Below are positions 1-64,000 of a stretch of 64,000 bases of DNA, one piece after another. Source of the stretch: Acidobacteriota bacterium (GTDB lineage: Bacteria; Acidobacteriota; Holophagae; Holophagales; Holophagaceae); assembly GCA_016195985.1 (NCBI GenBank), contig JACPYP010000011.1, positions 434,001-498,000 of the forward strand, written 5' to 3'. How positions within the stretch are numbered: position 1 is the first letter of the stretch; each line of letters begins with the position of its first letter. The notes beneath the pieces are model-generated. The model was given only the letters and a program-made list of their open reading frames with translations, was not told the DNA's origin and made no database searches. Made by a program: the position numbers and the translations under genes.

Positions 1-1302
1 CTGTCGGACGAAGGCCAGGCGGGATGCCTCGAAGCTGAGGCCCGCGGCCACGCGATGGCCGCCTCCGCCCAGGATGAAGGGCTGGGCCAAGGCCAGCAGT
101 TCGCCGAGATCGTACCCTTCCGGCGCCCTCAGGCTGCAATGGGCGATGCCGTCGATGACCGTGCAAACGCCGGCGGGGCGTCCGCTGGCACGCATGCGAT
201 GGCCCGCCACGATGCCGATGACCCCCTTGTGGGCCGTGGGATCCATCACCAGGTCGAAGGCCTCGGTCGTGGGTTCAGGCAGCCTCGCGGCCAGGTCCTG
301 CTGGATGCTCCGGCGCTCCTGGTTGAGGGCCTCCACGCGGACCATCAGGGCCTCCGCTTCCGCCTCGTCCCGGGTGAGCAGCAGGCGCACCGCGTCCTCG
401 GCGCCGCCCATGCGGCCCACGGCGTTGAGGCGGGGCGCCAGGCCGAAGGCGATGTCCTGCCCACCGGGAATGCCTTCCTTCTTGGCGGTCCGCAGCAGGG
501 CTGCCAGGCCGGGTCCGTTCCTGCTGCCCAGGGACTGCAGGCCGCGCCGCACCAGCAGGGCGTTTTCACCCACCAGAGGCATGACGTCTGCCACAGTGCC
601 GATGGCCACCAGCTTGAGGAGGCCATCCAGGAAGGCCGCGTCCGCTCCCACGGGATGGGGGACGGCGCCCAGCAGGGCCTGGGCCAGCTTGAAAGCGACG
701 CCCACCCCGGCCAGGAAGGGATTGGCGTACCCGGTGAGATGGGGATGCACGACCGCGCAGGCTGGCGGCAGTTCCGCGCCCAGGGCGTGGTGGTCCGTGA
801 TGATCCAGTCGAGGCCCAGCTCCGCGCTGGCGGCCACCTCGGCCACGCTGCGCACGCCGCAGTCCACGGAAATGAGCAGGCCCGGATCGCGGCTGGCCTT
901 CAACTCCCGGATGCAATCCAAGTGCAGGCCGTAACCGTCGGAAAAACGGTTGGGGATGAAGAAGGACACGTCGGCGCCCAGCTTCTCCAGGGTGCGCACC
1001 AGCAGGGCGGTGGCGGTGACGCCATCCACGTCGTAGTCGCCGTAGACCACGATGCGTTCGCAGGCCTCGATGCCCCGGCGGATGCGGGCCACGGCGCCAT
1101 CCACCCCGGGAAGCAGGTGCGGGTCCGTGCTTCGGGCCCAAGACGGATCCAGGCGCCAGGCCAACGCCTCAGGATGGTCCACGCCGCGCAGCCAGGCCAG
1201 CCGGGCGAGCCGCGAATCGAGGCCCCAGGCCTCTCCCAGGTTTTTCCAGGGCGTCAGCCCCGCCGGCAGCTCCCGGCGGAGGCGCCAACGCAGGGCATCC
1301 AC
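1..1302 (-). CDS. recJ: Single-stranded-DNA-specific exonuclease RecJ (partial, C-terminus outside window)
   Basis: RecJ degrades single-stranded DNA 5' to 3' in recombination and mismatch repair. Reading the minus strand from a GTG at 1302 gives 434 residues with no stop before the window edge; the usual length is about 570, so the C-terminus is missing. The DHH phosphoesterase core is clear: GDYDVDG at residues 88-94 (Mn-binding motif) and a later ITDHHALG (the DHH motif), followed by the DHHA1-type GGGGHRVAAG near the cut end. The GTG start lies one base after the accA stop, so translation is probably coupled to accA. No in-frame ATG sits nearby. Family assignment is firm; the exact start is less so. 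Confidence 0.93.
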   Translation of the reverse strand, partial: MDALRWRLRRELPAGLTPWKNLGEAWGLDSRLARLAWLRGVDHPEALAWRLDPSWARSTDPHLLPGVDGAVARIRRGIEACERIVVYGDYDVDGVTATALLVRTLEKLGADVSFFIPNRFSDGYGLHLDCIRELKASRDPGLLISVDCGVRSVAEVAASAELGLDWIITDHHALGAELPPACAVVHPHLTGYANPFLAGVGVAFKLAQALLGAVPHPVGADAAFLDGLLKLVAIGTVADVMPLVGENALLVRRGLQSLGSRNGPGLAALLRTAKKEGIPGGQDIAFGLAPRLNAVGRMGGAEDAVRLLLTRDEAEAEALMVRVEALNQERRSIQQDLAARLPEPTTEAFDLVMDPTAHKGVIGIVAGHRMRASGRPAGVCTVIDGIAHCSLRAPEGYDLGELLALAQPFILGGGGHRVAAGLSFEASRLAFVRQ

Positions 1303-1303
1303 C

Positions 1304-2263
1304 TCAACCCACGCTGCCCATGCGGGCGAACTTTTGGTACCGCTCTTCCACCAGCTGCTCCGCCGAAAGGTCGGCGAGCTCCGAGTAGGCGTCGATGATG
1401 GCTTCCTTCAAGGCCGCGGCGGCGGCGTCGTAATCCGCATGGGCTCCGCCCAGAGGCTCCTTCACGATGCCGTCGATGATGCCCAGCTCCAACAAGCGCG
1501 GGGCCGTGAGTTTCAGGGCCTCCGCGGCCTTGGGGGCCTGGCCGGCGTCTTTCCACAGGATTGACGCGCAACCTTCGGGGGTGATCACCGAGTAGGTGGC
1601 GTTCTCCATCATGAGCACGCGGTCCGCCACCCCCAGGGCCAGGGCGCCGCCGCTGCCGCCTTCGCCGATGACCACGGCCACCACCGGAACTTCCAGTTTG
1701 GCCATCTCGATCAGGTTCCGCGCGATGGCTTCGGCCTGGCCTCGCTCCTCGGCATCCACGCCCGGATAGGCGCCCTGGGTGTCGATGAGGCAGAGGATGG
1801 GCCGCTGGAACTTCTCGGCCAGCTTCATGAGGCGCAGGGCCTTGCGGTAGCCCTCGGGCTTGGCCATGCCGAAATTGCGCAGGATCTTCTGCTTGGTGTC
1901 GCGGCCTTTCTGCTGCCCGATGACCATCACCGGATTGCCTTCGATCCAGCCCATGCCTCCCACGATGGCCGCGTCGTCGCCGAAACGGCGGTCGCCATGC
2001 AGTTCCTCGAAGCGCTCGCAGATGCGCTCGATGTAGTCCAGCGTGTAGGGCCGCTTCGGATGCCGGGCCATTTGAGTGCGCTGCCAGTCCGTCAGATTCG
2101 CGAACAGTTCCACCTTCAGCTTGTCGAGTTTTTTGGCGAGCCTCTCCCGTTCTTTGCCCAGGGAGGGATCCATCTCCATGGCCCGGATCTGAGCCTCCAG
2201 CTCAAGCACCGGCTTTTCCAGCTGGGAGATATCCATGGCCTGTTCGGGGGACGCGTCTTTCAT
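1304..2263 (-). CDS. accA: Acetyl-CoA carboxylase carboxyltransferase subunit alpha
   Basis: AccA is the alpha half of the carboxyltransferase that moves CO2 from biotin to acetyl-CoA, the first step of fatty acid synthesis. The 319-residue product matches the normal length of about 320. An N-terminal coiled region (residues 10-55) precedes the crotonase-fold core with GQQKGRDT at 117-123 and the glycine-rich [11 protein letters not shown] at 200-210 that forms the oxyanion region. ATG at 2263 has a GAGG ribosome site six bases upstream; the frame stays open further upstream, but that part has no AccA similarity. It is followed directly by recJ. Divergent to coaE, so the promoter should lie in 2264-2410. 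Confidence 0.97.
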
Positions 2264-2410
2264 GAAACCTCGAGCCGAGTTGTTCGACGGTCCAGTGTAG
2301 AGGGGCATGGCAGGATTGGATAGGGCAGCCTGACTCCGGGTAGGCAAGATTCCCCCTCTTCGATTCCCGCCCGTCGGGACGTGGGGCACAATGCCCAGCG
2401 AGGTGCGCTT

Positions 2411-4495
2411 TTGTTCCACGCTCCCTTTCCCATCCTCGGCCTCAGCGGCGGCATCGCGGCTGGCAAGTCCTTTGTGGCTTCCCGGCTGGCTGCGATGGGC
2501 TGGGCCGTCATCGATGCGGATGCCCTGGCCCGGGAGGCGGTGGTGCCGGGCAGCGAGGGGTTGCGGGAGGTGGCCGCGGCTTTCGGCCCCGCGGCCTTGC
2601 GCGCGGACGGCTGCCTCGACCGTGCGTGGGTGGGCGCCCATGTGTTCTCGGATGATGCGGCCCGGACGAAGCTCAACGCGATCCTCCATCCCCGCATCGA
2701 GGCCCTGCTCGATACGCGGCTGCGGGACCTTCCTGCTGGAACCCGCGGGGCCATCCTGGACGCGGCCCTCTGGGTGGAGCGCGGCATCGCCCACCATTTC
2801 GATGCCTTTTGGACCGTGGATGCACCGGAGGAACTGCGCCTGGCAAGGCTGATGGCCCGGGACGGGCTGGACCGCGCGGCGGCCCTGGCACGGCTGCGGG
2901 CCCAGGCGGCCCCGGCGGAACGGGCCCTGCACGCGGATCTGGTGATCGCCAACGACGGGCGGGACCTCGCCGGATTCCTCCAGCAAGCCGAGGCGACCCT
3001 TCTGTCAAACTGGAAGGTCCGCCGCAAGCGGACCTGGAGACCGACCATGCCAGTACCTTTCAGCGCCGATCAGTTGCGCGATGTCCTCACCAGCCTGCTC
3101 AGCCGCGGCGGCGACTACGGCGAGATCTTCGTGGAGCGCCGCCGGGCCCACGCGCTGGGCATGGACGACGGCCGCATGGAAGATGTGCTGGCCTCGGAAA
3201 CCTTCGGCGCCAGTCTGCGTCTGGTGGACGGCGACACCACCCGCTTCGCCGATCTCATCGCGCCCACCTTCGACGAACTGATGGCTTCTGCCGGCACCCT
3301 CGCGGCGCCAGGCCACGGCTCCCCGGCCACCATCCCGGCGCTGGCCGTCAAAGTCTTCCCCACACCCAGCCCCGTGGCCCAGGATCCGGGCCAGGTGCCC
3401 CTGGCGGACAAGGTGGCCCTGGTGCGCAAGGCCGAGACCATTGCCCGCGAGCACGCGGAGGTCCTGCGCCCTGGCGCCCTGAAGCAGGTGGCCATAGGCT
3501 ACGGCGACAGCACCCAGCGAGTGTGGATCGCCGCCGCAGAACACAAGCAGGGCGCCTGGTCCGGGAGCCTCGCCGAGGACCACCGCACCCAGGTGGTGCT
3601 CCGCGCCAACGTCACGGCCGGCGATGGCACCCAGCTTCAGACGGGCTATCAGCCCCTGGGCGAGACCCGAGGCTTCGAACTCTTCACGGATGAGGCCGTC
3701 ACCAGCATGGTTCAGGAAGCAGTGCGGCTGGCCATCCAGGCCCTGGACGCCCAGCCCGCTCCCGCGGGCACCTTTCCCGTGGTGCTCAGCAGCAGCGCCG
3801 GCGGCACCATGATCCACGAGGCCTGCGGTCACGGGTTGGAAGCGGATCTGGCCCTGGCTGGCATGAGTTCCTTCGCGGGCAAGCTGGGCCAGAAGGTGGC
3901 GGCCGAAGGCGTCACCATCATCGACGACGGGACCCTGCCCCACAAGCGCGGCAGCCAGGCCATCGACGACGAAGGGAATCCCGTGAGCCGCGTGGTGCTC
4001 ATCGAGAACGGCATTCTCAAGGCCTATCTGCAGTCCCGGAAGACCTCCCGCAGGATGGAGGTGGAGCCCACCGGGAACGGCCGCCGGGAAAGCTACCGGC
4101 ACCTGCCCATCCCGCGGATGCGCAACACCTTCCTGGCGGCCGGCAGCGAGGCCCCCGAGGCCATCCTCCGCGACCTGGACCGCGGCCTCCTCGTGAAGCA
4201 CATGGGCGGCGGCCAGGTGGACACGGTCACCGGCAACTTCGTGTTCCAGGTGACCGAAGGCTACTGGGTGGAGAACGGGGTGCCCAAATACCCCGTGAAG
4301 AACGCCACCCTCAGCGGTTGCGGCCCCGACGTGCTCAGAGGGCTCACGCGCATCGGCAGCGACCTGCATCACTTCGACATCGGCACCTGCGGCAAAGACG
4401 GCCAGGGCGTGCCCGTCAGCGACGCCCTGCCCACCATCCTCTGCCCCGCCCTCGTGGTCGGCGGCACCGCCGAACCCATGCCGAGCGTGATGTGA
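2411..4495 (+). CDS. coaE: CoaE-TldD read-through fusion: dephospho-CoA kinase joined in frame to TldD
   Basis: The first ~210 residues are dephospho-CoA kinase, which phosphorylates dephospho-CoA to CoA. The P-loop GGIAAGKS lies near the N-terminus, followed by VIDADALAR and a [12 protein letters not shown] lid region. No stop codon separates this part from TldD: the frame runs on through a short basic linker into a full TldD and ends at 4495. The TTG at 2411 is chosen because GAGGT sits six bases upstream and little extra sequence then precedes the P-loop; a GTG at 2381 in the same frame is the alternative. Either a true bifunctional protein is made, or a coaE stop has been lost or misread. 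TldD can also start on its own (next entry). Confidence 0.75.
3047..4495 (+). CDS. tldD: TldD metalloprotease subunit (own start inside the CoaE-TldD frame)
   Basis: TldD pairs with TldE/PmbA in a heterodimeric zinc protease that unfolds and cleaves modified peptides. From ATG 3047 the product is 482 residues, essentially the E. coli length, and a GGAG site at 3036-3039 supports independent initiation. The TldD metal motif HExxxH is present as HEACGH (His257, Glu258, His262). The stop overlaps nothing, and the TldE gene starts two bases later, as expected for a TldD/TldE pair. The odd point is the open, in-frame joining to coaE upstream; this does not alter any TldD motif. Confidence 0.93.
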   Translation: MPVPFSADQLRDVLTSLLSRGGDYGEIFVERRRAHALGMDDGRMEDVLASETFGASLRLVDGDTTRFADLIAPTFDELMASAGTLAAPGHGSPATIPALAVKVFPTPSPVAQDPGQVPLADKVALVRKAETIAREHAEVLRPGALKQVAIGYGDSTQRVWIAAAEHKQGAWSGSLAEDHRTQVVLRANVTAGDGTQLQTGYQPLGETRGFELFTDEAVTSMVQEAVRLAIQALDAQPAPAGTFPVVLSSSAGGTMIHEACGHGLEADLALAGMSSFAGKLGQKVAAEGVTIIDDGTLPHKRGSQAIDDEGNPVSRVVLIENGILKAYLQSRKTSRRMEVEPTGNGRRESYRHLPIPRMRNTFLAAGSEAPEAILRDLDRGLLVKHMGGGQVDTVTGNFVFQVTEGYWVENGVPKYPVKNATLSGCGPDVLRGLTRIGSDLHHFDIGTCGKDGQGVPVSDALPTILCPALVVGGTAEPMPSVM

Positions 4496-4497
4496 CC

Positions 4498-5883
4498 ATG
4501 AGTGCCTTTTCGACCTTCCTTCCCGAATCCCTTGAAGCCCGCCTCCAGGACGGCATCCAGCATGCGCGGTCCCTGGGCGCCGACGGAGCCGAGGCCTTCG
4601 TCTCCGTCTCCCGCTCGCGCAAGGCCAAGGTGCAGAACGGCGCCCTGGAGGATCTCACCGTCAGCAAGCGCGGTGGCCTGGGCGTGCGCGTCATCCGCGC
4701 AGGCAACCAAGGCTTTCGCGCCGGCCTCGCCACCACCACGGATCTCGCGGCCACGGATTTCCGCAACCTTTTCGCCCAAGCCTGGGAATTGAGCGCCCTG
4801 GGCGACGAAGACCCCTGGCTGCGCCAGGCCGACCCAGCCGGGGCCGACGATCTGCCCAGCCGTTTCGACGCCAGCGTAGAGGCCATCACGCCCGAGCAGC
4901 GCATCGCCTGGGCCCTGGACCTGGAAGCCCAGGCCCGGCGCGCTTCCAGCAAAGTCGCCGCCGTGCGGGAATCGGCCTGGAGCGACGGCACGGGCGCCAG
5001 CCTCCTGCTCACACAGAAGGGCGTGCGCACGCCGGACGTGTGGTCCAGCTGCTCCGCTTCCATCGAACTGGCCGTGGCCGACGGCGACGAGCGGCAGGCG
5101 GCCTGGCATTGGGATGCAGCCCGGCGCCCAGGCCTCGACCTCGCCGCCATCGGGGCGGAAGCGGCGCAGAAGGGTGAGCGGAAGTTGAACCCGCAGCGCC
5201 TTCCGGCCGGCAAATACTCGGTGGTATTGCATCCCGAAGTGGCCGTGGATCTGCTAGGCATCGTGGCGGGCATGCTGGACGCGGAGTCCGTGCTCAAGCA
5301 GCGCAGCCTCTTCGCAGGCAAGCTGGGCCAGTCCGTGGCCTCTCCCCTGCTCACGCTGGTGGATGATGGCCGCCTCGCCGAGGCTCCGGGCTGTCCGGCC
5401 CTGGGTTCCGAACCCTGGGATGCCGAGGGCCTGCCCACCCGCCGCAACGTGCTGCTGGAAGGCGGCGTCCTGAAGACCTACCTGCACACCCTCAAGACGG
5501 CGGCGGAGATGGGGACGGCCCCCACCGCCAGCGCGGGCCGCGGTTTCGGAAGCCAGCCCAGCGCCACCACCTTCAATCTGTTCCCCCTGCCCGGCACCAC
5601 CGCCCCCGGGGCCCTGCACCGCCTGGCCGGAAATGGAGTGCTCATCACCGAGATCATGGGCCTGCACACGGTGGATCCCGTCAGCGGCGATCTCAGCGTG
5701 GGCGCCAGCGGCATCCGCATCCGCAACGGCGAGCTGGCCGAACCCGTGGACAAGCTCACCTTCGCCGGAAACCTCCGCGACTTCCTCACCCGCATCGTGG
5801 CCCTGGGCGACGACCTGCGCTGGTACGGCAGCACCGCCGGACTGAGCATCCTGCTGGAAGACATCGCGCTGGGCGGCGCCTGA
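4498..5883 (+). CDS. pmbA: TldE/PmbA, non-catalytic partner of TldD
   Basis: 461 residues, the usual PmbA/TldE length. It resembles TldD in fold (C-terminal GASGIRIRNGELAEPV and LTFAGNLRDF are typical of the family) but lacks the HExxxH metal motif, as TldE does, so it should act as the partner that completes the TldD protease. ATG 4498 is two bases after the tldD stop, so the two are co-transcribed and probably translationally coupled. Nothing seems truncated. In other bacteria the pair acts on unstructured or ribosomally made modified peptides; no precursor peptide gene is visible nearby. Confidence 0.93.
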   Translation: MSAFSTFLPESLEARLQDGIQHARSLGADGAEAFVSVSRSRKAKVQNGALEDLTVSKRGGLGVRVIRAGNQGFRAGLATTTDLAATDFRNLFAQAWELSALGDEDPWLRQADPAGADDLPSRFDASVEAITPEQRIAWALDLEAQARRASSKVAAVRESAWSDGTGASLLLTQKGVRTPDVWSSCSASIELAVADGDERQAAWHWDAARRPGLDLAAIGAEAAQKGERKLNPQRLPAGKYSVVLHPEVAVDLLGIVAGMLDAESVLKQRSLFAGKLGQSVASPLLTLVDDGRLAEAPGCPALGSEPWDAEGLPTRRNVLLEGGVLKTYLHTLKTAAEMGTAPTASAGRGFGSQPSATTFNLFPLPGTTAPGALHRLAGNGVLITEIMGLHTVDPVSGDLSVGASGIRIRNGELAEPVDKLTFAGNLRDFLTRIVALGDDLRWYGSTAGLSILLEDIALGGA

Positions 5884-6037
5884 GTTCTGCATCATGATGG
5901 AAGAGCGGGCACGCAGAGCCCGCGGAGGACGCGAAGACAAACAGGCGCAGGAACCTCCTCTGTGCCCTCCGTGAGCCTTCTGCGTCCCCTGTGTTCCGTT
6001 TTAGGCCATTGAAGTTGTCATCCCCTGTGAGGCCCCC
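5884..6037. repeat. Intergenic degenerate inverted repeat (cacagagg/cctctgtg type)
   Basis: Between pmbA and the phosphohexomutase lies a 154-base spacer. Its left part (about 5910-5935, around CGCAGAGCCCGCGGAGGA) is a degraded inverse of its right part (about 5958-5990, around CTCTGTGCCCTCCGTGAG). This looks like an eroded member of the dispersed palindromic repeats seen at 15.5, 18.7, 32.4 and 35.7 kb. A GAGG ribosome site for the next gene sits at its end. Confidence 0.4.
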
Positions 6038-7738
6038 ATGTCCCTGAGCGCCGCGAAACAATACCTGTCCTACAGCCATCTCGAACCCGAGCTCCGCGCC
6101 GACCTCGAGCCTCTCGTCAAGGCCGCCGAAGCCGGCGACGCCAAGGCCATTGCCGAGTTGGAGGACCGCTTCTTCGAGCCCCTGGCCTTCGGCACGGGGG
6201 GCCTGCGGGGCTTCATGGCCGCCGGCCTGCGCCGCATGAACCAGCCCAACGTGCGCCGCACCACGCTGGCCCTGGCAGCGGTGGCCAAGGCCCATGCGCC
6301 CGGGAAGAAAGTTGCCGTGGTGGGCTTCGACACCCGCATCAATTCCGAGGTGTTCGCCGGTGAAAGCGCCAAGGTGCTCGCGGCGGCGGGCTACGAGGTG
6401 TTCCTGGGCACGCGGCCCCTGCCCACGCCCTTCCTGTGCTTCGCCATGAAAGCCCTGGATTCGGCCTGCGGCGTCATCATCACCGCCAGCCACAATCCCA
6501 AGGAATACAACGGCTTCAAGGCCTACAACGATCTGGGCGGACAGGTGGTGGAACCCTGGGATGCGGAGATCGAGGCGCGCATGGCCGCGCTGCCCGTGGT
6601 GCCCGAGCCCCCCGTGGCGCCCGAGGGCCGCATCAAGCCCATCCCCGCTGAGATCGAGCGGGCCTACCTCGCCATGGGCCAGGAGCTGCTCCAGCGCCCC
6701 GCCGGATTCACGGCCGCCAAGATCCTCTACACGCCCTTCCACGGCACGGGCATCGCCTTCGTGCCGGCCCTCTTCGAGCGGGCGGGCCTGCCACTGTCCG
6801 TGAGCCCCAGCCAGGGAATCCAGGACGGCACCTTCCCCACGGCCCCCCGGCCCAACCCCGAAGAGCTGGCCGCCTACGCCTCTCCCCTGCGCGAAGCCGA
6901 GGCCATGGGCGCGGAACTGGTGCTGGCCAACGATCCCGACGCGGACCGCATCGGCGTGGTGGCCAAGCGCAACGGCGCCTGGGAACTGATGTCCGGCAAC
7001 GATCTCGCGGCCCTCACGCTGGACTACTTCTGCACGCAGAAAGGCCGCCAGGGCGCCGTGGTAAGCACCGTGGTGACCTCCGACTTCATGGCCGAGGTGG
7101 CGCGCCTCCACAAGCTGCCCGTGGTCTGGACCCTGACGGGCTTCAAGAACATCGCCGTGTGCATGGACCGGCTGGAGGCCCTGAGCGAGACCTACGCCTT
7201 CGGCGCGGAAGAAAGCTACGGCATGCTGATTCCCCCCAGCCTCCGCGACAAGGACGGCGTCACCGCGGCCCTGGTGGTCGCCGAGATGGCGGGATACCAC
7301 AAAGCCAAGGGGAAGACGCTCTTTGACGCCGTGGACGAGCTCATGGCCAAGGTGGGCACCTTCCACAACCGCCTGGTGAACCTGGAAGACGCGCGGCCCG
7401 GCGGCGCCAAGCGCTTCGCCGAGGCCATGGAGCGCATCCGCGCCGCGGGCCTCGCCACCCTGGGCGGGGAAAAAGTGGCCAGTTGGGAAGATTTCCAGAC
7501 GGGCCTCTGGCATGGCCAGGGCCGGAACGAAACCATCCTGGACCGCCCGGACAACCTTTCGGCGGCCCTGCCCATCCCCCGCAGCAACGTGCTGAAGTTC
7601 CGCCTGGAAAGCGGCGCTTTCGCCGCCTTCCGGCCCAGCGGCACCGAGCCCAAGCTGAAGGTCTACCTGCAGAGCCGCACTGATGCAGGGCTTCTGGACC
7701 GGATGGAGGCGGAGGCCCGGACCCTGCTCGGGCTGTAG
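6038..7738 (+). CDS. Phospho-sugar mutase (phosphoglucomutase/phosphomannomutase family)
   Basis: Alpha-D-phosphohexomutase that interconverts hexose 1- and 6-phosphates. 566 residues, matching the longer PGM2-like/bacterial phosphoglucomutase group. The active phosphoserine is Ser151 in TASHNPKEYNG; the Mg loop is DPDADR (near residue 305); the sugar-binding GAEESYG and the C-terminal phosphate loop RPSGTEPKLKVY are all intact. ATG 6038 has GAGG five bases upstream. Substrate (glucose versus mannose or pentose phosphate) cannot be fixed from sequence alone. It stands alone between a repeat spacer and a convergent membrane-protein gene. Confidence 0.9.
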   Translation: MSLSAAKQYLSYSHLEPELRADLEPLVKAAEAGDAKAIAELEDRFFEPLAFGTGGLRGFMAAGLRRMNQPNVRRTTLALAAVAKAHAPGKKVAVVGFDTRINSEVFAGESAKVLAAAGYEVFLGTRPLPTPFLCFAMKALDSACGVIITASHNPKEYNGFKAYNDLGGQVVEPWDAEIEARMAALPVVPEPPVAPEGRIKPIPAEIERAYLAMGQELLQRPAGFTAAKILYTPFHGTGIAFVPALFERAGLPLSVSPSQGIQDGTFPTAPRPNPEELAAYASPLREAEAMGAELVLANDPDADRIGVVAKRNGAWELMSGNDLAALTLDYFCTQKGRQGAVVSTVVTSDFMAEVARLHKLPVVWTLTGFKNIAVCMDRLEALSETYAFGAEESYGMLIPPSLRDKDGVTAALVVAEMAGYHKAKGKTLFDAVDELMAKVGTFHNRLVNLEDARPGGAKRFAEAMERIRAAGLATLGGEKVASWEDFQTGLWHGQGRNETILDRPDNLSAALPIPRSNVLKFRLESGAFAAFRPSGTEPKLKVYLQSRTDAGLLDRMEAEARTLLGL

Positions 7739-7744
7739 TCCGAC

Positions 7745-8980
7745 TCAGGCGTTCGTCGGCCCCGTACCGGATTCGCTCGGAGACACCGGGCCGGCACCCT
7801 GCCGCCAGGCGGGCCAGCGGGCGTTCGTGAGCGCCCGGAGCAGCCATTCCAGCGGCCCGTAGGCATGGCGCCGCAACCACCAGGCGCTCAGGATCAGCTG
7901 GCAAGCATAGATCACTACTGCGATGAGCAACACGCCCAAGGGAGCCACCCGGCCATGGAGGCGCCACCCGTAGGCCGTGAAGATGAAGGAGCAGGCCACG
8001 GACTGGATCAGGTAGTTGGACAACGCCATGCGCCCGGCCGGGGCCAGCAGCCGCACCAAGCGCTGTCCGGGCCGGGTCTGGAATCCCAGGAGGGCCAGCC
8101 CCAAGTACGCGGCCGCCAGGAAAGGCGCCGTCGCCAGGTCCAGGGCCAGTCCGAGCAAGCCGGAAGCTTCGCCGCCCCGCCCCAACAGGACATAACCCAG
8201 GGCCCCGGCCCCTCCGATGGGGAGCCCTGCCAGCACCAGCCGCCGCGGCCAGGGACCCCCATTCCCAGGCGAAGCCAGGAACTTCCGCCGCCCGGCGGCC
8301 AATCCCGCGAGGAAAAGGCCGAAGGCGCAGGGTCCCTGGGTCAGCAGGAGCACGGCCCACACGCCGGCCCCCAGTTCCCGCGCATGCTGGGCCACTGTGG
8401 TGGCCACGGTGCCCTGATAGGCGGCCAGCGCCGACTGGGCCTGGATCATCCCTGCCGCTGGATTTCCTGGCCCGCCCTGCCAGGCCACGAGCAGCCCCAG
8501 CACCCCCCAGGCCGCGGCGCAGGCGGCCACCAGGGCTGCCCCAAGCTTCAGGGCCCTGGCCGGTTCCCAACGCCGCAGCGCCAGCAGGACCAGTCCCAGA
8601 AGCGCGTAGGTGCTGAGGATATCGCCGTGGAAGAAGAGGAGGCCGTGAGCCAGGCCGATCACGGCCAATCCGCCGAGACGGCGCAGGAAACGCGGAACGA
8701 AGGCCGCCCCCGCCCGGTCCGCCGCATCCATCTGGAGGGTGAAGCTGTAGCCGAACAGGAACGAGAAGAGGAGGTAGAACTTCGTCTCGAACAACAGGGA
8801 AACCAGGCCGCGCACCGCCTGGTCCAGGGGCCGGGCGAAGGCCGGATCCACCAGCCCCGTGCCGTAGTAGGGCGAAGCGAAGGCGGCGCTGTTGACCACC
8901 AGGATTCCGAAGAGGGCCAGCCCCCTCAGCGCATCGAGCCCCAGCAGGCGGTCGGGCCGGGAAGCGGCCGCCTGGCTCAC
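7745..8980 (-). CDS. DUF418 family integral membrane protein
   Basis: 411 residues with about ten hydrophobic segments. The N-terminus RLLGLDALRGLALFGILVVN and the C-terminal part beginning APAGRMALSNYLIQS are hallmarks of the DUF418/YeiB-like family, which is related to membrane acyltransferases and is often annotated as a putative transporter. GTG 8980 overlaps the TetR stop (GTGA) and has a strong AGGAGG site five bases upstream inside the TetR gene, so it is translationally coupled to the regulator. A natural reading is that TetR controls this protein. Substrate unknown. Confidence 0.88.
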   Translation of the reverse strand: MSQAAASRPDRLLGLDALRGLALFGILVVNSAAFASPYYGTGLVDPAFARPLDQAVRGLVSLLFETKFYLLFSFLFGYSFTLQMDAADRAGAAFVPRFLRRLGGLAVIGLAHGLLFFHGDILSTYALLGLVLLALRRWEPARALKLGAALVAACAAAWGVLGLLVAWQGGPGNPAAGMIQAQSALAAYQGTVATTVAQHARELGAGVWAVLLLTQGPCAFGLFLAGLAAGRRKFLASPGNGGPWPRRLVLAGLPIGGAGALGYVLLGRGGEASGLLGLALDLATAPFLAAAYLGLALLGFQTRPGQRLVRLLAPAGRMALSNYLIQSVACSFIFTAYGWRLHGRVAPLGVLLIAVVIYACQLILSAWWLRRHAYGPLEWLLRALTNARWPAWRQGAGPVSPSESGTGPTNA

Positions 8981-9573
8981 GGGACCTCCTTCAGCATCGC
9001 GGCCACCGCCGCGCGGATCCTGCGGGCGCAGGCCCTGGGCTTGAAGGCCGGATCCACCACGGCTCGGCTGAAGGCCCCGTCCAGCAGGAGGAGCAGCCAA
9101 TCCGCCGAGGGGGCGGCTTGGAAGCCCGCGGGGGCCTGCCCGCGTTTGGCGGCGCGCCTCAGCAGGCCGACGAATGCCTCCTTGCGGGCGGTTTCATCGC
9201 GGGCCACCCGCTCGGCGATGCGGGGGTTCCTCACGGATTCGGCCAGGACCTCCATGGCCAGGCGGCGGTAGCCGGGATCGGAGATTCGGGCCAGTTCCTC
9301 CTCCACCAGGTTCCCCAGGAGCGAGGCCGCATCGCCTTCCTCCAGGCTGCGGCGGCGGCCGGCCCAGGCCTGGCGGTCCGCATCCACCAGGGCTTCGATG
9401 AGCGCCTCCTTGCTGGGGTAGTAGTGGAAGAGGTTGCCCGGGCTCATGCCCGCCGCCGCGCAGATCTCCGCGGTGGACGTTCCGTGGAAGCCCCGCCTGG
9501 CGAAGCACTCAGCCGCCGCCTCCAGGATCCGCCCGCGCTGGGCCGCCTGCCGTTCCGGATCGACCTTCCGCAT
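8977..9573 (-). CDS. TetR/AcrR family transcriptional regulator
   Basis: 198 residues with an N-terminal helix-turn-helix (residues about 14-58): RILEAAAECFARRGFHGTS then AEICAAAGMSPGNLFHYYP. The C-terminal ligand domain is typical in length but gives no ligand. It is the first gene of a two-gene operon with the DUF418 membrane protein, so it probably represses its own promoter and that of the membrane protein until a ligand binds. A likely promoter/operator region lies directly upstream. Confidence 0.93.
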   Translation of the reverse strand: MRKVDPERQAAQRGRILEAAAECFARRGFHGTSTAEICAAAGMSPGNLFHYYPSKEALIEALVDADRQAWAGRRRSLEEGDAASLLGNLVEEELARISDPGYRRLAMEVLAESVRNPRIAERVARDETARKEAFVGLLRRAAKRGQAPAGFQAAPSADWLLLLLDGAFSRAVVDPAFKPRACARRIRAAVAAMLKEVP

Positions 9574-9592
9574 GGGACCCTCCGCTCGTCAT

Positions 9593-9640
9593 TTAATAGA
9601 TCGAGCAGTCAGTCTAATAATTCAATTCCCCCCTCGTCAA
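9593..9640 (-). promoter_or_regulatory. Candidate tetR promoter with operator-like inverted repeat
   Basis: Reading the minus strand, TTGACG (9640-9635) is followed after about 15-17 bases by TTATTAGAC. An imperfect inverted repeat, TTAATAGA (9593-9600) and TCTAATAA (9613-9620), surrounds the direct pair GACTGACTG. This AT-rich patch stands out from the flanking GC-rich DNA and lies 20-67 bases before the tetR start, the usual place for an autoregulatory TetR operator. Seen in sequence; the function is inferred. Confidence 0.4.
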
Positions 9641-9681
9641 GCGGGCTCGCTCCACAATCCATCGCGCCGGCCGTACATGAA

Positions 9682-9707
9682 AACGGCGCCGGGATTCCGG
9701 CGCCGTT
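9682..9707 (-). terminator. Rho-independent terminator after the di-haem cytochrome gene
   Basis: A perfect 11-bp stem (AACGGCGCCGG pairing with CCGGCGCCGTT) with a 4-base loop, followed on the minus strand by a short T run (TTTTC). It lies 18 bases beyond the stop of the small cytochrome gene and separates that unit from tetR. Confidence 0.75.
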
Positions 9708-9724
9708 CGGGGTTCAGGAAGGGA

Positions 9725-9955
9725 TCAGCCCTTCTTAGAGGTGAATTTGCCGTCCACCATGCTGTGGCAGTCCTTGCACTTGTCTTCCTTGAACTTGGGG
9801 AACATCTTCTGGGTGGCCGCGTTGAACTTCTTGTCCTTGGGCGCGCCCTCGTGGCAAATGGTGCACTTCGCACCCTTCACGGTGGTGGGCTTGGCGCTGG
9901 CGACGGGGGCCAGGGCAAGGACGAGCGCGGCGGTGAGCAGGGTGATGCGGCGCAT
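9725..9955 (-). CDS. Small periplasmic di-haem cytochrome c
   Basis: 76-residue precursor with a signal peptide (MRRITLLTAALVLALAPVASA) and two CxxCH haem sites, CTICH and CKDCH, giving a mature protein of about 55 residues. ATG 9955 has GAGGAG upstream. It follows the large multihaem cytochrome by 71 bases and ends in a terminator, so the two form one unit. It may shuttle electrons in the periplasm to or from the large protein. It resembles the small cytochrome c3/c7-like proteins of metal-reducing bacteria but is too short for a firm family name. Confidence 0.9.
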   Translation of the reverse strand: MRRITLLTAALVLALAPVASAKPTTVKGAKCTICHEGAPKDKKFNAATQKMFPKFKEDKCKDCHSMVDGKFTSKKG

Positions 9956-10026
9956 GGTTGCTCCTCTGGAGGTGGGACCCGGTTCGAGGTTCGGGTCCTG
10001 GTTGGATTGCAAGGGGTGTTCCAAGT

Positions 10027-11892
10027 CTACTTGGTGTCCTCTCCGGACGGGTGATCTTGCTTCGCCATGAGCTTGGCGTAGTACTCGGGGCGGGTTTCGC
10101 GGATGTGGTCCGCCGAAGCCTTGCCCGTGAGCCAGGCCATGTCCATGGGGTAGACCTCGGGATCGAAGATCACCAGGTACCAGTGCCAGACGAGAATGGA
10201 GAGCGTGGCGAGAATCGCCTCATAGTAGTGCGCGGCCGTTGCAGCATCCATCACCCAAATGGGGAAGCGTCCCAGGCTCCAGTTCTGGGCCCAGAGAAGA
10301 ACGCCCGTCACCGCCATCACCACCGTGCCCCACATGAAGGCCCAGTACTCCATCTTCTCGGCGTAGCCGAACATGCCGAAGGTGGGGCGCTTCTGGGCCA
10401 GGCCCAGGTTGTAGAGGATCGCCTGGAGGATGTCCTTGGCGTCCTGCAGGCCCGGCAGCAGTTCCCACAGGATGACGCGGTCCTTCTTCACCAGGGCCAG
10501 GTGGATGAGGTGCAGCACCGTGGCGCCCATGATCATGACGGCGGCGATGCGGTGCAGCAGGCCGCGGAGGGATCCGGAGCCGCTCAGGCCGAAGATCTTC
10601 ACCCAGCCCGCTTCGGGGAACTTCAGGGCGAAGCCGGTGACCACCAGGGTGATGAAGCTGACCATCACCATCCCGTGGGTGATGCGGAACCACTTGTTCA
10701 TGCGCGGCAGCTGCTCGCCGGTGCCATGGTGCGGCTTGTGGCGGCGCACCTTGGCCAGCCAGTCCAGGCCGTTGTGGAACAGCATGAAGCCGATGGTCAT
10801 GGGGATGAGCATGTAGTAGGTGAGGCGGATCCACCTCACCGAGATGTGCTCCACACCACCGGCCAGGCGCACGTGCACCTTGCTTACTGCGATCTTGTCG
10901 CCCACGCCCGGGTGGCACTGGCCGCAGGTCTGCTTCAGGTTGGCGGGATTGACCGTGGACCGGATGTCGGCGGAGGGCAGGATGTTGTGCACGCCGTGGC
11001 AGGAGGCACAGTTGGCGGCGGTCTTCTGGCCGCCGCGGATGGCCAGGCCGTGGAAGCTGTCCTGGAAGGCCGGCACCTTGTCGCCGAATTCGTAGCGGGA
11101 ATTCATGCGCTCGTCGCCGTGGCAGCGGCCGCAGGTCACGGTGGACACACGGGCCGCGTTCACCATGGAGCCGGGATCCTTGGGAGCCAGGATGTTGTGC
11201 TCGCCGTGGCAGCCGGTGCAGGTGGGCGAATCGTTGGAGCCCCGCTTCACGGCCAGGCCGTGGACGCTGTCGGCATACACCGTCTGCACGTCGGGGTGGC
11301 AGACGCCGCAGGTGTCAGCCACGTTGGCGCGGTTCACCTTGGCCTTGGGATCGCTGGAAGGCAGGATGTCATGGCTGCCGTGGCAATCGGAGCAACTGGC
11401 CGCGGCGGTGTTCCCCTTGGCCACTTCGCGGCCGTGGACGCTGGCCCGGTAGGCCTCCACCGGCTTGGCGAAGGGGATCTTGTGCTTGGAAAGGAAGTCG
11501 GGGTTCGAGTGGCAGGTGCCGCAGGTGTTCGCCAGGTTCTTCTTGTTGACGTTGGAACCGGGCTCGCTGGAGCCCAGGATCGTGTGGGGCGAACCGTGGC
11601 AGGAGGAACAGGTGGCCGCGTCCGCCATGCCGTTCTGCTTGGCCACGCCATGCACGCTCTTGGCGTAGGCCTTCACCTGGTCTTCATGGCAGGTGGCGCA
11701 CTTCACGGGGGCGGGCTTGCCTTCGTGGGGCGCCTTCGTGATGCTGCTGTGACAGCCCGTGCAGCCCATGCTGGCGTGCTTGGAGGCCTCGAAGACCTTC
11801 AGATCCACGTCATGGCAGCCCACGCAGTCCGAGGGGCTCGGCGGCGCGGCGGCGAGCACGGCGCACAGCAATCCTGCGAACAGAAAACGCAT
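10027..11892 (-). CDS. CbcL-like inner-membrane cytochrome: 11-haem c domain fused to b-type cytochrome
   Basis: 621 residues. After a signal peptide (residues 1-16) come eleven CxxCH motifs (about residues 23-340: CVGCH, CTGCH, CATCH, CSSCH, CGTCH, CSDCH, CGVCH, CTGCH, CGRCH, CASCH, CGQCH). Roughly residues 355-580 form a four- to five-helix di-haem cytochrome b561/HydC-like membrane domain with paired histidines (FHNGLDW, ITHGMVM, LLHRIA, LHLIHLAL). The same architecture occurs in Geobacter CbcL, a menaquinol oxidase passing electrons to the periplasm at low potential, which has nine c haems. Here there are eleven. Inferred role: quinol-linked electron export, with the small cytochrome downstream as a possible partner. 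Confidence 0.88.
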   Translation of the reverse strand: MRFLFAGLLCAVLAAAPPSPSDCVGCHDVDLKVFEASKHASMGCTGCHSSITKAPHEGKPAPVKCATCHEDQVKAYAKSVHGVAKQNGMADAATCSSCHGSPHTILGSSEPGSNVNKKNLANTCGTCHSNPDFLSKHKIPFAKPVEAYRASVHGREVAKGNTAAASCSDCHGSHDILPSSDPKAKVNRANVADTCGVCHPDVQTVYADSVHGLAVKRGSNDSPTCTGCHGEHNILAPKDPGSMVNAARVSTVTCGRCHGDERMNSRYEFGDKVPAFQDSFHGLAIRGGQKTAANCASCHGVHNILPSADIRSTVNPANLKQTCGQCHPGVGDKIAVSKVHVRLAGGVEHISVRWIRLTYYMLIPMTIGFMLFHNGLDWLAKVRRHKPHHGTGEQLPRMNKWFRITHGMVMVSFITLVVTGFALKFPEAGWVKIFGLSGSGSLRGLLHRIAAVMIMGATVLHLIHLALVKKDRVILWELLPGLQDAKDILQAILYNLGLAQKRPTFGMFGYAEKMEYWAFMWGTVVMAVTGVLLWAQNWSLGRFPIWVMDAATAAHYYEAILATLSILVWHWYLVIFDPEVYPMDMAWLTGKASADHIRETRPEYYAKLMAKQDHPSGEDTK

Positions 11893-11950
11893 AACAACCT
11901 CATCAGTCCTTTAACCCTAGCCTGACATTCCTGTGATGTGCTAGGGGCCG

Positions 11951-11964
11951 GTGATCTCTGTCAC
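11951..11964. promoter_or_regulatory. Candidate CRP/FNR-family site upstream of the multihaem cytochrome
   Basis: GTGA-TCTCTG-TCAC, a GTGA-N6-TCAC palindrome typical of CRP/FNR-family half-sites, lies about 60 bases before the cytochrome start. The rest of the spacer 11893-12139 holds a short repeated CTTGCGGCG motif (about 12056-12076) and no convincing ORF. Confidence 0.35.
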
Positions 11965-12139
11965 GACTGCGAGCCAGGGCTCAAGTCGCTTCAAAAACCC
12001 GGCGGCTGCTTGCCTCAGACAAAATGGCCCCCAGGAGAGCGGGTTCCCCTTGTCCTTGCGGCGCCCTTGCGGCGCTTCAACCGGGCAAGATCGGCCTCCA
12101 GTGATCACCTCCCGTGGATGGCAGTTCCTTGAAGGGCGT

Positions 12140-13795
<1,656 letters not shown>

Positions 13796-13871
13796 GAAAC
13801 CTCCGAAGGTTCCACCTTAGCCCCCGGGACGGGGCAGACGCTACACTGGGCCTCCCCCTCGAGAGCCGACC

Positions 13872-15476
13872 ATGCCCATTCCGCCCCCGCCACCCGCCAT
13901 CATCCAGATCCTTTCCGGCGCCGATGTCTGGACGCCCCAGGGCCCCCAAAAGGACCAGGCCGTCGCCATCCAGAAAGGAAAAATCCTGGCGGTGGGTTCC
14001 CCGGAAAGCCTTTTGAAGGCGCACCCCAGGGCCCAGCGCATCGAGCTGCCCGGCGGCACCCTGCTGCCCGGCCTCATCGAAGGCCACGCCCATGTGAACG
14101 GCGTCGGCGCCCTGCGCCGCCAGGTGGAGCTCGCAGGCGCGGACAGCCTGGCCGAGGCTCTCGGACGCATCCGGCAGTGGGCGGCCGCCCACACCGGCGG
14201 CTGGCTGCAGGGCCGTGGCTGGGATCAGAACCGGTGGCCCGCCAAGGCCTTTCCTTCCGCCAAGGACCTGGACATCGTCACGGGAACTCGCCCCGCATGT
14301 TTCATGCGGGTAGACGGCCACGCCGCGTGGGTGAACACCGCCGCTCTGGCCAAGGCCGGCATCGGCCCCGACACGCCCGACCCTGAAGGCGGCCGCATCC
14401 TCAAGGATGCCTATGGAAGGCCCAATGGAATCCTGGTGGATGCCGCCGTGAACCTGGTGGTCAAACAGATCCCCAAGCCCACCCCCGCGGAGCTGGACGC
14501 CCAGATCAAGGACGGCCTGCTTTCGCTGCGGGCGGAGGGCTTCACCGCCGTAGCCGACATGGGCATCGGCGCGTCCGAGCTGAGCGCCTACCGCCGCCTG
14601 GCCGCGGCCCACGCCCTGCCCATCCGCGTGTTCGCCTATCTCACCCACGACCACAGCCTCATGCTGGGCGAGCTGAAGCGCACCCGCCCCAAGAAGGCGG
14701 GCTTCTTCCAGGTGCAGGGGGTGAAGTTCTACATGGATGGCGCCCTGGGAAGCCGGGGCGCCCGGTTGCTGGCCCCCTACGCCGACGAGCCCGGCACCTC
14801 GGGACTCTGGGTGACGGATCCCGCCAAGGTCGGCGCCGACGCCGCCATCACCCTGCGGGCCGGCTACCAGCCCGCCATCCACGCCATTGGGGACGCGGCC
14901 AACCGCGCGGCCCTCGATCTGCTGGAAAAAGCCATGAAGAAGCACCGCGGCGCCCTGCGCCCCCGCATCGAACACGCCCAGATCGTCACCGCGGAAGACG
15001 CCGCCCGCTTCGGGAAACTGGGCGTGGTGGCCAGCGTGCAGCCCGTCCACTGCACGTCGGACCACAGCTGGACCCCCGCCCGCCTGGGCCCGGAGCGCGT
15101 GAACGAAGCCTTCCCCTGGCGTAGCTTCGTCGAGGGCGGCGCCCTGCTAGCCTTCGGCAGCGACGCCCCGGTGGAGGAAGCCAACCCCTTCGTGAGCCTG
15201 GCCGCCGCCGAAACCCGCCAGGATCCCCAGGGCAACCCGCCCGGCGGCTTCCTGCCGGGGCAACGGCTGACCCGGGTTGAAGCGGTGAGGGCCTACACCG
15301 CAGGGAACGCCGCCGTGCTCGGTGTCGGCAAGGAACTGGGCACGCTCCAGAAGGGCGCCGCGGCCGACCTGCTGTGGGTGCAGGCCCCCATCGGCGACGT
15401 CAGCCCCGAGGCCCTCCGCAAAGTGAAGCCGGGCCGCCTGTGGGTGAACGGGGTGGAAGCGCCTCTCAACCACTAA
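13872..15476 (+). CDS. Amidohydrolase family 3 (YtcJ-like) metal-dependent hydrolase
   Basis: 534 residues. The N-terminal beta-sandwich (ADVWTPQGPQKDQAVAIQKG) leads into GGTLLPGLIEGHAHVNG, where HAH stands for the family's HxH metal pair; later HAIGDAANRAALD, RIEHAQIV and FGSDAPVEEANPF give the remaining histidines and aspartate. C-terminal RVWxxG-like PGRLWVNG closes the fold. The family hydrolyses N-acyl or cyclic amide substrates; the substrate here is unknown. Divergent from the mutase gene, 76 bases away. No obvious signal peptide, so cytoplasmic. Confidence 0.88.
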   Translation: MPIPPPPPAIIQILSGADVWTPQGPQKDQAVAIQKGKILAVGSPESLLKAHPRAQRIELPGGTLLPGLIEGHAHVNGVGALRRQVELAGADSLAEALGRIRQWAAAHTGGWLQGRGWDQNRWPAKAFPSAKDLDIVTGTRPACFMRVDGHAAWVNTAALAKAGIGPDTPDPEGGRILKDAYGRPNGILVDAAVNLVVKQIPKPTPAELDAQIKDGLLSLRAEGFTAVADMGIGASELSAYRRLAAAHALPIRVFAYLTHDHSLMLGELKRTRPKKAGFFQVQGVKFYMDGALGSRGARLLAPYADEPGTSGLWVTDPAKVGADAAITLRAGYQPAIHAIGDAANRAALDLLEKAMKKHRGALRPRIEHAQIVTAEDAARFGKLGVVASVQPVHCTSDHSWTPARLGPERVNEAFPWRSFVEGGALLAFGSDAPVEEANPFVSLAAAETRQDPQGNPPGGFLPGQRLTRVEAVRAYTAGNAAVLGVGKELGTLQKGAAADLLWVQAPIGDVSPEALRKVKPGRLWVNGVEAPLNH

Positions 15477-15483
15477 AAAGCGG

Positions 15484-15561
15484 GCGCAGGCAAATGGCCA
15501 CGAGGAACCCACAAAGGGCACAAAAGAACGGGGGCTGACGGCTTCTCCTTTGTGTCCTAGA
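15484..15561. repeat. Intergenic imperfect palindrome (cacaaagg/cctttgtg type)
   Basis: The 151-base gap before rpe contains CCACAAAGGGCACAAAAG (about 15508-15527) opposite CTCCTTTGTGTCCTA (about 15545-15559), an imperfect inverted repeat able to form a hairpin. It resembles in layout the better preserved palindromes at 32.4 and 35.7 kb. It may also act as a terminator for the preceding gene, though no T run follows. Confidence 0.4.
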
Positions 15562-15627
15562 TGGCAAAACCAGCCCCTCCCCGCGGTCTTTGCGGATCAG
15601 GAACGCGGCCTCTGAGATACTGGCGGC

Positions 15628-16308
15628 ATGACCCTGCGCCCCCCCTCCCCGCTCCTGGCCCCCTCGCTGCTCTCTGCGGACTTCACGCGACTCGGAGAGG
15701 AACTGCGTTTCCTTGAAGACTCCGGCGCCCAGGTGGCGCACGTGGATGTCATGGACGGCCGTTTCGTGCCCAACATCACCATCGGCCTGCCGGTGGTGGA
15801 GGCCCTGCGAAAGGCCACGGCCCTGCCCCTGGATTGCCACCTGATGATCGTGGAGCCCCTGCGCTACGCCGCCGACTTCGTGAAGGCGGGCGCCGACTGG
15901 GTGAGCATCCACCAGGAGGCCGATCCGCACCTCCACCGCACCCTCGCGGCCATCCGCCAGGCGGGCGGCAAGGCGGGCGTGGTGCTGAATCCGGCCACCC
16001 CCGTGGACACCCTCGTCGATCTCGTGGGCGACTTCGACTTCGTGCTGCTCATGAGTGTGAACCCGGGCTTCGGCGGCCAGTCCTTCATCCCGCGGGTGCT
16101 GGACAAGGTGCGCCGCCTCAATGCCCTCCGCGCAGAGCGGGGCATTCCCTTCTTCATCGAGGTGGATGGCGGCGTGGGCATGAAGAACGCGGCGGAGCTC
16201 ATCCGCGCCGGGGCCGATTGCCTGGTGGCGGGCAATGCGGTGTTCAAGGCCGAGAACCCGAAAGCCGCCGTGGCCGGACTGCTCAGCGAGATGGCGGCGG
16301 GGCGCTGA
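15628..16308 (+). CDS. rpe: Ribulose-phosphate 3-epimerase
   Basis: Interconverts ribulose 5-phosphate and xylulose 5-phosphate in the pentose phosphate pathway. 226 residues, standard length, with LAPSLLSADF near the N-terminus, metal-binding HVDVMDGRFVPNI, HLMIVEP, SVNPGFGGQSF phosphate loop and EVDGGVG. All catalytic Asp and His residues of the family are in place. It ends 26 bases inside the convergent lipoprotein gene, a tail-to-tail overlap. Confidence 0.97.
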   Translation: MTLRPPSPLLAPSLLSADFTRLGEELRFLEDSGAQVAHVDVMDGRFVPNITIGLPVVEALRKATALPLDCHLMIVEPLRYAADFVKAGADWVSIHQEADPHLHRTLAAIRQAGGKAGVVLNPATPVDTLVDLVGDFDFVLLMSVNPGFGGQSFIPRVLDKVRRLNALRAERGIPFFIEVDGGVGMKNAAELIRAGADCLVAGNAVFKAENPKAAVAGLLSEMAAGR

Positions 16309-16900
16309 CCTCTAGCGGCCGGTTCAGCACAGGGCCGCTGTCCCAGAGGATGGTCGCCCAGTAGTGCATGTCCCCCGGCGGAATCACGTGGGGCAGATGG
16401 TCCTTCCGCGAGACGTGCGGGGCGTAGGCCGCCACCGCCAGCTCGCTGCAGTAGTAGCGGTCCGAGGCGTTGAGACCGATCAGGCCCGTGAAGTCGTAGG
16501 GCTTTCCCACCAGGGAGCGGGCCTTCTCCACCGCGGCCGCCTGGCGTTCTGGGGTGGTGGCCCACATGGGCCGCATGAGGATCACGCGGTGGGCGCGGTG
16601 CATGAAATCCGCCAGAGGGGCGGTGCGCAGGCCCTTGCCTTCGGCCTCGATGACCTGGCCGCGCTGCGGATCGAGCACCGCCACGTGGCTGAAGGGCGCG
16701 GCGGTGACCGTGGCCACGAGGTTGTCCGTGGCGTGGTAGCCCCGCATCACCAGCCAATCCCCCGGCTGGCCGAGGCGGGCCACTTCCTTCAGCGCCAAGG
16801 TTTCGCGGGCCGCCTGATCGGCGGGCGGCCGCACCACCACCGGCGTGGTGCAGCCCACGGAAACCAGGGCCAGAACGAGGAGGGCAGGAAGGCTTCGCAT
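16283..16900 (-). CDS. YiiX-like NlpC/P60-superfamily lipoprotein
   Basis: 205 residues beginning MRSLPALLVLALVSVGC, a clear lipoprotein signal with lipidated Cys17. The body matches the permuted NlpC/P60 (YaeF/YiiX) papain-like fold: FSHVAVLD supplies the His, and YYCSELAVAAY the Cys. Such proteins are predicted amidases or acyltransferases in the envelope. ATG 16900 is preferred because it places the signal peptide at the very N-terminus; an in-frame ATG at 16915 is the alternative. Last gene of the long alpha-2-macroglobulin run, although it may be an independent passenger. Confidence 0.8.
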   Translation of the reverse strand: MRSLPALLVLALVSVGCTTPVVVRPPADQAARETLALKEVARLGQPGDWLVMRGYHATDNLVATVTAAPFSHVAVLDPQRGQVIEAEGKGLRTAPLADFMHRAHRVILMRPMWATTPERQAAAVEKARSLVGKPYDFTGLIGLNASDRYYCSELAVAAYAPHVSRKDHLPHVIPPGDMHYWATILWDSGPVLNRPLEVSAPPPSR

Positions 16901-16929
16901 GCAGCATTCTGCCATGGGACCGGGGCGGA

Positions 16930-17172
16930 TCAGCTTTCCAGGAGCCGAAGCTTCGCGGTCCGCGGCAGCCGCTTGACCGCCCGCTCCCGCCGCAGCGCCG
17001 CGACCCGGCTGGGGCAGGCTTCCCGGTAGACCACTTCCAGCGGGCCGCGGCCCCGGGTGTACTTGGCACCCTTCCCTTCCCGGTGCTGTTTCAGGCGCGC
17101 CTCCACATCGAGGGCGATGCCGCAGTACAGCGTGCCGTCGCCGCAGCGCAGGAGGTACAGCCACCAGGTCAT
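16930..17172 (-). CDS. Small GIY-YIG nuclease-domain protein (UPF0213/YhbQ-like)
   Basis: 80 residues. WLYLLRCGDGTLYCGIALDV is the GIY-YIG core (YLL...YCG variant), followed by RLKQHREGKGAKYTRGRGP and VYREACPSRVAALRRERAVK with the family Arg and Glu. This is the stand-alone, housekeeping-type domain, not an intron homing enzyme. ATG 17172 overlaps the preceding stop by four bases (ATGA), so it is coupled to the SpoIID-like gene. Cellular role is not settled for this family. Confidence 0.88.
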   Translation of the reverse strand: MTWWLYLLRCGDGTLYCGIALDVEARLKQHREGKGAKYTRGRGPLEVVYREACPSRVAALRRERAVKRLPRTAKLRLLES

Positions 17173-18653
17173 TCCGTCCGCCAGGAAACCGGAAAGGCCT
17201 CGGCCAGGATCTGTTCGGCGGTGGCACCTCCCGCGGCCCGGAACCGGGCGGTGGCCAGGCAGAGGCCCACGTTGTGGCCCCAGCCGCGGCCCCGCAGGCG
17301 CAGCGAGCCGTCCGCCCGCATCTCGCCCTCGCAGGCGTTGCTGGGCCAGGCGGTCCACCCAAAGCGGCGGCCGGCGGCCAGGCGCAGGGCCTCCACCGCG
17401 TAGGGCCCCGAGTCCCCCAGCCGCATGCCCAGCTGGCCCGGCGCGAGTCCCGGCCGCACGTCCCGCTTCAGGGCCGCCACCTGGGCTGCGCCGAGGCTGC
17501 GCTCCCAGCGCGCCCAGGGATCGCCGGAGACCTCGGCGGCGGCGCCGGCCTCCGAGGGGCCCCGGCCCCAGACCTGCCGGGGGCTCAGGGGCCGGTTTCC
17601 CGCCGACCCCGTGAAGAAGGCCCAGCGGGCGTCCAGATCCAGCGGGGGGGCCTGCGCCACGCTCCGCGCGGTGTCGGCGGAGGCGCTGCCCCGCACCACG
17701 GCGCAGTGCGTGAGAGGGCAGAGCGTCCCGCCCGGATGTTGGCGGCCATGGCCTTCCAGCCAGCGCCCCAGCAGGGCCGCCAGGGCCCGGCGCGCCTCGA
17801 AGGGGGCCTCAGGCCCCAGCTCTCCCTCCACGGCCGCGGCGGTCCAGGCGGCGCGGGAGGCGGTCCAGGACACCTGCCAGCCCTTGGCCTCGGCCCGCAC
17901 CCGGACCCGGCCCCGCAGGGCGCCGATGGGAAAGCTCTCGTTGAAGCGCACCCGCCCCTGGAAGCGCCAAGTCTTGCCCACACGATGCGACAACCGTTGT
18001 CCATTGACCGAGAGCGGCCCCCGCAGCCTTTCGGCGGGCCAGACCACGGTTACCGGATCCTCCAGCAGAGCGGCCTCCTTGGTCCACACCTCGGTTTCCG
18101 CCTTCCGGACCGCGGGCGGCTCCGGCAGGGGTTCCCGGCGCAGCCAGCCCCGGAGCCAGCGGTAGGCCCAGGCCTGCTCGCGGGTGGTGCCCCCCGCCAG
18201 GGCGCGGTCAAGGCGGTCCTGCAGCGCGGCACCCGGTGAGGGTGGCAGCGGCTGGGGCGGCCGGTGGTGGGTTTCGGCCCAGAGGCAGCGGGCCTCCTCC
18301 TTCCAGCGGCGCAGCCCCGCCTGGGCCAGGCGCCGGTGGGTCAACTCATGGCGCAGGATGGCGCCCAGATCGCGTCGCCGCAGCTGCTCCCAGGGACGCA
18401 CGTGGAGGCGATCCCCCACCCACATGGCGCTGCGGCCCGGCGGCGCCCCCGTGGCCCGCTCGAAGGTGGACGGCTCCGCATGGACCAGCACCTGCCAGGG
18501 CCCCGAGGGCCAACGGCCCTGGGCCTCCGTGGCCGCAAAGGCCGCCTTCAGCGCCGCCTCCACAGCGGCCTGGGCGGCGGGATCGCCTTCGAGGATGGGC
18601 GGCGTGAAGGCCTGCGCTGGAATGGCGAGCGGCGGCATCATACCGTTTCGCAT
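17169..18653 (-). CDS. SpoIID/LytB-like protein with HExxH motif, in the alpha-2-macroglobulin operon
   Basis: About 494 residues from ATG 18653 (18641 or 18638 also possible; no strong ribosome site marks the start). Near the N-terminus RHELTHRRLAQAG (His102, Glu103, His106) is a metalloprotease-like zinc helix. The C-terminal half has the SpoIID signature, ending in GRGWGHNVGLCLATA where typical SpoIID has GxGWGHGVGxSQ. SpoIID enzymes are lytic transglycosylases acting on denuded glycan. By position it may stand for the DUF2300/YfaQ gene of enterobacterial yfa clusters, which I cannot confirm. No signal peptide is obvious. Confidence 0.7.
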   Translation of the reverse strand: MRNGMMPPLAIPAQAFTPPILEGDPAAQAAVEAALKAAFAATEAQGRWPSGPWQVLVHAEPSTFERATGAPPGRSAMWVGDRLHVRPWEQLRRRDLGAILRHELTHRRLAQAGLRRWKEEARCLWAETHHRPPQPLPPSPGAALQDRLDRALAGGTTREQAWAYRWLRGWLRREPLPEPPAVRKAETEVWTKEAALLEDPVTVVWPAERLRGPLSVNGQRLSHRVGKTWRFQGRVRFNESFPIGALRGRVRVRAEAKGWQVSWTASRAAWTAAAVEGELGPEAPFEARRALAALLGRWLEGHGRQHPGGTLCPLTHCAVVRGSASADTARSVAQAPPLDLDARWAFFTGSAGNRPLSPRQVWGRGPSEAGAAAEVSGDPWARWERSLGAAQVAALKRDVRPGLAPGQLGMRLGDSGPYAVEALRLAAGRRFGWTAWPSNACEGEMRADGSLRLRGRGWGHNVGLCLATARFRAAGGATAEQILAEAFPVSWRTE

Positions 18654-18670
18654 CCAACCGTGAAGGATGC

Positions 18671-18718
18671 ACCACGGAGGTCTCCGCGCCACCTCCGCGG
18701 CCCCGGTGTCTCCGTGGT
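18671..18718. repeat. Intergenic hairpin, accacggag/ctccgtggt arms
   Basis: Perfect 9-bp arms ACCACGGAG (18671-18679) and CTCCGTGGT (18710-18718) flank a 30-base loop, itself GC-rich. It sits between the penicillin-binding-fold gene and the SpoIID-like gene, both on the minus strand, and belongs by style to the palindromic repeats spread through intergenic gaps of this window. Confidence 0.45.
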
Positions 18719-18747
18719 GGACCTCTGCCGTTGATGGCGAATCGGCA

Positions 18748-19557
18748 TCAGTCCTTCAGCTTGAGGATCTGGCGCATGCGGATCAGGCCATCCTGCTTGC
18801 CCTTGCCCCGGGGCAGGTGGAGCACCGCCAGCAGCCGCCCGCGGCCGCCAGCCACCCAGGCGCTGGTGGCCGAAGGATCGCCGGGCACCGGGGCGGTGCC
18901 GGTCTTGAACCACCAGTCCTCCTTGCCGAAGAGGCTCTTCACCTCCACCCAGCGGCCCGCCAGGAAGCGCTGGCCGAAGTTGACGACTTCGCTCTGCTGC
19001 GGCTCCATGAGCCATCGCAGGAAGGCATCGGGGCTGGTGCGCAGCAGATCCCCGTCCCCCACCCAGGCGGGAGTCAGGGGCGGCATGCCCTCGCCGGGGG
19101 GCAGGCGCCGCCCCAGGAACGGCGCGAAGACATCCTCCAGGCGCGCGCGCCCCGCGGCCTCCCCGTAGAGTTCCTTCCAGCGGGATTGGGAATCGGCGAT
19201 CCAAGCCAGAAAGGCCAGGTTGCAGCTCTCGGCCAGGGCCTTGCCCACATCGACGCGCCCATGCCCTTCGCGGTTCCAGCAGGTGAAGGATCCAGCCTTG
19301 CCTGTGCATTTGTACTGCAGGCTGCGGCTCGACCATTCGGCGCCTTCGAGCCGCATCCACACGAGCTTGGCCAGGCTGCCCATGGGGGCTTCCTTCGCGG
19401 CCTCGCCGTAGGTGTGCACCTCCCCGTCGCCCAGAGTGATGGCGAAGCCCTCCCCCGGCAGCAGGGTGGGGGCCGGCATGGCCTCGGGCGCGGGCTGGGC
19501 CGCCAGGCAGAGGGCCGCCACCCAGCCCAGAAGGATGGATCTAGGGTTCCACATCAA
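18748..19557 (-). CDS. Exported penicillin-binding/serine beta-lactamase-fold protein
   Basis: 269 residues with a signal peptide (ending near AAQPAPEA). The three motifs of the penicillin-recognising fold are present in order: SLAK at 61-64 (nucleophile Ser61, Lys64), SCN at 111-113, and KTGT at 218-221. Spacing resembles transpeptidase or class D domains, but it is short and lacks a pedestal domain. It is therefore a periplasmic acyl-serine enzyme acting on peptidoglycan, or a beta-lactamase. It overlaps the preceding DUF2135 gene by 17 bases, which ties it to the alpha-2-macroglobulin operon. Compare yfhM-type macroglobulins, which pair with penicillin-binding protein 1C. Confidence 0.72.
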   Translation of the reverse strand: MMWNPRSILLGWVAALCLAAQPAPEAMPAPTLLPGEGFAITLGDGEVHTYGEAAKEAPMGSLAKLVWMRLEGAEWSSRSLQYKCTGKAGSFTCWNREGHGRVDVGKALAESCNLAFLAWIADSQSRWKELYGEAAGRARLEDVFAPFLGRRLPPGEGMPPLTPAWVGDGDLLRTSPDAFLRWLMEPQQSEVVNFGQRFLAGRWVEVKSLFGKEDWWFKTGTAPVPGDPSATSAWVAGGRGRLLAVLHLPRGKGKQDGLIRMRQILKLKD

Positions 19558-20407
19558 AGGTTCCCAGGGTCACGGGCCCGGCGCCGGGGAGGATGAGCCG
19601 CTCCCAGGTCCAGCGGCGCTCCTGATCGGTGCCCCCGTCGAGCAGGGCCTCCACGCGGACCCGCGCGGGCTTGCCGCCCCGCCAGCCGCCAGTCCATTTC
19701 AGGGTGTAGGTGCCGGGCGGCGGCGTCTCATGGGTGTACTCGCCAGACCAGCGCAACATGCCGCCGGAGGGCGTGCGGCGCCCCCCCTGGGCCACGGCGC
19801 CATCGGGCTCCAGCACCTGGAGGCTGCCGCTGGCGTATTCGTCCTGGGCCTGGATGGAGACCACGCGCAGGCGGGTGCGGGCCGTGGACACCCACCAGCT
19901 GCGGACCACGCGCAGGCCGGAATCGGGCTCCAGGATCTCCAGGCGGTTTTCGCCGTTCTGGGCGGTGATTTCCTGGTTCACGGAATGGCCCACCTGGACC
20001 GACCAGGTGAGGGTGGCGCCGTTGAGCCAGACCTTGAGGGTGCGCTGACGCCAGGCATTGCGCGCCGCTTCGGCCTCGCGGTCGAGGCGGACCTGCTTCA
20101 GCTGTTCCGCCGTGCGGGTGTCCTCTTCGCGGCCTTCGCCAGAGTCGTAGCTGCCCTCCTCGTCTTCGTAATCGAAGCGGCGCGGCTCGTCCTTAGGCGG
20201 GTTCGGATCCTTGGGATCCACCAGCTTGACCCGCAGGGACACCGTGCGGTCGCTGGACCAGCCGCCCAGATCGGGGGAGAGTTCCATGCGCCACTGCTTG
20301 AGGTCCGGCGCGTAGGCGGCCAGTGCCGCAGGCTTGGGCTTCGGAGCCTTCTGGGCGCCGAGGACCGCGGCGCTCAGGGCCAGCGCAAGAATCATCAGCG
20401 GCCTCAT
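19541..20407 (-). CDS. DUF2135-like (YfaP-type) secreted protein
   Basis: 288 residues starting MRPLMILALALSAAVLGAQ, a signal peptide. An acidic, charged stretch (about residues 75-110, rich in Asp/Glu) is followed by a beta-rich domain: LNGATLTWSVQVGHSVNQEI and ENRLEILEPDSGLRVVRSWWV. The C-terminal YTLKWTGGWRGGKPARVRVE resembles the DUF2135 domain of YfaP, a neighbour of yfaS in E. coli. ATG 20407 overlaps the macroglobulin stop by four bases. It may bind or assist the macroglobulin; no catalytic residues are apparent. Confidence 0.68.
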   Translation of the reverse strand: MRPLMILALALSAAVLGAQKAPKPKPAALAAYAPDLKQWRMELSPDLGGWSSDRTVSLRVKLVDPKDPNPPKDEPRRFDYEDEEGSYDSGEGREEDTRTAEQLKQVRLDREAEAARNAWRQRTLKVWLNGATLTWSVQVGHSVNQEITAQNGENRLEILEPDSGLRVVRSWWVSTARTRLRVVSIQAQDEYASGSLQVLEPDGAVAQGGRRTPSGGMLRWSGEYTHETPPPGTYTLKWTGGWRGGKPARVRVEALLDGGTDQERRWTWERLILPGAGPVTLGTFDVEP

Positions 20408-23400
20408 CGGGCACCTCCATCCACCACCTTCAGATCCAGGCCATCGCAGGTGGCCCACTGCCCCTCGTTGGACATGAGGCTCAGCTTGGCCGGGCGCAGC
20501 CGGTAGCTGCCCGCCATGCCCGCCCGCAGATGGATGCGCACAGATTGCGTGCTCCAGCTCCAGGTCCGGTTGAAGAGGAAGGTCACCTTGTCGGGATGGA
20601 CTTCAATGCGGGGCTTCATCCAGGCATCTGAGGATCCCTCGTCCGTGAAGGGCTTGCCCTCCAGCACGAAGCCTTCCAGCTTCACGGTGGGGTTGAGCCC
20701 GCCGGGAATGGGCACTTCCAGCATCACGTAGTCCGCGTCGCGGTCCGTGCGGAACTGCACCTGCATCCAGGCCTCCTCGCCGGCCTTCAGGGTGCCGGTC
20801 CAGGGCTGGCGCACCCAGCCATGGCGGGCATCGCCGGTCTCCTGCGGCGTCTTCAGGCGCCACAGGTTCCGCGTCACAGACAAACGCAGGGCCGACGACG
20901 CATCGCCCTTCGGCACGCCGGCGGCGCTGCCGGGCACTTGGTAGGCGTAGGTCCACACCAGAAGGCCCCGGCCGTTGGCGGTGACCGTCACGGGCTTGGG
21001 TTCGGCCATGGGATAGCTGCCGGCCCGGGGTTCCTTCGCGTTCCAGCGGCGGGTCTCCGGCCTCTCCTTGAACTCGAAGGAGGGTCCGCCCTGCACCGAG
21101 GCATGGATGGAGAGCGGCCCCCAATCCAGCTTGCGGGTCTTCATGAGGTAGGGCAGCAGGTCCACGATCTGGCCCGTGCTCCAGGTGGAATACCAGCCGT
21201 AGCCGCGGTACTCTGAGGCCAGGAAGGTCTCGCCCTGGCGGATGAGCGGCGATTGCGGGCGGGCCAGGCTCAGGGCCTTGAGGGCCATGACCGTGGGCAC
21301 CACGTCGCCGGAGGCGTAGCTCCACCAGTCTTCCCGGCGTCCCTCCCAACGGGCCAGGCCGCCCTTCAGCACGGCCTTCTGTTCGAGGGCCGCCACCAGG
21401 GCCGCGGTCTTGGGATGCTTGGCCGTGGCGGCGGCCAGGGCCGTCATGGCGTGCACGTGGGCGCCGGTCCACTTGCCGCTGAGCACTTTGTCGGCGGCGC
21501 TGTCCAGGAGGCCCGCGATGGGCTCGCCTGTCTGGGCCAGGGACACCAGCAGGAAGGCTGCGTCCGCCTGGGGGTCCGCCGACTGGCCATGGCTGCTGCG
21601 CTGGCGCTGAGCGGGCGTGGCCTGATCCGCCTGCCGGGTCACCTGCTGGAAGAGGCTCATGGCCGCCTGGCGGCCGCGGCGGTAGACGCCTTCATCCACC
21701 GCATAGCCCAGCCGCTTCATGGTGGCGAAGCTCTGGATGGCATAGCCCGTGGTGTGGGGATTGGCGTCCAGACCGAAATCATTGGGCGCGTACCAGCCCC
21801 AGCCGCCGTTGGGCTGCTGATAGCCGTAGACCTTGAACACGCCGTCCCGGATGTTGCGATCCAGGTCCGTGAGCTTCTTCCAGTCCAGGTCGGGTATGGC
21901 GCCCTGCTTCACGAGGTCGGCCACCAGCAGGTTGGGCACGAAGCTCGACAGGGTCTGCTCCACGCAGCCGTAGGGGTAGCCGATAAGGTAGGGCAGCGAC
22001 GGCGCGGCCAGGTGTTCCAGGTTGCCCACGGGCGTGAGCACCAGGGCGGCCTCGCCCTTGGCCGAGGGGGGCGCGGGCAGGGTGAAGGTCTGGGCATTGC
22101 CGTCCAGCACCACGGAACCCGACAGAGAGGCGGGCACCAGCTGATCCTGCACGGTGACCTTCTGGCGCTCCGCATCCTTCAGGCCGCCGCCTTCCACCCG
22201 GGCCGTGACCGTGAGCGGCCCGGTCTTGTCCGAGAAGAGCGGCAGGGCCAGGCGGTACTCGCCCTGGTCCTGCAGATTGAAGCTGCCTTCGGGTGTGCCT
22301 GAGAAGCGTCCGTTCTGAACCTCCAGCCGGATCTTGCCCTGGATGGGCTGGCCCGAGAGGTTGCGCACCAGGGCGATGGCCCGGGCCTCCTCGCCCACGC
22401 TCAGGGTGCGGGGCAGCGTGAGCGCCACCTGCAGGGGCTTGGACGAGGGTTTGGAGCTGCGGCCCACGCCCACCTTCGTGTCGCTGGTGACGGCGGTGGC
22501 AGTGGCGCGCCAGGCCGTGAGGTTATCCGGCAGCACCAAGTCCACGCTGGCCTTGCCGTCCCGCCCCGCGGCCACGAAGGGCGCCCAGTGGGCCGTGTCC
22601 TTGAAGTTCTGGCGCACCTTGTCGTCGTCATCGACCTTGAAGTCGCCGCGCTTGGTCTGCTTCAGGCTCCAGACCGGGCGCTGGCGGCGCAGCAGGTCAT
22701 GGAAGCTCCAATCCGTCGAGCCCGACCGTAGCACGCCGTGGCGGCGCGTGGGATGGAAGAAGCGCACGGGATCGGGGTGCAGTTCCTGGCTCAGCGCGTA
22801 GATGGCCTCATCCACCACGCCCACGCTGAGATCCGCCGCCGAGGGCTTGCCGGCGGCATCGGTCACCGCCACAGACACCTTCATGGGCTGGCCGGGCTGG
22901 TAGCGCTCCTTGTCCGTGGTGACGGCCACCTGCAGGCGGCGGTCGCGCTTGGGCACGCGGAGGGGCACTTCCACCATCTGGCGGCGGCCCTCGGCCACGA
23001 TCTCGAAGACGGCCCAGACGTTGGGCTGCATGGCGGCGGTGATGGGGATGTCCACCAGGGCCGTGGTGCCCAGCACCGCGCGGCTCTGCCGCTGGCCCAG
23101 GCCCTCGTGCTCGATGGCCCAGTGGAGGGTGAGCTTCGGCCGGGGCAGCTGCACGAGAATGCGGGCCGTGTCGCCGGGCTGGTATTCGGGCTTGTCCGCG
23201 GCGGCGCGGAGATCGGGCACCGCGGGAAGCGGCGTGCCTTCGGCGGCCACGGTCATCTGGCGCTGGGCCACCACGGGCCGGCCCTTGGAATCCTTGGCCT
23301 CGGCCACCAGCAGGAAGGCGCCGCCTTCAGGAATGCTCAGCATGGCCTGGGGCCCCGGCGCCGAAGCCACGGTTTCGCCGGGCTTCAGGGCACTGGGACG

Positions 23401-25167
23401 GGACCACCAGTAGGCGTTGTCCTTCAACGCCACGATGCGGGCAGCGCGGAGGGAGATGGCCACGCCGGGCACCTCTTTGCCGTCCAAGTCCAGCGCCCGC
23501 GCCGTCACCTGGAAGGGCTTGCCCGGCAACGCCACCTGACGGTCCGCGGCGATCATTAGCACCAGATCGCCGGCGGCGGCGCGGACCTGCGCCTGGCCGC
23601 TGTTGCGCTGGCCCGCAGCGTCCGCCACCTTCACCACCATCCGCCACAGGCCGTCGCTCTCGGCCTTGAAGCTGGGCAGGTCCGCCTGGCCCTCATCGTC
23701 CAGATCCACCTGGCCGCTCTCCATGAGTTCCGGCGCGGGACCCGCGTCTTCGTCGTCCCAGATCCACTTCGACTTGGGCGGAACCACTTTGTAAAGGAAC
23801 CAGTCGGCCTTGGCGCCCCGCACGGCGGCGCCGTAAAAATAGCGGGCGGCGGCGTGGAAGTTCAGCTCGTCGCCCAGGCCCACCTTGGACTTTTCGGTGG
23901 TGACCTTCACCTCGAAGGCGGGCTTCACGAACTGCTCCACCTTGAACTCGGCCTGGCCCGGCCCCTGGGGGCCCTGGAAGACGATGCGGTAGAGGCCCAG
24001 GCGTCCGGCGCCGGGCAGGTTGAACTGGGCGGCATAGGTGCCGGTTTCGGCGTTGAGCAGCTTGGCCTGGCCCTCGGTGACCTTGGTGTCCTCGGGATCC
24101 AGCACCGTGAAGGCCAGGCTCGCCGCGCCGCTCACGACGCGGTTCTCGCCATCTTCCACGCGCCGCAGGATGGCCTTGGCGAAGACTTCCTGCCCGGGCC
24201 GGTAGAGGGGCCTTTCCGTGAAGGCGTAGAGACGCTGGCGCACGGAGGCCGCGCTCTGTCCTTCGCTGGCCAGGATGGCGAGGCTGGCGCCGCTGCGCGC
24301 CACGATGATGCGGCGCACGCCGGGCGTGACGGAGACCTCCGCCCTGCCCGCTCCGTCGAAGCTGATGGGCTGCGCCTTGGCGCCTTCGACGATTTGGCCG
24401 GTGATCTGGCCCCCGGCCTTGGGCGCGCCGTCGCGGCCATCCACGGCCTGGATGCGGAGGCGCGAACCGTCCTGCTCCGAAAGCAGGGCCAGGTCCGTGA
24501 CCATCCAGGGCACGTAGGCCGCATCGCTGCCGCGCAGCACTTCCACCAGGTAGAGCCCCGCGGCCTGGGCCGGCAGTTCGACGCGGCTGAGGAAGCCCTC
24601 ATCGCCGGATTCGTCATCCTCATGCCCCTTCTTGCCCGCGATGTCCTCGCTGACCTTGGGCACGATCTCGGTCACGAAGGTGATGCCGGGCTGGCCCTCC
24701 AGAGGAAGCGCCGAGCCTTCGCGCACATGGCCCGCGGGCGTCTTGGCCGAAGTGAGGCGGTCCGTCTGCTTGGCCGCGTCCCTCAGGGACTGGCTGGCGG
24801 TGCGGTGCACCGTGACAAAGGCCCGGCGGCCTCCCCACAGCACGGCTTCGCGCAGCACGTCGAGGGGATCCTGCGCGCCGCGGCCCCCTTCCGCCGCCGC
24901 GGCGCCGCGGTCCAGCAGCACCTTCTTGAGGAAGGCGTCGGGGTCGCCCACGCGGTAGATGCGGATGCGGGCCTCGGAGGGAATGGGGCCCGCGGCTTCC
25001 AGCTGGCCGGGCTTCCCAGGCAGCGTGGGGCGCAGGGTGGCGAAGGCGCCGGTCCAGCCCCCTTCGCGCCAGGGACCATCGGCGCTGCGTTTCTGCGCCG
25101 TGCCCAAGGTGGGCAGCAGCAGCAGTGCGGGCATCAGCAAGGTGAGAAGAGGACGGAACCAGCGCAT
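20404..25167 (-). CDS. yfaS: Bacterial alpha-2-macroglobulin (YfaS-type) with intact thioester motif
   Basis: 1587-residue periplasmic protein with a plain signal peptide (no lipobox). Macroglobulin repeats include ERPLYRPGQEVFAKA near 317 and FYYG-like domains; the A2M signature LPDNLTAWRATATAVT lies near 880; the thioester domain has GYPYGCVEQTLSSF with Cys1068 in CxEQ. A C-terminal receptor-like region (VMLEVPIPGGLNP) closes it. In this family the thioester traps attacking proteases covalently. Genes on both sides match the yfaA/yfaT/yfaP companions of enterobacterial yfaS. From memory, YfaS-type proteins usually lack CxEQ, so its presence here is unusual. Start ATG 25167 follows the DUF1175 stop by one base. 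Confidence 0.92.
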   Translation of the reverse strand: MRWFRPLLTLLMPALLLLPTLGTAQKRSADGPWREGGWTGAFATLRPTLPGKPGQLEAAGPIPSEARIRIYRVGDPDAFLKKVLLDRGAAAAEGGRGAQDPLDVLREAVLWGGRRAFVTVHRTASQSLRDAAKQTDRLTSAKTPAGHVREGSALPLEGQPGITFVTEIVPKVSEDIAGKKGHEDDESGDEGFLSRVELPAQAAGLYLVEVLRGSDAAYVPWMVTDLALLSEQDGSRLRIQAVDGRDGAPKAGGQITGQIVEGAKAQPISFDGAGRAEVSVTPGVRRIIVARSGASLAILASEGQSAASVRQRLYAFTERPLYRPGQEVFAKAILRRVEDGENRVVSGAASLAFTVLDPEDTKVTEGQAKLLNAETGTYAAQFNLPGAGRLGLYRIVFQGPQGPGQAEFKVEQFVKPAFEVKVTTEKSKVGLGDELNFHAAARYFYGAAVRGAKADWFLYKVVPPKSKWIWDDEDAGPAPELMESGQVDLDDEGQADLPSFKAESDGLWRMVVKVADAAGQRNSGQAQVRAAAGDLVLMIAADRQVALPGKPFQVTARALDLDGKEVPGVAISLRAARIVALKDNAYWWSRPSALKPGETVASAPGPQAMLSIPEGGAFLLVAEAKDSKGRPVVAQRQMTVAAEGTPLPAVPDLRAAADKPEYQPGDTARILVQLPRPKLTLHWAIEHEGLGQRQSRAVLGTTALVDIPITAAMQPNVWAVFEIVAEGRRQMVEVPLRVPKRDRRLQVAVTTDKERYQPGQPMKVSVAVTDAAGKPSAADLSVGVVDEAIYALSQELHPDPVRFFHPTRRHGVLRSGSTDWSFHDLLRRQRPVWSLKQTKRGDFKVDDDDKVRQNFKDTAHWAPFVAAGRDGKASVDLVLPDNLTAWRATATAVTSDTKVGVGRSSKPSSKPLQVALTLPRTLSVGEEARAIALVRNLSGQPIQGKIRLEVQNGRFSGTPEGSFNLQDQGEYRLALPLFSDKTGPLTVTARVEGGGLKDAERQKVTVQDQLVPASLSGSVVLDGNAQTFTLPAPPSAKGEAALVLTPVGNLEHLAAPSLPYLIGYPYGCVEQTLSSFVPNLLVADLVKQGAIPDLDWKKLTDLDRNIRDGVFKVYGYQQPNGGWGWYAPNDFGLDANPHTTGYAIQSFATMKRLGYAVDEGVYRRGRQAAMSLFQQVTRQADQATPAQRQRSSHGQSADPQADAAFLLVSLAQTGEPIAGLLDSAADKVLSGKWTGAHVHAMTALAAATAKHPKTAALVAALEQKAVLKGGLARWEGRREDWWSYASGDVVPTVMALKALSLARPQSPLIRQGETFLASEYRGYGWYSTWSTGQIVDLLPYLMKTRKLDWGPLSIHASVQGGPSFEFKERPETRRWNAKEPRAGSYPMAEPKPVTVTANGRGLLVWTYAYQVPGSAAGVPKGDASSALRLSVTRNLWRLKTPQETGDARHGWVRQPWTGTLKAGEEAWMQVQFRTDRDADYVMLEVPIPGGLNPTVKLEGFVLEGKPFTDEGSSDAWMKPRIEVHPDKVTFLFNRTWSWSTQSVRIHLRAGMAGSYRLRPAKLSLMSNEGQWATCDGLDLKVVDGGAR

Positions 25168-25168
25168 G

Positions 25169-26122
25169 TCAGGACCTTGAGTCGGAAGAAAGGTCGGAGG
25201 GCCCGTTCACCAGCAAGCGCCAGCGGTAGAGCCCCAGGAAGGCGGGATTTTCAGGCAGGGGGCGGAAGTCCGGATCGGGGTGGTGCAGCAGGTCGTCGAG
25301 GCGGGCGCGGCGGACTTCGCCGGGTTGCGCGCGGGCACCACTGCCCTCGGGACCCGTGTGGTAGAGCAGCATGGGCGCCCCATCCACGTCGGGCCGGACG
25401 AAGGCCATGGCGTGGTCGGGCTGGGCGCGGGCGCCGCCCCGGGCGAAGAAGATCAAATCGCCGGGCTTGGCCAGCTGCAGGTCCCGGCCCATGAATTCGC
25501 AGGCGAAGCGCCGCAGGTAGGCGCCCTTGGCAAAGGGCTGGGGGCCGTCCGGCGTGGGGAAACCCGTCCGCCAGTCATGGACGAAGCCCGGCGAGGGATC
25601 CTGCCCCGGCGGCCCCGCCGTGAAGGCCACCCGCTCGCGCCAGGCGGCGGTGTGCGGCGCCAGCGCCTCGCGGAAAGCGAAGCGGAGCAGGCCCGCGCAG
25701 TCGCGCTGGGCGGGCTCCCAGGCGGGGCTGGGCGCCTCCACCTGCTGTTCGAGAAGGGCCACGAACCAGGTGCGGAAGGCCTGCCGGTCGCCCTCTTCGC
25801 CCAGCGCCAGCGCCATGGCAGGAGAGGCGTTCATGGACAATGACTGTCGGAATCCCGGCCAGGCCGTGACCAGGATCTGGACCGGCTGCTCGGCCCGCAG
25901 GAAGAAGCCCTCTTTGGCATTCCCCCAAACGGGCGCGCCCGCCACGGCCACGCCCCATCCCGGGCGCTTCAGGCCCAGCAGGCTCCGGCTGTCCACGCGC
26001 AGGTGGCGCACCGGATTCGTGGCCGCGGATTCCACCACCACGCCGTGGCGCACCGGAACCAGCGCCAGAAAGGCGCCCGCCCCTGCAGCCAGGGCCGCCG
26101 CCAGCATGCGGAGGGGCTTCAT
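25169..26122 (-). CDS. DUF1175 (YfaT-like) exported cysteine-hydrolase-like protein
   Basis: 317 residues with an N-terminal membrane or signal segment ([21 protein letters not shown]). The core has [16 protein letters not shown], a Cys-helix as in NlpC/P60 hydrolases, and later GDLIFF and DHAMAFV with the candidate His. This fits DUF1175, the family of YfaT, which sits just before yfaS in E. coli. A role on peptidoglycan or on the macroglobulin is possible. ATG 26122 overlaps the upstream stop by four bases; one base separates its stop from the macroglobulin start. Confidence 0.78.
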
Positions 26123-28317
26123 CGAGGGCGCCCCTCCAGGCCGGCGGCCGTCCAATTCCAGTCGATCTTCACGGGACCGAGAGCCTTCACGGCGCCCAGG
26201 AAGGGTCCCAGACTGAAGGCCAGTTCCGCCGCAGCCTCATCCTCGGTGGCCGTGTCGCCGATCCACCACCCGCTGCTGGTGCGGCTGCGAAGGAAGGCCA
26301 GCAGGAGGTTCTCCAATTCCTTGGAGGCCCGGGCGCCATCGATCTCCATGCGGCCCCAGGCATTGGAGGGGCTGTCGGCCAGGGTGGGCGCCTGTCCTTG
26401 AAGGCCCGCCGAAACGGCCTTCACGGCACCTTCATCGGTGCCCAGCACCAGCGTGTCGCCCACCAGGGACCAGGCGGGCCTGAAGGCCTGGGCCGTGGCG
26501 ATGCGGTGGATCTCGGCGCCGCCGAAGGCCTGCTTCTGGTTCTGCCCCTTGAAGAGTTTGGGCAGCAGCCGCTTGAGGATGTTCTCCACCTGGGCCCGCT
26601 TGGGGCCCAGCACCGGCAGGGCCAGGGCGAGGCTGGGGGTCATGCCCGGTTCGCCGAAGCCGCCGAAGGCCGAGATCTTGCCATCCCGCTGGGCCTGCAT
26701 GGCCCGCCAGGGGTCCTCCCGGCGCAGCCGCCCCAGTTCGCTCAGTGATGCCTTTTCAGCGGGGCTCAGCGCGGGCGCGGTCACCCAGCCGTTCCAGACC
26801 AGGGCCGCGCCGCGGAGATCCAGGCAGCCCTGCAGGGCCGTAGCGTCCTGCCGGAGCGAGGCCCGCTGGCGCTGGCGCTCCTGGGCCCTGGCCAGGGCAT
26901 CCTGGTAGCTCTTCCGCTGCTCGGGGCTCAGGTTCTGCCCGCCGTTGGCGAAGTCCGGCAACTCAGGCAGCGCCAATTCGCTGTCGTCGTCCACCCGCAG
27001 GATGCTGTCCACGAGCTTTTCCGTGGGGCCCGCGCCCAGGGCCAGGCTCAGGGCGCCCGTGCGGGGCGCGGCCTTGGCCACGAAGGGATTGGGCCAGGTG
27101 CCCTGCTGGGCGTTGATCCCCCGGCGGCGCAGGGCCTGGATCTCGAAGGAGGCGTCCGCCCCGATGCGCGGGGCCAGCCAGAAGGAGAGTTCGGTCTCGG
27201 GGCCCATGGCGGAGAGGGCCACCCGGGCCCATTCGCGCCGCTCGCCCAGAGCCGGGTCGGCGCCCGGGAACAGAAGGGCGCGCAGGGGCGCTTCCCGGTC
27301 GCTGATCCAGGTCCCCTCGGCCCGCTGGATCAGGTGGAAGACGCCGCCCGATCCGCGCAGCTGCTGCACGTCTGTGGATCCGCCAGGCCCTGTCCATTTC
27401 GTCACCCGCGACCGCGCCCCGGAACTCAGGGGGTTCAGCTTGAGCAGCGACATCATGAGCTGGGTGCGGGCGGGCAGGTCGCCGGGGATGAAGACCAGGG
27501 TGCCCTGCAGATTCCGACCGCCGTCGCGCTCCACGCCGTAGTGCAGCAGCCAGGCTTCCCGGTTCGCCAGGGGTTCCAGGGCAGGCGAGGCCTGCTTCAA
27601 CCAGGGCTCCAGGTGCCGCACGGCGAAACCGGCGCGACTGCCCTGGGCCAGGGCGGGCACGATGCCCGTGGCGGGCCCGCCGGCTGCGGGGGCGCTGCTA
27701 GCTGCGGGCGCCGCCGTTCCCCCCGCCAGCGCGACCAGCTTTTCCAGGCCTGGACGCAACTGCTTCAGGTGGATGAGCACGCCGGGCTGGGCGGCCGCCT
27801 CCATGCCCTTGGGCAGGGCGGCGGTGCCGGTCTGCGTGAACAGCGCGGGGCTGGGGATCCACTGGAATCGCCAGGTCCCGCGATCCAGATGCAGGCCGAG
27901 ACCATGCGTCCAGGGCCGCTCCACACGGTCCGGCGAGCCCAGGTAGGCATAGGGATCGGCTCCGCTCTGGCGGTAGCCCCGTTGCTGCAGGAAGAGGGCC
28001 GCGTCCGCGCCGCCGTTCTTCAGGGCATCGCCGGCCCAGGTGCCCGCCGGCCAGGCCGTCAGCGCCCAGAGTGCCGCGCGGCGGTCGCCGGCGTTGCGGA
28101 GCCGCGCCAGGGCTTCGGCCCGTTGATCGTCCGCAGGGGCCTGCTGCCACTTGCGGCTCATCCACTGCGTATGGCCCTGGGCATCGTAGCGGGACACGTT
28201 CCATTCGCGGATTCGCTCGCTGGCCCAGGCAGGAATCTGGGCCTGGGCCTGAACCGGCAGGGCGGAACCCGCCAAAACGAGCGCGCAGAAGCCCTGTGCG
28301 AGGTGTCGCCTTCCCAT
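26119..28317 (-). CDS. DUF2138-like (YfaA-type) large exported protein, first gene of the operon
   Basis: 732 residues from ATG 28317 (a GTG at 28332 is in frame). Signal peptide [27 protein letters not shown]. The body has no catalytic motif that I recognise; it includes [15 protein letters not shown], repeated beta-rich stretches and a central Gln/Arg-rich helix (about 435-465). By size, signal and place directly ahead of the DUF1175 and macroglobulin genes it corresponds to YfaA/DUF2138. It overlaps the next gene by four bases. Promoter expected in 28318-28433, shared with hutI in the other direction. Confidence 0.68.
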
Positions 28318-28433
28318 GTCCCTGCCCTGCACTGGAACCTCCCGGTGTCGAGCGATCCTAACAAGGGATCCCTCCAGCGCCCAGGGCGGCAGGCGTGATT
28401 TTTTACATCCACCTTCCCTGGCAAACTGATGAT

Positions 28434-29654
28434 ATGGCAGACCGTCGCGTCCTCACCAACCTCCGGGGCCTGTGGACCCCCGATCCCGCCCGCGCCTGGG
28501 CGGTGGACCGTATCCCCGGCGCCGCCCTGGCCCTGGAAGACGGCCGGGTGGCCTGGATGGGCCGCGCTGGGGACCTGCCCGCGGCCTGGGCGGACGCGCC
28601 GGAGGTGGACGGCGGCGGCGCCTGGGCCACGCCGGGCTTCGTGGACCCCCACACCCACCTGCTTTTCGGGGGCAACCGCTCGGGCGAATTCAACCGGCGC
28701 CTGGCGGGCGTCAGCTATCAGCAGATCGCCGCGGAGGGCGGCGGCATCCGCGAGACCGTGCGCGCCACCCGCGAGGCCAGCGTCGACGAGCTGGTGGCCA
28801 CCGGCGAAGCTCGCCTTCAGGCCTTCCGCCAGCGCGGGGTGGTGCATCTGGAGTGCAAGACGGGCTACGGCCTGGAGCTGGAATCGGAATCGCGCCTCAC
28901 GGCCGCCTACGCCGAGCTGAAGCGGCGGGGCCCCAGTCTCGGGATATCCCTGGACGTGACGCTGCTGCCCGCCCACGACATCGCCCCGGAATTCGCCGGG
29001 GACGCGGAAGCCAACCTCAGGGCCGTGGCCGAAGACTGGCTGCCGGAGCTGGTTCGCCGCCATCCTGGGGTGGCGCGTTTCTGCGACATCTTCGTGGAGA
29101 CTGGCGTCTACACCGTGGACCAGGGCCGCCGCATGTTCGAGGCGGGCAAGCGCCTGGGCCTGATCCCCCGGGTGCATGCGGACGAACTTACCTGGACCGG
29201 CGGGGCCGAACTGGCCGCCGAAGTGGGCGCCGCCAGCGCGGACCACCTCATGTTCTGCAGCGAGGCGGGCATGAAGGCCATGGCCGCGGCGGACGTCACC
29301 CCCGTGCTGCTGCCCGCCACCACGCTATTCCTGGGCATGCGCGACTGGGCCCCGGCCCGGAAGATGATCGAGGCGGGTTGCCGCGTGGCCCTGGCCACGG
29401 ACTTCAACCCCGGCTCCTGCCCTTGCGTGGATCCCCTCACCATCCTGCGCCTGGGCTGCCTGCAACTGCGCATGACCTTCGAGGAAGCCTTCACGGCCAT
29501 GACCCTCCACGCCGCCCGCAGCCTGCGCCGCGACGATCTGGGCCACCTGCACCCAGGGGCCCGGGCCGAGGTGCTGCTCTGGGACGTGGAAGAGCTGCTG
29601 GAGCTGGTCTACTGGGTGGGCGAGCCCTATCGCCCACGTTTCCTGGGCGCCTGA
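28434..29654 (+). CDS. hutI: Imidazolonepropionase
   Basis: Third step of histidine breakdown, hydrolysing imidazolone-5-propionate to formimino-glutamate. 406 residues, normal length, amidohydrolase fold: FVDPHTHLLFGGNRSGEF gives the first metal pair, ECKTGYGLELESE and HADELTW the rest, and ATDFNPGSCPC the catalytic Asp region. ATG 28434 lacks a strong ribosome site; a GTG at 28395 in frame would add 13 residues. No other hut gene is in the window, so the pathway is dispersed here. Confidence 0.95.
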   Translation: MADRRVLTNLRGLWTPDPARAWAVDRIPGAALALEDGRVAWMGRAGDLPAAWADAPEVDGGGAWATPGFVDPHTHLLFGGNRSGEFNRRLAGVSYQQIAAEGGGIRETVRATREASVDELVATGEARLQAFRQRGVVHLECKTGYGLELESESRLTAAYAELKRRGPSLGISLDVTLLPAHDIAPEFAGDAEANLRAVAEDWLPELVRRHPGVARFCDIFVETGVYTVDQGRRMFEAGKRLGLIPRVHADELTWTGGAELAAEVGAASADHLMFCSEAGMKAMAAADVTPVLLPATTLFLGMRDWAPARKMIEAGCRVALATDFNPGSCPCVDPLTILRLGCLQLRMTFEEAFTAMTLHAARSLRRDDLGHLHPGARAEVLLWDVEELLELVYWVGEPYRPRFLGA

Positions 29655-29655
29655 T

Positions 29656-30237
29656 TCAGGAAATATCGGCCAGGGCTCTGCGGCGCCGCCGCGCCTTGGC
29701 ATGCTCGCTCCAAAGCGGGTCCTCCTTCAGCACATGCACCTTGATCCAGGCATAGAGCACCTGGGAAAGCTCCAGGCCGGCGCCCCGGTCTCCACCGGCC
29801 AGGCGCTGCCTGAAGAGCTGCAGCTGGTGCCGGAAGGTCTGGTGCAGGCTCCGGTGGCTGGCCAGGCCGGGGAAATCGATGTGTTCCAGGTAAGCCTCTT
29901 CCAGGGCCAAGTGCCCCTCCAGGTGGGCCTCCAGTGTGTTCAGGGCCTCGCCCAGGGTCGCCGCGTCCGCCCCGGCCTTGAGCTTGGCCTGGAACTGTTT
30001 GACGAGGCGGAAGAGGGCCTCATACTGCTCGTCCAGCCTCGCCACCCCGCAGCGCCACGGCGCCGACCGCTCCTCGGAAGAAGGATCGGCCTTTCCCGGC
30101 CCCGGCCCGGGGGATGGAGGCGGCGCGGCGCCATGCTCCGGCGCCTTCAGGATGAAGCGCTGAATGAAGCTCTCCAGGCCCATGTACAGGATCCGGAACC
30201 GCCTGGGCTGTCTCCGTTCGACAAAGGCTTTTGGCAC
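29656..30237 (-). CDS. Bacteriohemerythrin-domain protein with a Tyr in place of one iron-binding His
   Basis: 193 residues: an N-terminal basic/amphipathic stretch (1-30), a Pro-rich linker (36-60) and a hemerythrin domain (61-180). Ligands line up as His109-x3-Glu113, His128-x3-His132, and His168-x4-Asp173. The first ligand, normally the His of the W-x-x-G-(x)n-D-x-Q-H motif, is Tyr72 in WRCGVARLDEQYEALF. Classical members bind O2 at a di-iron site with five His and two carboxylates; here one is replaced, which may change oxygen binding to sensing or peroxidase-like chemistry. ATG 30237; an internal ATG at 30183 is possible. Confidence 0.82.
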   Translation of the reverse strand: MPKAFVERRQPRRFRILYMGLESFIQRFILKAPEHGAAPPPSPGPGPGKADPSSEERSAPWRCGVARLDEQYEALFRLVKQFQAKLKAGADAATLGEALNTLEAHLEGHLALEEAYLEHIDFPGLASHRSLHQTFRHQLQLFRQRLAGGDRGAGLELSQVLYAWIKVHVLKEDPLWSEHAKARRRRRALADIS

Positions 30238-30307
30238 GTTGACTCCTATGGTGGAAATAACGGATTCCGGATGAGAATCTCCATTCCTACCACATAAAGT
30301 CGCCCAT

Positions 30308-30364
30308 AAATCATTAGCAAATGTTAATCAAACTCTTTTAAATCATTAACAAACGTTAACAAAA
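30308..30364. promoter_or_regulatory. Tandem 25-bp operator-like repeats upstream of the hemerythrin gene
   Basis: Two direct repeats, 30308-30332 and 30340-30364, agree at 21 of 25 bases and are offset by 32 bp, three helical turns. Each carries a short palindrome: TTAAC-AAAC-GTTAA in the second (perfect arms) and TTAGC-AAAT-GTTAA in the first. The patch is strongly AT-rich in a GC-rich genome and lies 71-127 bases upstream of the hemerythrin start, so two copies of a dimeric regulator probably bind here. The regulator is unknown. Confidence 0.5.
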
Positions 30365-30366
30365 AG

Positions 30367-30396
30367 AAAGCCCCGGGGCTTCGTTCCCGGGGCTTT
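30367..30396 (-). terminator. Terminator of the DUF465 gene
   Basis: 11-bp perfect stem (AAAGCCCCGGG with CCCGGGGCTTT), 8-base loop, followed on the minus strand by TTTCTTTTTG. It lies 27 bases past the DUF465 stop and insulates it from the hemerythrin promoter. Confidence 0.8.
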
Positions 30397-30423
30397 CCCT
30401 GCATGGGGTTGATCGAATGGCAG

Positions 30424-30657
30424 CTACTGGTCAGCGCGCTTGGAGACCTCCTGCACGATGTGATAAATGCGTTCTTTGGCGCGCAGTTTGATCTTCTTCA
30501 GCTCCACCTCTTCCAAGGATTCCTTGGCCGAAAGGCTGGGCTTCTTCTGGAGATCACCCAGCCGCGAATCCGCAGACTTGTGTTCCTCCATGAGCTTGCG
30601 GAATTCGAAATGCTCCTTCATCAGGCGCTCTTGAACATCTGGGCGCAAGAAATCCAT
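30424..30657 (-). CDS. DUF465/YdcH-like small helical protein
   Basis: 77 residues, all helical and charged: MDFLRPDVQERLMKEHFEFR, then KLMEEHKSADSRLGDLQKK and LEEVELKKIKLRAKERIYHI. This is the DUF465 (YdcH/SlyX-like) pattern of a two-helix hairpin. Function unknown in all organisms I know. ATG 30657 has a GGAGGA site. Monocistronic: its own terminator follows and the guaB gene diverges on the other side. Confidence 0.85.
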   Translation of the reverse strand: MDFLRPDVQERLMKEHFEFRKLMEEHKSADSRLGDLQKKPSLSAKESLEEVELKKIKLRAKERIYHIVQEVSKRADQ

Positions 30658-30924
30658 GCTTCCTCCATGCCATGGCGGAACCCGTTCGAGTCCCGCAGGG
30701 TGATTGGGTGGACCAAGGTTAGGACCGCTGTCCAGGGCGTCAAGCCCTATTCCGAAGATCTTCGGATCTCCTATGACTGCCATCACTTCCGCACGAACCT
30801 TTCCCATGGTTCTCCGCAGCCCTGGCGGCTCGCGGCGGGGAGGCCCGCCCTGGAACCCGCGCCCCGCCCATGAGAGCATGGGTTGCAAGGTCCCGCAGGT
30901 CGCGGGCCCGGACAAAGGCTTCCC
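30658..30924. other. Divergent intergenic region between DUF465 and guaB
   Basis: 267 bases without a supported gene. It must hold both promoters. No riboswitch-like structure or tRNA could be recognised; the TTCGAGTCCC string near 30687 is not flanked by a paired T-stem. Confidence 0.5.
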
Positions 30925-32385
30925 ATGCTGACCTTGCCCCTGATGCGCGCATTGACCTTCGACGACGTTCTGCTCGTTCCAGGTTTCTCGGAACTCCACC
31001 CGAACCAGGTGGATCTGGGCACCCGGATCACCCGCGACATCGCCCTGCGCATCCCTCTGATCTCGGCCGCCATGGACACCGTGACCGAAAGCCGCATGGC
31101 CATCGCCCTGGCCCAGCTGGGCGGCATCGGCATCATCCACAAGAACCTCAGCCCCGAACGCCAGGCCGAGGAGGTGGACAAGGTCAAGCGCAGCGAATCC
31201 GGCATGATCACGGACCCCATCACCATCGAGCCCGACGCTCCCATCCGCGAGGCCGAGGCCCTCATGGCCAAGTTCCGCATCAGCGGCGTGCCCGTGGTGG
31301 AAGGGCACAAGCTGGTGGGCATCCTCACCAACCGCGATCTGCGCTTCGAAACCCGCTGGGACATCCCCGTGCGCGAGGCCATGACCAAGGACAACCTGGT
31401 GACCGTGCCTGTGGGCACCACCCTGCAGGAGGCCCGCGCCATCCTGCAGAAGCACCGCATCGAGAAGCTGCTGGTGGTGGACGGCCAGGGCCAGCTCAGG
31501 GGCCTCATCACCGTCAAGGACATCGAGAAATCCATCGAATACCCGAATGCCTGCAAGGACGGCATGGGCCGCCTTCGGGTGGGCGCCGCCGTGGGAGTGG
31601 GCAAGGATCTGCTGGCCCGCGCCGCCGCGCTGGTGGAGGCCAAGGTCGACGTGCTCTGCCTGGACAGCTCCCACGGCCACAGCCAGGGCGTGCTGGAGGC
31701 CGTGAGGGCCCTCAAGCAGGCGCATCCCCAGGTCCCCGTCATCGCGGGCAACGTCGCCACCTACCAGGGCGCCAAGGACCTCTGCGCCGCCGGCGCCGAC
31801 GCGGTGAAGGTGGGCATCGGGCCCGGCTCCATCTGCACCACTCGCATCGTCACGGGGGCGGGCATGCCCCAGATCACGGCCGTGAGCGAAGCCAGCCGGG
31901 CCTGCCGCGAAGCGGGCGTGGCCTGCATCGCCGACGGCGGCATCAAGTTCAGCGGCGACGTGGCCAAGGCCATCGCCGCCGGCGCGGACTGCGTGATGAT
32001 CGGCAGCCTTTTCGCCGGCACCGACGAGGCCCCGGGCGAAACCATTTTCTACGGCGGCCGCACCTTCAAGGCCTATCGCGGCATGGGCAGCCTGGGCGCC
32101 ATGAAGCAGGGCAGCAAGGATCGCTATTTCCAGGAAGGCAAGGACGACACCAAGCTCGTGCCCGAAGGCATCGAGGGCCAGGTCCCCTACAAGGGCCGCA
32201 TGGCCGACCTCGTCACCCAACTCATGGGCGGCCTGCGGGCCGGCATGGGCCTCAGCGGCGGCAAGAGCATCGCCGATTTCCAGCAGAAGGCCACCTTCGT
32301 GGAGATCAGCGGTTCCGGCCTGCGCGAAAGCCACGCCCACGACGTGATGATCACCAAGGAAGCGCCGAACTATCGGATGGAGTAG
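30925..32385 (+). CDS. guaB: Inosine-5'-monophosphate dehydrogenase
   Basis: Oxidises IMP to XMP with NAD, the committed step to GMP. 486 residues, normal length. [15 protein letters not shown] at the N-terminus, two CBS domains (about 95-205), the catalytic loop GPGSICTTR with Cys304, [18 protein letters not shown], and the mobile flap YKGRMAD are all present. ATG 30925 is chosen over an upstream in-frame start because IMPDH proteins begin just before the FDDVLL strand. Followed by a long palindrome and then pyrC, so purine and pyrimidine genes are adjacent. Confidence 0.97.
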
Positions 32386-32398
32386 CTCTGAAAAGATT

Positions 32399-32480
32399 CA
32401 CCACCAAGACACGAAGACACCAAGAAAAGAATGACTGACTTGGCAGTTGCAGTTCTTGGTGTCTTGGTGTCTTGGTGGTT
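32399..32480. repeat. Long palindromic element, caccaccaag family, between guaB and pyrC
   Basis: Left arm 32399-32426 and right arm 32453-32480 are inverted copies matching at 26 of 28 bases (CACCACCAAGACAC.. against ..GTCTTGGTGGTT), with a 26-base loop. Within each arm an 8-9 base unit (CCAAGACA) recurs. The same arms occur twice more at 35.7 and 36.1 kb. On transcription it would fold to a very stable hairpin that could terminate or stabilise mRNA between guaB and pyrC. Confidence 0.8.
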
Positions 32481-32516
32481 AGCTTTTTCTTGGATTGATG
32501 CGTCCCCGGAGCCCCC

Positions 32517-33809
32517 ATGTCCTTCCTCGTGAAAAACGTCCGCCTGATCGACCCCGCGCAGAGCCTCGATGGGCCCGGCGCGCTGCTGGTCGCCGAGGGG
32601 AAGGTGGTGGCCATTGGCGCTGAAGCGGCGGCCCATCCCCAGGCGGCGAGAGCCGAGGTGGTGGACGGCGGTGGCGCGGTGCTGGCGCCGGGCTTCGTGG
32701 ATCTGCACGTGCACTTCCGCGAACCCGGCCAGACGCGCAAGGAGAGCATCGAGACCGGCAGCCGGGCGGCGGTGGCGGGCGGTTTCACGGCCGTGTGCGC
32801 CATGGCCAACACCAAGCCCGTGAACGACAGCGTGGCCATCACGGAAATGATGCTCGCCCGCGCCGCCAAAGCGGATCTCTGCCGCTACTTCCCCATTGGC
32901 ACCGTCAGCCGCGAGATGAAAGGCGAAGAGCTGGCCGACATGGGCACGCTGAAGGCCTCAGGCTGCGTGGCTTTCTCTGACGACGGCCTGCCCATCAGCA
33001 ATGCCTCGCTCATGCGCCGGGCCCTGGAATACACCCGCTGGCTGGATGTGCCCGTGGTGGCCCACGAAGAAGACAAGGATCTGGCCGGCAAGGGCTACAT
33101 GCATGAGGGCGCCGTGAGCGCCTCGCTCGGCTGCCTGGGCATCCCCGCCGCGGCGGAAGAGGCCATGGTGGCGCGCGACATCGTGCTGGCCGAACACACC
33201 GGCGGCCATCTGCATCTGGCCCACCTCAGCACCAAGGGCTCCATGCGCATGGTGCGCGAAGCCAAGGCCCGTGGCCTGAACGTCACCTGCGAGGTGACGC
33301 CCCACCACTTCGCCCTGTCGGACAAAGAGCTGATGAAGTTCGACAGCGATTACAAGATGAACCCGCCCCTGCGCACGGAGGCCGACATCCAGGCGGTGCT
33401 CGAAGCCATCGCGGACGGCACCGTGGATGCCATCGCCACGGACCACGCCCCCCACGGCTGGGACGACAAGGAAGTGGAACTGCCCATCGCCGCCTTCGGC
33501 GTCATCGGCCTGGAGACCGCCCTGCCCCTCACCCTGGAACTGCTGGTGAACCGCGGTGTCATCAGCCTCTCGAAGGCCCTCAGCCTGCTGGCCTGGGAAC
33601 CCGCCAAGGTCTTCCACTTGGACCGCCAGGGCCTGGGCAGCCTGAAGCCCGGCGCCCCGGCCGATTTCCTGCTCTTTGACCCGAACGCCAAGGTGCAGGT
33701 GGATCGCGCCTTCATCCAGTCCAAGTCCTACAACACGCCCTTCAAGGGCTGGAGCCTGCCCGGCCGGATCCTCGGCACCTGGGTGAACGGGAAACGGGTC
33801 TGGGGCTGA
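32517..33809 (+). CDS. pyrC: Dihydroorotase (class I)
   Basis: Cyclises carbamoyl-aspartate to dihydroorotate in pyrimidine synthesis. 430 residues, the class I bacterial form. FVDLHVHFREPGQTRKE carries His64 and His66; later HLHLAHLSTKGS, CEVTPHHFAL and DAIATDHAPH complete the zinc and catalytic residues; MANTKPVND is the family loop. Fold is complete from residue 1. ATG 32517 follows GGAG seven bases upstream. Other pyr genes (pyrB in particular) are not in the window. Confidence 0.96.
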   Translation: MSFLVKNVRLIDPAQSLDGPGALLVAEGKVVAIGAEAAAHPQAARAEVVDGGGAVLAPGFVDLHVHFREPGQTRKESIETGSRAAVAGGFTAVCAMANTKPVNDSVAITEMMLARAAKADLCRYFPIGTVSREMKGEELADMGTLKASGCVAFSDDGLPISNASLMRRALEYTRWLDVPVVAHEEDKDLAGKGYMHEGAVSASLGCLGIPAAAEEAMVARDIVLAEHTGGHLHLAHLSTKGSMRMVREAKARGLNVTCEVTPHHFALSDKELMKFDSDYKMNPPLRTEADIQAVLEAIADGTVDAIATDHAPHGWDDKEVELPIAAFGVIGLETALPLTLELLVNRGVISLSKALSLLAWEPAKVFHLDRQGLGSLKPGAPADFLLFDPNAKVQVDRAFIQSKSYNTPFKGWSLPGRILGTWVNGKRVWG

Positions 33810-33889
33810 CGTTTCGCTTCTGAACACAGACACCTGAGTGGCGGCGCCGGCGGCCCTCAGGAACATTTATGATTCGTGGGTCATTTTTA

Positions 33890-33917
33890 TTGCACCATTC
33901 CGAGACACCCCTATGAT
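33890..33917 (+). promoter_or_regulatory. Candidate sigma-70 promoter of the NTF2-like gene
   Basis: TTGCAC (33890-33895), 16-base spacer, TATGAT (33912-33917); transcription would start about 35 bases before the ATG. Local AT content is high. Confidence 0.5.
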
Positions 33918-33958
33918 GTGACTGGCATTTTCCCATTTGCCACCATAGGAGGCCAGTC

Positions 33959-34354
33959 ATGTCCACCTCAGCACTCGAAGATGTCCAGGCCACCATCCAT
34001 GCCGCCAACGCCCGGTTCAGCGAGGCCATGCGCCAGCGGGATGCGGTCAGCCTTGCCTCGCTCTACACCACGCAGGGCCAGTTGTTCCCGCCTCACGGAG
34101 AACCCGTGACAGGCCAACCTGGCATCCAAAGGTTCTGGGGCATGGTGATCGGCATGGGCATCGATGATGCCGACCTCAGGACCGGCGAACTCGAAGTCCA
34201 TGAGGACACCGCCATCGAGTGCGGCCATTACGTGCTGCGCGCAGGCGGCCATCTGGCCGACGAGGGCAAGTACCTGGTGGTTTGGAAACAATCCGGCGGC
34301 GCCTGGAAACTGCACCGGGACATCTGGAACACCAGCCAACCACCCAAGGGCTGA
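33959..34354 (+). CDS. SnoaL/DUF4440-like NTF2-fold protein
   Basis: 131 residues. One N-terminal helix pair ([20 protein letters not shown]) then [21 protein letters not shown], and the beta sheet ending [22 protein letters not shown] are the pattern of the SnoaL/DUF4440 (ketosteroid isomerase-like) family. No defined reaction; such proteins serve as small-molecule binding or isomerase modules. Very good ribosome site AGGAGG, six bases from ATG 33959, and its own promoter, so it is probably well expressed and monocistronic. Confidence 0.85.
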
Positions 34355-34457
34355 GGCTCCGCCCAGTTCCGGGAACCAGGGGGCCTGGGCTTGCTATCCT
34401 CGACCCTGGCCCGCCCTCAAAGGCCGGCCCTTCCCCGGCCTCTTTCCCGGAGCCCCC

Positions 34458-35630
34458 ATGTCCCACGCCGTCATCCTGCACTCCCTCCGCAGTCCCATTG
34501 GCAAATTCCAAGGAGCCCTGGCTCCTCTCGCGGCGCCGGACCTGGCCGCCCAGGTGATCAAGGCCCTTCTGGCCGCCGTGCCTGGCGCCCTTCCCACCGA
34601 GGCCATCCTGGGCAACGTGGTGAGCGCGGGAGTGGGCCAGGCCCCGGCCCGCCAGGCGGCGCTCCGCGGCGGCCTGCCGTCCTCGGTCTCGGCCCTCACC
34701 ATCAACAAGGTCTGCGGCAGCGGACTCAAGGCCATCCAGCTGGGCGCCAACGCGGTGCGCCTGGGCGACCATGAAGTCGTGCTGGCGGGCGGCATGGAAT
34801 CCATGTCCAACGCCCCCTATCTCATGCCCAAGCTGCGCGTGGGCGCGCGCATGGGCCACACCGAGGCCAAAGACGCCATGATCCTCGACGGCCTGTGGTG
34901 CGCCATGACCGACCAGCACATGGGGCACACCGGCGAACTCGTCGCAGCCAAGTACCGGGTGGGCCGAGAAGCCCAGGATGCCTGGTCTGCCAAGAGCCAC
35001 CACAAGGCCGTGGCGGCGATCCAGAGCGGCGCCTTCCAGGCGGAGATCGTCCCCATCGCCGTGCCCGGACGGAAGGGCGACCTGATCGTCCGCGAAGACG
35101 AAGGCCCCCGCGCCGACTCCACCCCGGAATCCCTGGCCAAGCTGCGGCCGGCCTTCAAGAAAGACGGCACCGTCACCGCCGGGAACGCCCCCAGCGTCAA
35201 TGATGGCGCCGCGGCCGTCCTGTTGAGCAGCGAGGCCTACGCCAAGGCCCACGGCCTGCCCATCCAGGCGCGCATCCTGGGCACCGCCACCGCCGGGCTC
35301 GATCCCGAATGGGTGCTCATGGCGCCGGTGGAGGCCATCCGGAAGCTGCTGGCCCAGGTGGGCTGGTCCGTGGGCGACGTGGACCTCTGGGAGATCAACG
35401 AGGCCTTCGCCGTGCAGATGGTGGCCACGGCCCAGGAATTGAACCTGCCCGTGGACCGCATCAACATCCACGGAGGCGCCGTGGCCCTGGGCCATCCCAT
35501 CGGCGCCTCCGGCGCCCGGGTCATGGCCACCCTGCTCCACGCGCTGGAGCGCCACGGCAAGCAGCGCGGGATCGCCGCCCTGTGCCTCGGCGGCGGCAAT
35601 GCCATCGCCATGGCGGTGGAGCGGGTCTGA
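34458..35630 (+). CDS. Acetyl-CoA C-acetyltransferase (thiolase)
   Basis: 390 residues, standard thiolase II length. Nucleophile Cys86 in [11 protein letters not shown], the NEAFAVQ loop, the catalytic His in [10 protein letters not shown] and the second Cys in CLGGGNA are present. It condenses two acetyl-CoA to acetoacetyl-CoA or cleaves 3-ketoacyl-CoA; chain-length preference cannot be read directly, but length and loops favour the biosynthetic acetoacetyl type. ATG 34458 with GGAG eight bases upstream. Downstream lies a 676-base repeat-rich gap. Confidence 0.93.
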
Positions 35631-35665
35631 TTCCCCGCGAGATCGAACCTCGAAAAGATGGATGA

Positions 35666-35883
35666 GCCACGGACGGCGCGGATTCACACGGATTTGAATT
35701 CAAAAGATAAGGAACACCACCAAGACGCCAAGGCACCAAGAAAAGCCAGATCCGCTGTTCATGCAGTTCTTCTCGGTATCGCCTGCGGCGATACACGAGA
35801 CAAAAAGAAACTTGGTGCCTTGGTGTCTTGGTGGTGAAAGTCCTTTTCGATTGGACTGAACCTAGCCAGGTATGAATCCGTGG
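35666..35883. repeat. 218-bp nested palindromic element, copy A
   Basis: Starts CCACGGA and ends ATCCGTGG. Inside are 26-base inverted arms (35715-35740 and 35811-35836, 25 of 26 matched, CACCACCAAG type), and in the centre an 8-bp hairpin GTATCGCC-TGC-GGCGATAC (35776-35794). The sequence between is shared with copy B with only scattered differences. No ORF with coding character. The layout (terminal inverted ends, nested arms, no coding) is that of a MITE-like or REP-like element. Confidence 0.8.
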
Positions 35884-35939
35884 TTTCGATTAATCCTGTG
35901 AGCACGGATCCGCACGAATGAAAGGAAAGCACCCGCTTC

Positions 35940-36000
35940 ATCCCCTTCATCCCGGCTAAACATCTTTTTTCTTTTGCCAGGAGGGAGGGATGAAGGGGAT
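35940..36000. repeat. Separate palindrome between copies A and B
   Basis: Perfect 14-bp arms ATCCCCTTCATCCC (35940-35953) and GGGATGAAGGGGAT (35987-36000) around a T-rich 33-base loop. Different in sequence from the flanking 218-bp elements, so a second repeat type in the same 676-base gene-free gap (35631-36306). Confidence 0.7.
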
Positions 36001-36069
36001 AAGGATAAGAGTCGCCGGGCCCCCAGGAACCTGTGTCTGTGGTTCTCACGGCTTTTCAAAAGCGGGTTG

Positions 36070-36288
36070 GCCACGGATGACACGGATTTACACGGATTCG
36101 AAGTCAAAAGATAAAGAACACCACCAAGACGCCAAGACACCAAGAAAAGCCAGATCCGCTGTTCATGCCGTTCTTCTCGGTATCGCCTGCGGCGATACAC
36201 GAGACAAAAAGAACCTTGGTGCCTTGGTGTCTTGGTGGTGAAAGTCCTTTTTCGATTGGACTGAACCCAGCCAGGTATGAATCCGTGG
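36070..36288. repeat. 218-bp nested palindromic element, copy B
   Basis: Direct repeat of copy A, 404 bases further on in the same orientation. Ends CCACGGAT (36071-36078) and ATCCGTGG (36281-36288) are perfect inverted 8-mers; inner arms 36119-36144 and 36215-36240; same central hairpin. B keeps terminal repeats slightly better than A. It ends 18 bases before the stop of the convergent porin gene. Confidence 0.8.
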
Positions 36289-36306
36289 CCGGCCGGTGAG
36301 GGGGTA

Positions 36307-37764
36307 TTAGAAGCTGTAGCGCACCTGCGCGCCGAGGATGTTGATGGCGGCCTTGATGGTGCCGCTGAGGTTGCCGCGGAAGACGTTGGGATCCGAGAGT
36401 GAGCTGCCGGAAAGCAGGTCGACCTTGCCGTCGCTGATGAACAGCCGGCTGTAGCCCACATCCACCGAAACCTTCTTGGAGAAGGCGTAGCTGGCGCCGA
36501 GGGCCACCCACTTGCGGTCGTTGTCGGGGATGCGGGGCGTCCGGTGGGCCTCATCCACGGCGCTCTTGTCGAAGGCCACGCCGGCCCGGAGGGTCCACTC
36601 CGAATCCAGCTTCCAGGTGCCGCCCAGGGAAATGAAGGTGGTGTCGCTCCAGTTCTCGTCCGTGATGGAATCCGTCAGGCCCGTGTCGAACTTGATGCGC
36701 AGCTCCTTGAACCGGGACCAGGTGGTCCGGGCCACTTCGCCCTGCAACGAGAAGGTGGGAGTCGCCTTCCAGTCGAAGCCCAGGGAGGTGGTGGCAGGCA
36801 GGTTCAGTTCGGCGGTTCCTTTGCCGTTCTTGAGGCCCTTGGCCGCCAGTCCGTTGGCGAGGAAGTAGGGGGCCACGTTCGGAATGTTGGAGGGGATCTC
36901 GAAGGTGGCGTCGCCTTTCAAGGTCATGTTCATGGCGCTCTGGTGCGAGAGGCCGATCCTGAGATCGGCATTGGGCTCCCAGACCAGGCCCGCCTTGAAC
37001 CCGTAGCCCCAGCCGTCGCCCTTCAGGCCGCCCTTGCCGTCGTAGGCGCCCGGCGTCGCTCCGATCAGGAGGGCCATGTTCGCGGCGGTGGAGGGAGGCG
37101 TCACGCCCGCCTGGATGAACCCGGAGGCCGCCGAGGAAGCCAGGAGTGTGCCGTAGTCCACGGCGTTGGTGAGCTCCGCGTCCGCCTTGCGGGCGATGAA
37201 GGCCACGCCGCCGGACCATTCGGGGCTGAAGCGGTAGGCGATGCTGGGGGCGATGTCGATGGTCTTGAGGTCGGATTTCAGCGCGTGGTAGCGGCCGATC
37301 CAATTGGCGTCGTATTCGGTGGTGAGACCGAAGGGCACGTTCAGGGAAAGACCCAGTTTCAGATCCTTGTTCACGCTGTACATGATGTTGAACTCGGGCA
37401 GTACCGCGGAAATGGCGGCGTTGCCGTGGTTCGGCGAGCCCGAGATGGGCAGGAAGGAGGAGTTGAACCCGAGGCCGGACAGCATGGGCGTGCGCGAAGC
37501 GGAACCATTCTCGAACTTCGCGCTCAGGCCCACGTAGGTGCCGCCCAGCGAAAACTGGGTGCCGTCGTACTGGGTCATCACGGCGGGATTGAAGAAGAGG
37601 GCGCTGATATCGCCGCCCCCGGCACTGATGCCGGCGAAAGCATTGCCCTGGGAAAGGGGGCTCTGCTCACGCAACTGGAAACCGCTGGCCTGAGCCCGGG
37701 GCGCGAAGGCGGCTGCGGCGGCGAGGGTCAGGACCGTGAGGGTGAGGCGCGAACGGTGGTTCAT
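36307..37764 (-). CDS. FadL/OmpP1/TodX-family outer-membrane transporter
   Basis: 485 residues with a signal peptide (ending PRAQASG). The mature start GFQLREQSPLSQGNAFAG is the conserved FadL N-terminal hatch region, followed by GGGDISALFFNPA and many alternating beta strands, ending with aromatic Phe (QVRYSF) as outer-membrane barrels do. The family moves long-chain fatty acids or aromatic hydrocarbons across the outer membrane. ATG 37764 is used because the signal peptide starts there; the frame is open further upstream without meaning. Own promoter candidate upstream. Confidence 0.92.
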   Translation of the reverse strand: MNHRSRLTLTVLTLAAAAAFAPRAQASGFQLREQSPLSQGNAFAGISAGGGDISALFFNPAVMTQYDGTQFSLGGTYVGLSAKFENGSASRTPMLSGLGFNSSFLPISGSPNHGNAAISAVLPEFNIMYSVNKDLKLGLSLNVPFGLTTEYDANWIGRYHALKSDLKTIDIAPSIAYRFSPEWSGGVAFIARKADAELTNAVDYGTLLASSAASGFIQAGVTPPSTAANMALLIGATPGAYDGKGGLKGDGWGYGFKAGLVWEPNADLRIGLSHQSAMNMTLKGDATFEIPSNIPNVAPYFLANGLAAKGLKNGKGTAELNLPATTSLGFDWKATPTFSLQGEVARTTWSRFKELRIKFDTGLTDSITDENWSDTTFISLGGTWKLDSEWTLRAGVAFDKSAVDEAHRTPRIPDNDRKWVALGASYAFSKKVSVDVGYSRLFISDGKVDLLSGSSLSDPNVFRGNLSGTIKAAINILGAQVRYSF

Positions 37765-37848
37765 AGGGGCAATGCTCCCGACCCGGCTTCCCGGGGTGCT
37801 TGGCCGTTTCCAGCCGATTCCGTAGGGATGAAGGATGAAGAATGGACC

Positions 37849-37876
37849 ACGATACCAAATCGTCACCGTCCTGCAA
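37849..37876 (-). promoter_or_regulatory. Candidate promoter of the FadL-type porin
   Basis: On the minus strand TTGCAG (37876-37871), 16-base spacer, TATCGT (37854-37849); leader about 80 bases. Lies in an AT-richer gap between trpA and the porin. Moderate match only. Confidence 0.35.
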
Positions 37877-37940
37877 CCGCTCCAACAATCTTACCGTAAG
37901 GAAAGATCATTAACGACTTATACATCACCAACGGAGCGAT

Positions 37941-38690
37941 TCAACCACGTCCCGCGCAGGCCTCCCGGAGGCTTCGTCCTTCCGCCAAATCCTGAACCAA
38001 TGCCGATCCCATGACGGGGGTTGCGCCCAGGGCCCGGACAGCCGAAAGGCTCCGGGCATCGGAAAGGCCGAACCCCACGGCCAGGGGCCGCGCCGTCACG
38101 GAGCGCAGATCCGCCACACGCCGCGCCACGGGGGCCAGATCCGTATTCCGGCCTGCGCCGGTGACGCCGAGGCGCGCCACCACGTAGGCGAAGCGCTGGG
38201 CGAAGGGAGCCTCCGGCCCCGGATCCGGCCGCTCCGACAACAGGACGCGGGCCCGGTCCAGCTCCGTGGTGGGAGCCAGCAGCGGCACCATGGGGTAGCC
38301 CGCCGCCCTCAGGCTGGCCTCGAACCCGGGCTCCTCCCCGAAGGGCAGGTCCACCACCAGCAGCGCCTTCACAGGTGTGGGCGCCAGCAGGGCCCGCAGG
38401 CGGTCCGCGCCGATCTGGAACAGGGGATTGACATAGGTGAACAGGATGATGTCTGGACTGTCCGCGAGGCCCGCCAGGGCCTGCAGCACCTTCAGGGGCG
38501 TCGCGCCGCGGGCAATGGCCCGGTGGGCGGCGGCCTGAAGCACGGGGCCATCGGCGATGGGATCCGAATGGGGCAGGCCCACCTCGATGGCCTCGAACCC
38601 CAGAGCCCTGGCTTCGCCGAGCAGGGAGGGCAGCGCCTCCAGCGAGGGATCGCCCGCCATGATGAAAGGAAGGAGCGGATTCAGCGTCAT
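37941..38690 (-). CDS. trpA: Tryptophan synthase alpha subunit
   Basis: Cleaves indole-3-glycerol phosphate to indole, passed to TrpB. 249 residues, shorter than the usual 265 because the N-terminal helix is trimmed: it begins MTLNPLLPFIMAGDPS. Catalytic Glu36 (EAIEVGLP) and Asp47 (DPIADGP) and the phosphate loop GFGLSDARS are present. ATG 38690 is one base after the trpB stop. Last gene of the trp operon; no terminator is seen after it. Confidence 0.95.
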   Translation of the reverse strand: MTLNPLLPFIMAGDPSLEALPSLLGEARALGFEAIEVGLPHSDPIADGPVLQAAAHRAIARGATPLKVLQALAGLADSPDIILFTYVNPLFQIGADRLRALLAPTPVKALLVVDLPFGEEPGFEASLRAAGYPMVPLLAPTTELDRARVLLSERPDPGPEAPFAQRFAYVVARLGVTGAGRNTDLAPVARRVADLRSVTARPLAVGFGLSDARSLSAVRALGATPVMGSALVQDLAEGRSLREACAGRG

Positions 38691-38691
38691 C

Positions 38692-39876
38692 TCAGATCCC
38701 CAGGCGCGATTGGTAGGTGGACAGATCCTTGTCGCCTCTTCCGCTGAGCCCCAGCAGGACGGAGGCGACGCCTTCGGCGGCGAGCTGCGGCAGCAGGGCC
38801 AAGGCGTGGCTGCTTTCCAAGGCCGGCAGGATGCCCTCGCTTTCGCAGAGCAGGCGCGCGCCCGCGAGCGCCTGCTCGTCGGAGGCCCGCCGCACGTCGA
38901 CCTGGCCGTCCAGGGCCAGGGCCGCCAACTCGGGGCCCAGCGCCGGATAGTCCAACCCCGCGCTGATGCTGGCGGTCTCGGCGGTATGGCCGTGGTCATC
39001 CTGCAGCAGCAGCGTCTTGCAGCCGTGCAGCACGCCCATGCGGCCGCCATCCAGCCGCGCGGCATGTTCTCCCAAGGCCATGCCGTGGCCGCCCGCCTCC
39101 ACCGCGACGCGGCGCAACCCATCGCCCAGGAAGGGCACCAGCAGGCCCAGGCCGTTGCTCCCGCCGCCTGCGCAGGCGATCACCACTTCGGGCAGGGCGC
39201 CGGATTGCTCCAGAACCTGGGCCCTGGCCTCTTCGCCAATGACGGTCTGGAAGCTGCGCACCAGGGTGGGAAAGGGATGGGGCCCCAGGGCCGAGCCCAG
39301 GATGTAGTGGGCCTTGTCGCAGCGGCCCGCCCAGGCCCGCAGGGCCTCATTCACGGCCTCCTTGAGGGTGCCCTGCCCCGCCTCCACCGGCACCACCTTC
39401 GCGCCGAAGAGACGCATGCGCGCCACGTTCGGCGCCTGCCGCGCCATGTCCGTGACTCCCATGTACACGGTGCAGTCCAGCCCCAGGCGCGCGCAGGCCG
39501 CCGCCGTGGCCACGCCGTGCTGGCCCGCGCCCGTTTCGGCGATGACCTCCGCCTTGCCCATGCGCCGGGCCAGCAGGGCCTGGGCCAAAGCGTTATTGAT
39601 CTTGTGGGCGCCGGTGTGGGTGAGATCCTCCCGCTTGAGGAAAAGAGCCCTCAGTCCAAGCTTCGCGGCGAGCCTTGGGGCCGGGGTGAGAGGCGTGGGA
39701 CGCCCCACGAAGTGCCGCAACTCCGCTTTCAGCTCGGCCTGAAAAGCCGAATCTTCGATCGCGCCGCGGAAGCTCGCCTCCAGGTCCAACAGCGGTTGCA
39801 TCAGGGTTTCGGGGGCATAGCACCCGCCCAGGGCCTGGGCCCCGAACCGGGTGGGAAGGCTGAAGCCAGCAGTCAT
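38692..39876 (-). CDS. trpB: Tryptophan synthase beta subunit
   Basis: PLP enzyme joining indole and serine to tryptophan. 394 residues, standard. PLP lysine Lys92 in HTGAHKINNAL, ETGAGQHGVATA, the phosphate-binding CAGGGSNGLG and the C-terminal SGRGDKDLSTY are all as in TrpB1. ATG 39876 overlaps the trpF stop by four bases. No sign of the TrpB2 variant. Confidence 0.97.
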   Translation of the reverse strand: MTAGFSLPTRFGAQALGGCYAPETLMQPLLDLEASFRGAIEDSAFQAELKAELRHFVGRPTPLTPAPRLAAKLGLRALFLKREDLTHTGAHKINNALAQALLARRMGKAEVIAETGAGQHGVATAAACARLGLDCTVYMGVTDMARQAPNVARMRLFGAKVVPVEAGQGTLKEAVNEALRAWAGRCDKAHYILGSALGPHPFPTLVRSFQTVIGEEARAQVLEQSGALPEVVIACAGGGSNGLGLLVPFLGDGLRRVAVEAGGHGMALGEHAARLDGGRMGVLHGCKTLLLQDDHGHTAETASISAGLDYPALGPELAALALDGQVDVRRASDEQALAGARLLCESEGILPALESSHALALLPQLAAEGVASVLLGLSGRGDKDLSTYQSRLGI

Positions 39877-40493
39877 GGAAACTCCACGTGATGGGCGGTC
39901 CGGATGTAATCCCGCACTTTGTCCTGGTCTTTCACGCCAGGCTCAGCCTCCAGGCGGCTGGCGGCGTCCACCCCGCGGAACTGCGCCCGCGCGGCGGCTG
40001 GAAGGAAATTCAGCCGGCCCGCCAGGTTCGCGGCGTCGAGACCGCCCGCCAGCAGGAAGGGCCCGGGCGGGGGAAAGCCCATGGCATGGGCCTGCCCCGA
40101 TCCTCCGGCCACGCCGGTGGCCCCGGGGCTGGGCTCCCAGAGGTAGAGGTCGGCGGTCACTGGCGATTGACCCGCCTCGTCCGCCCAGGGCAGCAGCACA
40201 AAGAGCCCCGCTGACCGCAGCAGGCGCGCGCCGGCTTCCCGCTGGTCCGGAGGCAGGTGGGGCTGCACCCGCTGGAAGCCGTGCCGCCGGGCCAAGGCCA
40301 GGATGGGTTCGGCGGTATCGGCCACCTGCACCAGCACGGCGCGGTCCAGGAAGGGCGAAGCTACCGAGAGATCGCCGCAGTGCCTTGGGCTGGGCGGATG
40401 CACGACGAAACCCAGCAAATCCGCACCCTGATCCGCGGCGAAGGCGGCGTCCTCGGCGCGGACCAGGCCGCAAACTTTGGCGAGGCTGGTCAC
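39873..40493 (-). CDS. trpF: Phosphoribosylanthranilate isomerase
   Basis: Amadori rearrangement of phosphoribosylanthranilate. 206 residues; starts with the conserved AKVCGLVRAEDA (catalytic Cys8 in KVCG), LLGFVVHPPSPRH, and near the end LLAGGLDAANLAG and FRGVDAASRLEAEPGVKD with the catalytic Asp and phosphate loop. ATG 40493 overlaps trpC by four bases and its stop overlaps trpB by four bases. Confidence 0.95.
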   Translation of the reverse strand: MTSLAKVCGLVRAEDAAFAADQGADLLGFVVHPPSPRHCGDLSVASPFLDRAVLVQVADTAEPILALARRHGFQRVQPHLPPDQREAGARLLRSAGLFVLLPWADEAGQSPVTADLYLWEPSPGATGVAGGSGQAHAMGFPPPGPFLLAGGLDAANLAGRLNFLPAAARAQFRGVDAASRLEAEPGVKDQDKVRDYIRTAHHVEFP

Positions 40494-41323
40494 GACACCC
40501 CCGTGCGCAGCTCAGCGAGGGCCCGGGCCAGGAAGTCTTTGGGATCCGCGCTGCGCATGAGCGCCTCGCCGATGAGCACCGCGTCGAAACCGGCGCGCAG
40601 GGCGGCGCGGGCGTCCTCCGGTGTGGCCAGGCCTGATTCGCGGATGAGCACCGCTTCTGGAAAAGCCCGCCGCAGCGGGGCCGCCGTGGGTTCCCCCAGG
40701 GTGAAGGTGGAGAGGTCGCGGGCGTTGATGCCCACCAGCCGCGCCTGAGCCTCTTGGGCAAAGCCCACTTCCGTGAGGTCGTGCAGTTCCACCAGGGGCT
40801 CCAGCCCCCGGGCCCGGGCGGCTTCGGCGAAGGCCGCCGTATGTCCTTTCAGCACCCGGGCGATGAGGAGCACGGCCTCGGCGCCGGTGCCCTCCGCTTC
40901 AGCCAGCTGCGATTCCGCGATCACGAAGCCCTTGTAGAGCCTCGGCAAGCCCAGCTCCTCCGCGGCCCGCAGATCCTTCGTGGATCCCTTGAAGTAAGCG
41001 GGTTCCGCCAGGATGGAGAGGGCCGAGGCTCCACCTTCCTGGTAGGCCCGCAGTTGGGGCAGCAGCGGCGTGCCCTTGGCGAAGGGCCCCAGGGAGGGCG
41101 AAGCCTGCTTGTATTCCGCGATGACGGCACCGCCGCGCTGGGCGGCATCCCGGCGGAGCGCGGATTCGAAAGCCCCCGGGCCGGACAGGGCCCGGCGAAG
41201 GGGGGGCGCGGCCTTCAGCTGGGCCAGGCGGGCCAGTTCGGACACCAGCACCTTCTGCAGGTGGGAGGTGGCGCTGAGGCCCGTGCCGTGGACGAGGGAG
41301 GCGGGATCGGGAAGGCGGTTCAT
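40490..41323 (-). CDS. trpC: Indole-3-glycerol-phosphate synthase
   Basis: Closes the indole ring. 277 residues, a normal single-domain TrpC. AVIAEYKQASPSLG carries the catalytic Glu-Lys, followed by ALSILAEPAYFKGS, YKGFVIAESQLAEA, LVGINARDLSTF and LIGEALMRSADP, the standard loop order. Separate from trpF rather than fused as in E. coli. Four-base overlaps with trpD and trpF. Confidence 0.96.
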   Translation of the reverse strand: MNRLPDPASLVHGTGLSATSHLQKVLVSELARLAQLKAAPPLRRALSGPGAFESALRRDAAQRGGAVIAEYKQASPSLGPFAKGTPLLPQLRAYQEGGASALSILAEPAYFKGSTKDLRAAEELGLPRLYKGFVIAESQLAEAEGTGAEAVLLIARVLKGHTAAFAEAARARGLEPLVELHDLTEVGFAQEAQARLVGINARDLSTFTLGEPTAAPLRRAFPEAVLIRESGLATPEDARAALRAGFDAVLIGEALMRSADPKDFLARALAELRTGVS

Positions 41324-42351
41324 GACTGCACCTGGAGGGTGAAAGGGAGCGTGAAGCCCTGGTCGAGGCGGAGGCGCACCTCGCGCAGGGTGCCGGCCAG
41401 GCCGTCGAGGCCGTGATCCCGATGCAGGTGCAGGCCCAGGGCCGCCTGCAGGGCCACGGCATCGGCCACGGCGGGACGGAAATCCGCGTGGGCCGCGCCG
41501 CCGAACAGGCCGCGGGCCACGGCCAGCGCTTCGGCGCGGTCATGGACGCGCAGGGCGTGCCGGGCCGGCGGCGTGAGGCCCAGTTCCCGGGGCACCAGCA
41601 CCTGGGGCGCGGCCACCCGGCCCTCCCGCGCGGCGAGGACCGTCGTGGGCCCTTCGATGGAGGCTTCATCGAGGCCCTTCCCTTCCGCGTCCTTGCCGTG
41701 GATCACGAAGGCCCGGCGCAGGCTGGGCCGGCGCGCCAGGGCCCCGGCCATGGGCGCGGCGAGCTCCTCGCGGGCCACGCCCAGCAGTTGCAGGGGCGGT
41801 TGGCCGGGATTCAGCAGCGGCCCCAGCAGGTTGAAGATGGTGGGAATGCCCAGGCGCTTGCGGATCTCCCTCAGGCGGCCCAGCAGCGGGTGGTAGGCCG
41901 GGGCGAACAGGAAGGCGAAGCAGCGGTCCGCGAGATCGGCGGACAGGTCGGTGCTGGCCCGGGCCAGGTCGTAGCCCAGGGCCTCCAGCAGGTCCGCGCT
42001 GCCGCAGACGCCCGTGGCCGCGCGGTTGCCGTGCTTGACGACGGGCACGCCGAAATGAGGCAGCAGCAGGGCCGCCAGCGTGCTGAGGTTGGCGGTGGAG
42101 GAACCGTCGCCGCCCGTGCCGCAGGTGTCGAGCGCATCCTCAGGCACCGGCGGGAAGGGCATCGCCACGTCGGACAGGGCGTCCGCGAAGGCCGCCAGCT
42201 CGTGCGCTTCGGGCACCCGCTGGGCCAGCAGGGCCAGGCAGGCGCCCACCAGCAGGGCGTCCGTGTCCTGGTCGATGAAGATGCGCATCAGCTCCGAGGC
42301 CGTATCGGCCGGGAGCGGACGGATGGGGTTGTGGGTGGTGAGCAGGGTCAT
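41320..42351 (-). CDS. trpD: Anthranilate phosphoribosyltransferase
   Basis: Transfers phosphoribose to anthranilate. 343 residues. DTCGTGGDGSSTANLST is the PRPP loop, VVKHGNRAATGVCGSADLLEALG the anthranilate region, and FLFAPAYHPLLGRLREIRKRLG with IFNLLGPLLNP complete the family set. Start ATG 42351 overlaps the trpG stop by four bases. It is a stand-alone gene, not fused to trpG. Confidence 0.96.
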   Translation of the reverse strand: MTLLTTHNPIRPLPADTASELMRIFIDQDTDALLVGACLALLAQRVPEAHELAAFADALSDVAMPFPPVPEDALDTCGTGGDGSSTANLSTLAALLLPHFGVPVVKHGNRAATGVCGSADLLEALGYDLARASTDLSADLADRCFAFLFAPAYHPLLGRLREIRKRLGIPTIFNLLGPLLNPGQPPLQLLGVAREELAAPMAGALARRPSLRRAFVIHGKDAEGKGLDEASIEGPTTVLAAREGRVAAPQVLVPRELGLTPPARHALRVHDRAEALAVARGLFGGAAHADFRPAVADAVALQAALGLHLHRDHGLDGLAGTLREVRLRLDQGFTLPFTLQVQS

Positions 42352-42926
42352 GGGTGTCGTTCCAGGGCGAGCCGAAGGAAGTTGGCGAGCATGGCGGGGC
42401 CGTCGGGAGTGAGGATGCTTTCGGGATGGAACTGCACGCCCCAGCGGGGCAGCTGGCAGTGCTCCATGGCCATGATTTCTCCGCCGGGACTGCGGCCCGT
42501 GACGCGCCAGCAACCGGGCAGCGAAGCCGGATCCACGATGAGGCTGTGGTAGCGGCCCACGGGCAGGCCCGCGGGCAGGCCCTGGAAGAGGCCCGCGCCC
42601 TCGTGCTCCAGCGGCGTGGCCTCGCCGTGCAGCGGTTCCACGGCGCGGGTAACCCGGCCTCCGCTGGCCGCCGCCAGGGCCTGGTGGCCCAGGCAGACAC
42701 CAAGGAGGGGCACCGCCCAATCCGAGGCGCCGAGGGCCATGTGGGCGAGGTTTTCCGTGGGATGGCCGGGGCCCGGCGAAAGCACCACGGCCCGGGGGTT
42801 CAGGGCCTGGGCCTGGGCCAGTGTGATGGCGTCGTGGCGGACTACCTTCGTTTCGGCGCCGAGGGTCTCGAAGGCCTGCACCAGGTTGTAGGTGAAGGAA
42901 TCCAACGCATCGATCAAGAGAATCAT
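42348..42926 (-). CDS. trpG: Anthranilate synthase glutamine amidotransferase subunit
   Basis: 192 residues, class I glutamine amidotransferase. MILLIDALDSFTYNLVQAFE is the typical start; GVCLGHQALA carries the nucleophile Cys78; GVQFHPESILT carries the His-Glu pair. SPGPGHPTE is the oxyanion loop. It supplies ammonia to TrpE and might also serve para-aminobenzoate synthesis, since no separate pabA is in the window. Overlaps trpE and trpD by four bases each. Confidence 0.95.
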   Translation of the reverse strand: MILLIDALDSFTYNLVQAFETLGAETKVVRHDAITLAQAQALNPRAVVLSPGPGHPTENLAHMALGASDWAVPLLGVCLGHQALAAASGGRVTRAVEPLHGEATPLEHEGAGLFQGLPAGLPVGRYHSLIVDPASLPGCWRVTGRSPGGEIMAMEHCQLPRWGVQFHPESILTPDGPAMLANFLRLALERHP

Positions 42927-44332
42927 CGGGAGGCTCCGGGCAGCTGCACCCCAAGGGCCTGGGCGATGGCGCCCAGCTTGTGCAGGGTTTCGACATACTC
43001 GGCCTCGGGCCTGGAGGCGCGCACCACGCCGGCACCTGCCTGGATGTGGGCCGCGCCACCAGCGTAGACGGCCGTGCGCAGGATGAGGGCCGTGTCCAGC
43101 ACGCCGTCGGCGCCCAGCCGCAGCAGCACGCCTCCGTAGGGGCCGCGCACTTCGCCTTCCAGCTCGGCGATGCGCTGGCAGGCGCGGAGTTTCGGCGCGC
43201 CGCTGACGGTGCCCGCCGGGAAGGCCGCCGCCAGCACGTCCAGCGCGTCGACGCCGGCCTTCAACTGGGCCTTCACGGTGGTGGTGAGGTGCAGCACGTG
43301 GCTGGTGCGCTGGAGGGCCAGGGGCCGCTCGACATGCACGCCGCCAGGGACGCCCACGCGGCCCAGGTCGTTGCGGGCGAGATCCACCAGCATCTGGTGC
43401 TCGGCCAATTCCTTGGGATCGCGCTTCAGGGCCTCGAAGCGGCGGGCATCCTCCTCGGCGGTGGCGCCGCGGGGCACGGTGCCCGCGATGGGCAGGGTTT
43501 CGGCTTCGCCGCCCTGGACGCGCACCAGCATTTCCGGCGAGGCGCCCACCAGGGCGAAGTCCTCCCACTCCAGCAGAAATCCGTAGGGGCTGGGGTTGAG
43601 GCGGCGCAGGCGGCGGTAGGCCTCCAGCGGCGGGGGCGGATCCTCGATCCGGAAGCGCTGGCTGGGCACCAGCTGGTAGATGTCGCCGTCGAGGATCAGC
43701 TCCTGGGCAGCGGCCACGGCGCCTTCGTAGGCTTCGCGGGCCATGAGAGCCTTCGCCACCGGCCTGGCCTGGCCGGGGCCGGGGTCCTTGACGCCTTCCA
43801 GCAGCCGCCGCCTCAGGTCTGCCAGGCGCGCGAATCCGGCTTCCGGGCTCGCGTCCAGGGTCTGCAGCTCCGCCACCTGGTGCAGGTGGTCGAAGACCAG
43901 CGCCGTGTCGAAGCGCCGCACCCAGAGCCCCGGCAGGCCCAAGGTGTTCCGGGCGGGAAGCGGCAGGGTAGGCTCCAGGGCCCCCATGGCCTCGAAGCCC
44001 AGGTAGCCCGCGCAGCCCACGCCCACGGGCAGGGCTTCGCGCAGGGCCGGGAGGGCGGCGGCGGAATCGTGCAGGGCATCCGCAGGCGCCTCCCCCGCCA
44101 GGCCGCGCAGGGCCTCCACCCAACCGGTGGCGGGTGCGGGCAGGCGGCATTCACCCGGGCCTTCCAGCAGCACGAAGCTGTGACGTCCCACCCGCTCGCC
44201 CTGGTCGCAGGATTCCAGCAGCAGGCTGGCCCCGGCTGGACGAAGGGCGAGATAGGCCGCCAGGGGCGTGAGCAGGTCCGCCGGGAGGGGATGTCGGATC
44301 AGGTGCATGGTCAGGTGCGTGGTCAGGTGCAT
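42923..44332 (-). CDS. trpE: Anthranilate synthase component I
   Basis: Makes anthranilate from chorismate with ammonia from TrpG. About 469 residues. Feedback-site residues LLESCD near the N-terminus, then PYGFLLEW, GASPEMLVRV, PIAGTVPRG, EHQMLVDLARNDLGRV, AAFPAGTVSGAPKLRA and QAGAGVVRAS, all standard. The start falls in a small 12-bp tandem repeat giving MHLTTHLTMHLI, so ATG 44332 or 44308 may be used; 44332 is taken. Transcription enters through the trpL attenuator. Confidence 0.94.
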   Translation of the reverse strand: MHLTTHLTMHLIRHPLPADLLTPLAAYLALRPAGASLLLESCDQGERVGRHSFVLLEGPGECRLPAPATGWVEALRGLAGEAPADALHDSAAALPALREALPVGVGCAGYLGFEAMGALEPTLPLPARNTLGLPGLWVRRFDTALVFDHLHQVAELQTLDASPEAGFARLADLRRRLLEGVKDPGPGQARPVAKALMAREAYEGAVAAAQELILDGDIYQLVPSQRFRIEDPPPPLEAYRRLRRLNPSPYGFLLEWEDFALVGASPEMLVRVQGGEAETLPIAGTVPRGATAEEDARRFEALKRDPKELAEHQMLVDLARNDLGRVGVPGGVHVERPLALQRTSHVLHLTTTVKAQLKAGVDALDVLAAAFPAGTVSGAPKLRACQRIAELEGEVRGPYGGVLLRLGADGVLDTALILRTAVYAGGAAHIQAGAGVVRASRPEAEYVETLHKLGAIAQALGVQLPGASR

Positions 44333-44433
44333 GGTGTCGCGCCTTGGAGAAAGCCTCAGACCGGTTTGGCCGGGATGGGGCGTGGGGGCCCGGGGGTGTG
44401 CGGGAAGCGCGGAACCACCGGAGAGCAATAACG

Positions 44434-44459
44434 AAAAAGCCCGACCATCAGGTCGGGCT
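44434..44459 (-). terminator. trp attenuator terminator hairpin
   Basis: Nine-bp perfect stem AGCCCGACC/GGTCGGGCT with loop TGAT, then TTTT on the minus strand, 26 bases after the leader-peptide stop and about 100 bases ahead of trpE. Its 5' arm overlaps CCGAGCCC (44462-44455), which can pair instead with GGGCTCGG (44515-44508) just after the Trp codons. That gives mutually exclusive antiterminator and terminator. Confidence 0.85.
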
Positions 44460-44484
44460 CGGAAGGTCCGGGGTGGCAGGGCCG

Positions 44485-44577
44485 CTAGGCCTCGCGCAAG
44501 GAGCCGTCCGAGCCCATGCGCCACCACCAAGCCTCGGAGGAGAGGCCCTGGCAGGGGACGGGGAAGGACAGCAGCAT
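44485..44577 (-). CDS. trpL: trp operon leader peptide with three consecutive Trp codons
   Basis: A 30-residue frame from ATG 44577 to TAG 44485, with ...SSEAWWWRMGSDG... : three adjacent TGG codons at 44529-44521. TCCGAG just before the Trp codons can pair with CTCGGA just after them (segments 1:2), and GGGCTCGG after them with CCGAGCCC in the terminator (2:3). This is the layout of ribosome-mediated transcription attenuation: with low charged tRNA-Trp the ribosome stalls on the codons, frees segment 2 and prevents the terminator. No clear ribosome site is seen; if the promoter at 44585-44613 is right, the message would start almost at the ATG, as in leaderless trpL of some alphaproteobacteria. 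Confidence 0.85.
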   Translation of the reverse strand: MLLSFPVPCQGLSSEAWWWRMGSDGSLREA

Positions 44578-44584
44578 GAAAGGG

Positions 44585-44613
44585 ATGAAACCCCAAGCCC
44601 CTGCCGTTGTCAA
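44585..44613 (-). promoter_or_regulatory. Candidate trp operon promoter
   Basis: Minus strand TTGACA (44613-44608), a perfect -35, then 17 bases and TTTCAT (44590-44585), a weak -10. Start of transcription would be within a few bases of the leader ATG. With trpL and its attenuator this fills the 358-base gap between trpE and the divergent membrane-protein gene. Confidence 0.5.
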
Positions 44614-44690
44614 GCCCCGGGGATCCAGGGTCCGCAGATCCCGGGGACCCGGGTCCGCCAGGATGTGGTTTGATGAGAGATTGCTAGCGG

Positions 44691-45629
44691 ATGGCCATGG
44701 AACCCACCGAACGCCCTATCACCATTCAGATTTCCGAGGAGGATCTGGCCCCCCGGGGGCCATGGTCCTTCCTGGCGTCCTCTCTGCCCGGAGGTTTCAC
44801 CCGCTGGGGCTGGGGGCTCATGGGGGGCTGGGTGCTCGCGGTGCTGGGCTCCACCCTGGGCTGGGCCGGCCACCTGCGCCGGGCCGCGGGCTGGAGCGCC
44901 CTGCCCAGCCACTGGGGCGAAAGCCTCAGCGCCCGCGACATCTGGGAACTGGTGGAGAACGGGGGGCTCAAGCATCGCCTCACCAATTCCCCCACCGTGC
45001 ACCTTTTCGCCCTCGGCATCATCGTGGTGCTCTGGTGCGGCTGGCGGATGCAGGCCGAGGAAGCCTCCCTGAAAGCCCGGCTCAGCTCCTGGCTGCTGGG
45101 CGCCCTGGATACAGTCCTCATCGGCTTCCTGCCCCTGGGCCTGGTGGCCTGGCTGGCGGATCTGTCCCTGGCCGGCCTGGGCGCTTCCGGCATCGAGGCC
45201 CTCGGCTGGATGGCCTTCTTCGGCCGCCCCCTGGTGTGGATGGGCCTCGTGGCGGCCCTCAACCTCCAGTGGTGGCTCTGCCGCCTGGGCCGCCTGGCAG
45301 GTCCCACCCGGGGCTACCGCACCCACTTGGCCGACTCCTTCCTGCGCCTCTGGTCCCATCCCATCCAGTGGGGCTTCATCACGATCGGCGGGGCGGCGCT
45401 CCGCGCGCTCCTGCCCTTCCTCGTCCTCCTGCTGGCTTGGCGCATGGGAGGCGGCACCACGTTCCGGGTCTGGCTGTTCCTGCTCCTCCAGCTGTTCGCC
45501 ACCGCCATCAACGGCTGGATCATGGGCTGGCTGCTGAGGGCGGCCGCCCAGTTCTGGTCCCACGACATCATCGTGCGGGATGCCCGCGCGGCCCTGAAGG
45601 AATCCGTCCGTGAAGCTCAAGCCCTGTAG
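44691..45629 (+). CDS. Integral membrane protein of unknown function
   Basis: 312 residues with about six hydrophobic segments (roughly 40-60, 105-120, 135-165, 175-200, 225-250, 265-290) and a charged N-terminal 30 residues. Contains LGTGG-free, Trp-rich loops; no family recognised. ATG 44691 (44697 also in frame). Its 3' end overlaps the start of the 5'-nucleotidase C-domain gene by 20 bases, so the three genes to 47409 look like one operon. A role in nucleotide salvage transport is possible only by association. Confidence 0.7.
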   Translation: MAMEPTERPITIQISEEDLAPRGPWSFLASSLPGGFTRWGWGLMGGWVLAVLGSTLGWAGHLRRAAGWSALPSHWGESLSARDIWELVENGGLKHRLTNSPTVHLFALGIIVVLWCGWRMQAEEASLKARLSSWLLGALDTVLIGFLPLGLVAWLADLSLAGLGASGIEALGWMAFFGRPLVWMGLVAALNLQWWLCRLGRLAGPTRGYRTHLADSFLRLWSHPIQWGFITIGGAALRALLPFLVLLLAWRMGGGTTFRVWLFLLLQLFATAINGWIMGWLLRAAAQFWSHDIIVRDARAALKESVREAQAL

Positions 45630-46407
45630 CGCCCTGATCTGCTGCCTGCTGTCGATCCCCCTCTCGGCGCAGGCGACGAACACCAAGGCGGAAGTGATCC
45701 CCATCTCCGCCTCCATCCCTGAAGACGAGGCCATCCAGAAGGTCATCGCGCCCCTGGCCGCTGAGATCAAGGCCACCTTCGATCTGCCCCTGGTGCAGGC
45801 GCCCCAGGGCCTCTTCCGCGGGCGACGCGGGGAGGAGAATCTGCTGGGCTACTGGACTGCCGACGTCATGCGGCGGGCGGCCCAGAACGTGGTGGGCGCC
45901 CCCGTGCGCTTCGCCATCACCAATGCCGGCGGCCTGCGCTCCAACCTGCGGCCCGGCCCCCTGAAGGTGGGCGACATCTTCGAGCTGATGCCCTTCGAAA
46001 ACGAACTCGTGGTGATCGAGCTCACGGGCGCCGAGGTGATCCAGGTGGTGAAGGAAGGCATCGTGCGCCGCGGCGGCGAGCCCTGCTCCGGCGTGAAGGC
46101 CGTGGTGGGCGGCACGCCGGAGGCAGGCACCTACACGCTGGTCTGGGAGGACGGCCGTCCCATCGATCCCAAGGAAGTGGTGAAGGTGGCCACCTCCGAC
46201 TATCTCTACGGCGGCGGCGATTCCATCCCCACCCTGAAGCTGGGCCGCAAGCCCTTCACCACCGGCGTCACCCTGCGCCAGATGCTGCTGGACGAATGCG
46301 CCGCCCTGGCCAAGGCCAAGAAGGAACTGCTGCCCCCGCCTCCGGGCCGCTACACCATTCCCGCGCCCATCCAGGAAGCCATCCGCGACAAGAAATTCAA
46401 GCTGTAG
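45610..46407 (+). CDS. 5'-nucleotidase C-terminal-domain protein (exported)
   Basis: 265 residues from GTG 45610, with signal peptide (LIPC-like MKLKPCSALICCLLSIPLSA). The body is the 5'-nucleotidase C-terminal domain: ITNAGGLRSNLRPGPLKVGD, IFELMPFENELVVIELTGAE (substrate-stacking region), and VATSDYLYGGGDSIP. In UshA-like enzymes this domain binds the nucleoside base and follows the catalytic domain in one chain. Here it is a separate gene placed ahead of the catalytic one. It starts inside the membrane-protein gene. Confidence 0.88.
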   Translation: MKLKPCSALICCLLSIPLSAQATNTKAEVIPISASIPEDEAIQKVIAPLAAEIKATFDLPLVQAPQGLFRGRRGEENLLGYWTADVMRRAAQNVVGAPVRFAITNAGGLRSNLRPGPLKVGDIFELMPFENELVVIELTGAEVIQVVKEGIVRRGGEPCSGVKAVVGGTPEAGTYTLVWEDGRPIDPKEVVKVATSDYLYGGGDSIPTLKLGRKPFTTGVTLRQMLLDECAALAKAKKELLPPPPGRYTIPAPIQEAIRDKKFKL

Positions 46408-46416
46408 GAGACGAAG

Positions 46417-47409
46417 ATGGAACGTCGTCATTTCCTCGCCTCCCTGAGCGCCGCCGCCATGGCTTCCCAGCTGCCCCTGCGGGCCCGGGCGGACGCCCCT
46501 TCAGCCAGGGCGGACGCCCATTCAGCTGGTGCGGACGCCCCTCCAGCCGGTTCGGGCCGCATCACCCTGCTGCACACCAACGACACTCACTCCCGCATCG
46601 AGCCCTTCGGCCCCGGCAACGGCGCCATCAGCGGCCTGGGCGGCGTGGCCCGCCGCGCCACCCTGGTGAAGCAGCTGAGGCAGCAGCTGGGCGCCGTGCT
46701 GCTGCTGGACGCGGGCGACACCTTCCAGGGCACGCCCTACTTCAACCGCTACAAGGGCCGCCTGGACTACCAGCTCATGCGCATGGTGGGCTACGACGCG
46801 GGCACCTTGGGCAACCACGACTTCGACAACGGCGTGGGCATGCTGGTGGAGGCCATGGAATCCATGGAGAAGCTCCAGCACGCCAACCCGCCCTTCGCCT
46901 TCGTGAACTGCAACTTCGACTTCAAGGGCGCCCCCAGCCTCAGCAAGCGGGTGCGGCCCTACCTGGTGAAGGCATTCCCCGGACTGCGTGTGGGCATCAC
47001 CGGCGTGGGCGTGGCCTTCGCGGGCCTGGTGGCCCCCAAGAACCACGAGGGCATCGTCTGGAAGGATCCCTACGACAGCCTGAAGCCCATCGTGAAGCGG
47101 CTGCGCGAGGTGGAGAAGGTGGACCTGGTGGTGGTGCTCTCCCACCTCGGCTACAACCTCAACGGCAGCGCCCCCGACGACCTGCAGATGCCCGGCCAGG
47201 TGGCGGGCATCGACGCCATCATCGGCGGCCACAGCCACACGTTTCTGGACAAGCCCACCAAGGTGCCCCAGGCCCGGGGCGAGACGCTGGTGTTCCAGGT
47301 GGGCTTCGGAGGCGTGAACCTGGGCCGCATGGATTTCGCCGTGGCGCGGGGCGCGGTGCGGGCCGCCTCCGGCTCCGCCATGCCTGTCATGGGCTCCATC
47401 GTGACCTAG
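46417..47409 (+). CDS. 5'-nucleotidase/UshA-like metallophosphatase domain, Tat-exported
   Basis: 330 residues. N-terminus MERRHFLASLSAAAMASQ is a twin-arginine signal. A linker made of three 7-residue repeats (ADAPSAR, ADAHSAG, ADAPPAG) leads to the calcineurin-like core: LLHTNDTHSRIEPF, DAGDTFQGTPYF, GNHDFDNG, SHLGYNLNG and GGHSHTF, giving all metal ligands. The nucleotide-binding C-terminal domain is missing and is supplied by the gene nine bases upstream. Together they should make one periplasmic nucleotidase; why one half uses Tat and the other Sec is unclear. Confidence 0.9.
   Translation: MERRHFLASLSAAAMASQLPLRARADAPSARADAHSAGADAPPAGSGRITLLHTNDTHSRIEPFGPGNGAISGLGGVARRATLVKQLRQQLGAVLLLDAGDTFQGTPYFNRYKGRLDYQLMRMVGYDAGTLGNHDFDNGVGMLVEAMESMEKLQHANPPFAFVNCNFDFKGAPSLSKRVRPYLVKAFPGLRVGITGVGVAFAGLVAPKNHEGIVWKDPYDSLKPIVKRLREVEKVDLVVVLSHLGYNLNGSAPDDLQMPGQVAGIDAIIGGHSHTFLDKPTKVPQARGETLVFQVGFGGVNLGRMDFAVARGAVRAASGSAMPVMGSIVT
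46489..46551 (+). repeat. In-gene tandem repeat, three 21-bp units
   Basis: Three 21-base units starting GCGGACGCCC at 46489, 46510 and 46531 differ by one to four bases. In frame, they encode the repeated Ala-Asp-Ala linker after the Tat signal, so copy number can vary without frameshift. Confidence 0.8.
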
Positions 47410-49785
<2,376 letters not shown>

Positions 49786-49810
49786 ACCTCCATAGCCCTT
49801 GATTGAGCCC

Positions 49811-49840
49811 GCAAACGGACCCGCTCGCGGGTCCGTTTGC
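49811..49840 (+). terminator. Hairpin after icd
   Basis: Perfect 13-bp stem GCAAACGGACCCG/CGGGTCCGTTTGC with loop CTCG, 26 bases past the icd stop. No long T run follows, but the stem ends in GTTTGC; likely a transcription end signal. Confidence 0.65.
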
Positions 49841-49881
49841 ATGTCAGCATGCTTGGAGTTCCACTCGTTCGCGGAGTCCAC

Positions 49882-52632
49882 ATGGGACCGAACCTCCCTC
49901 AAACGGCCTGGTTGGTGCTCGCTCTTAGCGTGGCCCTCTGCGGAGCCGAGGTTCCGCCGCAGCAACCCTCCGCCCGGGCAACATCCTCGCCCCACGGACA
50001 CATGCCCCTGGACCCCTCGCTGCTGGATCGCTGGGAACGGGAACGTACCCAGGCGCCGGTACCAACCGTCGGCGAGATGAGAGCCACTCCTCAGACCAAC
50101 GCAACCACCGCGAACTTCCTGAGCGATGTATCCACCCAGGGCGCCTTGCGCGACCAAGGGGCCAATGGCAATTGCTGGGTGTGGGCTGGCTCGGCCATGG
50201 CGGAAGTGGCCCTCAAAGCGTCCTACGGGTACCAGGACAGCCTTTCCATTCAGTACGTCGATTCCCTCATGAACGAGGACAACTGGCGCAAGGGAGGCAC
50301 CCTCACGGCGTACTGCGATTACGTGAATGGAGCCAAGCGGCTCGTGCCCTGGGCCAACGCCAATGCCGCCTACGTGGACGGCATCGCGGGCGGGCTGACC
50401 GGACGGAGCCTCATTCCCACGGCAGCCATCCAGCAAGTCCCTGCCTACACGCAGGTCATGCTCCAGGGCAGCACCGTCCCCACCGCATGGGTGAGCCAGG
50501 CTGAAGCCATCGCCGCCATCAAGCGCCTTCTCGACGCGCGCCGGGCGGTGAGCTTCTCCTTCATCACGCAATTCGGTGGCCCTGGAGGCTTCGACGAGTG
50601 GTGGGAGAACAATCCCGAAAGCGCCGTGTGGCCCGAGCCCCTCACAGGCCCCAAGGGCACGCCGGATGGGAACTGGGGAGCCCACATGATCGTGCTGGTG
50701 GGCTACGACATGAGCGACCCCTCGCCGGCCAACCATTGCTGGATTGTCCTCAACAGCTGGGGCACACCCGTCAATCGCCCCCAAGGCCTCCTCCGCCTGC
50801 CCATGGCCATGAAATACGATGCCAGCTTCACCCTGAACGGAACCACGTACAGGAACTACGCCTTTGAGGCTCTGGATCTAAGCGCGGACCATCCCACCGC
50901 CACGGTTCCCTCTCTGAGCGTCGCTCGTTCTTCCAACCAACCCAAACTTGGGTTGCCCTTCACCTTCACCGTCACCGCCAGCGGTTATCCTCCCTTCAGC
51001 TACCAGTGGCGCAAAGATGGGCAGGCCATCCCCGGAGCCACTTCCGCCGCCTACACCCTTCCCTACCTGACCGAGGCAGATGGGGGCCACAGCTTCGACG
51101 TGGTGGTGAGCAACCAAGTGGGCGGTGCGGGGATATCCACCTCCAGCACCATTCACCAGATGCCTTCTCTCTCCGGCCAGCAGCAGCTGCTGACCAATCC
51201 GGGCTTCGAGGACGGCGTCGGCCAGACCGCCTGGGCCCTGAAGGATAATCCTGGCGCGTCAGGATCCGTGGTCGTCCAGAAAGGGCCGGCCAGCTGCCGA
51301 AGCGGTAGCTGGAGCGCCGCCATCGGCTACGCAAATCGCATTAACGGGTACTCGGGGGCGCTCGAACAAACCCTCACCCTACCTACGGGCCCCGGCACAA
51401 TTCTCCTCAACTACTGGGCCCACGCGAACACTGGCATCGTCTTTGGGCCTGGACGCGGAACGCTTTCCCTCAAGGTGCTCGATGCCACCACGAGGGAGCC
51501 CCTCTTGACAGGAAGGACCCAACGCAACCTCGAACCAGCCGTGCTGCTCTGGTCCCAGGAGCAGCTGGGCCTCAGCGATCTCAAGGGCCGACGCGTGACC
51601 CTGCGCCTGGAGGCGGAAGCCGCCCTGTGTCAGTGGAGCCTGGATGACTTCGCCATCACCCTGGATCCTGCGGACACCACACCTTTGCCCGTGATTGCCT
51701 CCTTCAACCCCGCATCAGGCAATCCTGGCGACACGGTCGTGCTTACCGGCTCTGGGTTCACGGGCACGTCACTGGTCCAGTTCCACGGGCTGCTCGCCCC
51801 TTTCACAGTCGACAGCGACACCCAGATTACCGCCACTGTTCCCCGCAGCGACTCCTGGGGGGCCGATGCCGTGACCACCGGGACCATCAGTGTCAACACG
51901 CCCGCGGGCACGGGCAACAGCGCCACCCCCTTCCAGGTGCTGCGGCCAAAAATCCTCGCGCACCTGCCTGCCAGCGCCACCCGGGGCACACCGCTCGTCC
52001 TCAGCGGATCGGGCTTCACGGGCGTCTCCAAGGTCACCTTCGACGGCGTGGCGGGACCGGCCCTCGCCCCTGCCACCTTCCAGGTGGATGGCGATACGCA
52101 GATCACCACCATCATCCCGGCAGGGGCCATCTCCGGAAACGTCACCGTGACGAATCCATACGGAACCTCCACCTGTCCCATCAGAGTGCTGCCGAACGGG
52201 CCGGTCACCGTGACCATCACGCCCAGGCCCCAGGCCCTCCTCGCGGGGACCGCCCCGGTCTTTACAGCCGCGGTCACGGGCGACCTGGACCAGCGGGTGA
52301 TCTGGCAGTACCAATATTCAAGCCAGAAAACATACTTTTCCGGCAGCGATACCGTCAATCCCCTCTCCGTTTCCCTGGATCCGACCCCCGGCACCCTGAC
52401 GCTTTCGGTCCTTTGGTACGGCGACTTCACGACCGTGTCCGACACCTTGACCCTTCCAGTCAAGAGCCCCGATTTCCTAGGCACCGGCACCATCTCGGCG
52501 TTGGACATGCTGGAACTCGCCAAGCACTACGGGCGCAAGGCCGGTGATCCCGGATTCAACCCGGCCATGGATTTGGATGGCAATGGAATCGTCGATGACG
52601 CCGACCTCACGATCTTCCTGGCCCATTACTGA
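49882..52632 (+). CDS. Secreted papain-like (C1) cysteine protease with IPT/TIG repeats and dockerin-like C-terminus
   Basis: 916 residues from ATG 49882, preferred because GGAG lies five bases upstream and a clean signal peptide (MGPNLPQTAWLVLALSVALC) follows. Protease domain about 75-350: DQGANGNCWVWAGSAM with Cys98, WGAHMIVLVGYD with the His, and HCWIVLNSWGTP with the Asn. Next an Ig-like domain (FSYQWRKDGQAIPGA), a carbohydrate-binding-like domain (LLTNPGFEDG), and at least two IPT/TIG repeats (FNPASGNPGDTVVLTGSGFT and LPASATRGTPLVLSGSGFTG). The last 60 residues, ending MDLDGNGIVDDADLTIFLAH, form a dockerin-like EF-hand pair. A lipoprotein gene follows directly. Confidence 0.88.
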   Translation: MGPNLPQTAWLVLALSVALCGAEVPPQQPSARATSSPHGHMPLDPSLLDRWERERTQAPVPTVGEMRATPQTNATTANFLSDVSTQGALRDQGANGNCWVWAGSAMAEVALKASYGYQDSLSIQYVDSLMNEDNWRKGGTLTAYCDYVNGAKRLVPWANANAAYVDGIAGGLTGRSLIPTAAIQQVPAYTQVMLQGSTVPTAWVSQAEAIAAIKRLLDARRAVSFSFITQFGGPGGFDEWWENNPESAVWPEPLTGPKGTPDGNWGAHMIVLVGYDMSDPSPANHCWIVLNSWGTPVNRPQGLLRLPMAMKYDASFTLNGTTYRNYAFEALDLSADHPTATVPSLSVARSSNQPKLGLPFTFTVTASGYPPFSYQWRKDGQAIPGATSAAYTLPYLTEADGGHSFDVVVSNQVGGAGISTSSTIHQMPSLSGQQQLLTNPGFEDGVGQTAWALKDNPGASGSVVVQKGPASCRSGSWSAAIGYANRINGYSGALEQTLTLPTGPGTILLNYWAHANTGIVFGPGRGTLSLKVLDATTREPLLTGRTQRNLEPAVLLWSQEQLGLSDLKGRRVTLRLEAEAALCQWSLDDFAITLDPADTTPLPVIASFNPASGNPGDTVVLTGSGFTGTSLVQFHGLLAPFTVDSDTQITATVPRSDSWGADAVTTGTISVNTPAGTGNSATPFQVLRPKILAHLPASATRGTPLVLSGSGFTGVSKVTFDGVAGPALAPATFQVDGDTQITTIIPAGAISGNVTVTNPYGTSTCPIRVLPNGPVTVTITPRPQALLAGTAPVFTAAVTGDLDQRVIWQYQYSSQKTYFSGSDTVNPLSVSLDPTPGTLTLSVLWYGDFTTVSDTLTLPVKSPDFLGTGTISALDMLELAKHYGRKAGDPGFNPAMDLDGNGIVDDADLTIFLAHY

Positions 52633-52642
52633 GGAGGCGCCC

Positions 52643-53230
52643 GTGGACCGACGAACCTTGACTTCGGCAATCCTCTCCTGCGCCTTCGCGGGAGTCCTGG
52701 GACTCCTGACCGCCTGCGGCGGAGGATCTTCCACCCCGCCCGGCCCCGCCACCAAGCTGCACTACACGAATCCCCCGGCATCCGGCTTTCGGCTGGAGGT
52801 CGATCCGGCCACCAACGACACGCCCCACCTCGTGTTGAACCTGGTGGGGCCCGCCGGCACGACGGGTCAGGGCGCGGCCCTCTTCCTCACCTGCGACGCC
52901 ACCAAGGCGGTCTGGGCAAGTCCCGGGGGCGCGGATCCCTTCGCCAAGGCCGGTGGCGCCTTGACCCTCGGCCCCGTGGCCCTGTTCAAGTCCAAGCGCC
53001 AAGGCGCAGGCGATCTGGAAGTGGGCATCTGCCAAACCGGCGCCCCCGCGGCCAACCTCGGCAAAGCCCCCATCGTATCCCTCGCCCTGGATCTGAAGCC
53101 CGATGGCGGCCTCCTCTCCGGCACCGCCGTCGCGCTGGCCCCCACCACGGGCAAAGCCTCAAAGTACCTCGACGCCCAGATGGCCGACCAACCCATGGCC
53201 CTCGGCGTGGGTACCCTCACCGCCCAGTAG
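52643..53230 (+). CDS. Lipoprotein, possibly cohesin-like, paired with the dockerin protease
   Basis: 195 residues from GTG 52643, which has a strong GAGGAGG site overlapping the protease stop region. Lipobox LLTAC with Cys25, then a Gly/Ser/Pro linker. The mature part has a pattern seen in cohesin domains: FRLEVDPATNDTPHLVLNL, GQGAALFLTCDATKAVW (the "x-x-x-L-x-Y/C-D" strand), and a late GKAPIVSLALDLKPDGGLLSG. Ten bases separate it from the dockerin-tailed protease. Inferred role: an anchor tethering the protease at the cell surface. The cohesin similarity is a pattern judgement, not a confirmed match. Confidence 0.65.
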   Translation: MDRRTLTSAILSCAFAGVLGLLTACGGGSSTPPGPATKLHYTNPPASGFRLEVDPATNDTPHLVLNLVGPAGTTGQGAALFLTCDATKAVWASPGGADPFAKAGGALTLGPVALFKSKRQGAGDLEVGICQTGAPAANLGKAPIVSLALDLKPDGGLLSGTAVALAPTTGKASKYLDAQMADQPMALGVGTLTAQ

Positions 53231-53477
53231 CGCGAGAAAGAGGCGCCCGGGGCAGAAAGGGCTGCCGAAACCCACCCATCGACCCTGCCCCTTCCGGGCC
53301 GATCCGGCCGCTTCCAACGGGAATCCATGAAGTCTCCGGGCCGCCTACTTCATCCTCGTCCGCAGCCCCTGTGCCCCGGTTACGATGTCAGCCTAACTCC
53401 CGCTGCATGATCCCTGTTTCCAAGACCATTCTTCTTATTTCGTCATAGGTGGCACGCACTTACAGAATAGGATCCCC

Positions 53478-53810
53478 ATGGTTCGGCCATATTTAGTGTC
53501 AATTCTTCTCGGGGTATTTGCCTGTATTCCTGAGTCGGCAGGCGAATCACCAATCACCAAGGGCACTTGCTCCATCCACCATGTCCAGATGACCCAAGTG
53601 TCTGTCCCAATCCTTTATGGGAAACCTCAAACCAATCAGGAATACTCAAAAGCCCGGGAGAGCCTATTCCCAAATGCCCGTGAGCGTTGTGCCATTGGTG
53701 GTTGTATCCCAACATCAGCAAAGAATGTAAACGTCCTGGTCTGCCCAAAGTGCTCAGAAGTGCGTCAACATTGGCTAAGCCAACACCAAGTAAAAGACAC
53801 TCGCATTTGA
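53478..53810 (+). CDS. Cassette 1: small exported Cys-rich protein, unknown
   Basis: 110 residues: signal peptide MVRPYLVSILLGVFACIPESAG, then two Cys pairs. The pattern is CSIHHVQM near the mature start, VPILYGKPQ, LFPNARERCAIGGCIP and VLVCPKCSEVRQHW. CxxH, GGC and CPxC suggest one zinc site or disulfides. I know proteins of this pattern only as uncharacterised. ATG 53478 has AGGA five bases upstream. It ends two bases before attC 1. Confidence 0.75.
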   Translation: MVRPYLVSILLGVFACIPESAGESPITKGTCSIHHVQMTQVSVPILYGKPQTNQEYSKARESLFPNARERCAIGGCIPTSAKNVNVLVCPKCSEVRQHWLSQHQVKDTRI

Positions 53811-53813
53811 GCC

Positions 53814-53944
53814 GCCTGGCCTCCCGCTCAACTCAGGCCCCGCCTGCATTGCCTTCCGCTCTCAACCCCCTGCTTCCTCGCCCCGCTCATCGTCCCGCTC
53901 AGCGCCTCAGCCCAGGCTGGGCCGATCAGCTGCTTTCGTTAGGC
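53814..53944 (+). repeat. attC site 1
   Basis: From GCCTGGC (53814, a degenerate R'' box) to GTTAGGC (53938-53944, R' box). Contains GCCCCGCCTGCATTG and its counterpart further on. 131 bp. The R'' box departs from the RYYYAAC rule, so this is the least regular site. Confidence 0.65.
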
Positions 53945-53967
53945 CTTCAATCCTCCTTGAGGCTGAT

Positions 53968-54192
53968 TTGCTCGACTTCGTTGCATTCATCGTCGAATTG
54001 ATCATCACTAGCCCAACACCAATTCGGGTCATGGTCTCGCTCATCCTGTGCACGATACTTGGCGGAGTCGGTTACTGGTTCATTCCGAATAAAACTGTCG
54101 GCACTTGTGTCCTATTCGCATCAGTCATCGTCGGAATAGTCGCCGGGTTGAATTGGCACAAACGTGAGGGCAAGTATGATCATCCAGCGTGA
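53968..54192 (+). CDS. Cassette 2: two-helix small membrane protein
   Basis: 74 residues from TTG 53968; GAGG sits five bases upstream and no ATG fits before the first helix. Two membrane segments: MVSLILCTILGGVGYWFI and TCVLFASVIVGIVAGL, with a short charged tail. Unknown function; compact double-helix proteins are common in integron cassettes. The gene begins 29 bases after the recombination point and ends three bases before attC 2. Confidence 0.65.
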   Translation: MLDFVAFIVELIITSPTPIRVMVSLILCTILGGVGYWFIPNKTVGTCVLFASVIVGIVAGLNWHKREGKYDHPA

Positions 54193-54194
54193 AG

Positions 54195-54315
54195 GCCTAA
54201 CTCTCCACTGCGCTCGGACCCCGCCTGCATTGTCCTTCGCTCCCTCATGTTCTCGCGTCCTCGGCTCCGCTCGTCACCTCGGTCCAGGCGGGGCCTATGA
54301 GCTTCATTGTTAGGC
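54195..54315 (+). repeat. attC site 2
   Basis: GCCTAAC (54195-54201) to GTTAGGC (54309-54315), 121 bp. R'' and R' are perfect reverse complements. Inner arms: ACCCCGCCTG and CAGGCGGGGC. Best example in the array. Confidence 0.85.
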
Positions 54316-54339
54316 TCCTTAACTCCACTGAAGGATGCC

Positions 54340-55626
54340 ATGAGAAAGCACAAATTCCCTGTAATTCCAACCGCACCACCGGCGTTTCTTCTTATAGCTC
54401 GTCAATTTGGAATCGGAGGTGATTGGGTCGAGATTCGAAAGCGCATTCGGGGAATGATCTCCGATCTGCGAGAACAGTCATTTGGATTTGAAATGGAGAA
54501 TATCAAACGATCTGATCGGAACGACCTGACATCATTCGATATTCATTTGCACGGAGCACTAGATCTCCTTTCTGGGCAAGGATGCCAAGCAGCGGACTGT
54601 CGTATCGCTGCAGCCAAGCGATTAGCGAGAAGCGTCGGATTGATTGCAGATCGTGTATGGCTAACTGATTACCTATCTGGCGAAGTTTATCAAATGGGGC
54701 GCCCTACTAATGCTGCGCTTGATAGCATCATGGCCCATACGCTCACGCTTATTCCACTACTGCCCTTAATAGAAGCTGGAATTGTCATGTTTAGATCTCC
54801 ATGGGTTGGAACATGCAGAGAATGTAGTCAAGGATTTGAAGATCGTGTCGATGAAACGGCTCATGAAGTTCTCAAGGTGTTTGGTCGTGAGTTCAAAGTA
54901 GAGCCAATGAAGAGTGGAGGATTTTTTGTTAAAACTGGACAAGCCTTTGAACCTTCACTTTACCTCCACAGCCCTAAAAGCATAGTAGGTGACCTACCGA
55001 AAGCGCGAAGCTATGCCGCGCAGATAATTCGGCGCGAAGTTAAGGAAATCCTGTGGGTGGGGCGCGAAGCATCGTTGACCAGGGGATCTATATTTACAAA
55101 CTCTCGTCTCGGCCTCGCTGGTTTGCTAGAACAAGAAGGGCGTCTTCTCACAAGGAAGGAAATGATTATGTTCGATAACGATCGGACATTGGAGATCCCG
55201 TGGGTTTCCGACCTCAATGCATCCCAAATCCTACAACTCAGAGAAGAGGCATCAGGGGCCCTCCCGTTATTTCGAGAGCGAATCGCTCGGGCCCTCGTGA
55301 GGGCGAGAGGTCAGGATGCAAGGGAGAATTCCGAAGATGTGCTGGCAGAATTGCGTGCTCAGGCTGCAGAAGTGCGCAGCGAATTAACAGTTAAGCAGTC
55401 CAAGTCGGCTAGGTATTGGAAAACCACTTACGGCCTTCTGGGGCTTGGAATCTCGGCTTATGGTGTTGCAACAGACCAGGTGATGCCAGGTGTCGCGGGT
55501 CTGCTTCCAATACTTCAATTATTAATCGGTCATCGAACTGGGCATGAAGCCGAATCTGAGAGATTAAAAACAAGACCCGGCTATGTAATGGTTAAGGCAC
55601 AAGACATCCTTGCTCACGATCACTAA
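54340..55626 (+). CDS. Cassette 3: 428-residue protein of unknown function, low GC
   Basis: 428 residues from ATG 54340 (AAGGA five bases upstream). Mixed alpha/beta without a motif I can name. Seen: a possible zinc pair CRECSQ in the middle with a hydrophobic stretch just before it (LTLIPLLPLIEAGIVMF), an Arg-rich coiled region (EVRSELTVKQSKSARYW) and a C-terminal hydrophobic pair (TYGLLGLGISAYGVA, VAGLLPILQLLIG) that may be membrane-bound. Codon use and GC differ plainly from the chromosome. Cassette genes of this kind include defence and toxin genes, but nothing here proves that. Confidence 0.8.
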   Translation: MRKHKFPVIPTAPPAFLLIARQFGIGGDWVEIRKRIRGMISDLREQSFGFEMENIKRSDRNDLTSFDIHLHGALDLLSGQGCQAADCRIAAAKRLARSVGLIADRVWLTDYLSGEVYQMGRPTNAALDSIMAHTLTLIPLLPLIEAGIVMFRSPWVGTCRECSQGFEDRVDETAHEVLKVFGREFKVEPMKSGGFFVKTGQAFEPSLYLHSPKSIVGDLPKARSYAAQIIRREVKEILWVGREASLTRGSIFTNSRLGLAGLLEQEGRLLTRKEMIMFDNDRTLEIPWVSDLNASQILQLREEASGALPLFRERIARALVRARGQDARENSEDVLAELRAQAAEVRSELTVKQSKSARYWKTTYGLLGLGISAYGVATDQVMPGVAGLLPILQLLIGHRTGHEAESERLKTRPGYVMVKAQDILAHDH

Positions 55627-55657
55627 ACTCCGAGTCGAATGGAAATATCGGTACGGA

Positions 55658-55781
55658 GCCTAACCCTTCGCTCAACTTGGACCCCACCTGCATTGTCTTC
55701 CGCCCCTCTCTAAACATCTCGCTTCCTCGGCTCCGTTCAGCGCCTTGGTGCAGGCGGGGCCGGTTATCTTCCTTGTTTGGC
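55658..55781 (+). repeat. attC site 3
   Basis: GCCTAAC (55658-55664) to GTTTGGC (55775-55781), 124 bp. Its R'' pairs with the GTTAGGC of attC 2, as expected for the cassette lying between. Confidence 0.85.
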
Positions 55782-55800
55782 CGCATTCCTCGGAGCAAAT

Positions 55801-56148
55801 ATGACCGACAATACGCGTGCGATCGTGCCTGACAAGTTGACTCTCACCATTCGTACAGACGATTTTGATTTAGCGGAGACCATCAATGATGCCGGCATTG
55901 ATGGTGTCAAAGCGATGTACAAAAACCCGGCGATCTTCGTTGGCGGCGCTTTAAAATTCATGGATGTCGTGGCAATCGTATCCACCACGGCATCGCTATT
56001 ACAACTTGGCATTTGGCTGGTTGATCAAATTAAAAATAATTCCAAGAAAAGGACCCTCACCATAGACGGAATTGACATCATCAAGAACGCAGACAGAATC
56101 AAAGTCATCATTGACAAGAAAGTTAAAAAGCATTTGCGTAAAAAATAG
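55801..56148 (+). CDS. Cassette 4: 115-residue protein with one membrane segment
   Basis: 115 residues from ATG 55801, GGAG six bases upstream. N-terminal beta-rich part (KLTLTIRTDDFDLAET), then a hydrophobic helix (VVAIVSTTASLLQLGIWLV) and a strongly basic C-terminus (IIDKKVKKHLRKK). The layout suggests a membrane-bound or membrane-active protein. No family recognised. It lies 12 bases before attC 4. Confidence 0.7.
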   Translation: MTDNTRAIVPDKLTLTIRTDDFDLAETINDAGIDGVKAMYKNPAIFVGGALKFMDVVAIVSTTASLLQLGIWLVDQIKNNSKKRTLTIDGIDIIKNADRIKVIIDKKVKKHLRKK

Positions 56149-56160
56149 AATCCATGGGCG

Positions 56161-56282
56161 GCCAAACCTTCCGCTCAAGCCGGACTCCGCCTGCATTACC
56201 TCCCGTTCTCTCATCATTTTGCTATCTCGGCACCGCTCGTCGCCTCGGCGCAGGCGTGGCCGCTTAGACATCATGGGTTGGC
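56161..56282 (+). repeat. attC site 4, end of array
   Basis: GCCAAAC (56161-56167) to GTTGGC (56277-56282), about 122 bp. Its R'' box pairs exactly with GTTTGGC of attC 3. The right end is one base short of the GTTRRRY form, so the array border may be worn. Confidence 0.75.
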
Positions 56283-56491
56283 TTTCCGAACCTCATGAAA
56301 CGCGGATTAAGCTCGGCCGCTTTGGCCGGCCTGCGGCCTCCCTTCGCTGCGCACCCTGGCGACTGGATTCCATCCTTTCGGCTCCTTATTGCCTGTCCAA
56401 ACCTCAGAGGGGGACGGAATAGGCGCAAGCCGGAGCCTCTGCTGTGGCTGGGCCGGTTGCCTGGCGATGCCGGGTCCCCCATGCTGGGTTC
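56283..56491. other. Non-coding stretch between cassette array and yigZ
   Basis: 209 bases with no supported gene; together with attC 4 the gap is 343 bases. It contains the small hairpin GCCGCTTTGGCCGGC region (about 56318-56332) and must hold the yigZ promoter. Confidence 0.4.
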
Positions 56492-57100
56492 ATGCGCCGT
56501 TTGAAGGAGACCGCCGTCCACCGGTTCCGCGAGAAGGCTTCGGTCTTCCTCACGGAGCTGCATCCGGCGCGGGACGCGGAGGAGCGCTCGTCGGTGCTGT
56601 CCCTCCTGCGCAAGCGCGATTTCGACGCCACTCATCATTGCAGCGCCTGGCGCGAGGGCGTGCCGGTCTCGGCCTTCGGCGCCGACGATGATGGCGAGCC
56701 TTCGGGCACGGCCGGCCGCCCCATGCTGGCGGTTCTGGAGGGCGCGGAGGCCACGGATCTCATCGCCATCTGCATCCGCTGGTACGGGGGGACCAAGCTG
56801 GGCACCGGAGGCCTGGTGCGGGCCTACACCGAGGGCGTCCAGGGGGCGCTGGCCCAGGCGGATGCATTAGGCCTCTGGGAGGAGGTCCGCATCCTCCGCA
56901 CGGGGGAGATCCGCGTGCCCGCGGCCCAGGCCCACCTGCCCTTCGCCCTGCTGGGGGCCTTTCCCGCCGCGGCGGTGCTGGAGCAGACCTTCGACCAGGA
57001 GGCGGCGGTCCTCCGCTTCCAGTGCCCCCCCGACCTGGTGCCGGTCCTGGACCACACCTGGCGGGAACGCAGCCGGGGCGGCGGAATTCAATGGGAATGA
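56492..57100 (+). CDS. yigZ: YigZ/IMPACT family protein
   Basis: 202 residues. Core motifs of the family are present: DDDGEPSGTAGRPML and ICIRWYGGTKLGTGGLVRAY. N-terminal UPF0029 domain about 10-115, then a C-terminal DUF1949-like beta domain. Members contact ribosomes in eukaryotes (IMPACT); the bacterial role is uncertain. The start ATG 56492 is chosen because the family begins about there (RRLKETAVHRFREKASVFL). First chromosomal gene after the array. Confidence 0.92.
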   Translation: MRRLKETAVHRFREKASVFLTELHPARDAEERSSVLSLLRKRDFDATHHCSAWREGVPVSAFGADDDGEPSGTAGRPMLAVLEGAEATDLIAICIRWYGGTKLGTGGLVRAYTEGVQGALAQADALGLWEEVRILRTGEIRVPAAQAHLPFALLGAFPAAAVLEQTFDQEAAVLRFQCPPDLVPVLDHTWRERSRGGGIQWE

Positions 57101-57190
57101 CCGCTCGCCGGTCCTGGCCCGTCATTCGCCGATCCCTGCCCGACAAGGCCTTGGGATGCCCGTAGCTTGGTCACTGAGGAGGAAACACCC

Positions 57191-57304
57191 ATGGTCCATG
57201 CGGGATGGCTCATCGACAGCGCCTGGTGGTGGCTGCTCCTGTGCCTGCCTTTCCTGGCCTTCGTGTCGCCCTTCGGTCCGGTCAGAAAGGAATGCCGCTC
57301 ATGA
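57191..57304 (+). CDS. 37-residue membrane peptide, first gene of envelope-stress-like operon
   Basis: ATG 57191 follows AGGAGG by eight bases; 37 residues with one hydrophobic helix (WWWLLLCLPFLAFVSPF) and a charged tail. Its stop overlaps the ATG of the next gene (ATGA). The strong ribosome site and coupling argue that it is real, though it is far below the usual length cut-off. It may be a small regulator of the downstream membrane proteins, or only serve to couple translation. Three Trp codons occur here too, but no terminator hairpin follows. Confidence 0.6.
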   Translation: MVHAGWLIDSAWWWLLLCLPFLAFVSPFGPVRKECRS

Positions 57305-57726
57305 ACTCCCCGGAACGCCGCCCCCTCTTTTCCACCAAGCTGGTGTTCGGACTGACGGTCATCGCCGTGGGCCTCATCCTCATGGCTGACAGCCTCCGCT
57401 GGTACGACGCCTGGCACCTGCTGACCTGGTGGCCCCTGGCCCTGGCCGCCTTCGGTCTCGCCCGCCTGGCTCAGGACGGCATCCTCAGCCTGCGCGGCCA
57501 CATTTGGCTGGCCTTCGCGGCAGCGGGCTTCATCCAGCAGTTCGGACCCTGGGGCATGCTGGAACGCTGGTGGCCGGCCTTCATCATCTGGGGCGGCGTC
57601 ATCGTCACCCTGCGGGCCATCTTCCCCCAGCCCAAGCGCCCGAAGAAGGGCAAGGACATCCCCCCATCGCCAAGGACGGCCGTTTCCGGCGATGCTGAAT
57701 CCGACAGCACCCAGGTGAGGCCATGA
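57301..57726 (+). CDS. DUF5668/LiaF-TM-like membrane protein
   Basis: 141 residues with four hydrophobic segments: LVFGLTVIAVGLILMADSL, LLTWWPLALAAFGLARL, IWLAFAAAGFIQQF and WPAFIIWGGVIVTLRAIF. The "L.WWPL.L...G" and "WP.FII..G" strings are typical of the DUF5668/LiaF N-terminal module. C-terminus is charged and flexible. Coupled by four-base overlaps to the peptide before and the LiaF-like gene after. Confidence 0.78.
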   Translation: MNSPERRPLFSTKLVFGLTVIAVGLILMADSLRWYDAWHLLTWWPLALAAFGLARLAQDGILSLRGHIWLAFAAAGFIQQFGPWGMLERWWPAFIIWGGVIVTLRAIFPQPKRPKKGKDIPPSPRTAVSGDAESDSTQVRP

Positions 57727-58436
57727 CTCCTGTTGACGACACCAAACCCCCGAGCCCCTTCAGCCCCAAGCTGGTGCTCGGCATCGCCATCATCGCGCTG
57801 GGCTTGGTACTCACCCTCGACAACTTGAACCTGGTCGAAGCCCACACGGTTCTCAAGCTGTGGCCCCTGGTGCTCGTGGTCATGGGCTTTGCGAAAATCC
57901 GGCAGGAGGGGCGCGACGGCGGCATGGGCGGCTGGCTGCTGGTGCTGGGCGGCACCTTCCTGCTGCTCGTGACCTTCGCCCGGGGGCATCTGGCCGACGC
58001 TCTGGGGCCCATGCTGGTGGTGGGCCTGGGCATCCTCATCGTGGTCAAGGCGCTCAAGCAGAACCGGCGCGTGCCTCCTGAGCTGGCCCAATCCGAGGAT
58101 TTCCTCCGGGGCACGGCCATCTTCGGTGCCTTCAAGCGGCGCATGCTCAGCCACGCCTTCAAGGGCGGCGAGCTGACGGCCATCTTCGGCGGCTACGAGG
58201 TGGATCTCCGGCAGGCGGTCCTGGAATCGGGCCAGGCCCGCATCGATGTCTTCGTCCTCTTCGGCGGCGGCGAGATCCGCGTGCCCGAAGGCTGGGAGAT
58301 CGCAAACCGCGCCACGGCCATGTTCGGCGCCTTGAACGACGCGACCCACCACGGGCCGCCCAGCCATCCCGCCGATCGGCCACGGCTGGTGATCACGGGC
58401 CTCATCCTCTTCGGCGGCACCGAGGTCAAATCCTGA
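57723..58436 (+). CDS. LiaF-like cell-wall-stress membrane protein
   Basis: 237 residues: four N-terminal helices (about 15-110, LVLGIAIIALGLVLTL ... MLVVGLGILIVVKAL), then a soluble C-terminal beta-helix with repeated FGGxE strings (ELTAIFGGYEVDLRQA, IDVFVLFGGGEIRVP, LILFGGTEVKS), as in LiaF and YvqF proteins. LiaF restrains the LiaS kinase in Firmicutes. Here the kinase downstream is of the LytS class instead. The stop overlaps the kinase start by one base. Confidence 0.85.
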   Translation: MTPVDDTKPPSPFSPKLVLGIAIIALGLVLTLDNLNLVEAHTVLKLWPLVLVVMGFAKIRQEGRDGGMGGWLLVLGGTFLLLVTFARGHLADALGPMLVVGLGILIVVKALKQNRRVPPELAQSEDFLRGTAIFGAFKRRMLSHAFKGGELTAIFGGYEVDLRQAVLESGQARIDVFVLFGGGEIRVPEGWEIANRATAMFGALNDATHHGPPSHPADRPRLVITGLILFGGTEVKS

Positions 58437-59500
58437 TGCATCCCCTGCTGGCAAGCCGGGCCCGCCTGGGGGCCTACCTGCTGGGGTGGGTCCCCATCGC
58501 GCTTCTGCTCATCGCCATCGCCCGCTCCCAGGGCTGGACCTGGGAGGCGGCCATTTTTCTGGCGGTGCCGCTCTGCCTGCTGGCCGCCCTGCTGTTCCTG
58601 TCGGCCTGGTTCCTCTGCCGCGCCCTCCCCCTGGGACGGACCGTGGAGGGACTCGGCACCCATGGCGCCGCCTGGGTCATGGCCGCCATCTTCATGGGCA
58701 GCCTCTGGTCCGGCCTCGCTTGGATGCTTTCGCGCCTCCTGGCCTGGATTCCCGGCCTCGGGGATCTCCCCCCGCGGGTGGACACCGCGCTGCCCGTGCT
58801 CACAGGCCTGGGCATCCTGCTCTACCTGGCCTCGGTGGCCCTCAACTACCTGATCCTGGCCCAGGAGCGCGCGGTGGATGCCGAACGCAAGGGGGCGGAG
58901 CTGCAACTGCTGGCCCAGGAATCCGAACTGAAGGCGCTGCGCGCTCAGCTGAATCCCCACTTCCTCTTCAACAGCCTCAATTCGCTGTCGGCGCTGACGG
59001 CGGTGGATCCCGCGCGGGCCCGGGAAATGTGCGTGCTGCTGTCCGACTTCCTCCGCCGCAGCCTGGGCCTGGGCGAGCGAAGGCTGGTGGCGCTGCGCGA
59101 GGAACTGGACTTGGCCAAGGCCTACCTGGCCATCGAGCAGATCCGGTTCGGCCACCGCCTCCAACTGGTCTGGACGGTGGATCCCTCCGCCGAGCCCGCC
59201 CTCCTGCCCACGCTGCTGCTGCAACCCCTGGTGGAGAACGCCATCAAGCACGGCATCGCGGCGCTGCCGGAAGGCGGCGTTCTGGCGGTGACCGCCGAAG
59301 TGCTGGACGGGCACGTCATCCTCAAAGTGGACAATCCCTTGGATCTCGACGCTCCCGTGCCGCAGGGCCTGGGCATCGGCATGCGGCAGGTGCGCCAGCG
59401 GCTGCTGGGCCGCTTCGGGAACCGCGCCCGTTTCGAGGCCGGCGTAAGAGATGGCGTGCATCACGCCACCCTGGTGTTCCCCCTGGAGACCGAATCATGA
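58436..59500 (+). CDS. LytS-class sensor histidine kinase
   Basis: 354 residues. Four membrane segments in the first 145 residues, a short coiled linker, then the His_kinase (LytS/YehU) domain: QLNPHFLFNSLNSLSAL with His175, LRRSLGLGERRLVALREEL, and the ATPase N-box LLLQPLVENAIKHG with later GLGIGMRQVRQRL. Pairs with the LytTR regulator 13 bases downstream. The signal is probably sensed in the membrane, possibly through the LiaF-like protein encoded upstream. Confidence 0.93.
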   Translation: MHPLLASRARLGAYLLGWVPIALLLIAIARSQGWTWEAAIFLAVPLCLLAALLFLSAWFLCRALPLGRTVEGLGTHGAAWVMAAIFMGSLWSGLAWMLSRLLAWIPGLGDLPPRVDTALPVLTGLGILLYLASVALNYLILAQERAVDAERKGAELQLLAQESELKALRAQLNPHFLFNSLNSLSALTAVDPARAREMCVLLSDFLRRSLGLGERRLVALREELDLAKAYLAIEQIRFGHRLQLVWTVDPSAEPALLPTLLLQPLVENAIKHGIAALPEGGVLAVTAEVLDGHVILKVDNPLDLDAPVPQGLGIGMRQVRQRLLGRFGNRARFEAGVRDGVHHATLVFPLETES

Positions 59501-59513
59501 AAGGCCTGATCCC

Positions 59514-60281
59514 ATGAAAGCCTTGATCATCGACGACGAGGAATTGGCCCGCGCCGTGGTGCGCGAGCATCTGGCCGCCCACCCGGACGTGGAGGTGGCC
59601 GCCGAATGCGCCAATGGCTTCGAGGCCATCAAGGCGGCAGCCCAGATCCAGCCGGACCTCATCTTCCTGGACATCCAGATGCCCAAGCTGGACGGCTTCG
59701 AGGTGCTGGAACTGCTGGAGGCCGAGGGCAAACGGCCCGCGGTGGTCTTCGTCACCGCCTACGACCAGCACGCCATGCGGGCCTTCGAGGCCCATGCCGT
59801 GGACTACCTGCTGAAGCCCTTCTCGAAGGACCGCTTCGACGGCGCCCTGGCCAAGGCGCGGGCCCTGCAATCGGCCCTGCCTTCCACCGCCCCGGCCGCG
59901 CCCGCCGTCACGGCCGCGGAACTGGCCACCTCGGCCCGCCAGGGCAAACCCCTGGAGCGCATCGTCGTGAAGGACGGCCCCAAGGTCACCGTGGTGCACC
60001 TGGACCGCCTGGACTGGGTGCAGGCCCAGGATGACTACGTGCTGCTGCGCACCGAAGGCAAGAACCTGCTCAAGCAACAGACGCTCGCCAGCCTCGAGGC
60101 CCAGCTCGATCCCAACCGCTTCATCCGCATCCACCGCAGCTACATCCTGAACCTGGACCGGCTGGTGCGGGTGGAGCAGGACACCAAGGAACACCGCGAC
60201 GCCATTCTGCGGGACGGCGCCCGCCTGCCCGTAAGCCGCGCCGGCTATCAGCGCCTGCGGGAGCTGTGGGAAGGGGCCTGA
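59514..60281 (+). CDS. LytTR-family response regulator
   Basis: 255 residues. Receiver domain 1-120 with phosphoacceptor Asp53 (LIFLDIQMPKLDGFE) and Lys in YLLKPFSKDRF. An Ala/Pro-rich linker follows, then the LytTR DNA-binding domain (about 150-255): RFIRIHRSYILNL and LPVSRAGYQRLREL. Cognate partner of the LytS kinase. Targets probably include this operon, but no repeated LytTR site was identified upstream. Confidence 0.94.
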   Translation: MKALIIDDEELARAVVREHLAAHPDVEVAAECANGFEAIKAAAQIQPDLIFLDIQMPKLDGFEVLELLEAEGKRPAVVFVTAYDQHAMRAFEAHAVDYLLKPFSKDRFDGALAKARALQSALPSTAPAAPAVTAAELATSARQGKPLERIVVKDGPKVTVVHLDRLDWVQAQDDYVLLRTEGKNLLKQQTLASLEAQLDPNRFIRIHRSYILNLDRLVRVEQDTKEHRDAILRDGARLPVSRAGYQRLRELWEGA

Positions 60282-60293
60282 AGCCTGCCCGGC

Positions 60294-60509
60294 TCAGATC
60301 GGCGCGTGCAGCTGGCAGGGATGGCAGTCGCAGTGGCCGCACCGGCCGCTGCAGGGCAGCCCGTTGTCCACCACCACCACAGGCTCCGGCGCCTTGACCG
60401 GGCCGGCCGCCTGCCGCTCGATGGTGGGAATGGCCTTCGCCATGCGCAGGACACCGGCCGCGGCCGGAGCGGGAGAATGATGGGGCTTGCGGGAATTGCC
60501 TCTGGGCAT
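60294..60509 (-). CDS. 71-residue Cys-rich peptide
   Basis: 71 residues ending CSGRCGHCDCHPCQLHAPI, five Cys and three His in a 19-residue stretch, a likely Zn or Fe-S binding knot. The N-terminal 35 residues are basic and Ala/Pro-rich. ATG 60509 is five bases after the SCP2 stop (TAG 60517-60515) and a GGAGG-like site lies upstream, so it is probably co-transcribed. No family recognised. Convergent with the LytTR gene. Confidence 0.6.
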   Translation of the reverse strand: MPRGNSRKPHHSPAPAAAGVLRMAKAIPTIERQAAGPVKAPEPVVVVDNGLPCSGRCGHCDCHPCQLHAPI

Positions 60510-60514
60510 GGTTC

Positions 60515-61729
60515 CTAGACCTCCGGCCGCCGGAAACTCTTGGCCACTTTCTGCATGAGCAGTGGGTCCCCTTCGATCTGGATCTTGCCGGTCATGAAGG
60601 CCTCCTGGGCGTTCAGCGTTCCGGTGCTCATGGCGACAAAGTCGTCAACTTTCGCTTTCAAAAGCGTATCACAGGGTTTGAGTAGGCGAGGGAAGACCAT
60701 GCAGGTTCGGTTGCGAATTAACACTGTGTAACCCATATCATCGATCTGATATCCCACGACGGCTTCCAGATCCCCGGCCTTTTCCGCATTGAAGCGCTCG
60801 GGCATGGATTCCAGCAGGCTTTGGGCGGGATTCACATCCGCGTCGAAGTGGGCCGTGTAGGCCGCCACCTGACTCATGTCTCCCCTCACCGTGATGGCTC
60901 CGCCCAGCAGGGCCGCCACCAGGTTGAGCTTGCCGGCGTTGAGGGCCGCGAAATCGGCGTCGGAGATGCTCAGGGCCTCGTCTCCCTCCACCCCGCCCGG
61001 ACGCACGGCAAGCCCTTCGGGACTGAAGTCGAGGCGGTAGCGGACGCCCTCCACCTTCACTTCCAGGGTGCCGGAAGCGCCGCCCGTGTAGCGCCGACGC
61101 AGGGTCGCCAGGGCCTTGCCGCCAGGGGTGTCCGGGAAGGTGATCTCCGGCTCCGCCGACCAGGTCTTCCAGGCCTGGCGCAGCAGGGCCATGTCTCCCT
61201 TGAACTGGAGCTGGCCGCCAAGCAGTGCGGGGCCCGGCTCAGCGAGGCCGCAGACGAGGCCGCGCACCGTTGCTTCGTCGCCGAGCACTTCGGCGCCGTC
61301 TCCCCAGCTCTCCGCCCCGATGGTGACCTTAAGGCCAGGTCCCAAAAGGCCCAGACGGGCGGGTACCAGCTCCTTCAGCGGCTTGAGGGGACCGCCCTGC
61401 TTCTGGGGCTTCTTGAAGAACTTGGGGAACCGCTGAAGCAACCCGAGATCGCCGGTGCCTTTGAGCTTGCCGGTCATGAAGGCCTGCATGGGATCGAGCT
61501 TGCCTTCATTGAGGGCGATCCAGTCCTCGCCGCTGATCACCACCACGGAAGTGGCGTCCGGCTTGGCTTCCCGCTTCAGCGTGAAGGCGCCGTCCTCGAT
61601 GAGGCAGGTGTAATCGCCGCCGCCTTCGCCGGTCACCTGGTAGTAGACGGAAACCGTCAGGCTCTGGGCCTTTTCGGGAAGAAAGAGTTCGGGCATCAGG
61701 GCGAAAATGCCGTCCACCGTCAAAGCCAT
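60515..61729 (-). CDS. Triple SCP2 sterol-carrier-domain protein
   Basis: 404 residues from ATG 61729 (GAGGTGAT upstream). Three successive SCP2-like units: 1-108 (ALMPELFLPEKAQSLTVSVY ... ALNEGKLDPMQAFMTGKLKG), a divergent middle one about 110-290 (including ALNAGKLNLVAALLGGAITVRGD), and 305-404 (SMPERFNAEKAGDLEAVVGY ... STGTLNAQEAFMTGKIQIEG). The domain binds lipid acyl chains in a tunnel. A three-domain tandem is unusual; no enzyme domain is attached. Confidence 0.85.
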   Translation of the reverse strand: MALTVDGIFALMPELFLPEKAQSLTVSVYYQVTGEGGGDYTCLIEDGAFTLKREAKPDATSVVVISGEDWIALNEGKLDPMQAFMTGKLKGTGDLGLLQRFPKFFKKPQKQGGPLKPLKELVPARLGLLGPGLKVTIGAESWGDGAEVLGDEATVRGLVCGLAEPGPALLGGQLQFKGDMALLRQAWKTWSAEPEITFPDTPGGKALATLRRRYTGGASGTLEVKVEGVRYRLDFSPEGLAVRPGGVEGDEALSISDADFAALNAGKLNLVAALLGGAITVRGDMSQVAAYTAHFDADVNPAQSLLESMPERFNAEKAGDLEAVVGYQIDDMGYTVLIRNRTCMVFPRLLKPCDTLLKAKVDDFVAMSTGTLNAQEAFMTGKIQIEGDPLLMQKVAKSFRRPEV

Positions 61730-61829
61730 GCCATCACCTCGGAATGTGGGATCGAGCATGGCCGGGCCTCCGGGGCCTGCGCAACGGTTACCAGAGGTCA
61801 AAGGCGCTTGATTCGCGCCGGGAACGCGC

Positions 61830-62969
61830 CTATTTCGATTCCTGGAACAGCATGTCCCTCACTTCCCCAGCCATGGGCTGGCCCGCCTGGATGGCGCGAT
61901 CCAGCCACATCCGCGCAGCCGCTTTGTCCGCGGAGATGGACCTTCCGTGAAAGAGCAGAACGCCCGTCTTCAGCATGGCTTCGGGGCTGCCCCCCTCGGC
62001 GGCCTTCAGGTACCAGATGAACGATTCCCGCTCCGCGGGTTCCCCCAGGCTGGCCAGCTTCTTGGCGACGGCCAGCAGGTCGGCGGTCTCGCCGGAAGCA
62101 GCGGCTTCTCGCAGGGCCGCCAGTTCCCGCTGCGTCTCCGGGGCGTTGTATTCCGCCAGCGTCTCTTTCTGATACGCGGTCCAATCCCGGGTTTGGGGCA
62201 TGGCATGGGGCATGGCGGGGCGAACGGCCAGGATGCCGCCGGATTCCAGATCCACCGCCAGCGCGTGCCCGCGACGGTTCTCCACCCAGAGGGCCTGCTC
62301 GCTGAGGCTGATCCAGCTTGGCGCCTCGGTCTCGGTCCAGACCCGCCAAGTCCTCTGACTGGGGAAGCCCCGCTCCTTCCAGGCCCAGGCCAGATGCCCC
62401 GGCGCCCAAAGCAGGCGCACGGTCTTCTTCCCCGCATCCAGATCCTGCCCCTCCTGGGGCCGGAGGAAGGGCTGCCAGTTCGCAGGCACGACCAGCTGGG
62501 GCACCGGGCGCCTCAGGCTCTGGCCGATGGCGGCCAAGGCCCAGGTGAATCCGTCCGCCTGGCTCTGGGCGAAGGCCCCGCTTTTCGCGGCGCTGGCTGG
62601 ATACATCAGCAACCCGGTTTCAGCATCCACTTCCGCCACGGGCGGAGCGGCCAGGCGCTCCACCCCTTCCGGCAGGGGCCCCATTCCCAGAGGCGCCATG
62701 TCCGGCAGGTTCAGGACGGGCCGGAAGGGCCGTACGCCCGCCTTCAGGGATTGATGGACCATGGCCGCGCCATCCCCGAAACCCGCTTCATATTCAGCGC
62801 GCTCGTCGGCACTGAGACCGGCCGCGCGCCCCGACAGGGCGGCCTGCACCTGCCGCGGCCAGACATCGGCCCGGGGCCGGTTGCAGCCGGCCAGCGCCAT
62901 CAGCGTCACCAGCGCCACCTGCGGAAGCAGCGGCAGGGCAAGAAAAGATTTGAGCCAGGTGTTCACCAT
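61830..62969 (-). CDS. Lipoprotein with Sel1-like repeats
   Basis: 379 residues with a lipobox (LMALAGC, Cys29) after a basic, hydrophobic N-terminus. A charged N-terminal domain (residues 40-330) of unknown kind is followed by Sel1/TPR-like helices: WYLKAAEGGSPEAMLKTGVL and AARMWLDRAIQAGQPMA. Sel1 repeats mediate protein contacts. It may be an envelope scaffold. Stop 100 bases before the SCP2 start. Confidence 0.82.
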   Translation of the reverse strand: MVNTWLKSFLALPLLPQVALVTLMALAGCNRPRADVWPRQVQAALSGRAAGLSADERAEYEAGFGDGAAMVHQSLKAGVRPFRPVLNLPDMAPLGMGPLPEGVERLAAPPVAEVDAETGLLMYPASAAKSGAFAQSQADGFTWALAAIGQSLRRPVPQLVVPANWQPFLRPQEGQDLDAGKKTVRLLWAPGHLAWAWKERGFPSQRTWRVWTETEAPSWISLSEQALWVENRRGHALAVDLESGGILAVRPAMPHAMPQTRDWTAYQKETLAEYNAPETQRELAALREAAASGETADLLAVAKKLASLGEPAERESFIWYLKAAEGGSPEAMLKTGVLLFHGRSISADKAAARMWLDRAIQAGQPMAGEVRDMLFQESK

Positions 62970-63052
62970 CGACCTCGATCAGATGAAAGAAAGCCATGCC
63001 GTGGCACGGCCTCCGGGCGGCCGTATCGGCCACCCGGAGAAAGCCCGCAACG

Positions 63053-64000
63053 CTATCGCAGCCTGAAGGGCATGGTCAGTTTGAAGCGGGCGGGCACAGG
63101 CTTGCCCTTCAGCTTGGCGGGTTTGAAGGTCCAGGCCTTGGCGTAGTCCACCGCGCAGGGATGCAGCTCTTCGGGGCCGGAGATGGCCTCGGCGGAAGAT
63201 ACCTGACCCTCTTCATCAATGGTGATGACGACCTCGACCGTGCCCTGGATGTGTGCGGCCTTGGCCTCGAGCGGATAGGGAGGCGCCGGCGGCTGGTTCA
63301 GGATGCGGATGCGGCTGAATTCCATATCCACCGGTTTCGGGGCCCGCGCGGCAGCCTTTCCAGCGGGCTGGGGCGTTTCCGGGGCCTTGGTGATGATCTC
63401 GATCGTGGCATCGCCCCCGAGAGGATCGGAGGAAGCGGTCTTCGCGGCCTCCTGAGGTATGGGCTTGGCTTCCAGGCCGGATCTGGCGGAGAGGATGGTG
63501 CCTCCGATGGCGGCCGCGAGCAGCAAGGCGGGGACGAGGGCCGCCGCGGAGAACGTGGTTCCCCTGGAAGGATGGAGAGGAGGTTGGAGAAGGCGTTGAA
63601 TGCGTGACATGAGTCGGCCTCCACTGGCCGCGACGGCCAGATCGGGAATCAGCATGGGCTGGGTTCGCAGTTCCTCCAGCCCCAGGAGGGCGGAGGCGTA
63701 CAGGATCGGATCGCCGCAGGCCTGCACGGCCGCGTCATCGCAGCAGTGCTCGCGCTCCTGGCGGATGCGCCCGGAGAGCCACCAGACGGCGGGGTGGTAG
63801 AACAGGATGGACTCGGCGAGGGTCTGGACGAGGTTCGCCAGGTAGTCCCCGCGGCGGATATGAGCGAGTTCGTGGATGATCAGGGCTTCGAGAGAATCGG
63901 CGGGCATCGCGAGGAAAGCGCCCGCCGGCACGAGGATCACCGGCCGGAGCCACCCGAGTGCCAGAAGGGAATCCACGTGCGCAGAACGCGCGAAACGCAC
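63053..64000 (-). CDS. M56 (BlaR1/MecR1-like) peptidase with TonB-type C-terminus, partial
   Basis: The last 315 residues of a protein that continues beyond the window. IIHELAHIRRGDY gives the HExxH zinc site, REHCCDDAAV the third ligand; a membrane helix (AAALVPALLLAAAIGGTIL) follows. The last 100 residues match the TonB C-terminal domain: PPAPPYPLEAKAAHIQGTV, EVVITIDEEGQVSSAEAISG and AWTFKPAKLKGKPV. BlaR1-class proteins sense envelope stress or beta-lactams and cleave a repressor (BlaI), which would be expected upstream, outside the window. Confidence 0.9.
   Translation of the reverse strand: MRFARSAHVDSLLALGWLRPVILVPAGAFLAMPADSLEALIIHELAHIRRGDYLANLVQTLAESILFYHPAVWWLSGRIRQEREHCCDDAAVQACGDPILYASALLGLEELRTQPMLIPDLAVAASGGRLMSRIQRLLQPPLHPSRGTTFSAAALVPALLLAAAIGGTILSARSGLEAKPIPQEAAKTASSDPLGGDATIEIITKAPETPQPAGKAAARAPKPVDMEFSRIRILNQPPAPPYPLEAKAAHIQGTVEVVITIDEEGQVSSAEAISGPEELHPCAVDYAKAWTFKPAKLKGKPVPARFKLTMPFRLR

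Follow-up and report, generated by a model that had tools for sequence, protein, structure and literature searches.

A probable ribosome-mediated trp transcription attenuator with a leader peptide in Geothrix-like Holophagaceae

The classical model of the trp attenuator is that of Escherichia coli and other Proteobacteria, which is represented in Rfam by the family Trp_leader (RF00513). In the E. coli trp leader a Shine-Dalgarno (SD) sequence is present, and translation ends at a stop codon located between segments 1 and 2. Bacteroid-trp RNA (RF01692) is described as a cis-regulatory motif of Bacteroidetes (PMC2864571). It lies upstream of trp genes as well. In Sinorhizobium meliloti, the trpLE(G) system with its products rnTrpL and peTrpL has a transcript that begins with the trpL ATG (PMC7298713). 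A tally of the leader ORFs that neighbour genes in Acidobacteria is given in PMC4833913, where no trp attenuator is named for them. The initial annotation of the locus presented here knew of no description of such an attenuator for this phylum, and a literature search for trp attenuation in Acidobacteriota, which did not extend to the comparative study by Lopatovskaya et al. (2010), likewise found none; no Rfam family reached the gathering score in the window. The principle of attenuation is textbook knowledge, its setting in this phylum is little described, and a leaderless start has its precedent in S. meliloti.

The window analysed here is the whole 64-kb stretch G000:C18:434001-498000 of a 4.26 Mb assembly, in which the trp operon is very probably preceded by a ribosome-mediated transcription attenuator with a leader peptide, trpL, of a type that occurs in Geothrix-like Holophagaceae. 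As in the attenuators of E. coli and other Proteobacteria, a short ORF with tandem Trp codons and a predicted pair of mutually exclusive antiterminator and terminator structures lie upstream of trpE. Unlike the E. coli arrangement, the leader of the window has its stop codon 3' of segment 2, so that this segment is coding, and shows no SD sequence. With S. meliloti trpLE(G) the locus shares three consecutive Trp codons, the character of an attenuator of trpE(G) and, as a prediction, a transcript that begins with the ATG, but it belongs to another phylum, the leader has 30 aa compared with 14 aa there, the two peptides have by eye no likeness beyond WWW, and trans roles are known for S. meliloti only (PMC7298713). 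It also resembles the attenuators predicted for Corynebacterium and Streptomyces, with their leader ORF of double or triple UGG codons, GC-rich terminator and shared complementary triples, but again the phylum differs, and the triples are gGCC-rGCy-GGCC there and GGGCUCGGA / UCCGAGCCC / GGGCU here (PMC1262725). The attenuator reading is based on sequence elements, their conservation, compensatory changes and the promoter-to-ATG spacing, and from these we infer translation of trpL, its leaderless start, stalling, the dependence on Trp and the order of folding.

The operon has the gene order trpEGDCFB on the minus strand and lies 3' of the leader and its terminator. The identities of these six genes are based on NCBIfam profile matches, of which those of trpG (42348..42935), trpD (41320..42351) and trpB (38692..39876) scored over the curated cut-offs of TIGR00566, TIGR01245 and TIGR00263, respectively. 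The matches of trpE, encoding anthranilate synthase component I (42923..44332; best match TIGR00564, E 2.3e-118), trpC (40490..41323; best match NF001377, E 2e-55) and trpF (39873..40493; PRK01222-type matches, best E 6e-18) were under the curated cut-offs, and trpA was called by eye from the ORF list, after trpB on the same strand. The start of trpE is ambiguous, as a short repeat places in-frame ATGs at 44332 and 44308; the later start is suggested because most TrpE matches begin at residues 5-11. The TrpE of the window shares 90% identity with its counterpart in Geothrix limicola and 77-90% with the TrpE of 35 Holophagaceae-type loci, and judged by this identity the host would be a Geothrix-like member of the Holophagaceae, Acidobacteriota.

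As had been noticed at the outset, the leader carries 30 codons with three adjacent TGG codons. It extends over 44577-44485 of the minus strand, encodes MLLSFPVPCQGLSSEAWWWRMGSDGSLREA (codons ATG CTG CTG TCC TTC CCC GTC CCC TGC CAG GGC CTC TCC TCC GAG GCT TGG TGG TGG CGC ATG GGC TCG GAC GGC TCC TTG CGC GAG GCC TAG) and contains the three Trp codons, which are the predicted sensor and are kept in relatives, at 44529-44521. TrpE-bearing loci yielded 51 family sequences and, after removal of duplicates, 43 non-redundant Holophagaceae loci including the window, and a leader was found upstream of trpE in 43/43 of these; 41 leaders were called by an automatic pattern, and those of L017 and L018, which represent other genera of the family, by eye. 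Seven of the 42 loci found by TrpE come from other phyla (L067, L069-L074); they are omitted from the alignment, and the leader scan listed none for them. All 43 leaders are intact ORFs of 29-31 codons, which end in TAG (30), TGA (11) or TAA (2) and possess two (22) or three (21) Trp codons, the two of L017 being four codons apart. The claim that the TGG run is conserved thus holds for at least two Trp codons in 43/43, but a run of three is not required. Among the 40 genus leaders of equal length, the triplet reads WWW in 19, YWW in 8, WRW in 5, SWW in 5, WYW in 2 and WFW in 1, and its third codon is TGG in all 40.

Such a combination rarely arises by chance in this DNA. On both strands of the 64-kb window, trpL is the sole ORF in which clustered Trp codons are followed by a strong terminator, and when the whole window was shuffled 20 times with its dinucleotides kept, a single site of this kind turned up in three shuffles and none in the other 17. 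With a covariance model built on the leader there was one match per genome in 46/47 genus genomes, many of them in its training set, and the single genome that was missed is 58% complete. The model also matched 8 further family genomes (L017, L018 and L205-L210) and 54/93 class genomes altogether, again with many that had served for training; G158, which belongs to these 8, gave an additional weak match. The loci L205 (g3) and L206-L210 (g121), from two other genera, carry a WWW leader and a terminator in 6/6 cases, with 7-9 of the 9 core pairs of the antiterminator kept.

The leaders change at codon positions 1, 2 and 3 with rates of 0.233, 0.289 and 0.173, i.e. the third position has no excess, so the peptide as a whole gives no sign of protein-level constraint, and in the 43 leaders its conservation is visible at the Trp and stop codons only. 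Weak constraint of this kind is usual for leader peptides, and it gives no positive proof of translation. Together with the strongly conserved RNA helices, this could also be accommodated by a terminator/antiterminator switch that works without translation, such as a riboswitch, a T-box or a protein-bound leader, in which the Trp codons would be incidental. Such a switch would have to explain why at least two Trp codons are kept throughout the alignment while neighbouring codons change, why the ORF remains open although its stop varies, and why Trp-rich leaders recur in 12 further families of the phylum, and a leader upstream of ilvD is rich in Ile, Leu and Val. No Rfam family, T-box included, reached the gathering score in the 64-kb window, and the matches listed for the leader itself (E up to 10) were far below that score and contained no T-box or riboswitch; Bacteroid-trp RNA and RF00513 were absent from the matches in the window and at the leader. 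RF00513 matched 0/41 genus genomes and did match the E. coli positive control. We therefore regard a translation-independent switch as very unlikely, and a leader that senses Trp by its translation as the preferred reading.

This reading gains most from the two alternative helices. The 9-bp terminator with a T run before trpE, which overlaps the antiterminator as originally proposed, was recovered by a terminator scan and by the alignment as segment 3:4 (44434..44459), with the sequence AGCCCGACC-tgat-GGTCGGGCT at 44459-44438 and a T run that extends to 44434. The predicted antiterminator pairs GGGCTCGGA (44515-44507) with TCCGAGCCC (44463-44455), and the alignment extends segment 2 by CGGCTCC (44500..44515) and places segment 3, which overlaps the 5' arm of the terminator, at 44455..44469. 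Overall, the antiterminator GGGCUCGGA:UCCGAGCCC with its extension CGGCUCC against GGACC comprises 14 pairs; its segment 2 lies within the trpL ORF and in the window starts 14 nt downstream of Trp codon 1, counted from the first base of that codon. In the 43 sequences, 95.8% of the antiterminator cells are paired, compared with 16-61% in slid registers, and 99.0% of the terminator cells. One antiterminator pair is C-G in 30, U-A in 7 and U-G in 6 sequences, and the 7 two-sided cells of the antiterminator exceed the 2.1 found in shuffles, 0/500 of which were as high. A set of 30 sequences, picked by hand for diversity from 24 of the 43 family loci and 6 new ones, gave 95.2% paired cells with 6 two-sided cells for the antiterminator, and 98.6% (7-pair core) with 8 two-sided cells for the terminator. 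At least 499/500 shuffles were beaten by 3/5 measures of the antiterminator in both sets, and for the terminator by 3/5 measures in the 30 and 4/5 in the 43 sequences; all these counts of compensatory changes ignore the relatedness of the sequences. Two antiterminator measures, the pairs with two-sided change and the further pair types, fail against the shuffles (467 and 467/500 as high with 43 sequences, 442 and 433/500 with 30), because two-sided changes occur at one pair only. The predicted antiterminator and terminator are thus mutually exclusive and conserved with some compensatory change. Loss of the TGG run or of the pairings in relatives had been named as evidence that would speak against the original annotation; what the alignment of the trpE upstream regions shows is that the Trp codons are retained and that both helices are kept with compensatory changes. 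Its overall reading as a ribosome-type trp attenuator is therefore borne out by conservation and compensatory changes.

The four classical segments that had been described are not all retained, as antiterminator and terminator stand but another helix is the better candidate for the 1:2 pairing. The originally proposed 1:2 pairing of TCCGAG with CTCGGA (44538-44533 with 44512-44507) was dropped, as 81.3% of its cells are paired without any two-sided change; its outer two pairs are each broken in 22/42 sequences, and the inner four persist in almost every sequence, largely via G-U. RNAalifold proposed instead a seven-pair helix of GCUGUCC (44572-44566), which extends from the last base of codon 2 to the end of codon 4, with GGACGGC (44509-44503), which overlaps segment 2. 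In this helix 96.7% of the cells are paired, two pairs have two-sided changes (0/500 shuffles as high), and 4/5 measures beat 500/500 shuffles, the covariation score being reached by 31/500. It appears from the alignment to be the better candidate for the 1:2 pairing.

Taken together, these elements suggest the following course of events. Transcription would start at or within 1-2 nt of the trpL ATG, and ribosomes would load at the 5' end of the mRNA. When charged tRNA-Trp is scarce, the ribosome would halt once its A site holds Trp codon 1 (or 2), with its 3' edge just before segment 2, which would pair with segment 3 once this is made and thereby take up the 5' arm of the terminator, so that the polymerase reads into trpEGDCFB. 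When Trp is plentiful, the ribosome would pass segment 2 and stop at the UAG between segments 2 and 3, keeping them apart sterically, and after its release segment 1 would fold onto GGACGGC, while the free segment 3 would form the terminator.

Folding of the leader was modelled in the respective ribosome states, with masked and nascent RNA at 37 C and with free 5' RNA at 30 C, in both cases with an assumed ribosome footprint. The region folds better than 199/200 shuffles (z -2.90). When a stalled ribosome is represented by masking the RNA up to 14 nt from the start of the first Trp codon, the antiterminator measure has a mean of 0.70 and is above 0.5 in 38/43 leaders, and in the window it is 0.94 with a terminator of 0.16. 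In this masked state the terminator mean is 0.57, and it lies above the antiterminator in 21/43 leaders, chiefly ones whose triplet does not open with Trp; the two measures are partly compatible with each other. Leaders whose triplet lacks this first Trp, in which the first stall occurs one codon later, have antiterminator values of 0.54-0.64 and terminator values of 0.88-0.98. In the window, stalling at the second and third Trp codons lowers the antiterminator to 0.64 and 0.42, with the terminator at 0.88 and 1.00, respectively. If the 5' RNA of the stalled state is left free, the values are 0.49 and 0.60, respectively. The modelled spacing thus fits a stalled ribosome that leaves segment 2 free in the window, and it fits worse where the first Trp is triplet codon 2, always with the assumed footprint.

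With the ribosome at the stop codon and the remaining RNA free, the antiterminator averages 0.03 and the terminator 0.96; we cite this fold, as the masked fold of the stop-codon state (terminator >0.9 in 43/43) omits segment 2 by construction. The full-length RNA without a ribosome also favours the terminator (mean 0.91; antiterminator 0.08), with L054, L055 and L018 as exceptions. Nascent RNA that ends before segment 4 favours the antiterminator without any ribosome (mean 0.96), and in these nascent equilibrium folds GCUGUCC:GGACGGC loses to it. Segment 1 would therefore oppose segment 2 only kinetically, or else the terminating ribosome would do so sterically. A steric block by the ribosome at the stop codon is plausible with the assumed footprint, since the end of segment 2 lies 19 nt 5' of the stop codon and the start of segment 3 lies 21 nt 3' of it, which would put the ribosome between the two.

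Termination would yield a structured RNA of ~145 nt, and with rnTrpL/peTrpL of S. meliloti there is a precedent (PMC7298713) for a trpL that serves mainly as the source of a small RNA or peptide acting in trans, in which case termination itself would not be regulated by Trp. We consider it extremely unlikely that this is the main function here, as an antiterminator that overlaps the terminator and is kept with compensatory change would be needless for a trans function alone. A role in trans and attenuation are compatible and not mutually exclusive, so that regulated termination, as the preferred reading, leaves room for both.

The start of the leader probably differs from what is found in E. 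coli. A -35 hexamer TTGACA (44608..44613, minus strand), which matches the consensus and is present in 43/43 aligned relatives, is predicted 17 nt from a -10-like hexamer TTTCAT (44585..44590), and the leader ATG follows 7 nt after the latter. This spacing between hexamer and ATG is 7 nt in 38 of the 43 loci, 6 nt in 3 and 9 nt in L017, while in L065 the pattern leaves it undefined, and in six further loci it is 7 nt as read by eye, the hexamer being TGAGAT in five of them and CAGACT in L205. An SD-like 4-mer precedes the leader ATG in 2/43 loci. The pattern TTGACA-N16..19-TTTSAT-N5..8-ATG occurs once in the genome, namely at trpL. A promoter scan with a consensus -10 found no promoter at trpL, which is explained by the lack of an A at position 2 of TTTCAT; the predicted promoter is assigned by its conservation, as the -10 hexamer is far from consensus. 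With the conserved TTGACA, a -10 at 6-7 nt from the ATG in 41/43 loci and the scarcity of SD-like 4-mers, it is probable that the trpL mRNA is leaderless and starts at the ATG or 1-2 nt from it. Leaderless genes have been predicted to make up 9.7-19.4% in three Acidobacteria genomes (PMC3160421).

The same attenuator could also be initiated in the ordinary leadered way, if transcription started further upstream or another start codon were used, and the weak match of the -10 hexamer would be in line with this. In addition, a GGGG run is found upstream of the ATG in 25/43 loci, mostly just before the -10 hexamer, which was excluded from the SD count, and among the leaders of other genera or families 6 of 23 that were read have an SD-like 4- or 5-mer (G058, G109, G002, G032 and G100 of f5, and the same-family G097). 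However, in the 43 loci no in-frame ATG, GTG or TTG before the Trp codons was found to be preceded by GGAG, GAGG or AGGA, and this adds to the constant TTGACA, the narrow -10 spacing, which recurs in the six further loci, and the rare SD-like 4-mers. A similar layout, TTGAC[AT]-17-NANACT-8-ATG, moreover recurs in 10/10 ilv leaders, which makes the leaderless reading slightly likelier. We consequently regard leadered initiation as unlikely and continue with the leaderless start.

This ilv leader belongs to a second putative attenuator on the plan of trp, which precedes ilvD-ilvB in the same genome but outside the window (G000:C18:554789-555034, minus strand; L221:1890-2135). It has the arrangement TTGACA-17-GAAACT-8-ATG, followed by an ORF of 45 codons that is rich in Ile, Leu and Val, MTPHHLNHLAAAAISPASVGPAVRLVVGLVTIPAVLIISGEVGAP, and by the terminator GGCCCCGCACC...GCGGGGCC-TTTT; the genes 3' of it are ilvD, called by eye, and ilvB (TIGR00118). 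In the predicted fold (z -2.16), GAGGUGGGGGCC, which encodes the end of the peptide, pairs with the 5' arm of the terminator, which makes the last codons of this leader the putative source of its antiterminator. The ilv leader is probably leaderless as well. A DNA search with the ilv leader matched 12/47 genus genomes, 10 of them strongly, and all ten strong matches, when read, had an Ile/Leu/Val-rich leader whose ATG stands 8 nt after NANACT, which in turn is 17 nt from TTGACA or TTGACT. The other 35/47 gave no match in this DNA search, which is no proof of absence. Ile/Leu/Val-rich leaders were also found in G142 and G106, and the diverged leader MPPVSPHADAIPTTVVGRIVVITGLPGLVLRLTG before ilvB of G142 had been missed by the DNA search. 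A terminator scan found no ilv-type leader in the stretches taken from G053, G150, G201, G200 and G202; it misses some, since G150 is among the ten strong matches. Of the ilvB loci that were read, with the ilvB-type loci L188-L191 left out, 3/10 have a terminator, and at hisG a strong terminator was absent within ~600 nt upstream in 13/13 genus loci.

Outside the genus, a scan of the phylum looked for ORFs in which two Trp codons fall into a stretch of four codons and behind which a strong terminator stands; it was successful before 29/94 trpE-like Acidobacteriota loci, in 13/40 families (12 besides that of the window). The 94 were taken from the 140 genomes with a TrpE match at E 1e-40 (156 less 14 of the genus and those of L017 and L018), weaker and unlisted matches being left out and trpE not being separated from paralogues. 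The same scan gave 0/94 on the reverse strand and 0-1/94 in each of 10 shuffles. Any strong terminator was present at 34 loci, 29 of which have the Trp-rich ORF, and 65/94 loci were without a match, five of them despite a strong terminator. If Trp is swapped for another amino acid, the scan gives 1-7 matches for C, M, F, Y, H, K, Q, N, D, E and I and 9-24 for P, L, V, T, A, S, G and R, so it is the shuffle and reverse-strand controls that carry the claim for the phylum. A segment after the Trp codons that is complementary to the 5' arm of the terminator beats the shuffles (p<0.05) in 13/29 leaders and fails in 16/29. From these scans, Trp-leader attenuation looks common, but not universal, in Acidobacteriota. 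The leaders of two genomes, G006 and G060 (L019, L134), end with ...PYYTYYWWFKRVGL and ...PRYYYWWYMRVGL, i.e. with Tyr runs directly 5' of the Trp pair, and may thus also sense tyrosine.

The start regions were read in 23/29 of these leaders, with start codons chosen by hand, and the six SD-like cases mentioned above (L091, L088, L021, L022, L118, L109) are unlike Geothrix in this respect. The probably leaderless Geothrix leaders and the SD-led leaders of G097 and f5 would thereby offer a natural test case for the influence of the initiation mode on attenuation. The probable leaderless start, a segment 2 inside the ORF with the stop codon downstream, and a system that reaches beyond the genus are what the present comparison adds to the initial annotation. 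One may go further and assume a leaderless plan of amino-acid attenuators across the Holophagaceae (trp in at least four genera, ilv in part of the genus) with segment 2 within the ORF, in which the loading of ribosomes at the 5' end is sensed too, and with Trp-leader attenuation, leaderless as well as SD-led, as a major control of trp in Acidobacteriota; this joint reading we put forward tentatively, as it is rather doubtful that all of its parts hold. If it were true, segment 1 would lie just behind a 5'-terminal AUG, so that the initiating ribosome itself masks the protector arm, and a ribosome at the stop codon would hold segment 2 apart from segment 3; the switch would then respond to the loading of ribosomes at the 5' end in addition to tRNA charging. 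The trp leader described here, the ilv leader and the 29/94 trpE-like loci suggest that a common soil phylum seems to control amino-acid genes by ribosome stalling.

With respect to other control of the operon, a search for TrpR (PF01371) gave 0 matches in the genome of the window, and TrpR-like repressors (PF01371) occur in 3/15 genus genomes (L155, L156, L157), so a second layer of trp control may come and go within the genus. Divergent to the operon, a gene on the plus strand (44691-45629) appears hydrophobic by eye and had 0 NCBIfam matches. The block CATCAAACCACA, which adjoins the trp -35 element and is common to many genus loci, may be part of the promoter of this gene. Finally, the spacer between the trp terminator and trpE (window 44340-44433) is a dispersed repeat with 21 matches in its own genome, including the query itself, some of which form arrays with a spacing of ~80 bp (C14:190163-190392, C18:337546-337743, C30:375920-376197). 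Its 16-mer GGTGGTTCCGCGCTTC is also present in the trpL-trpE spacers of L041, L049, L051 and L057, and from these copies it appears that a REP-like element may have settled between the attenuator and trpE.
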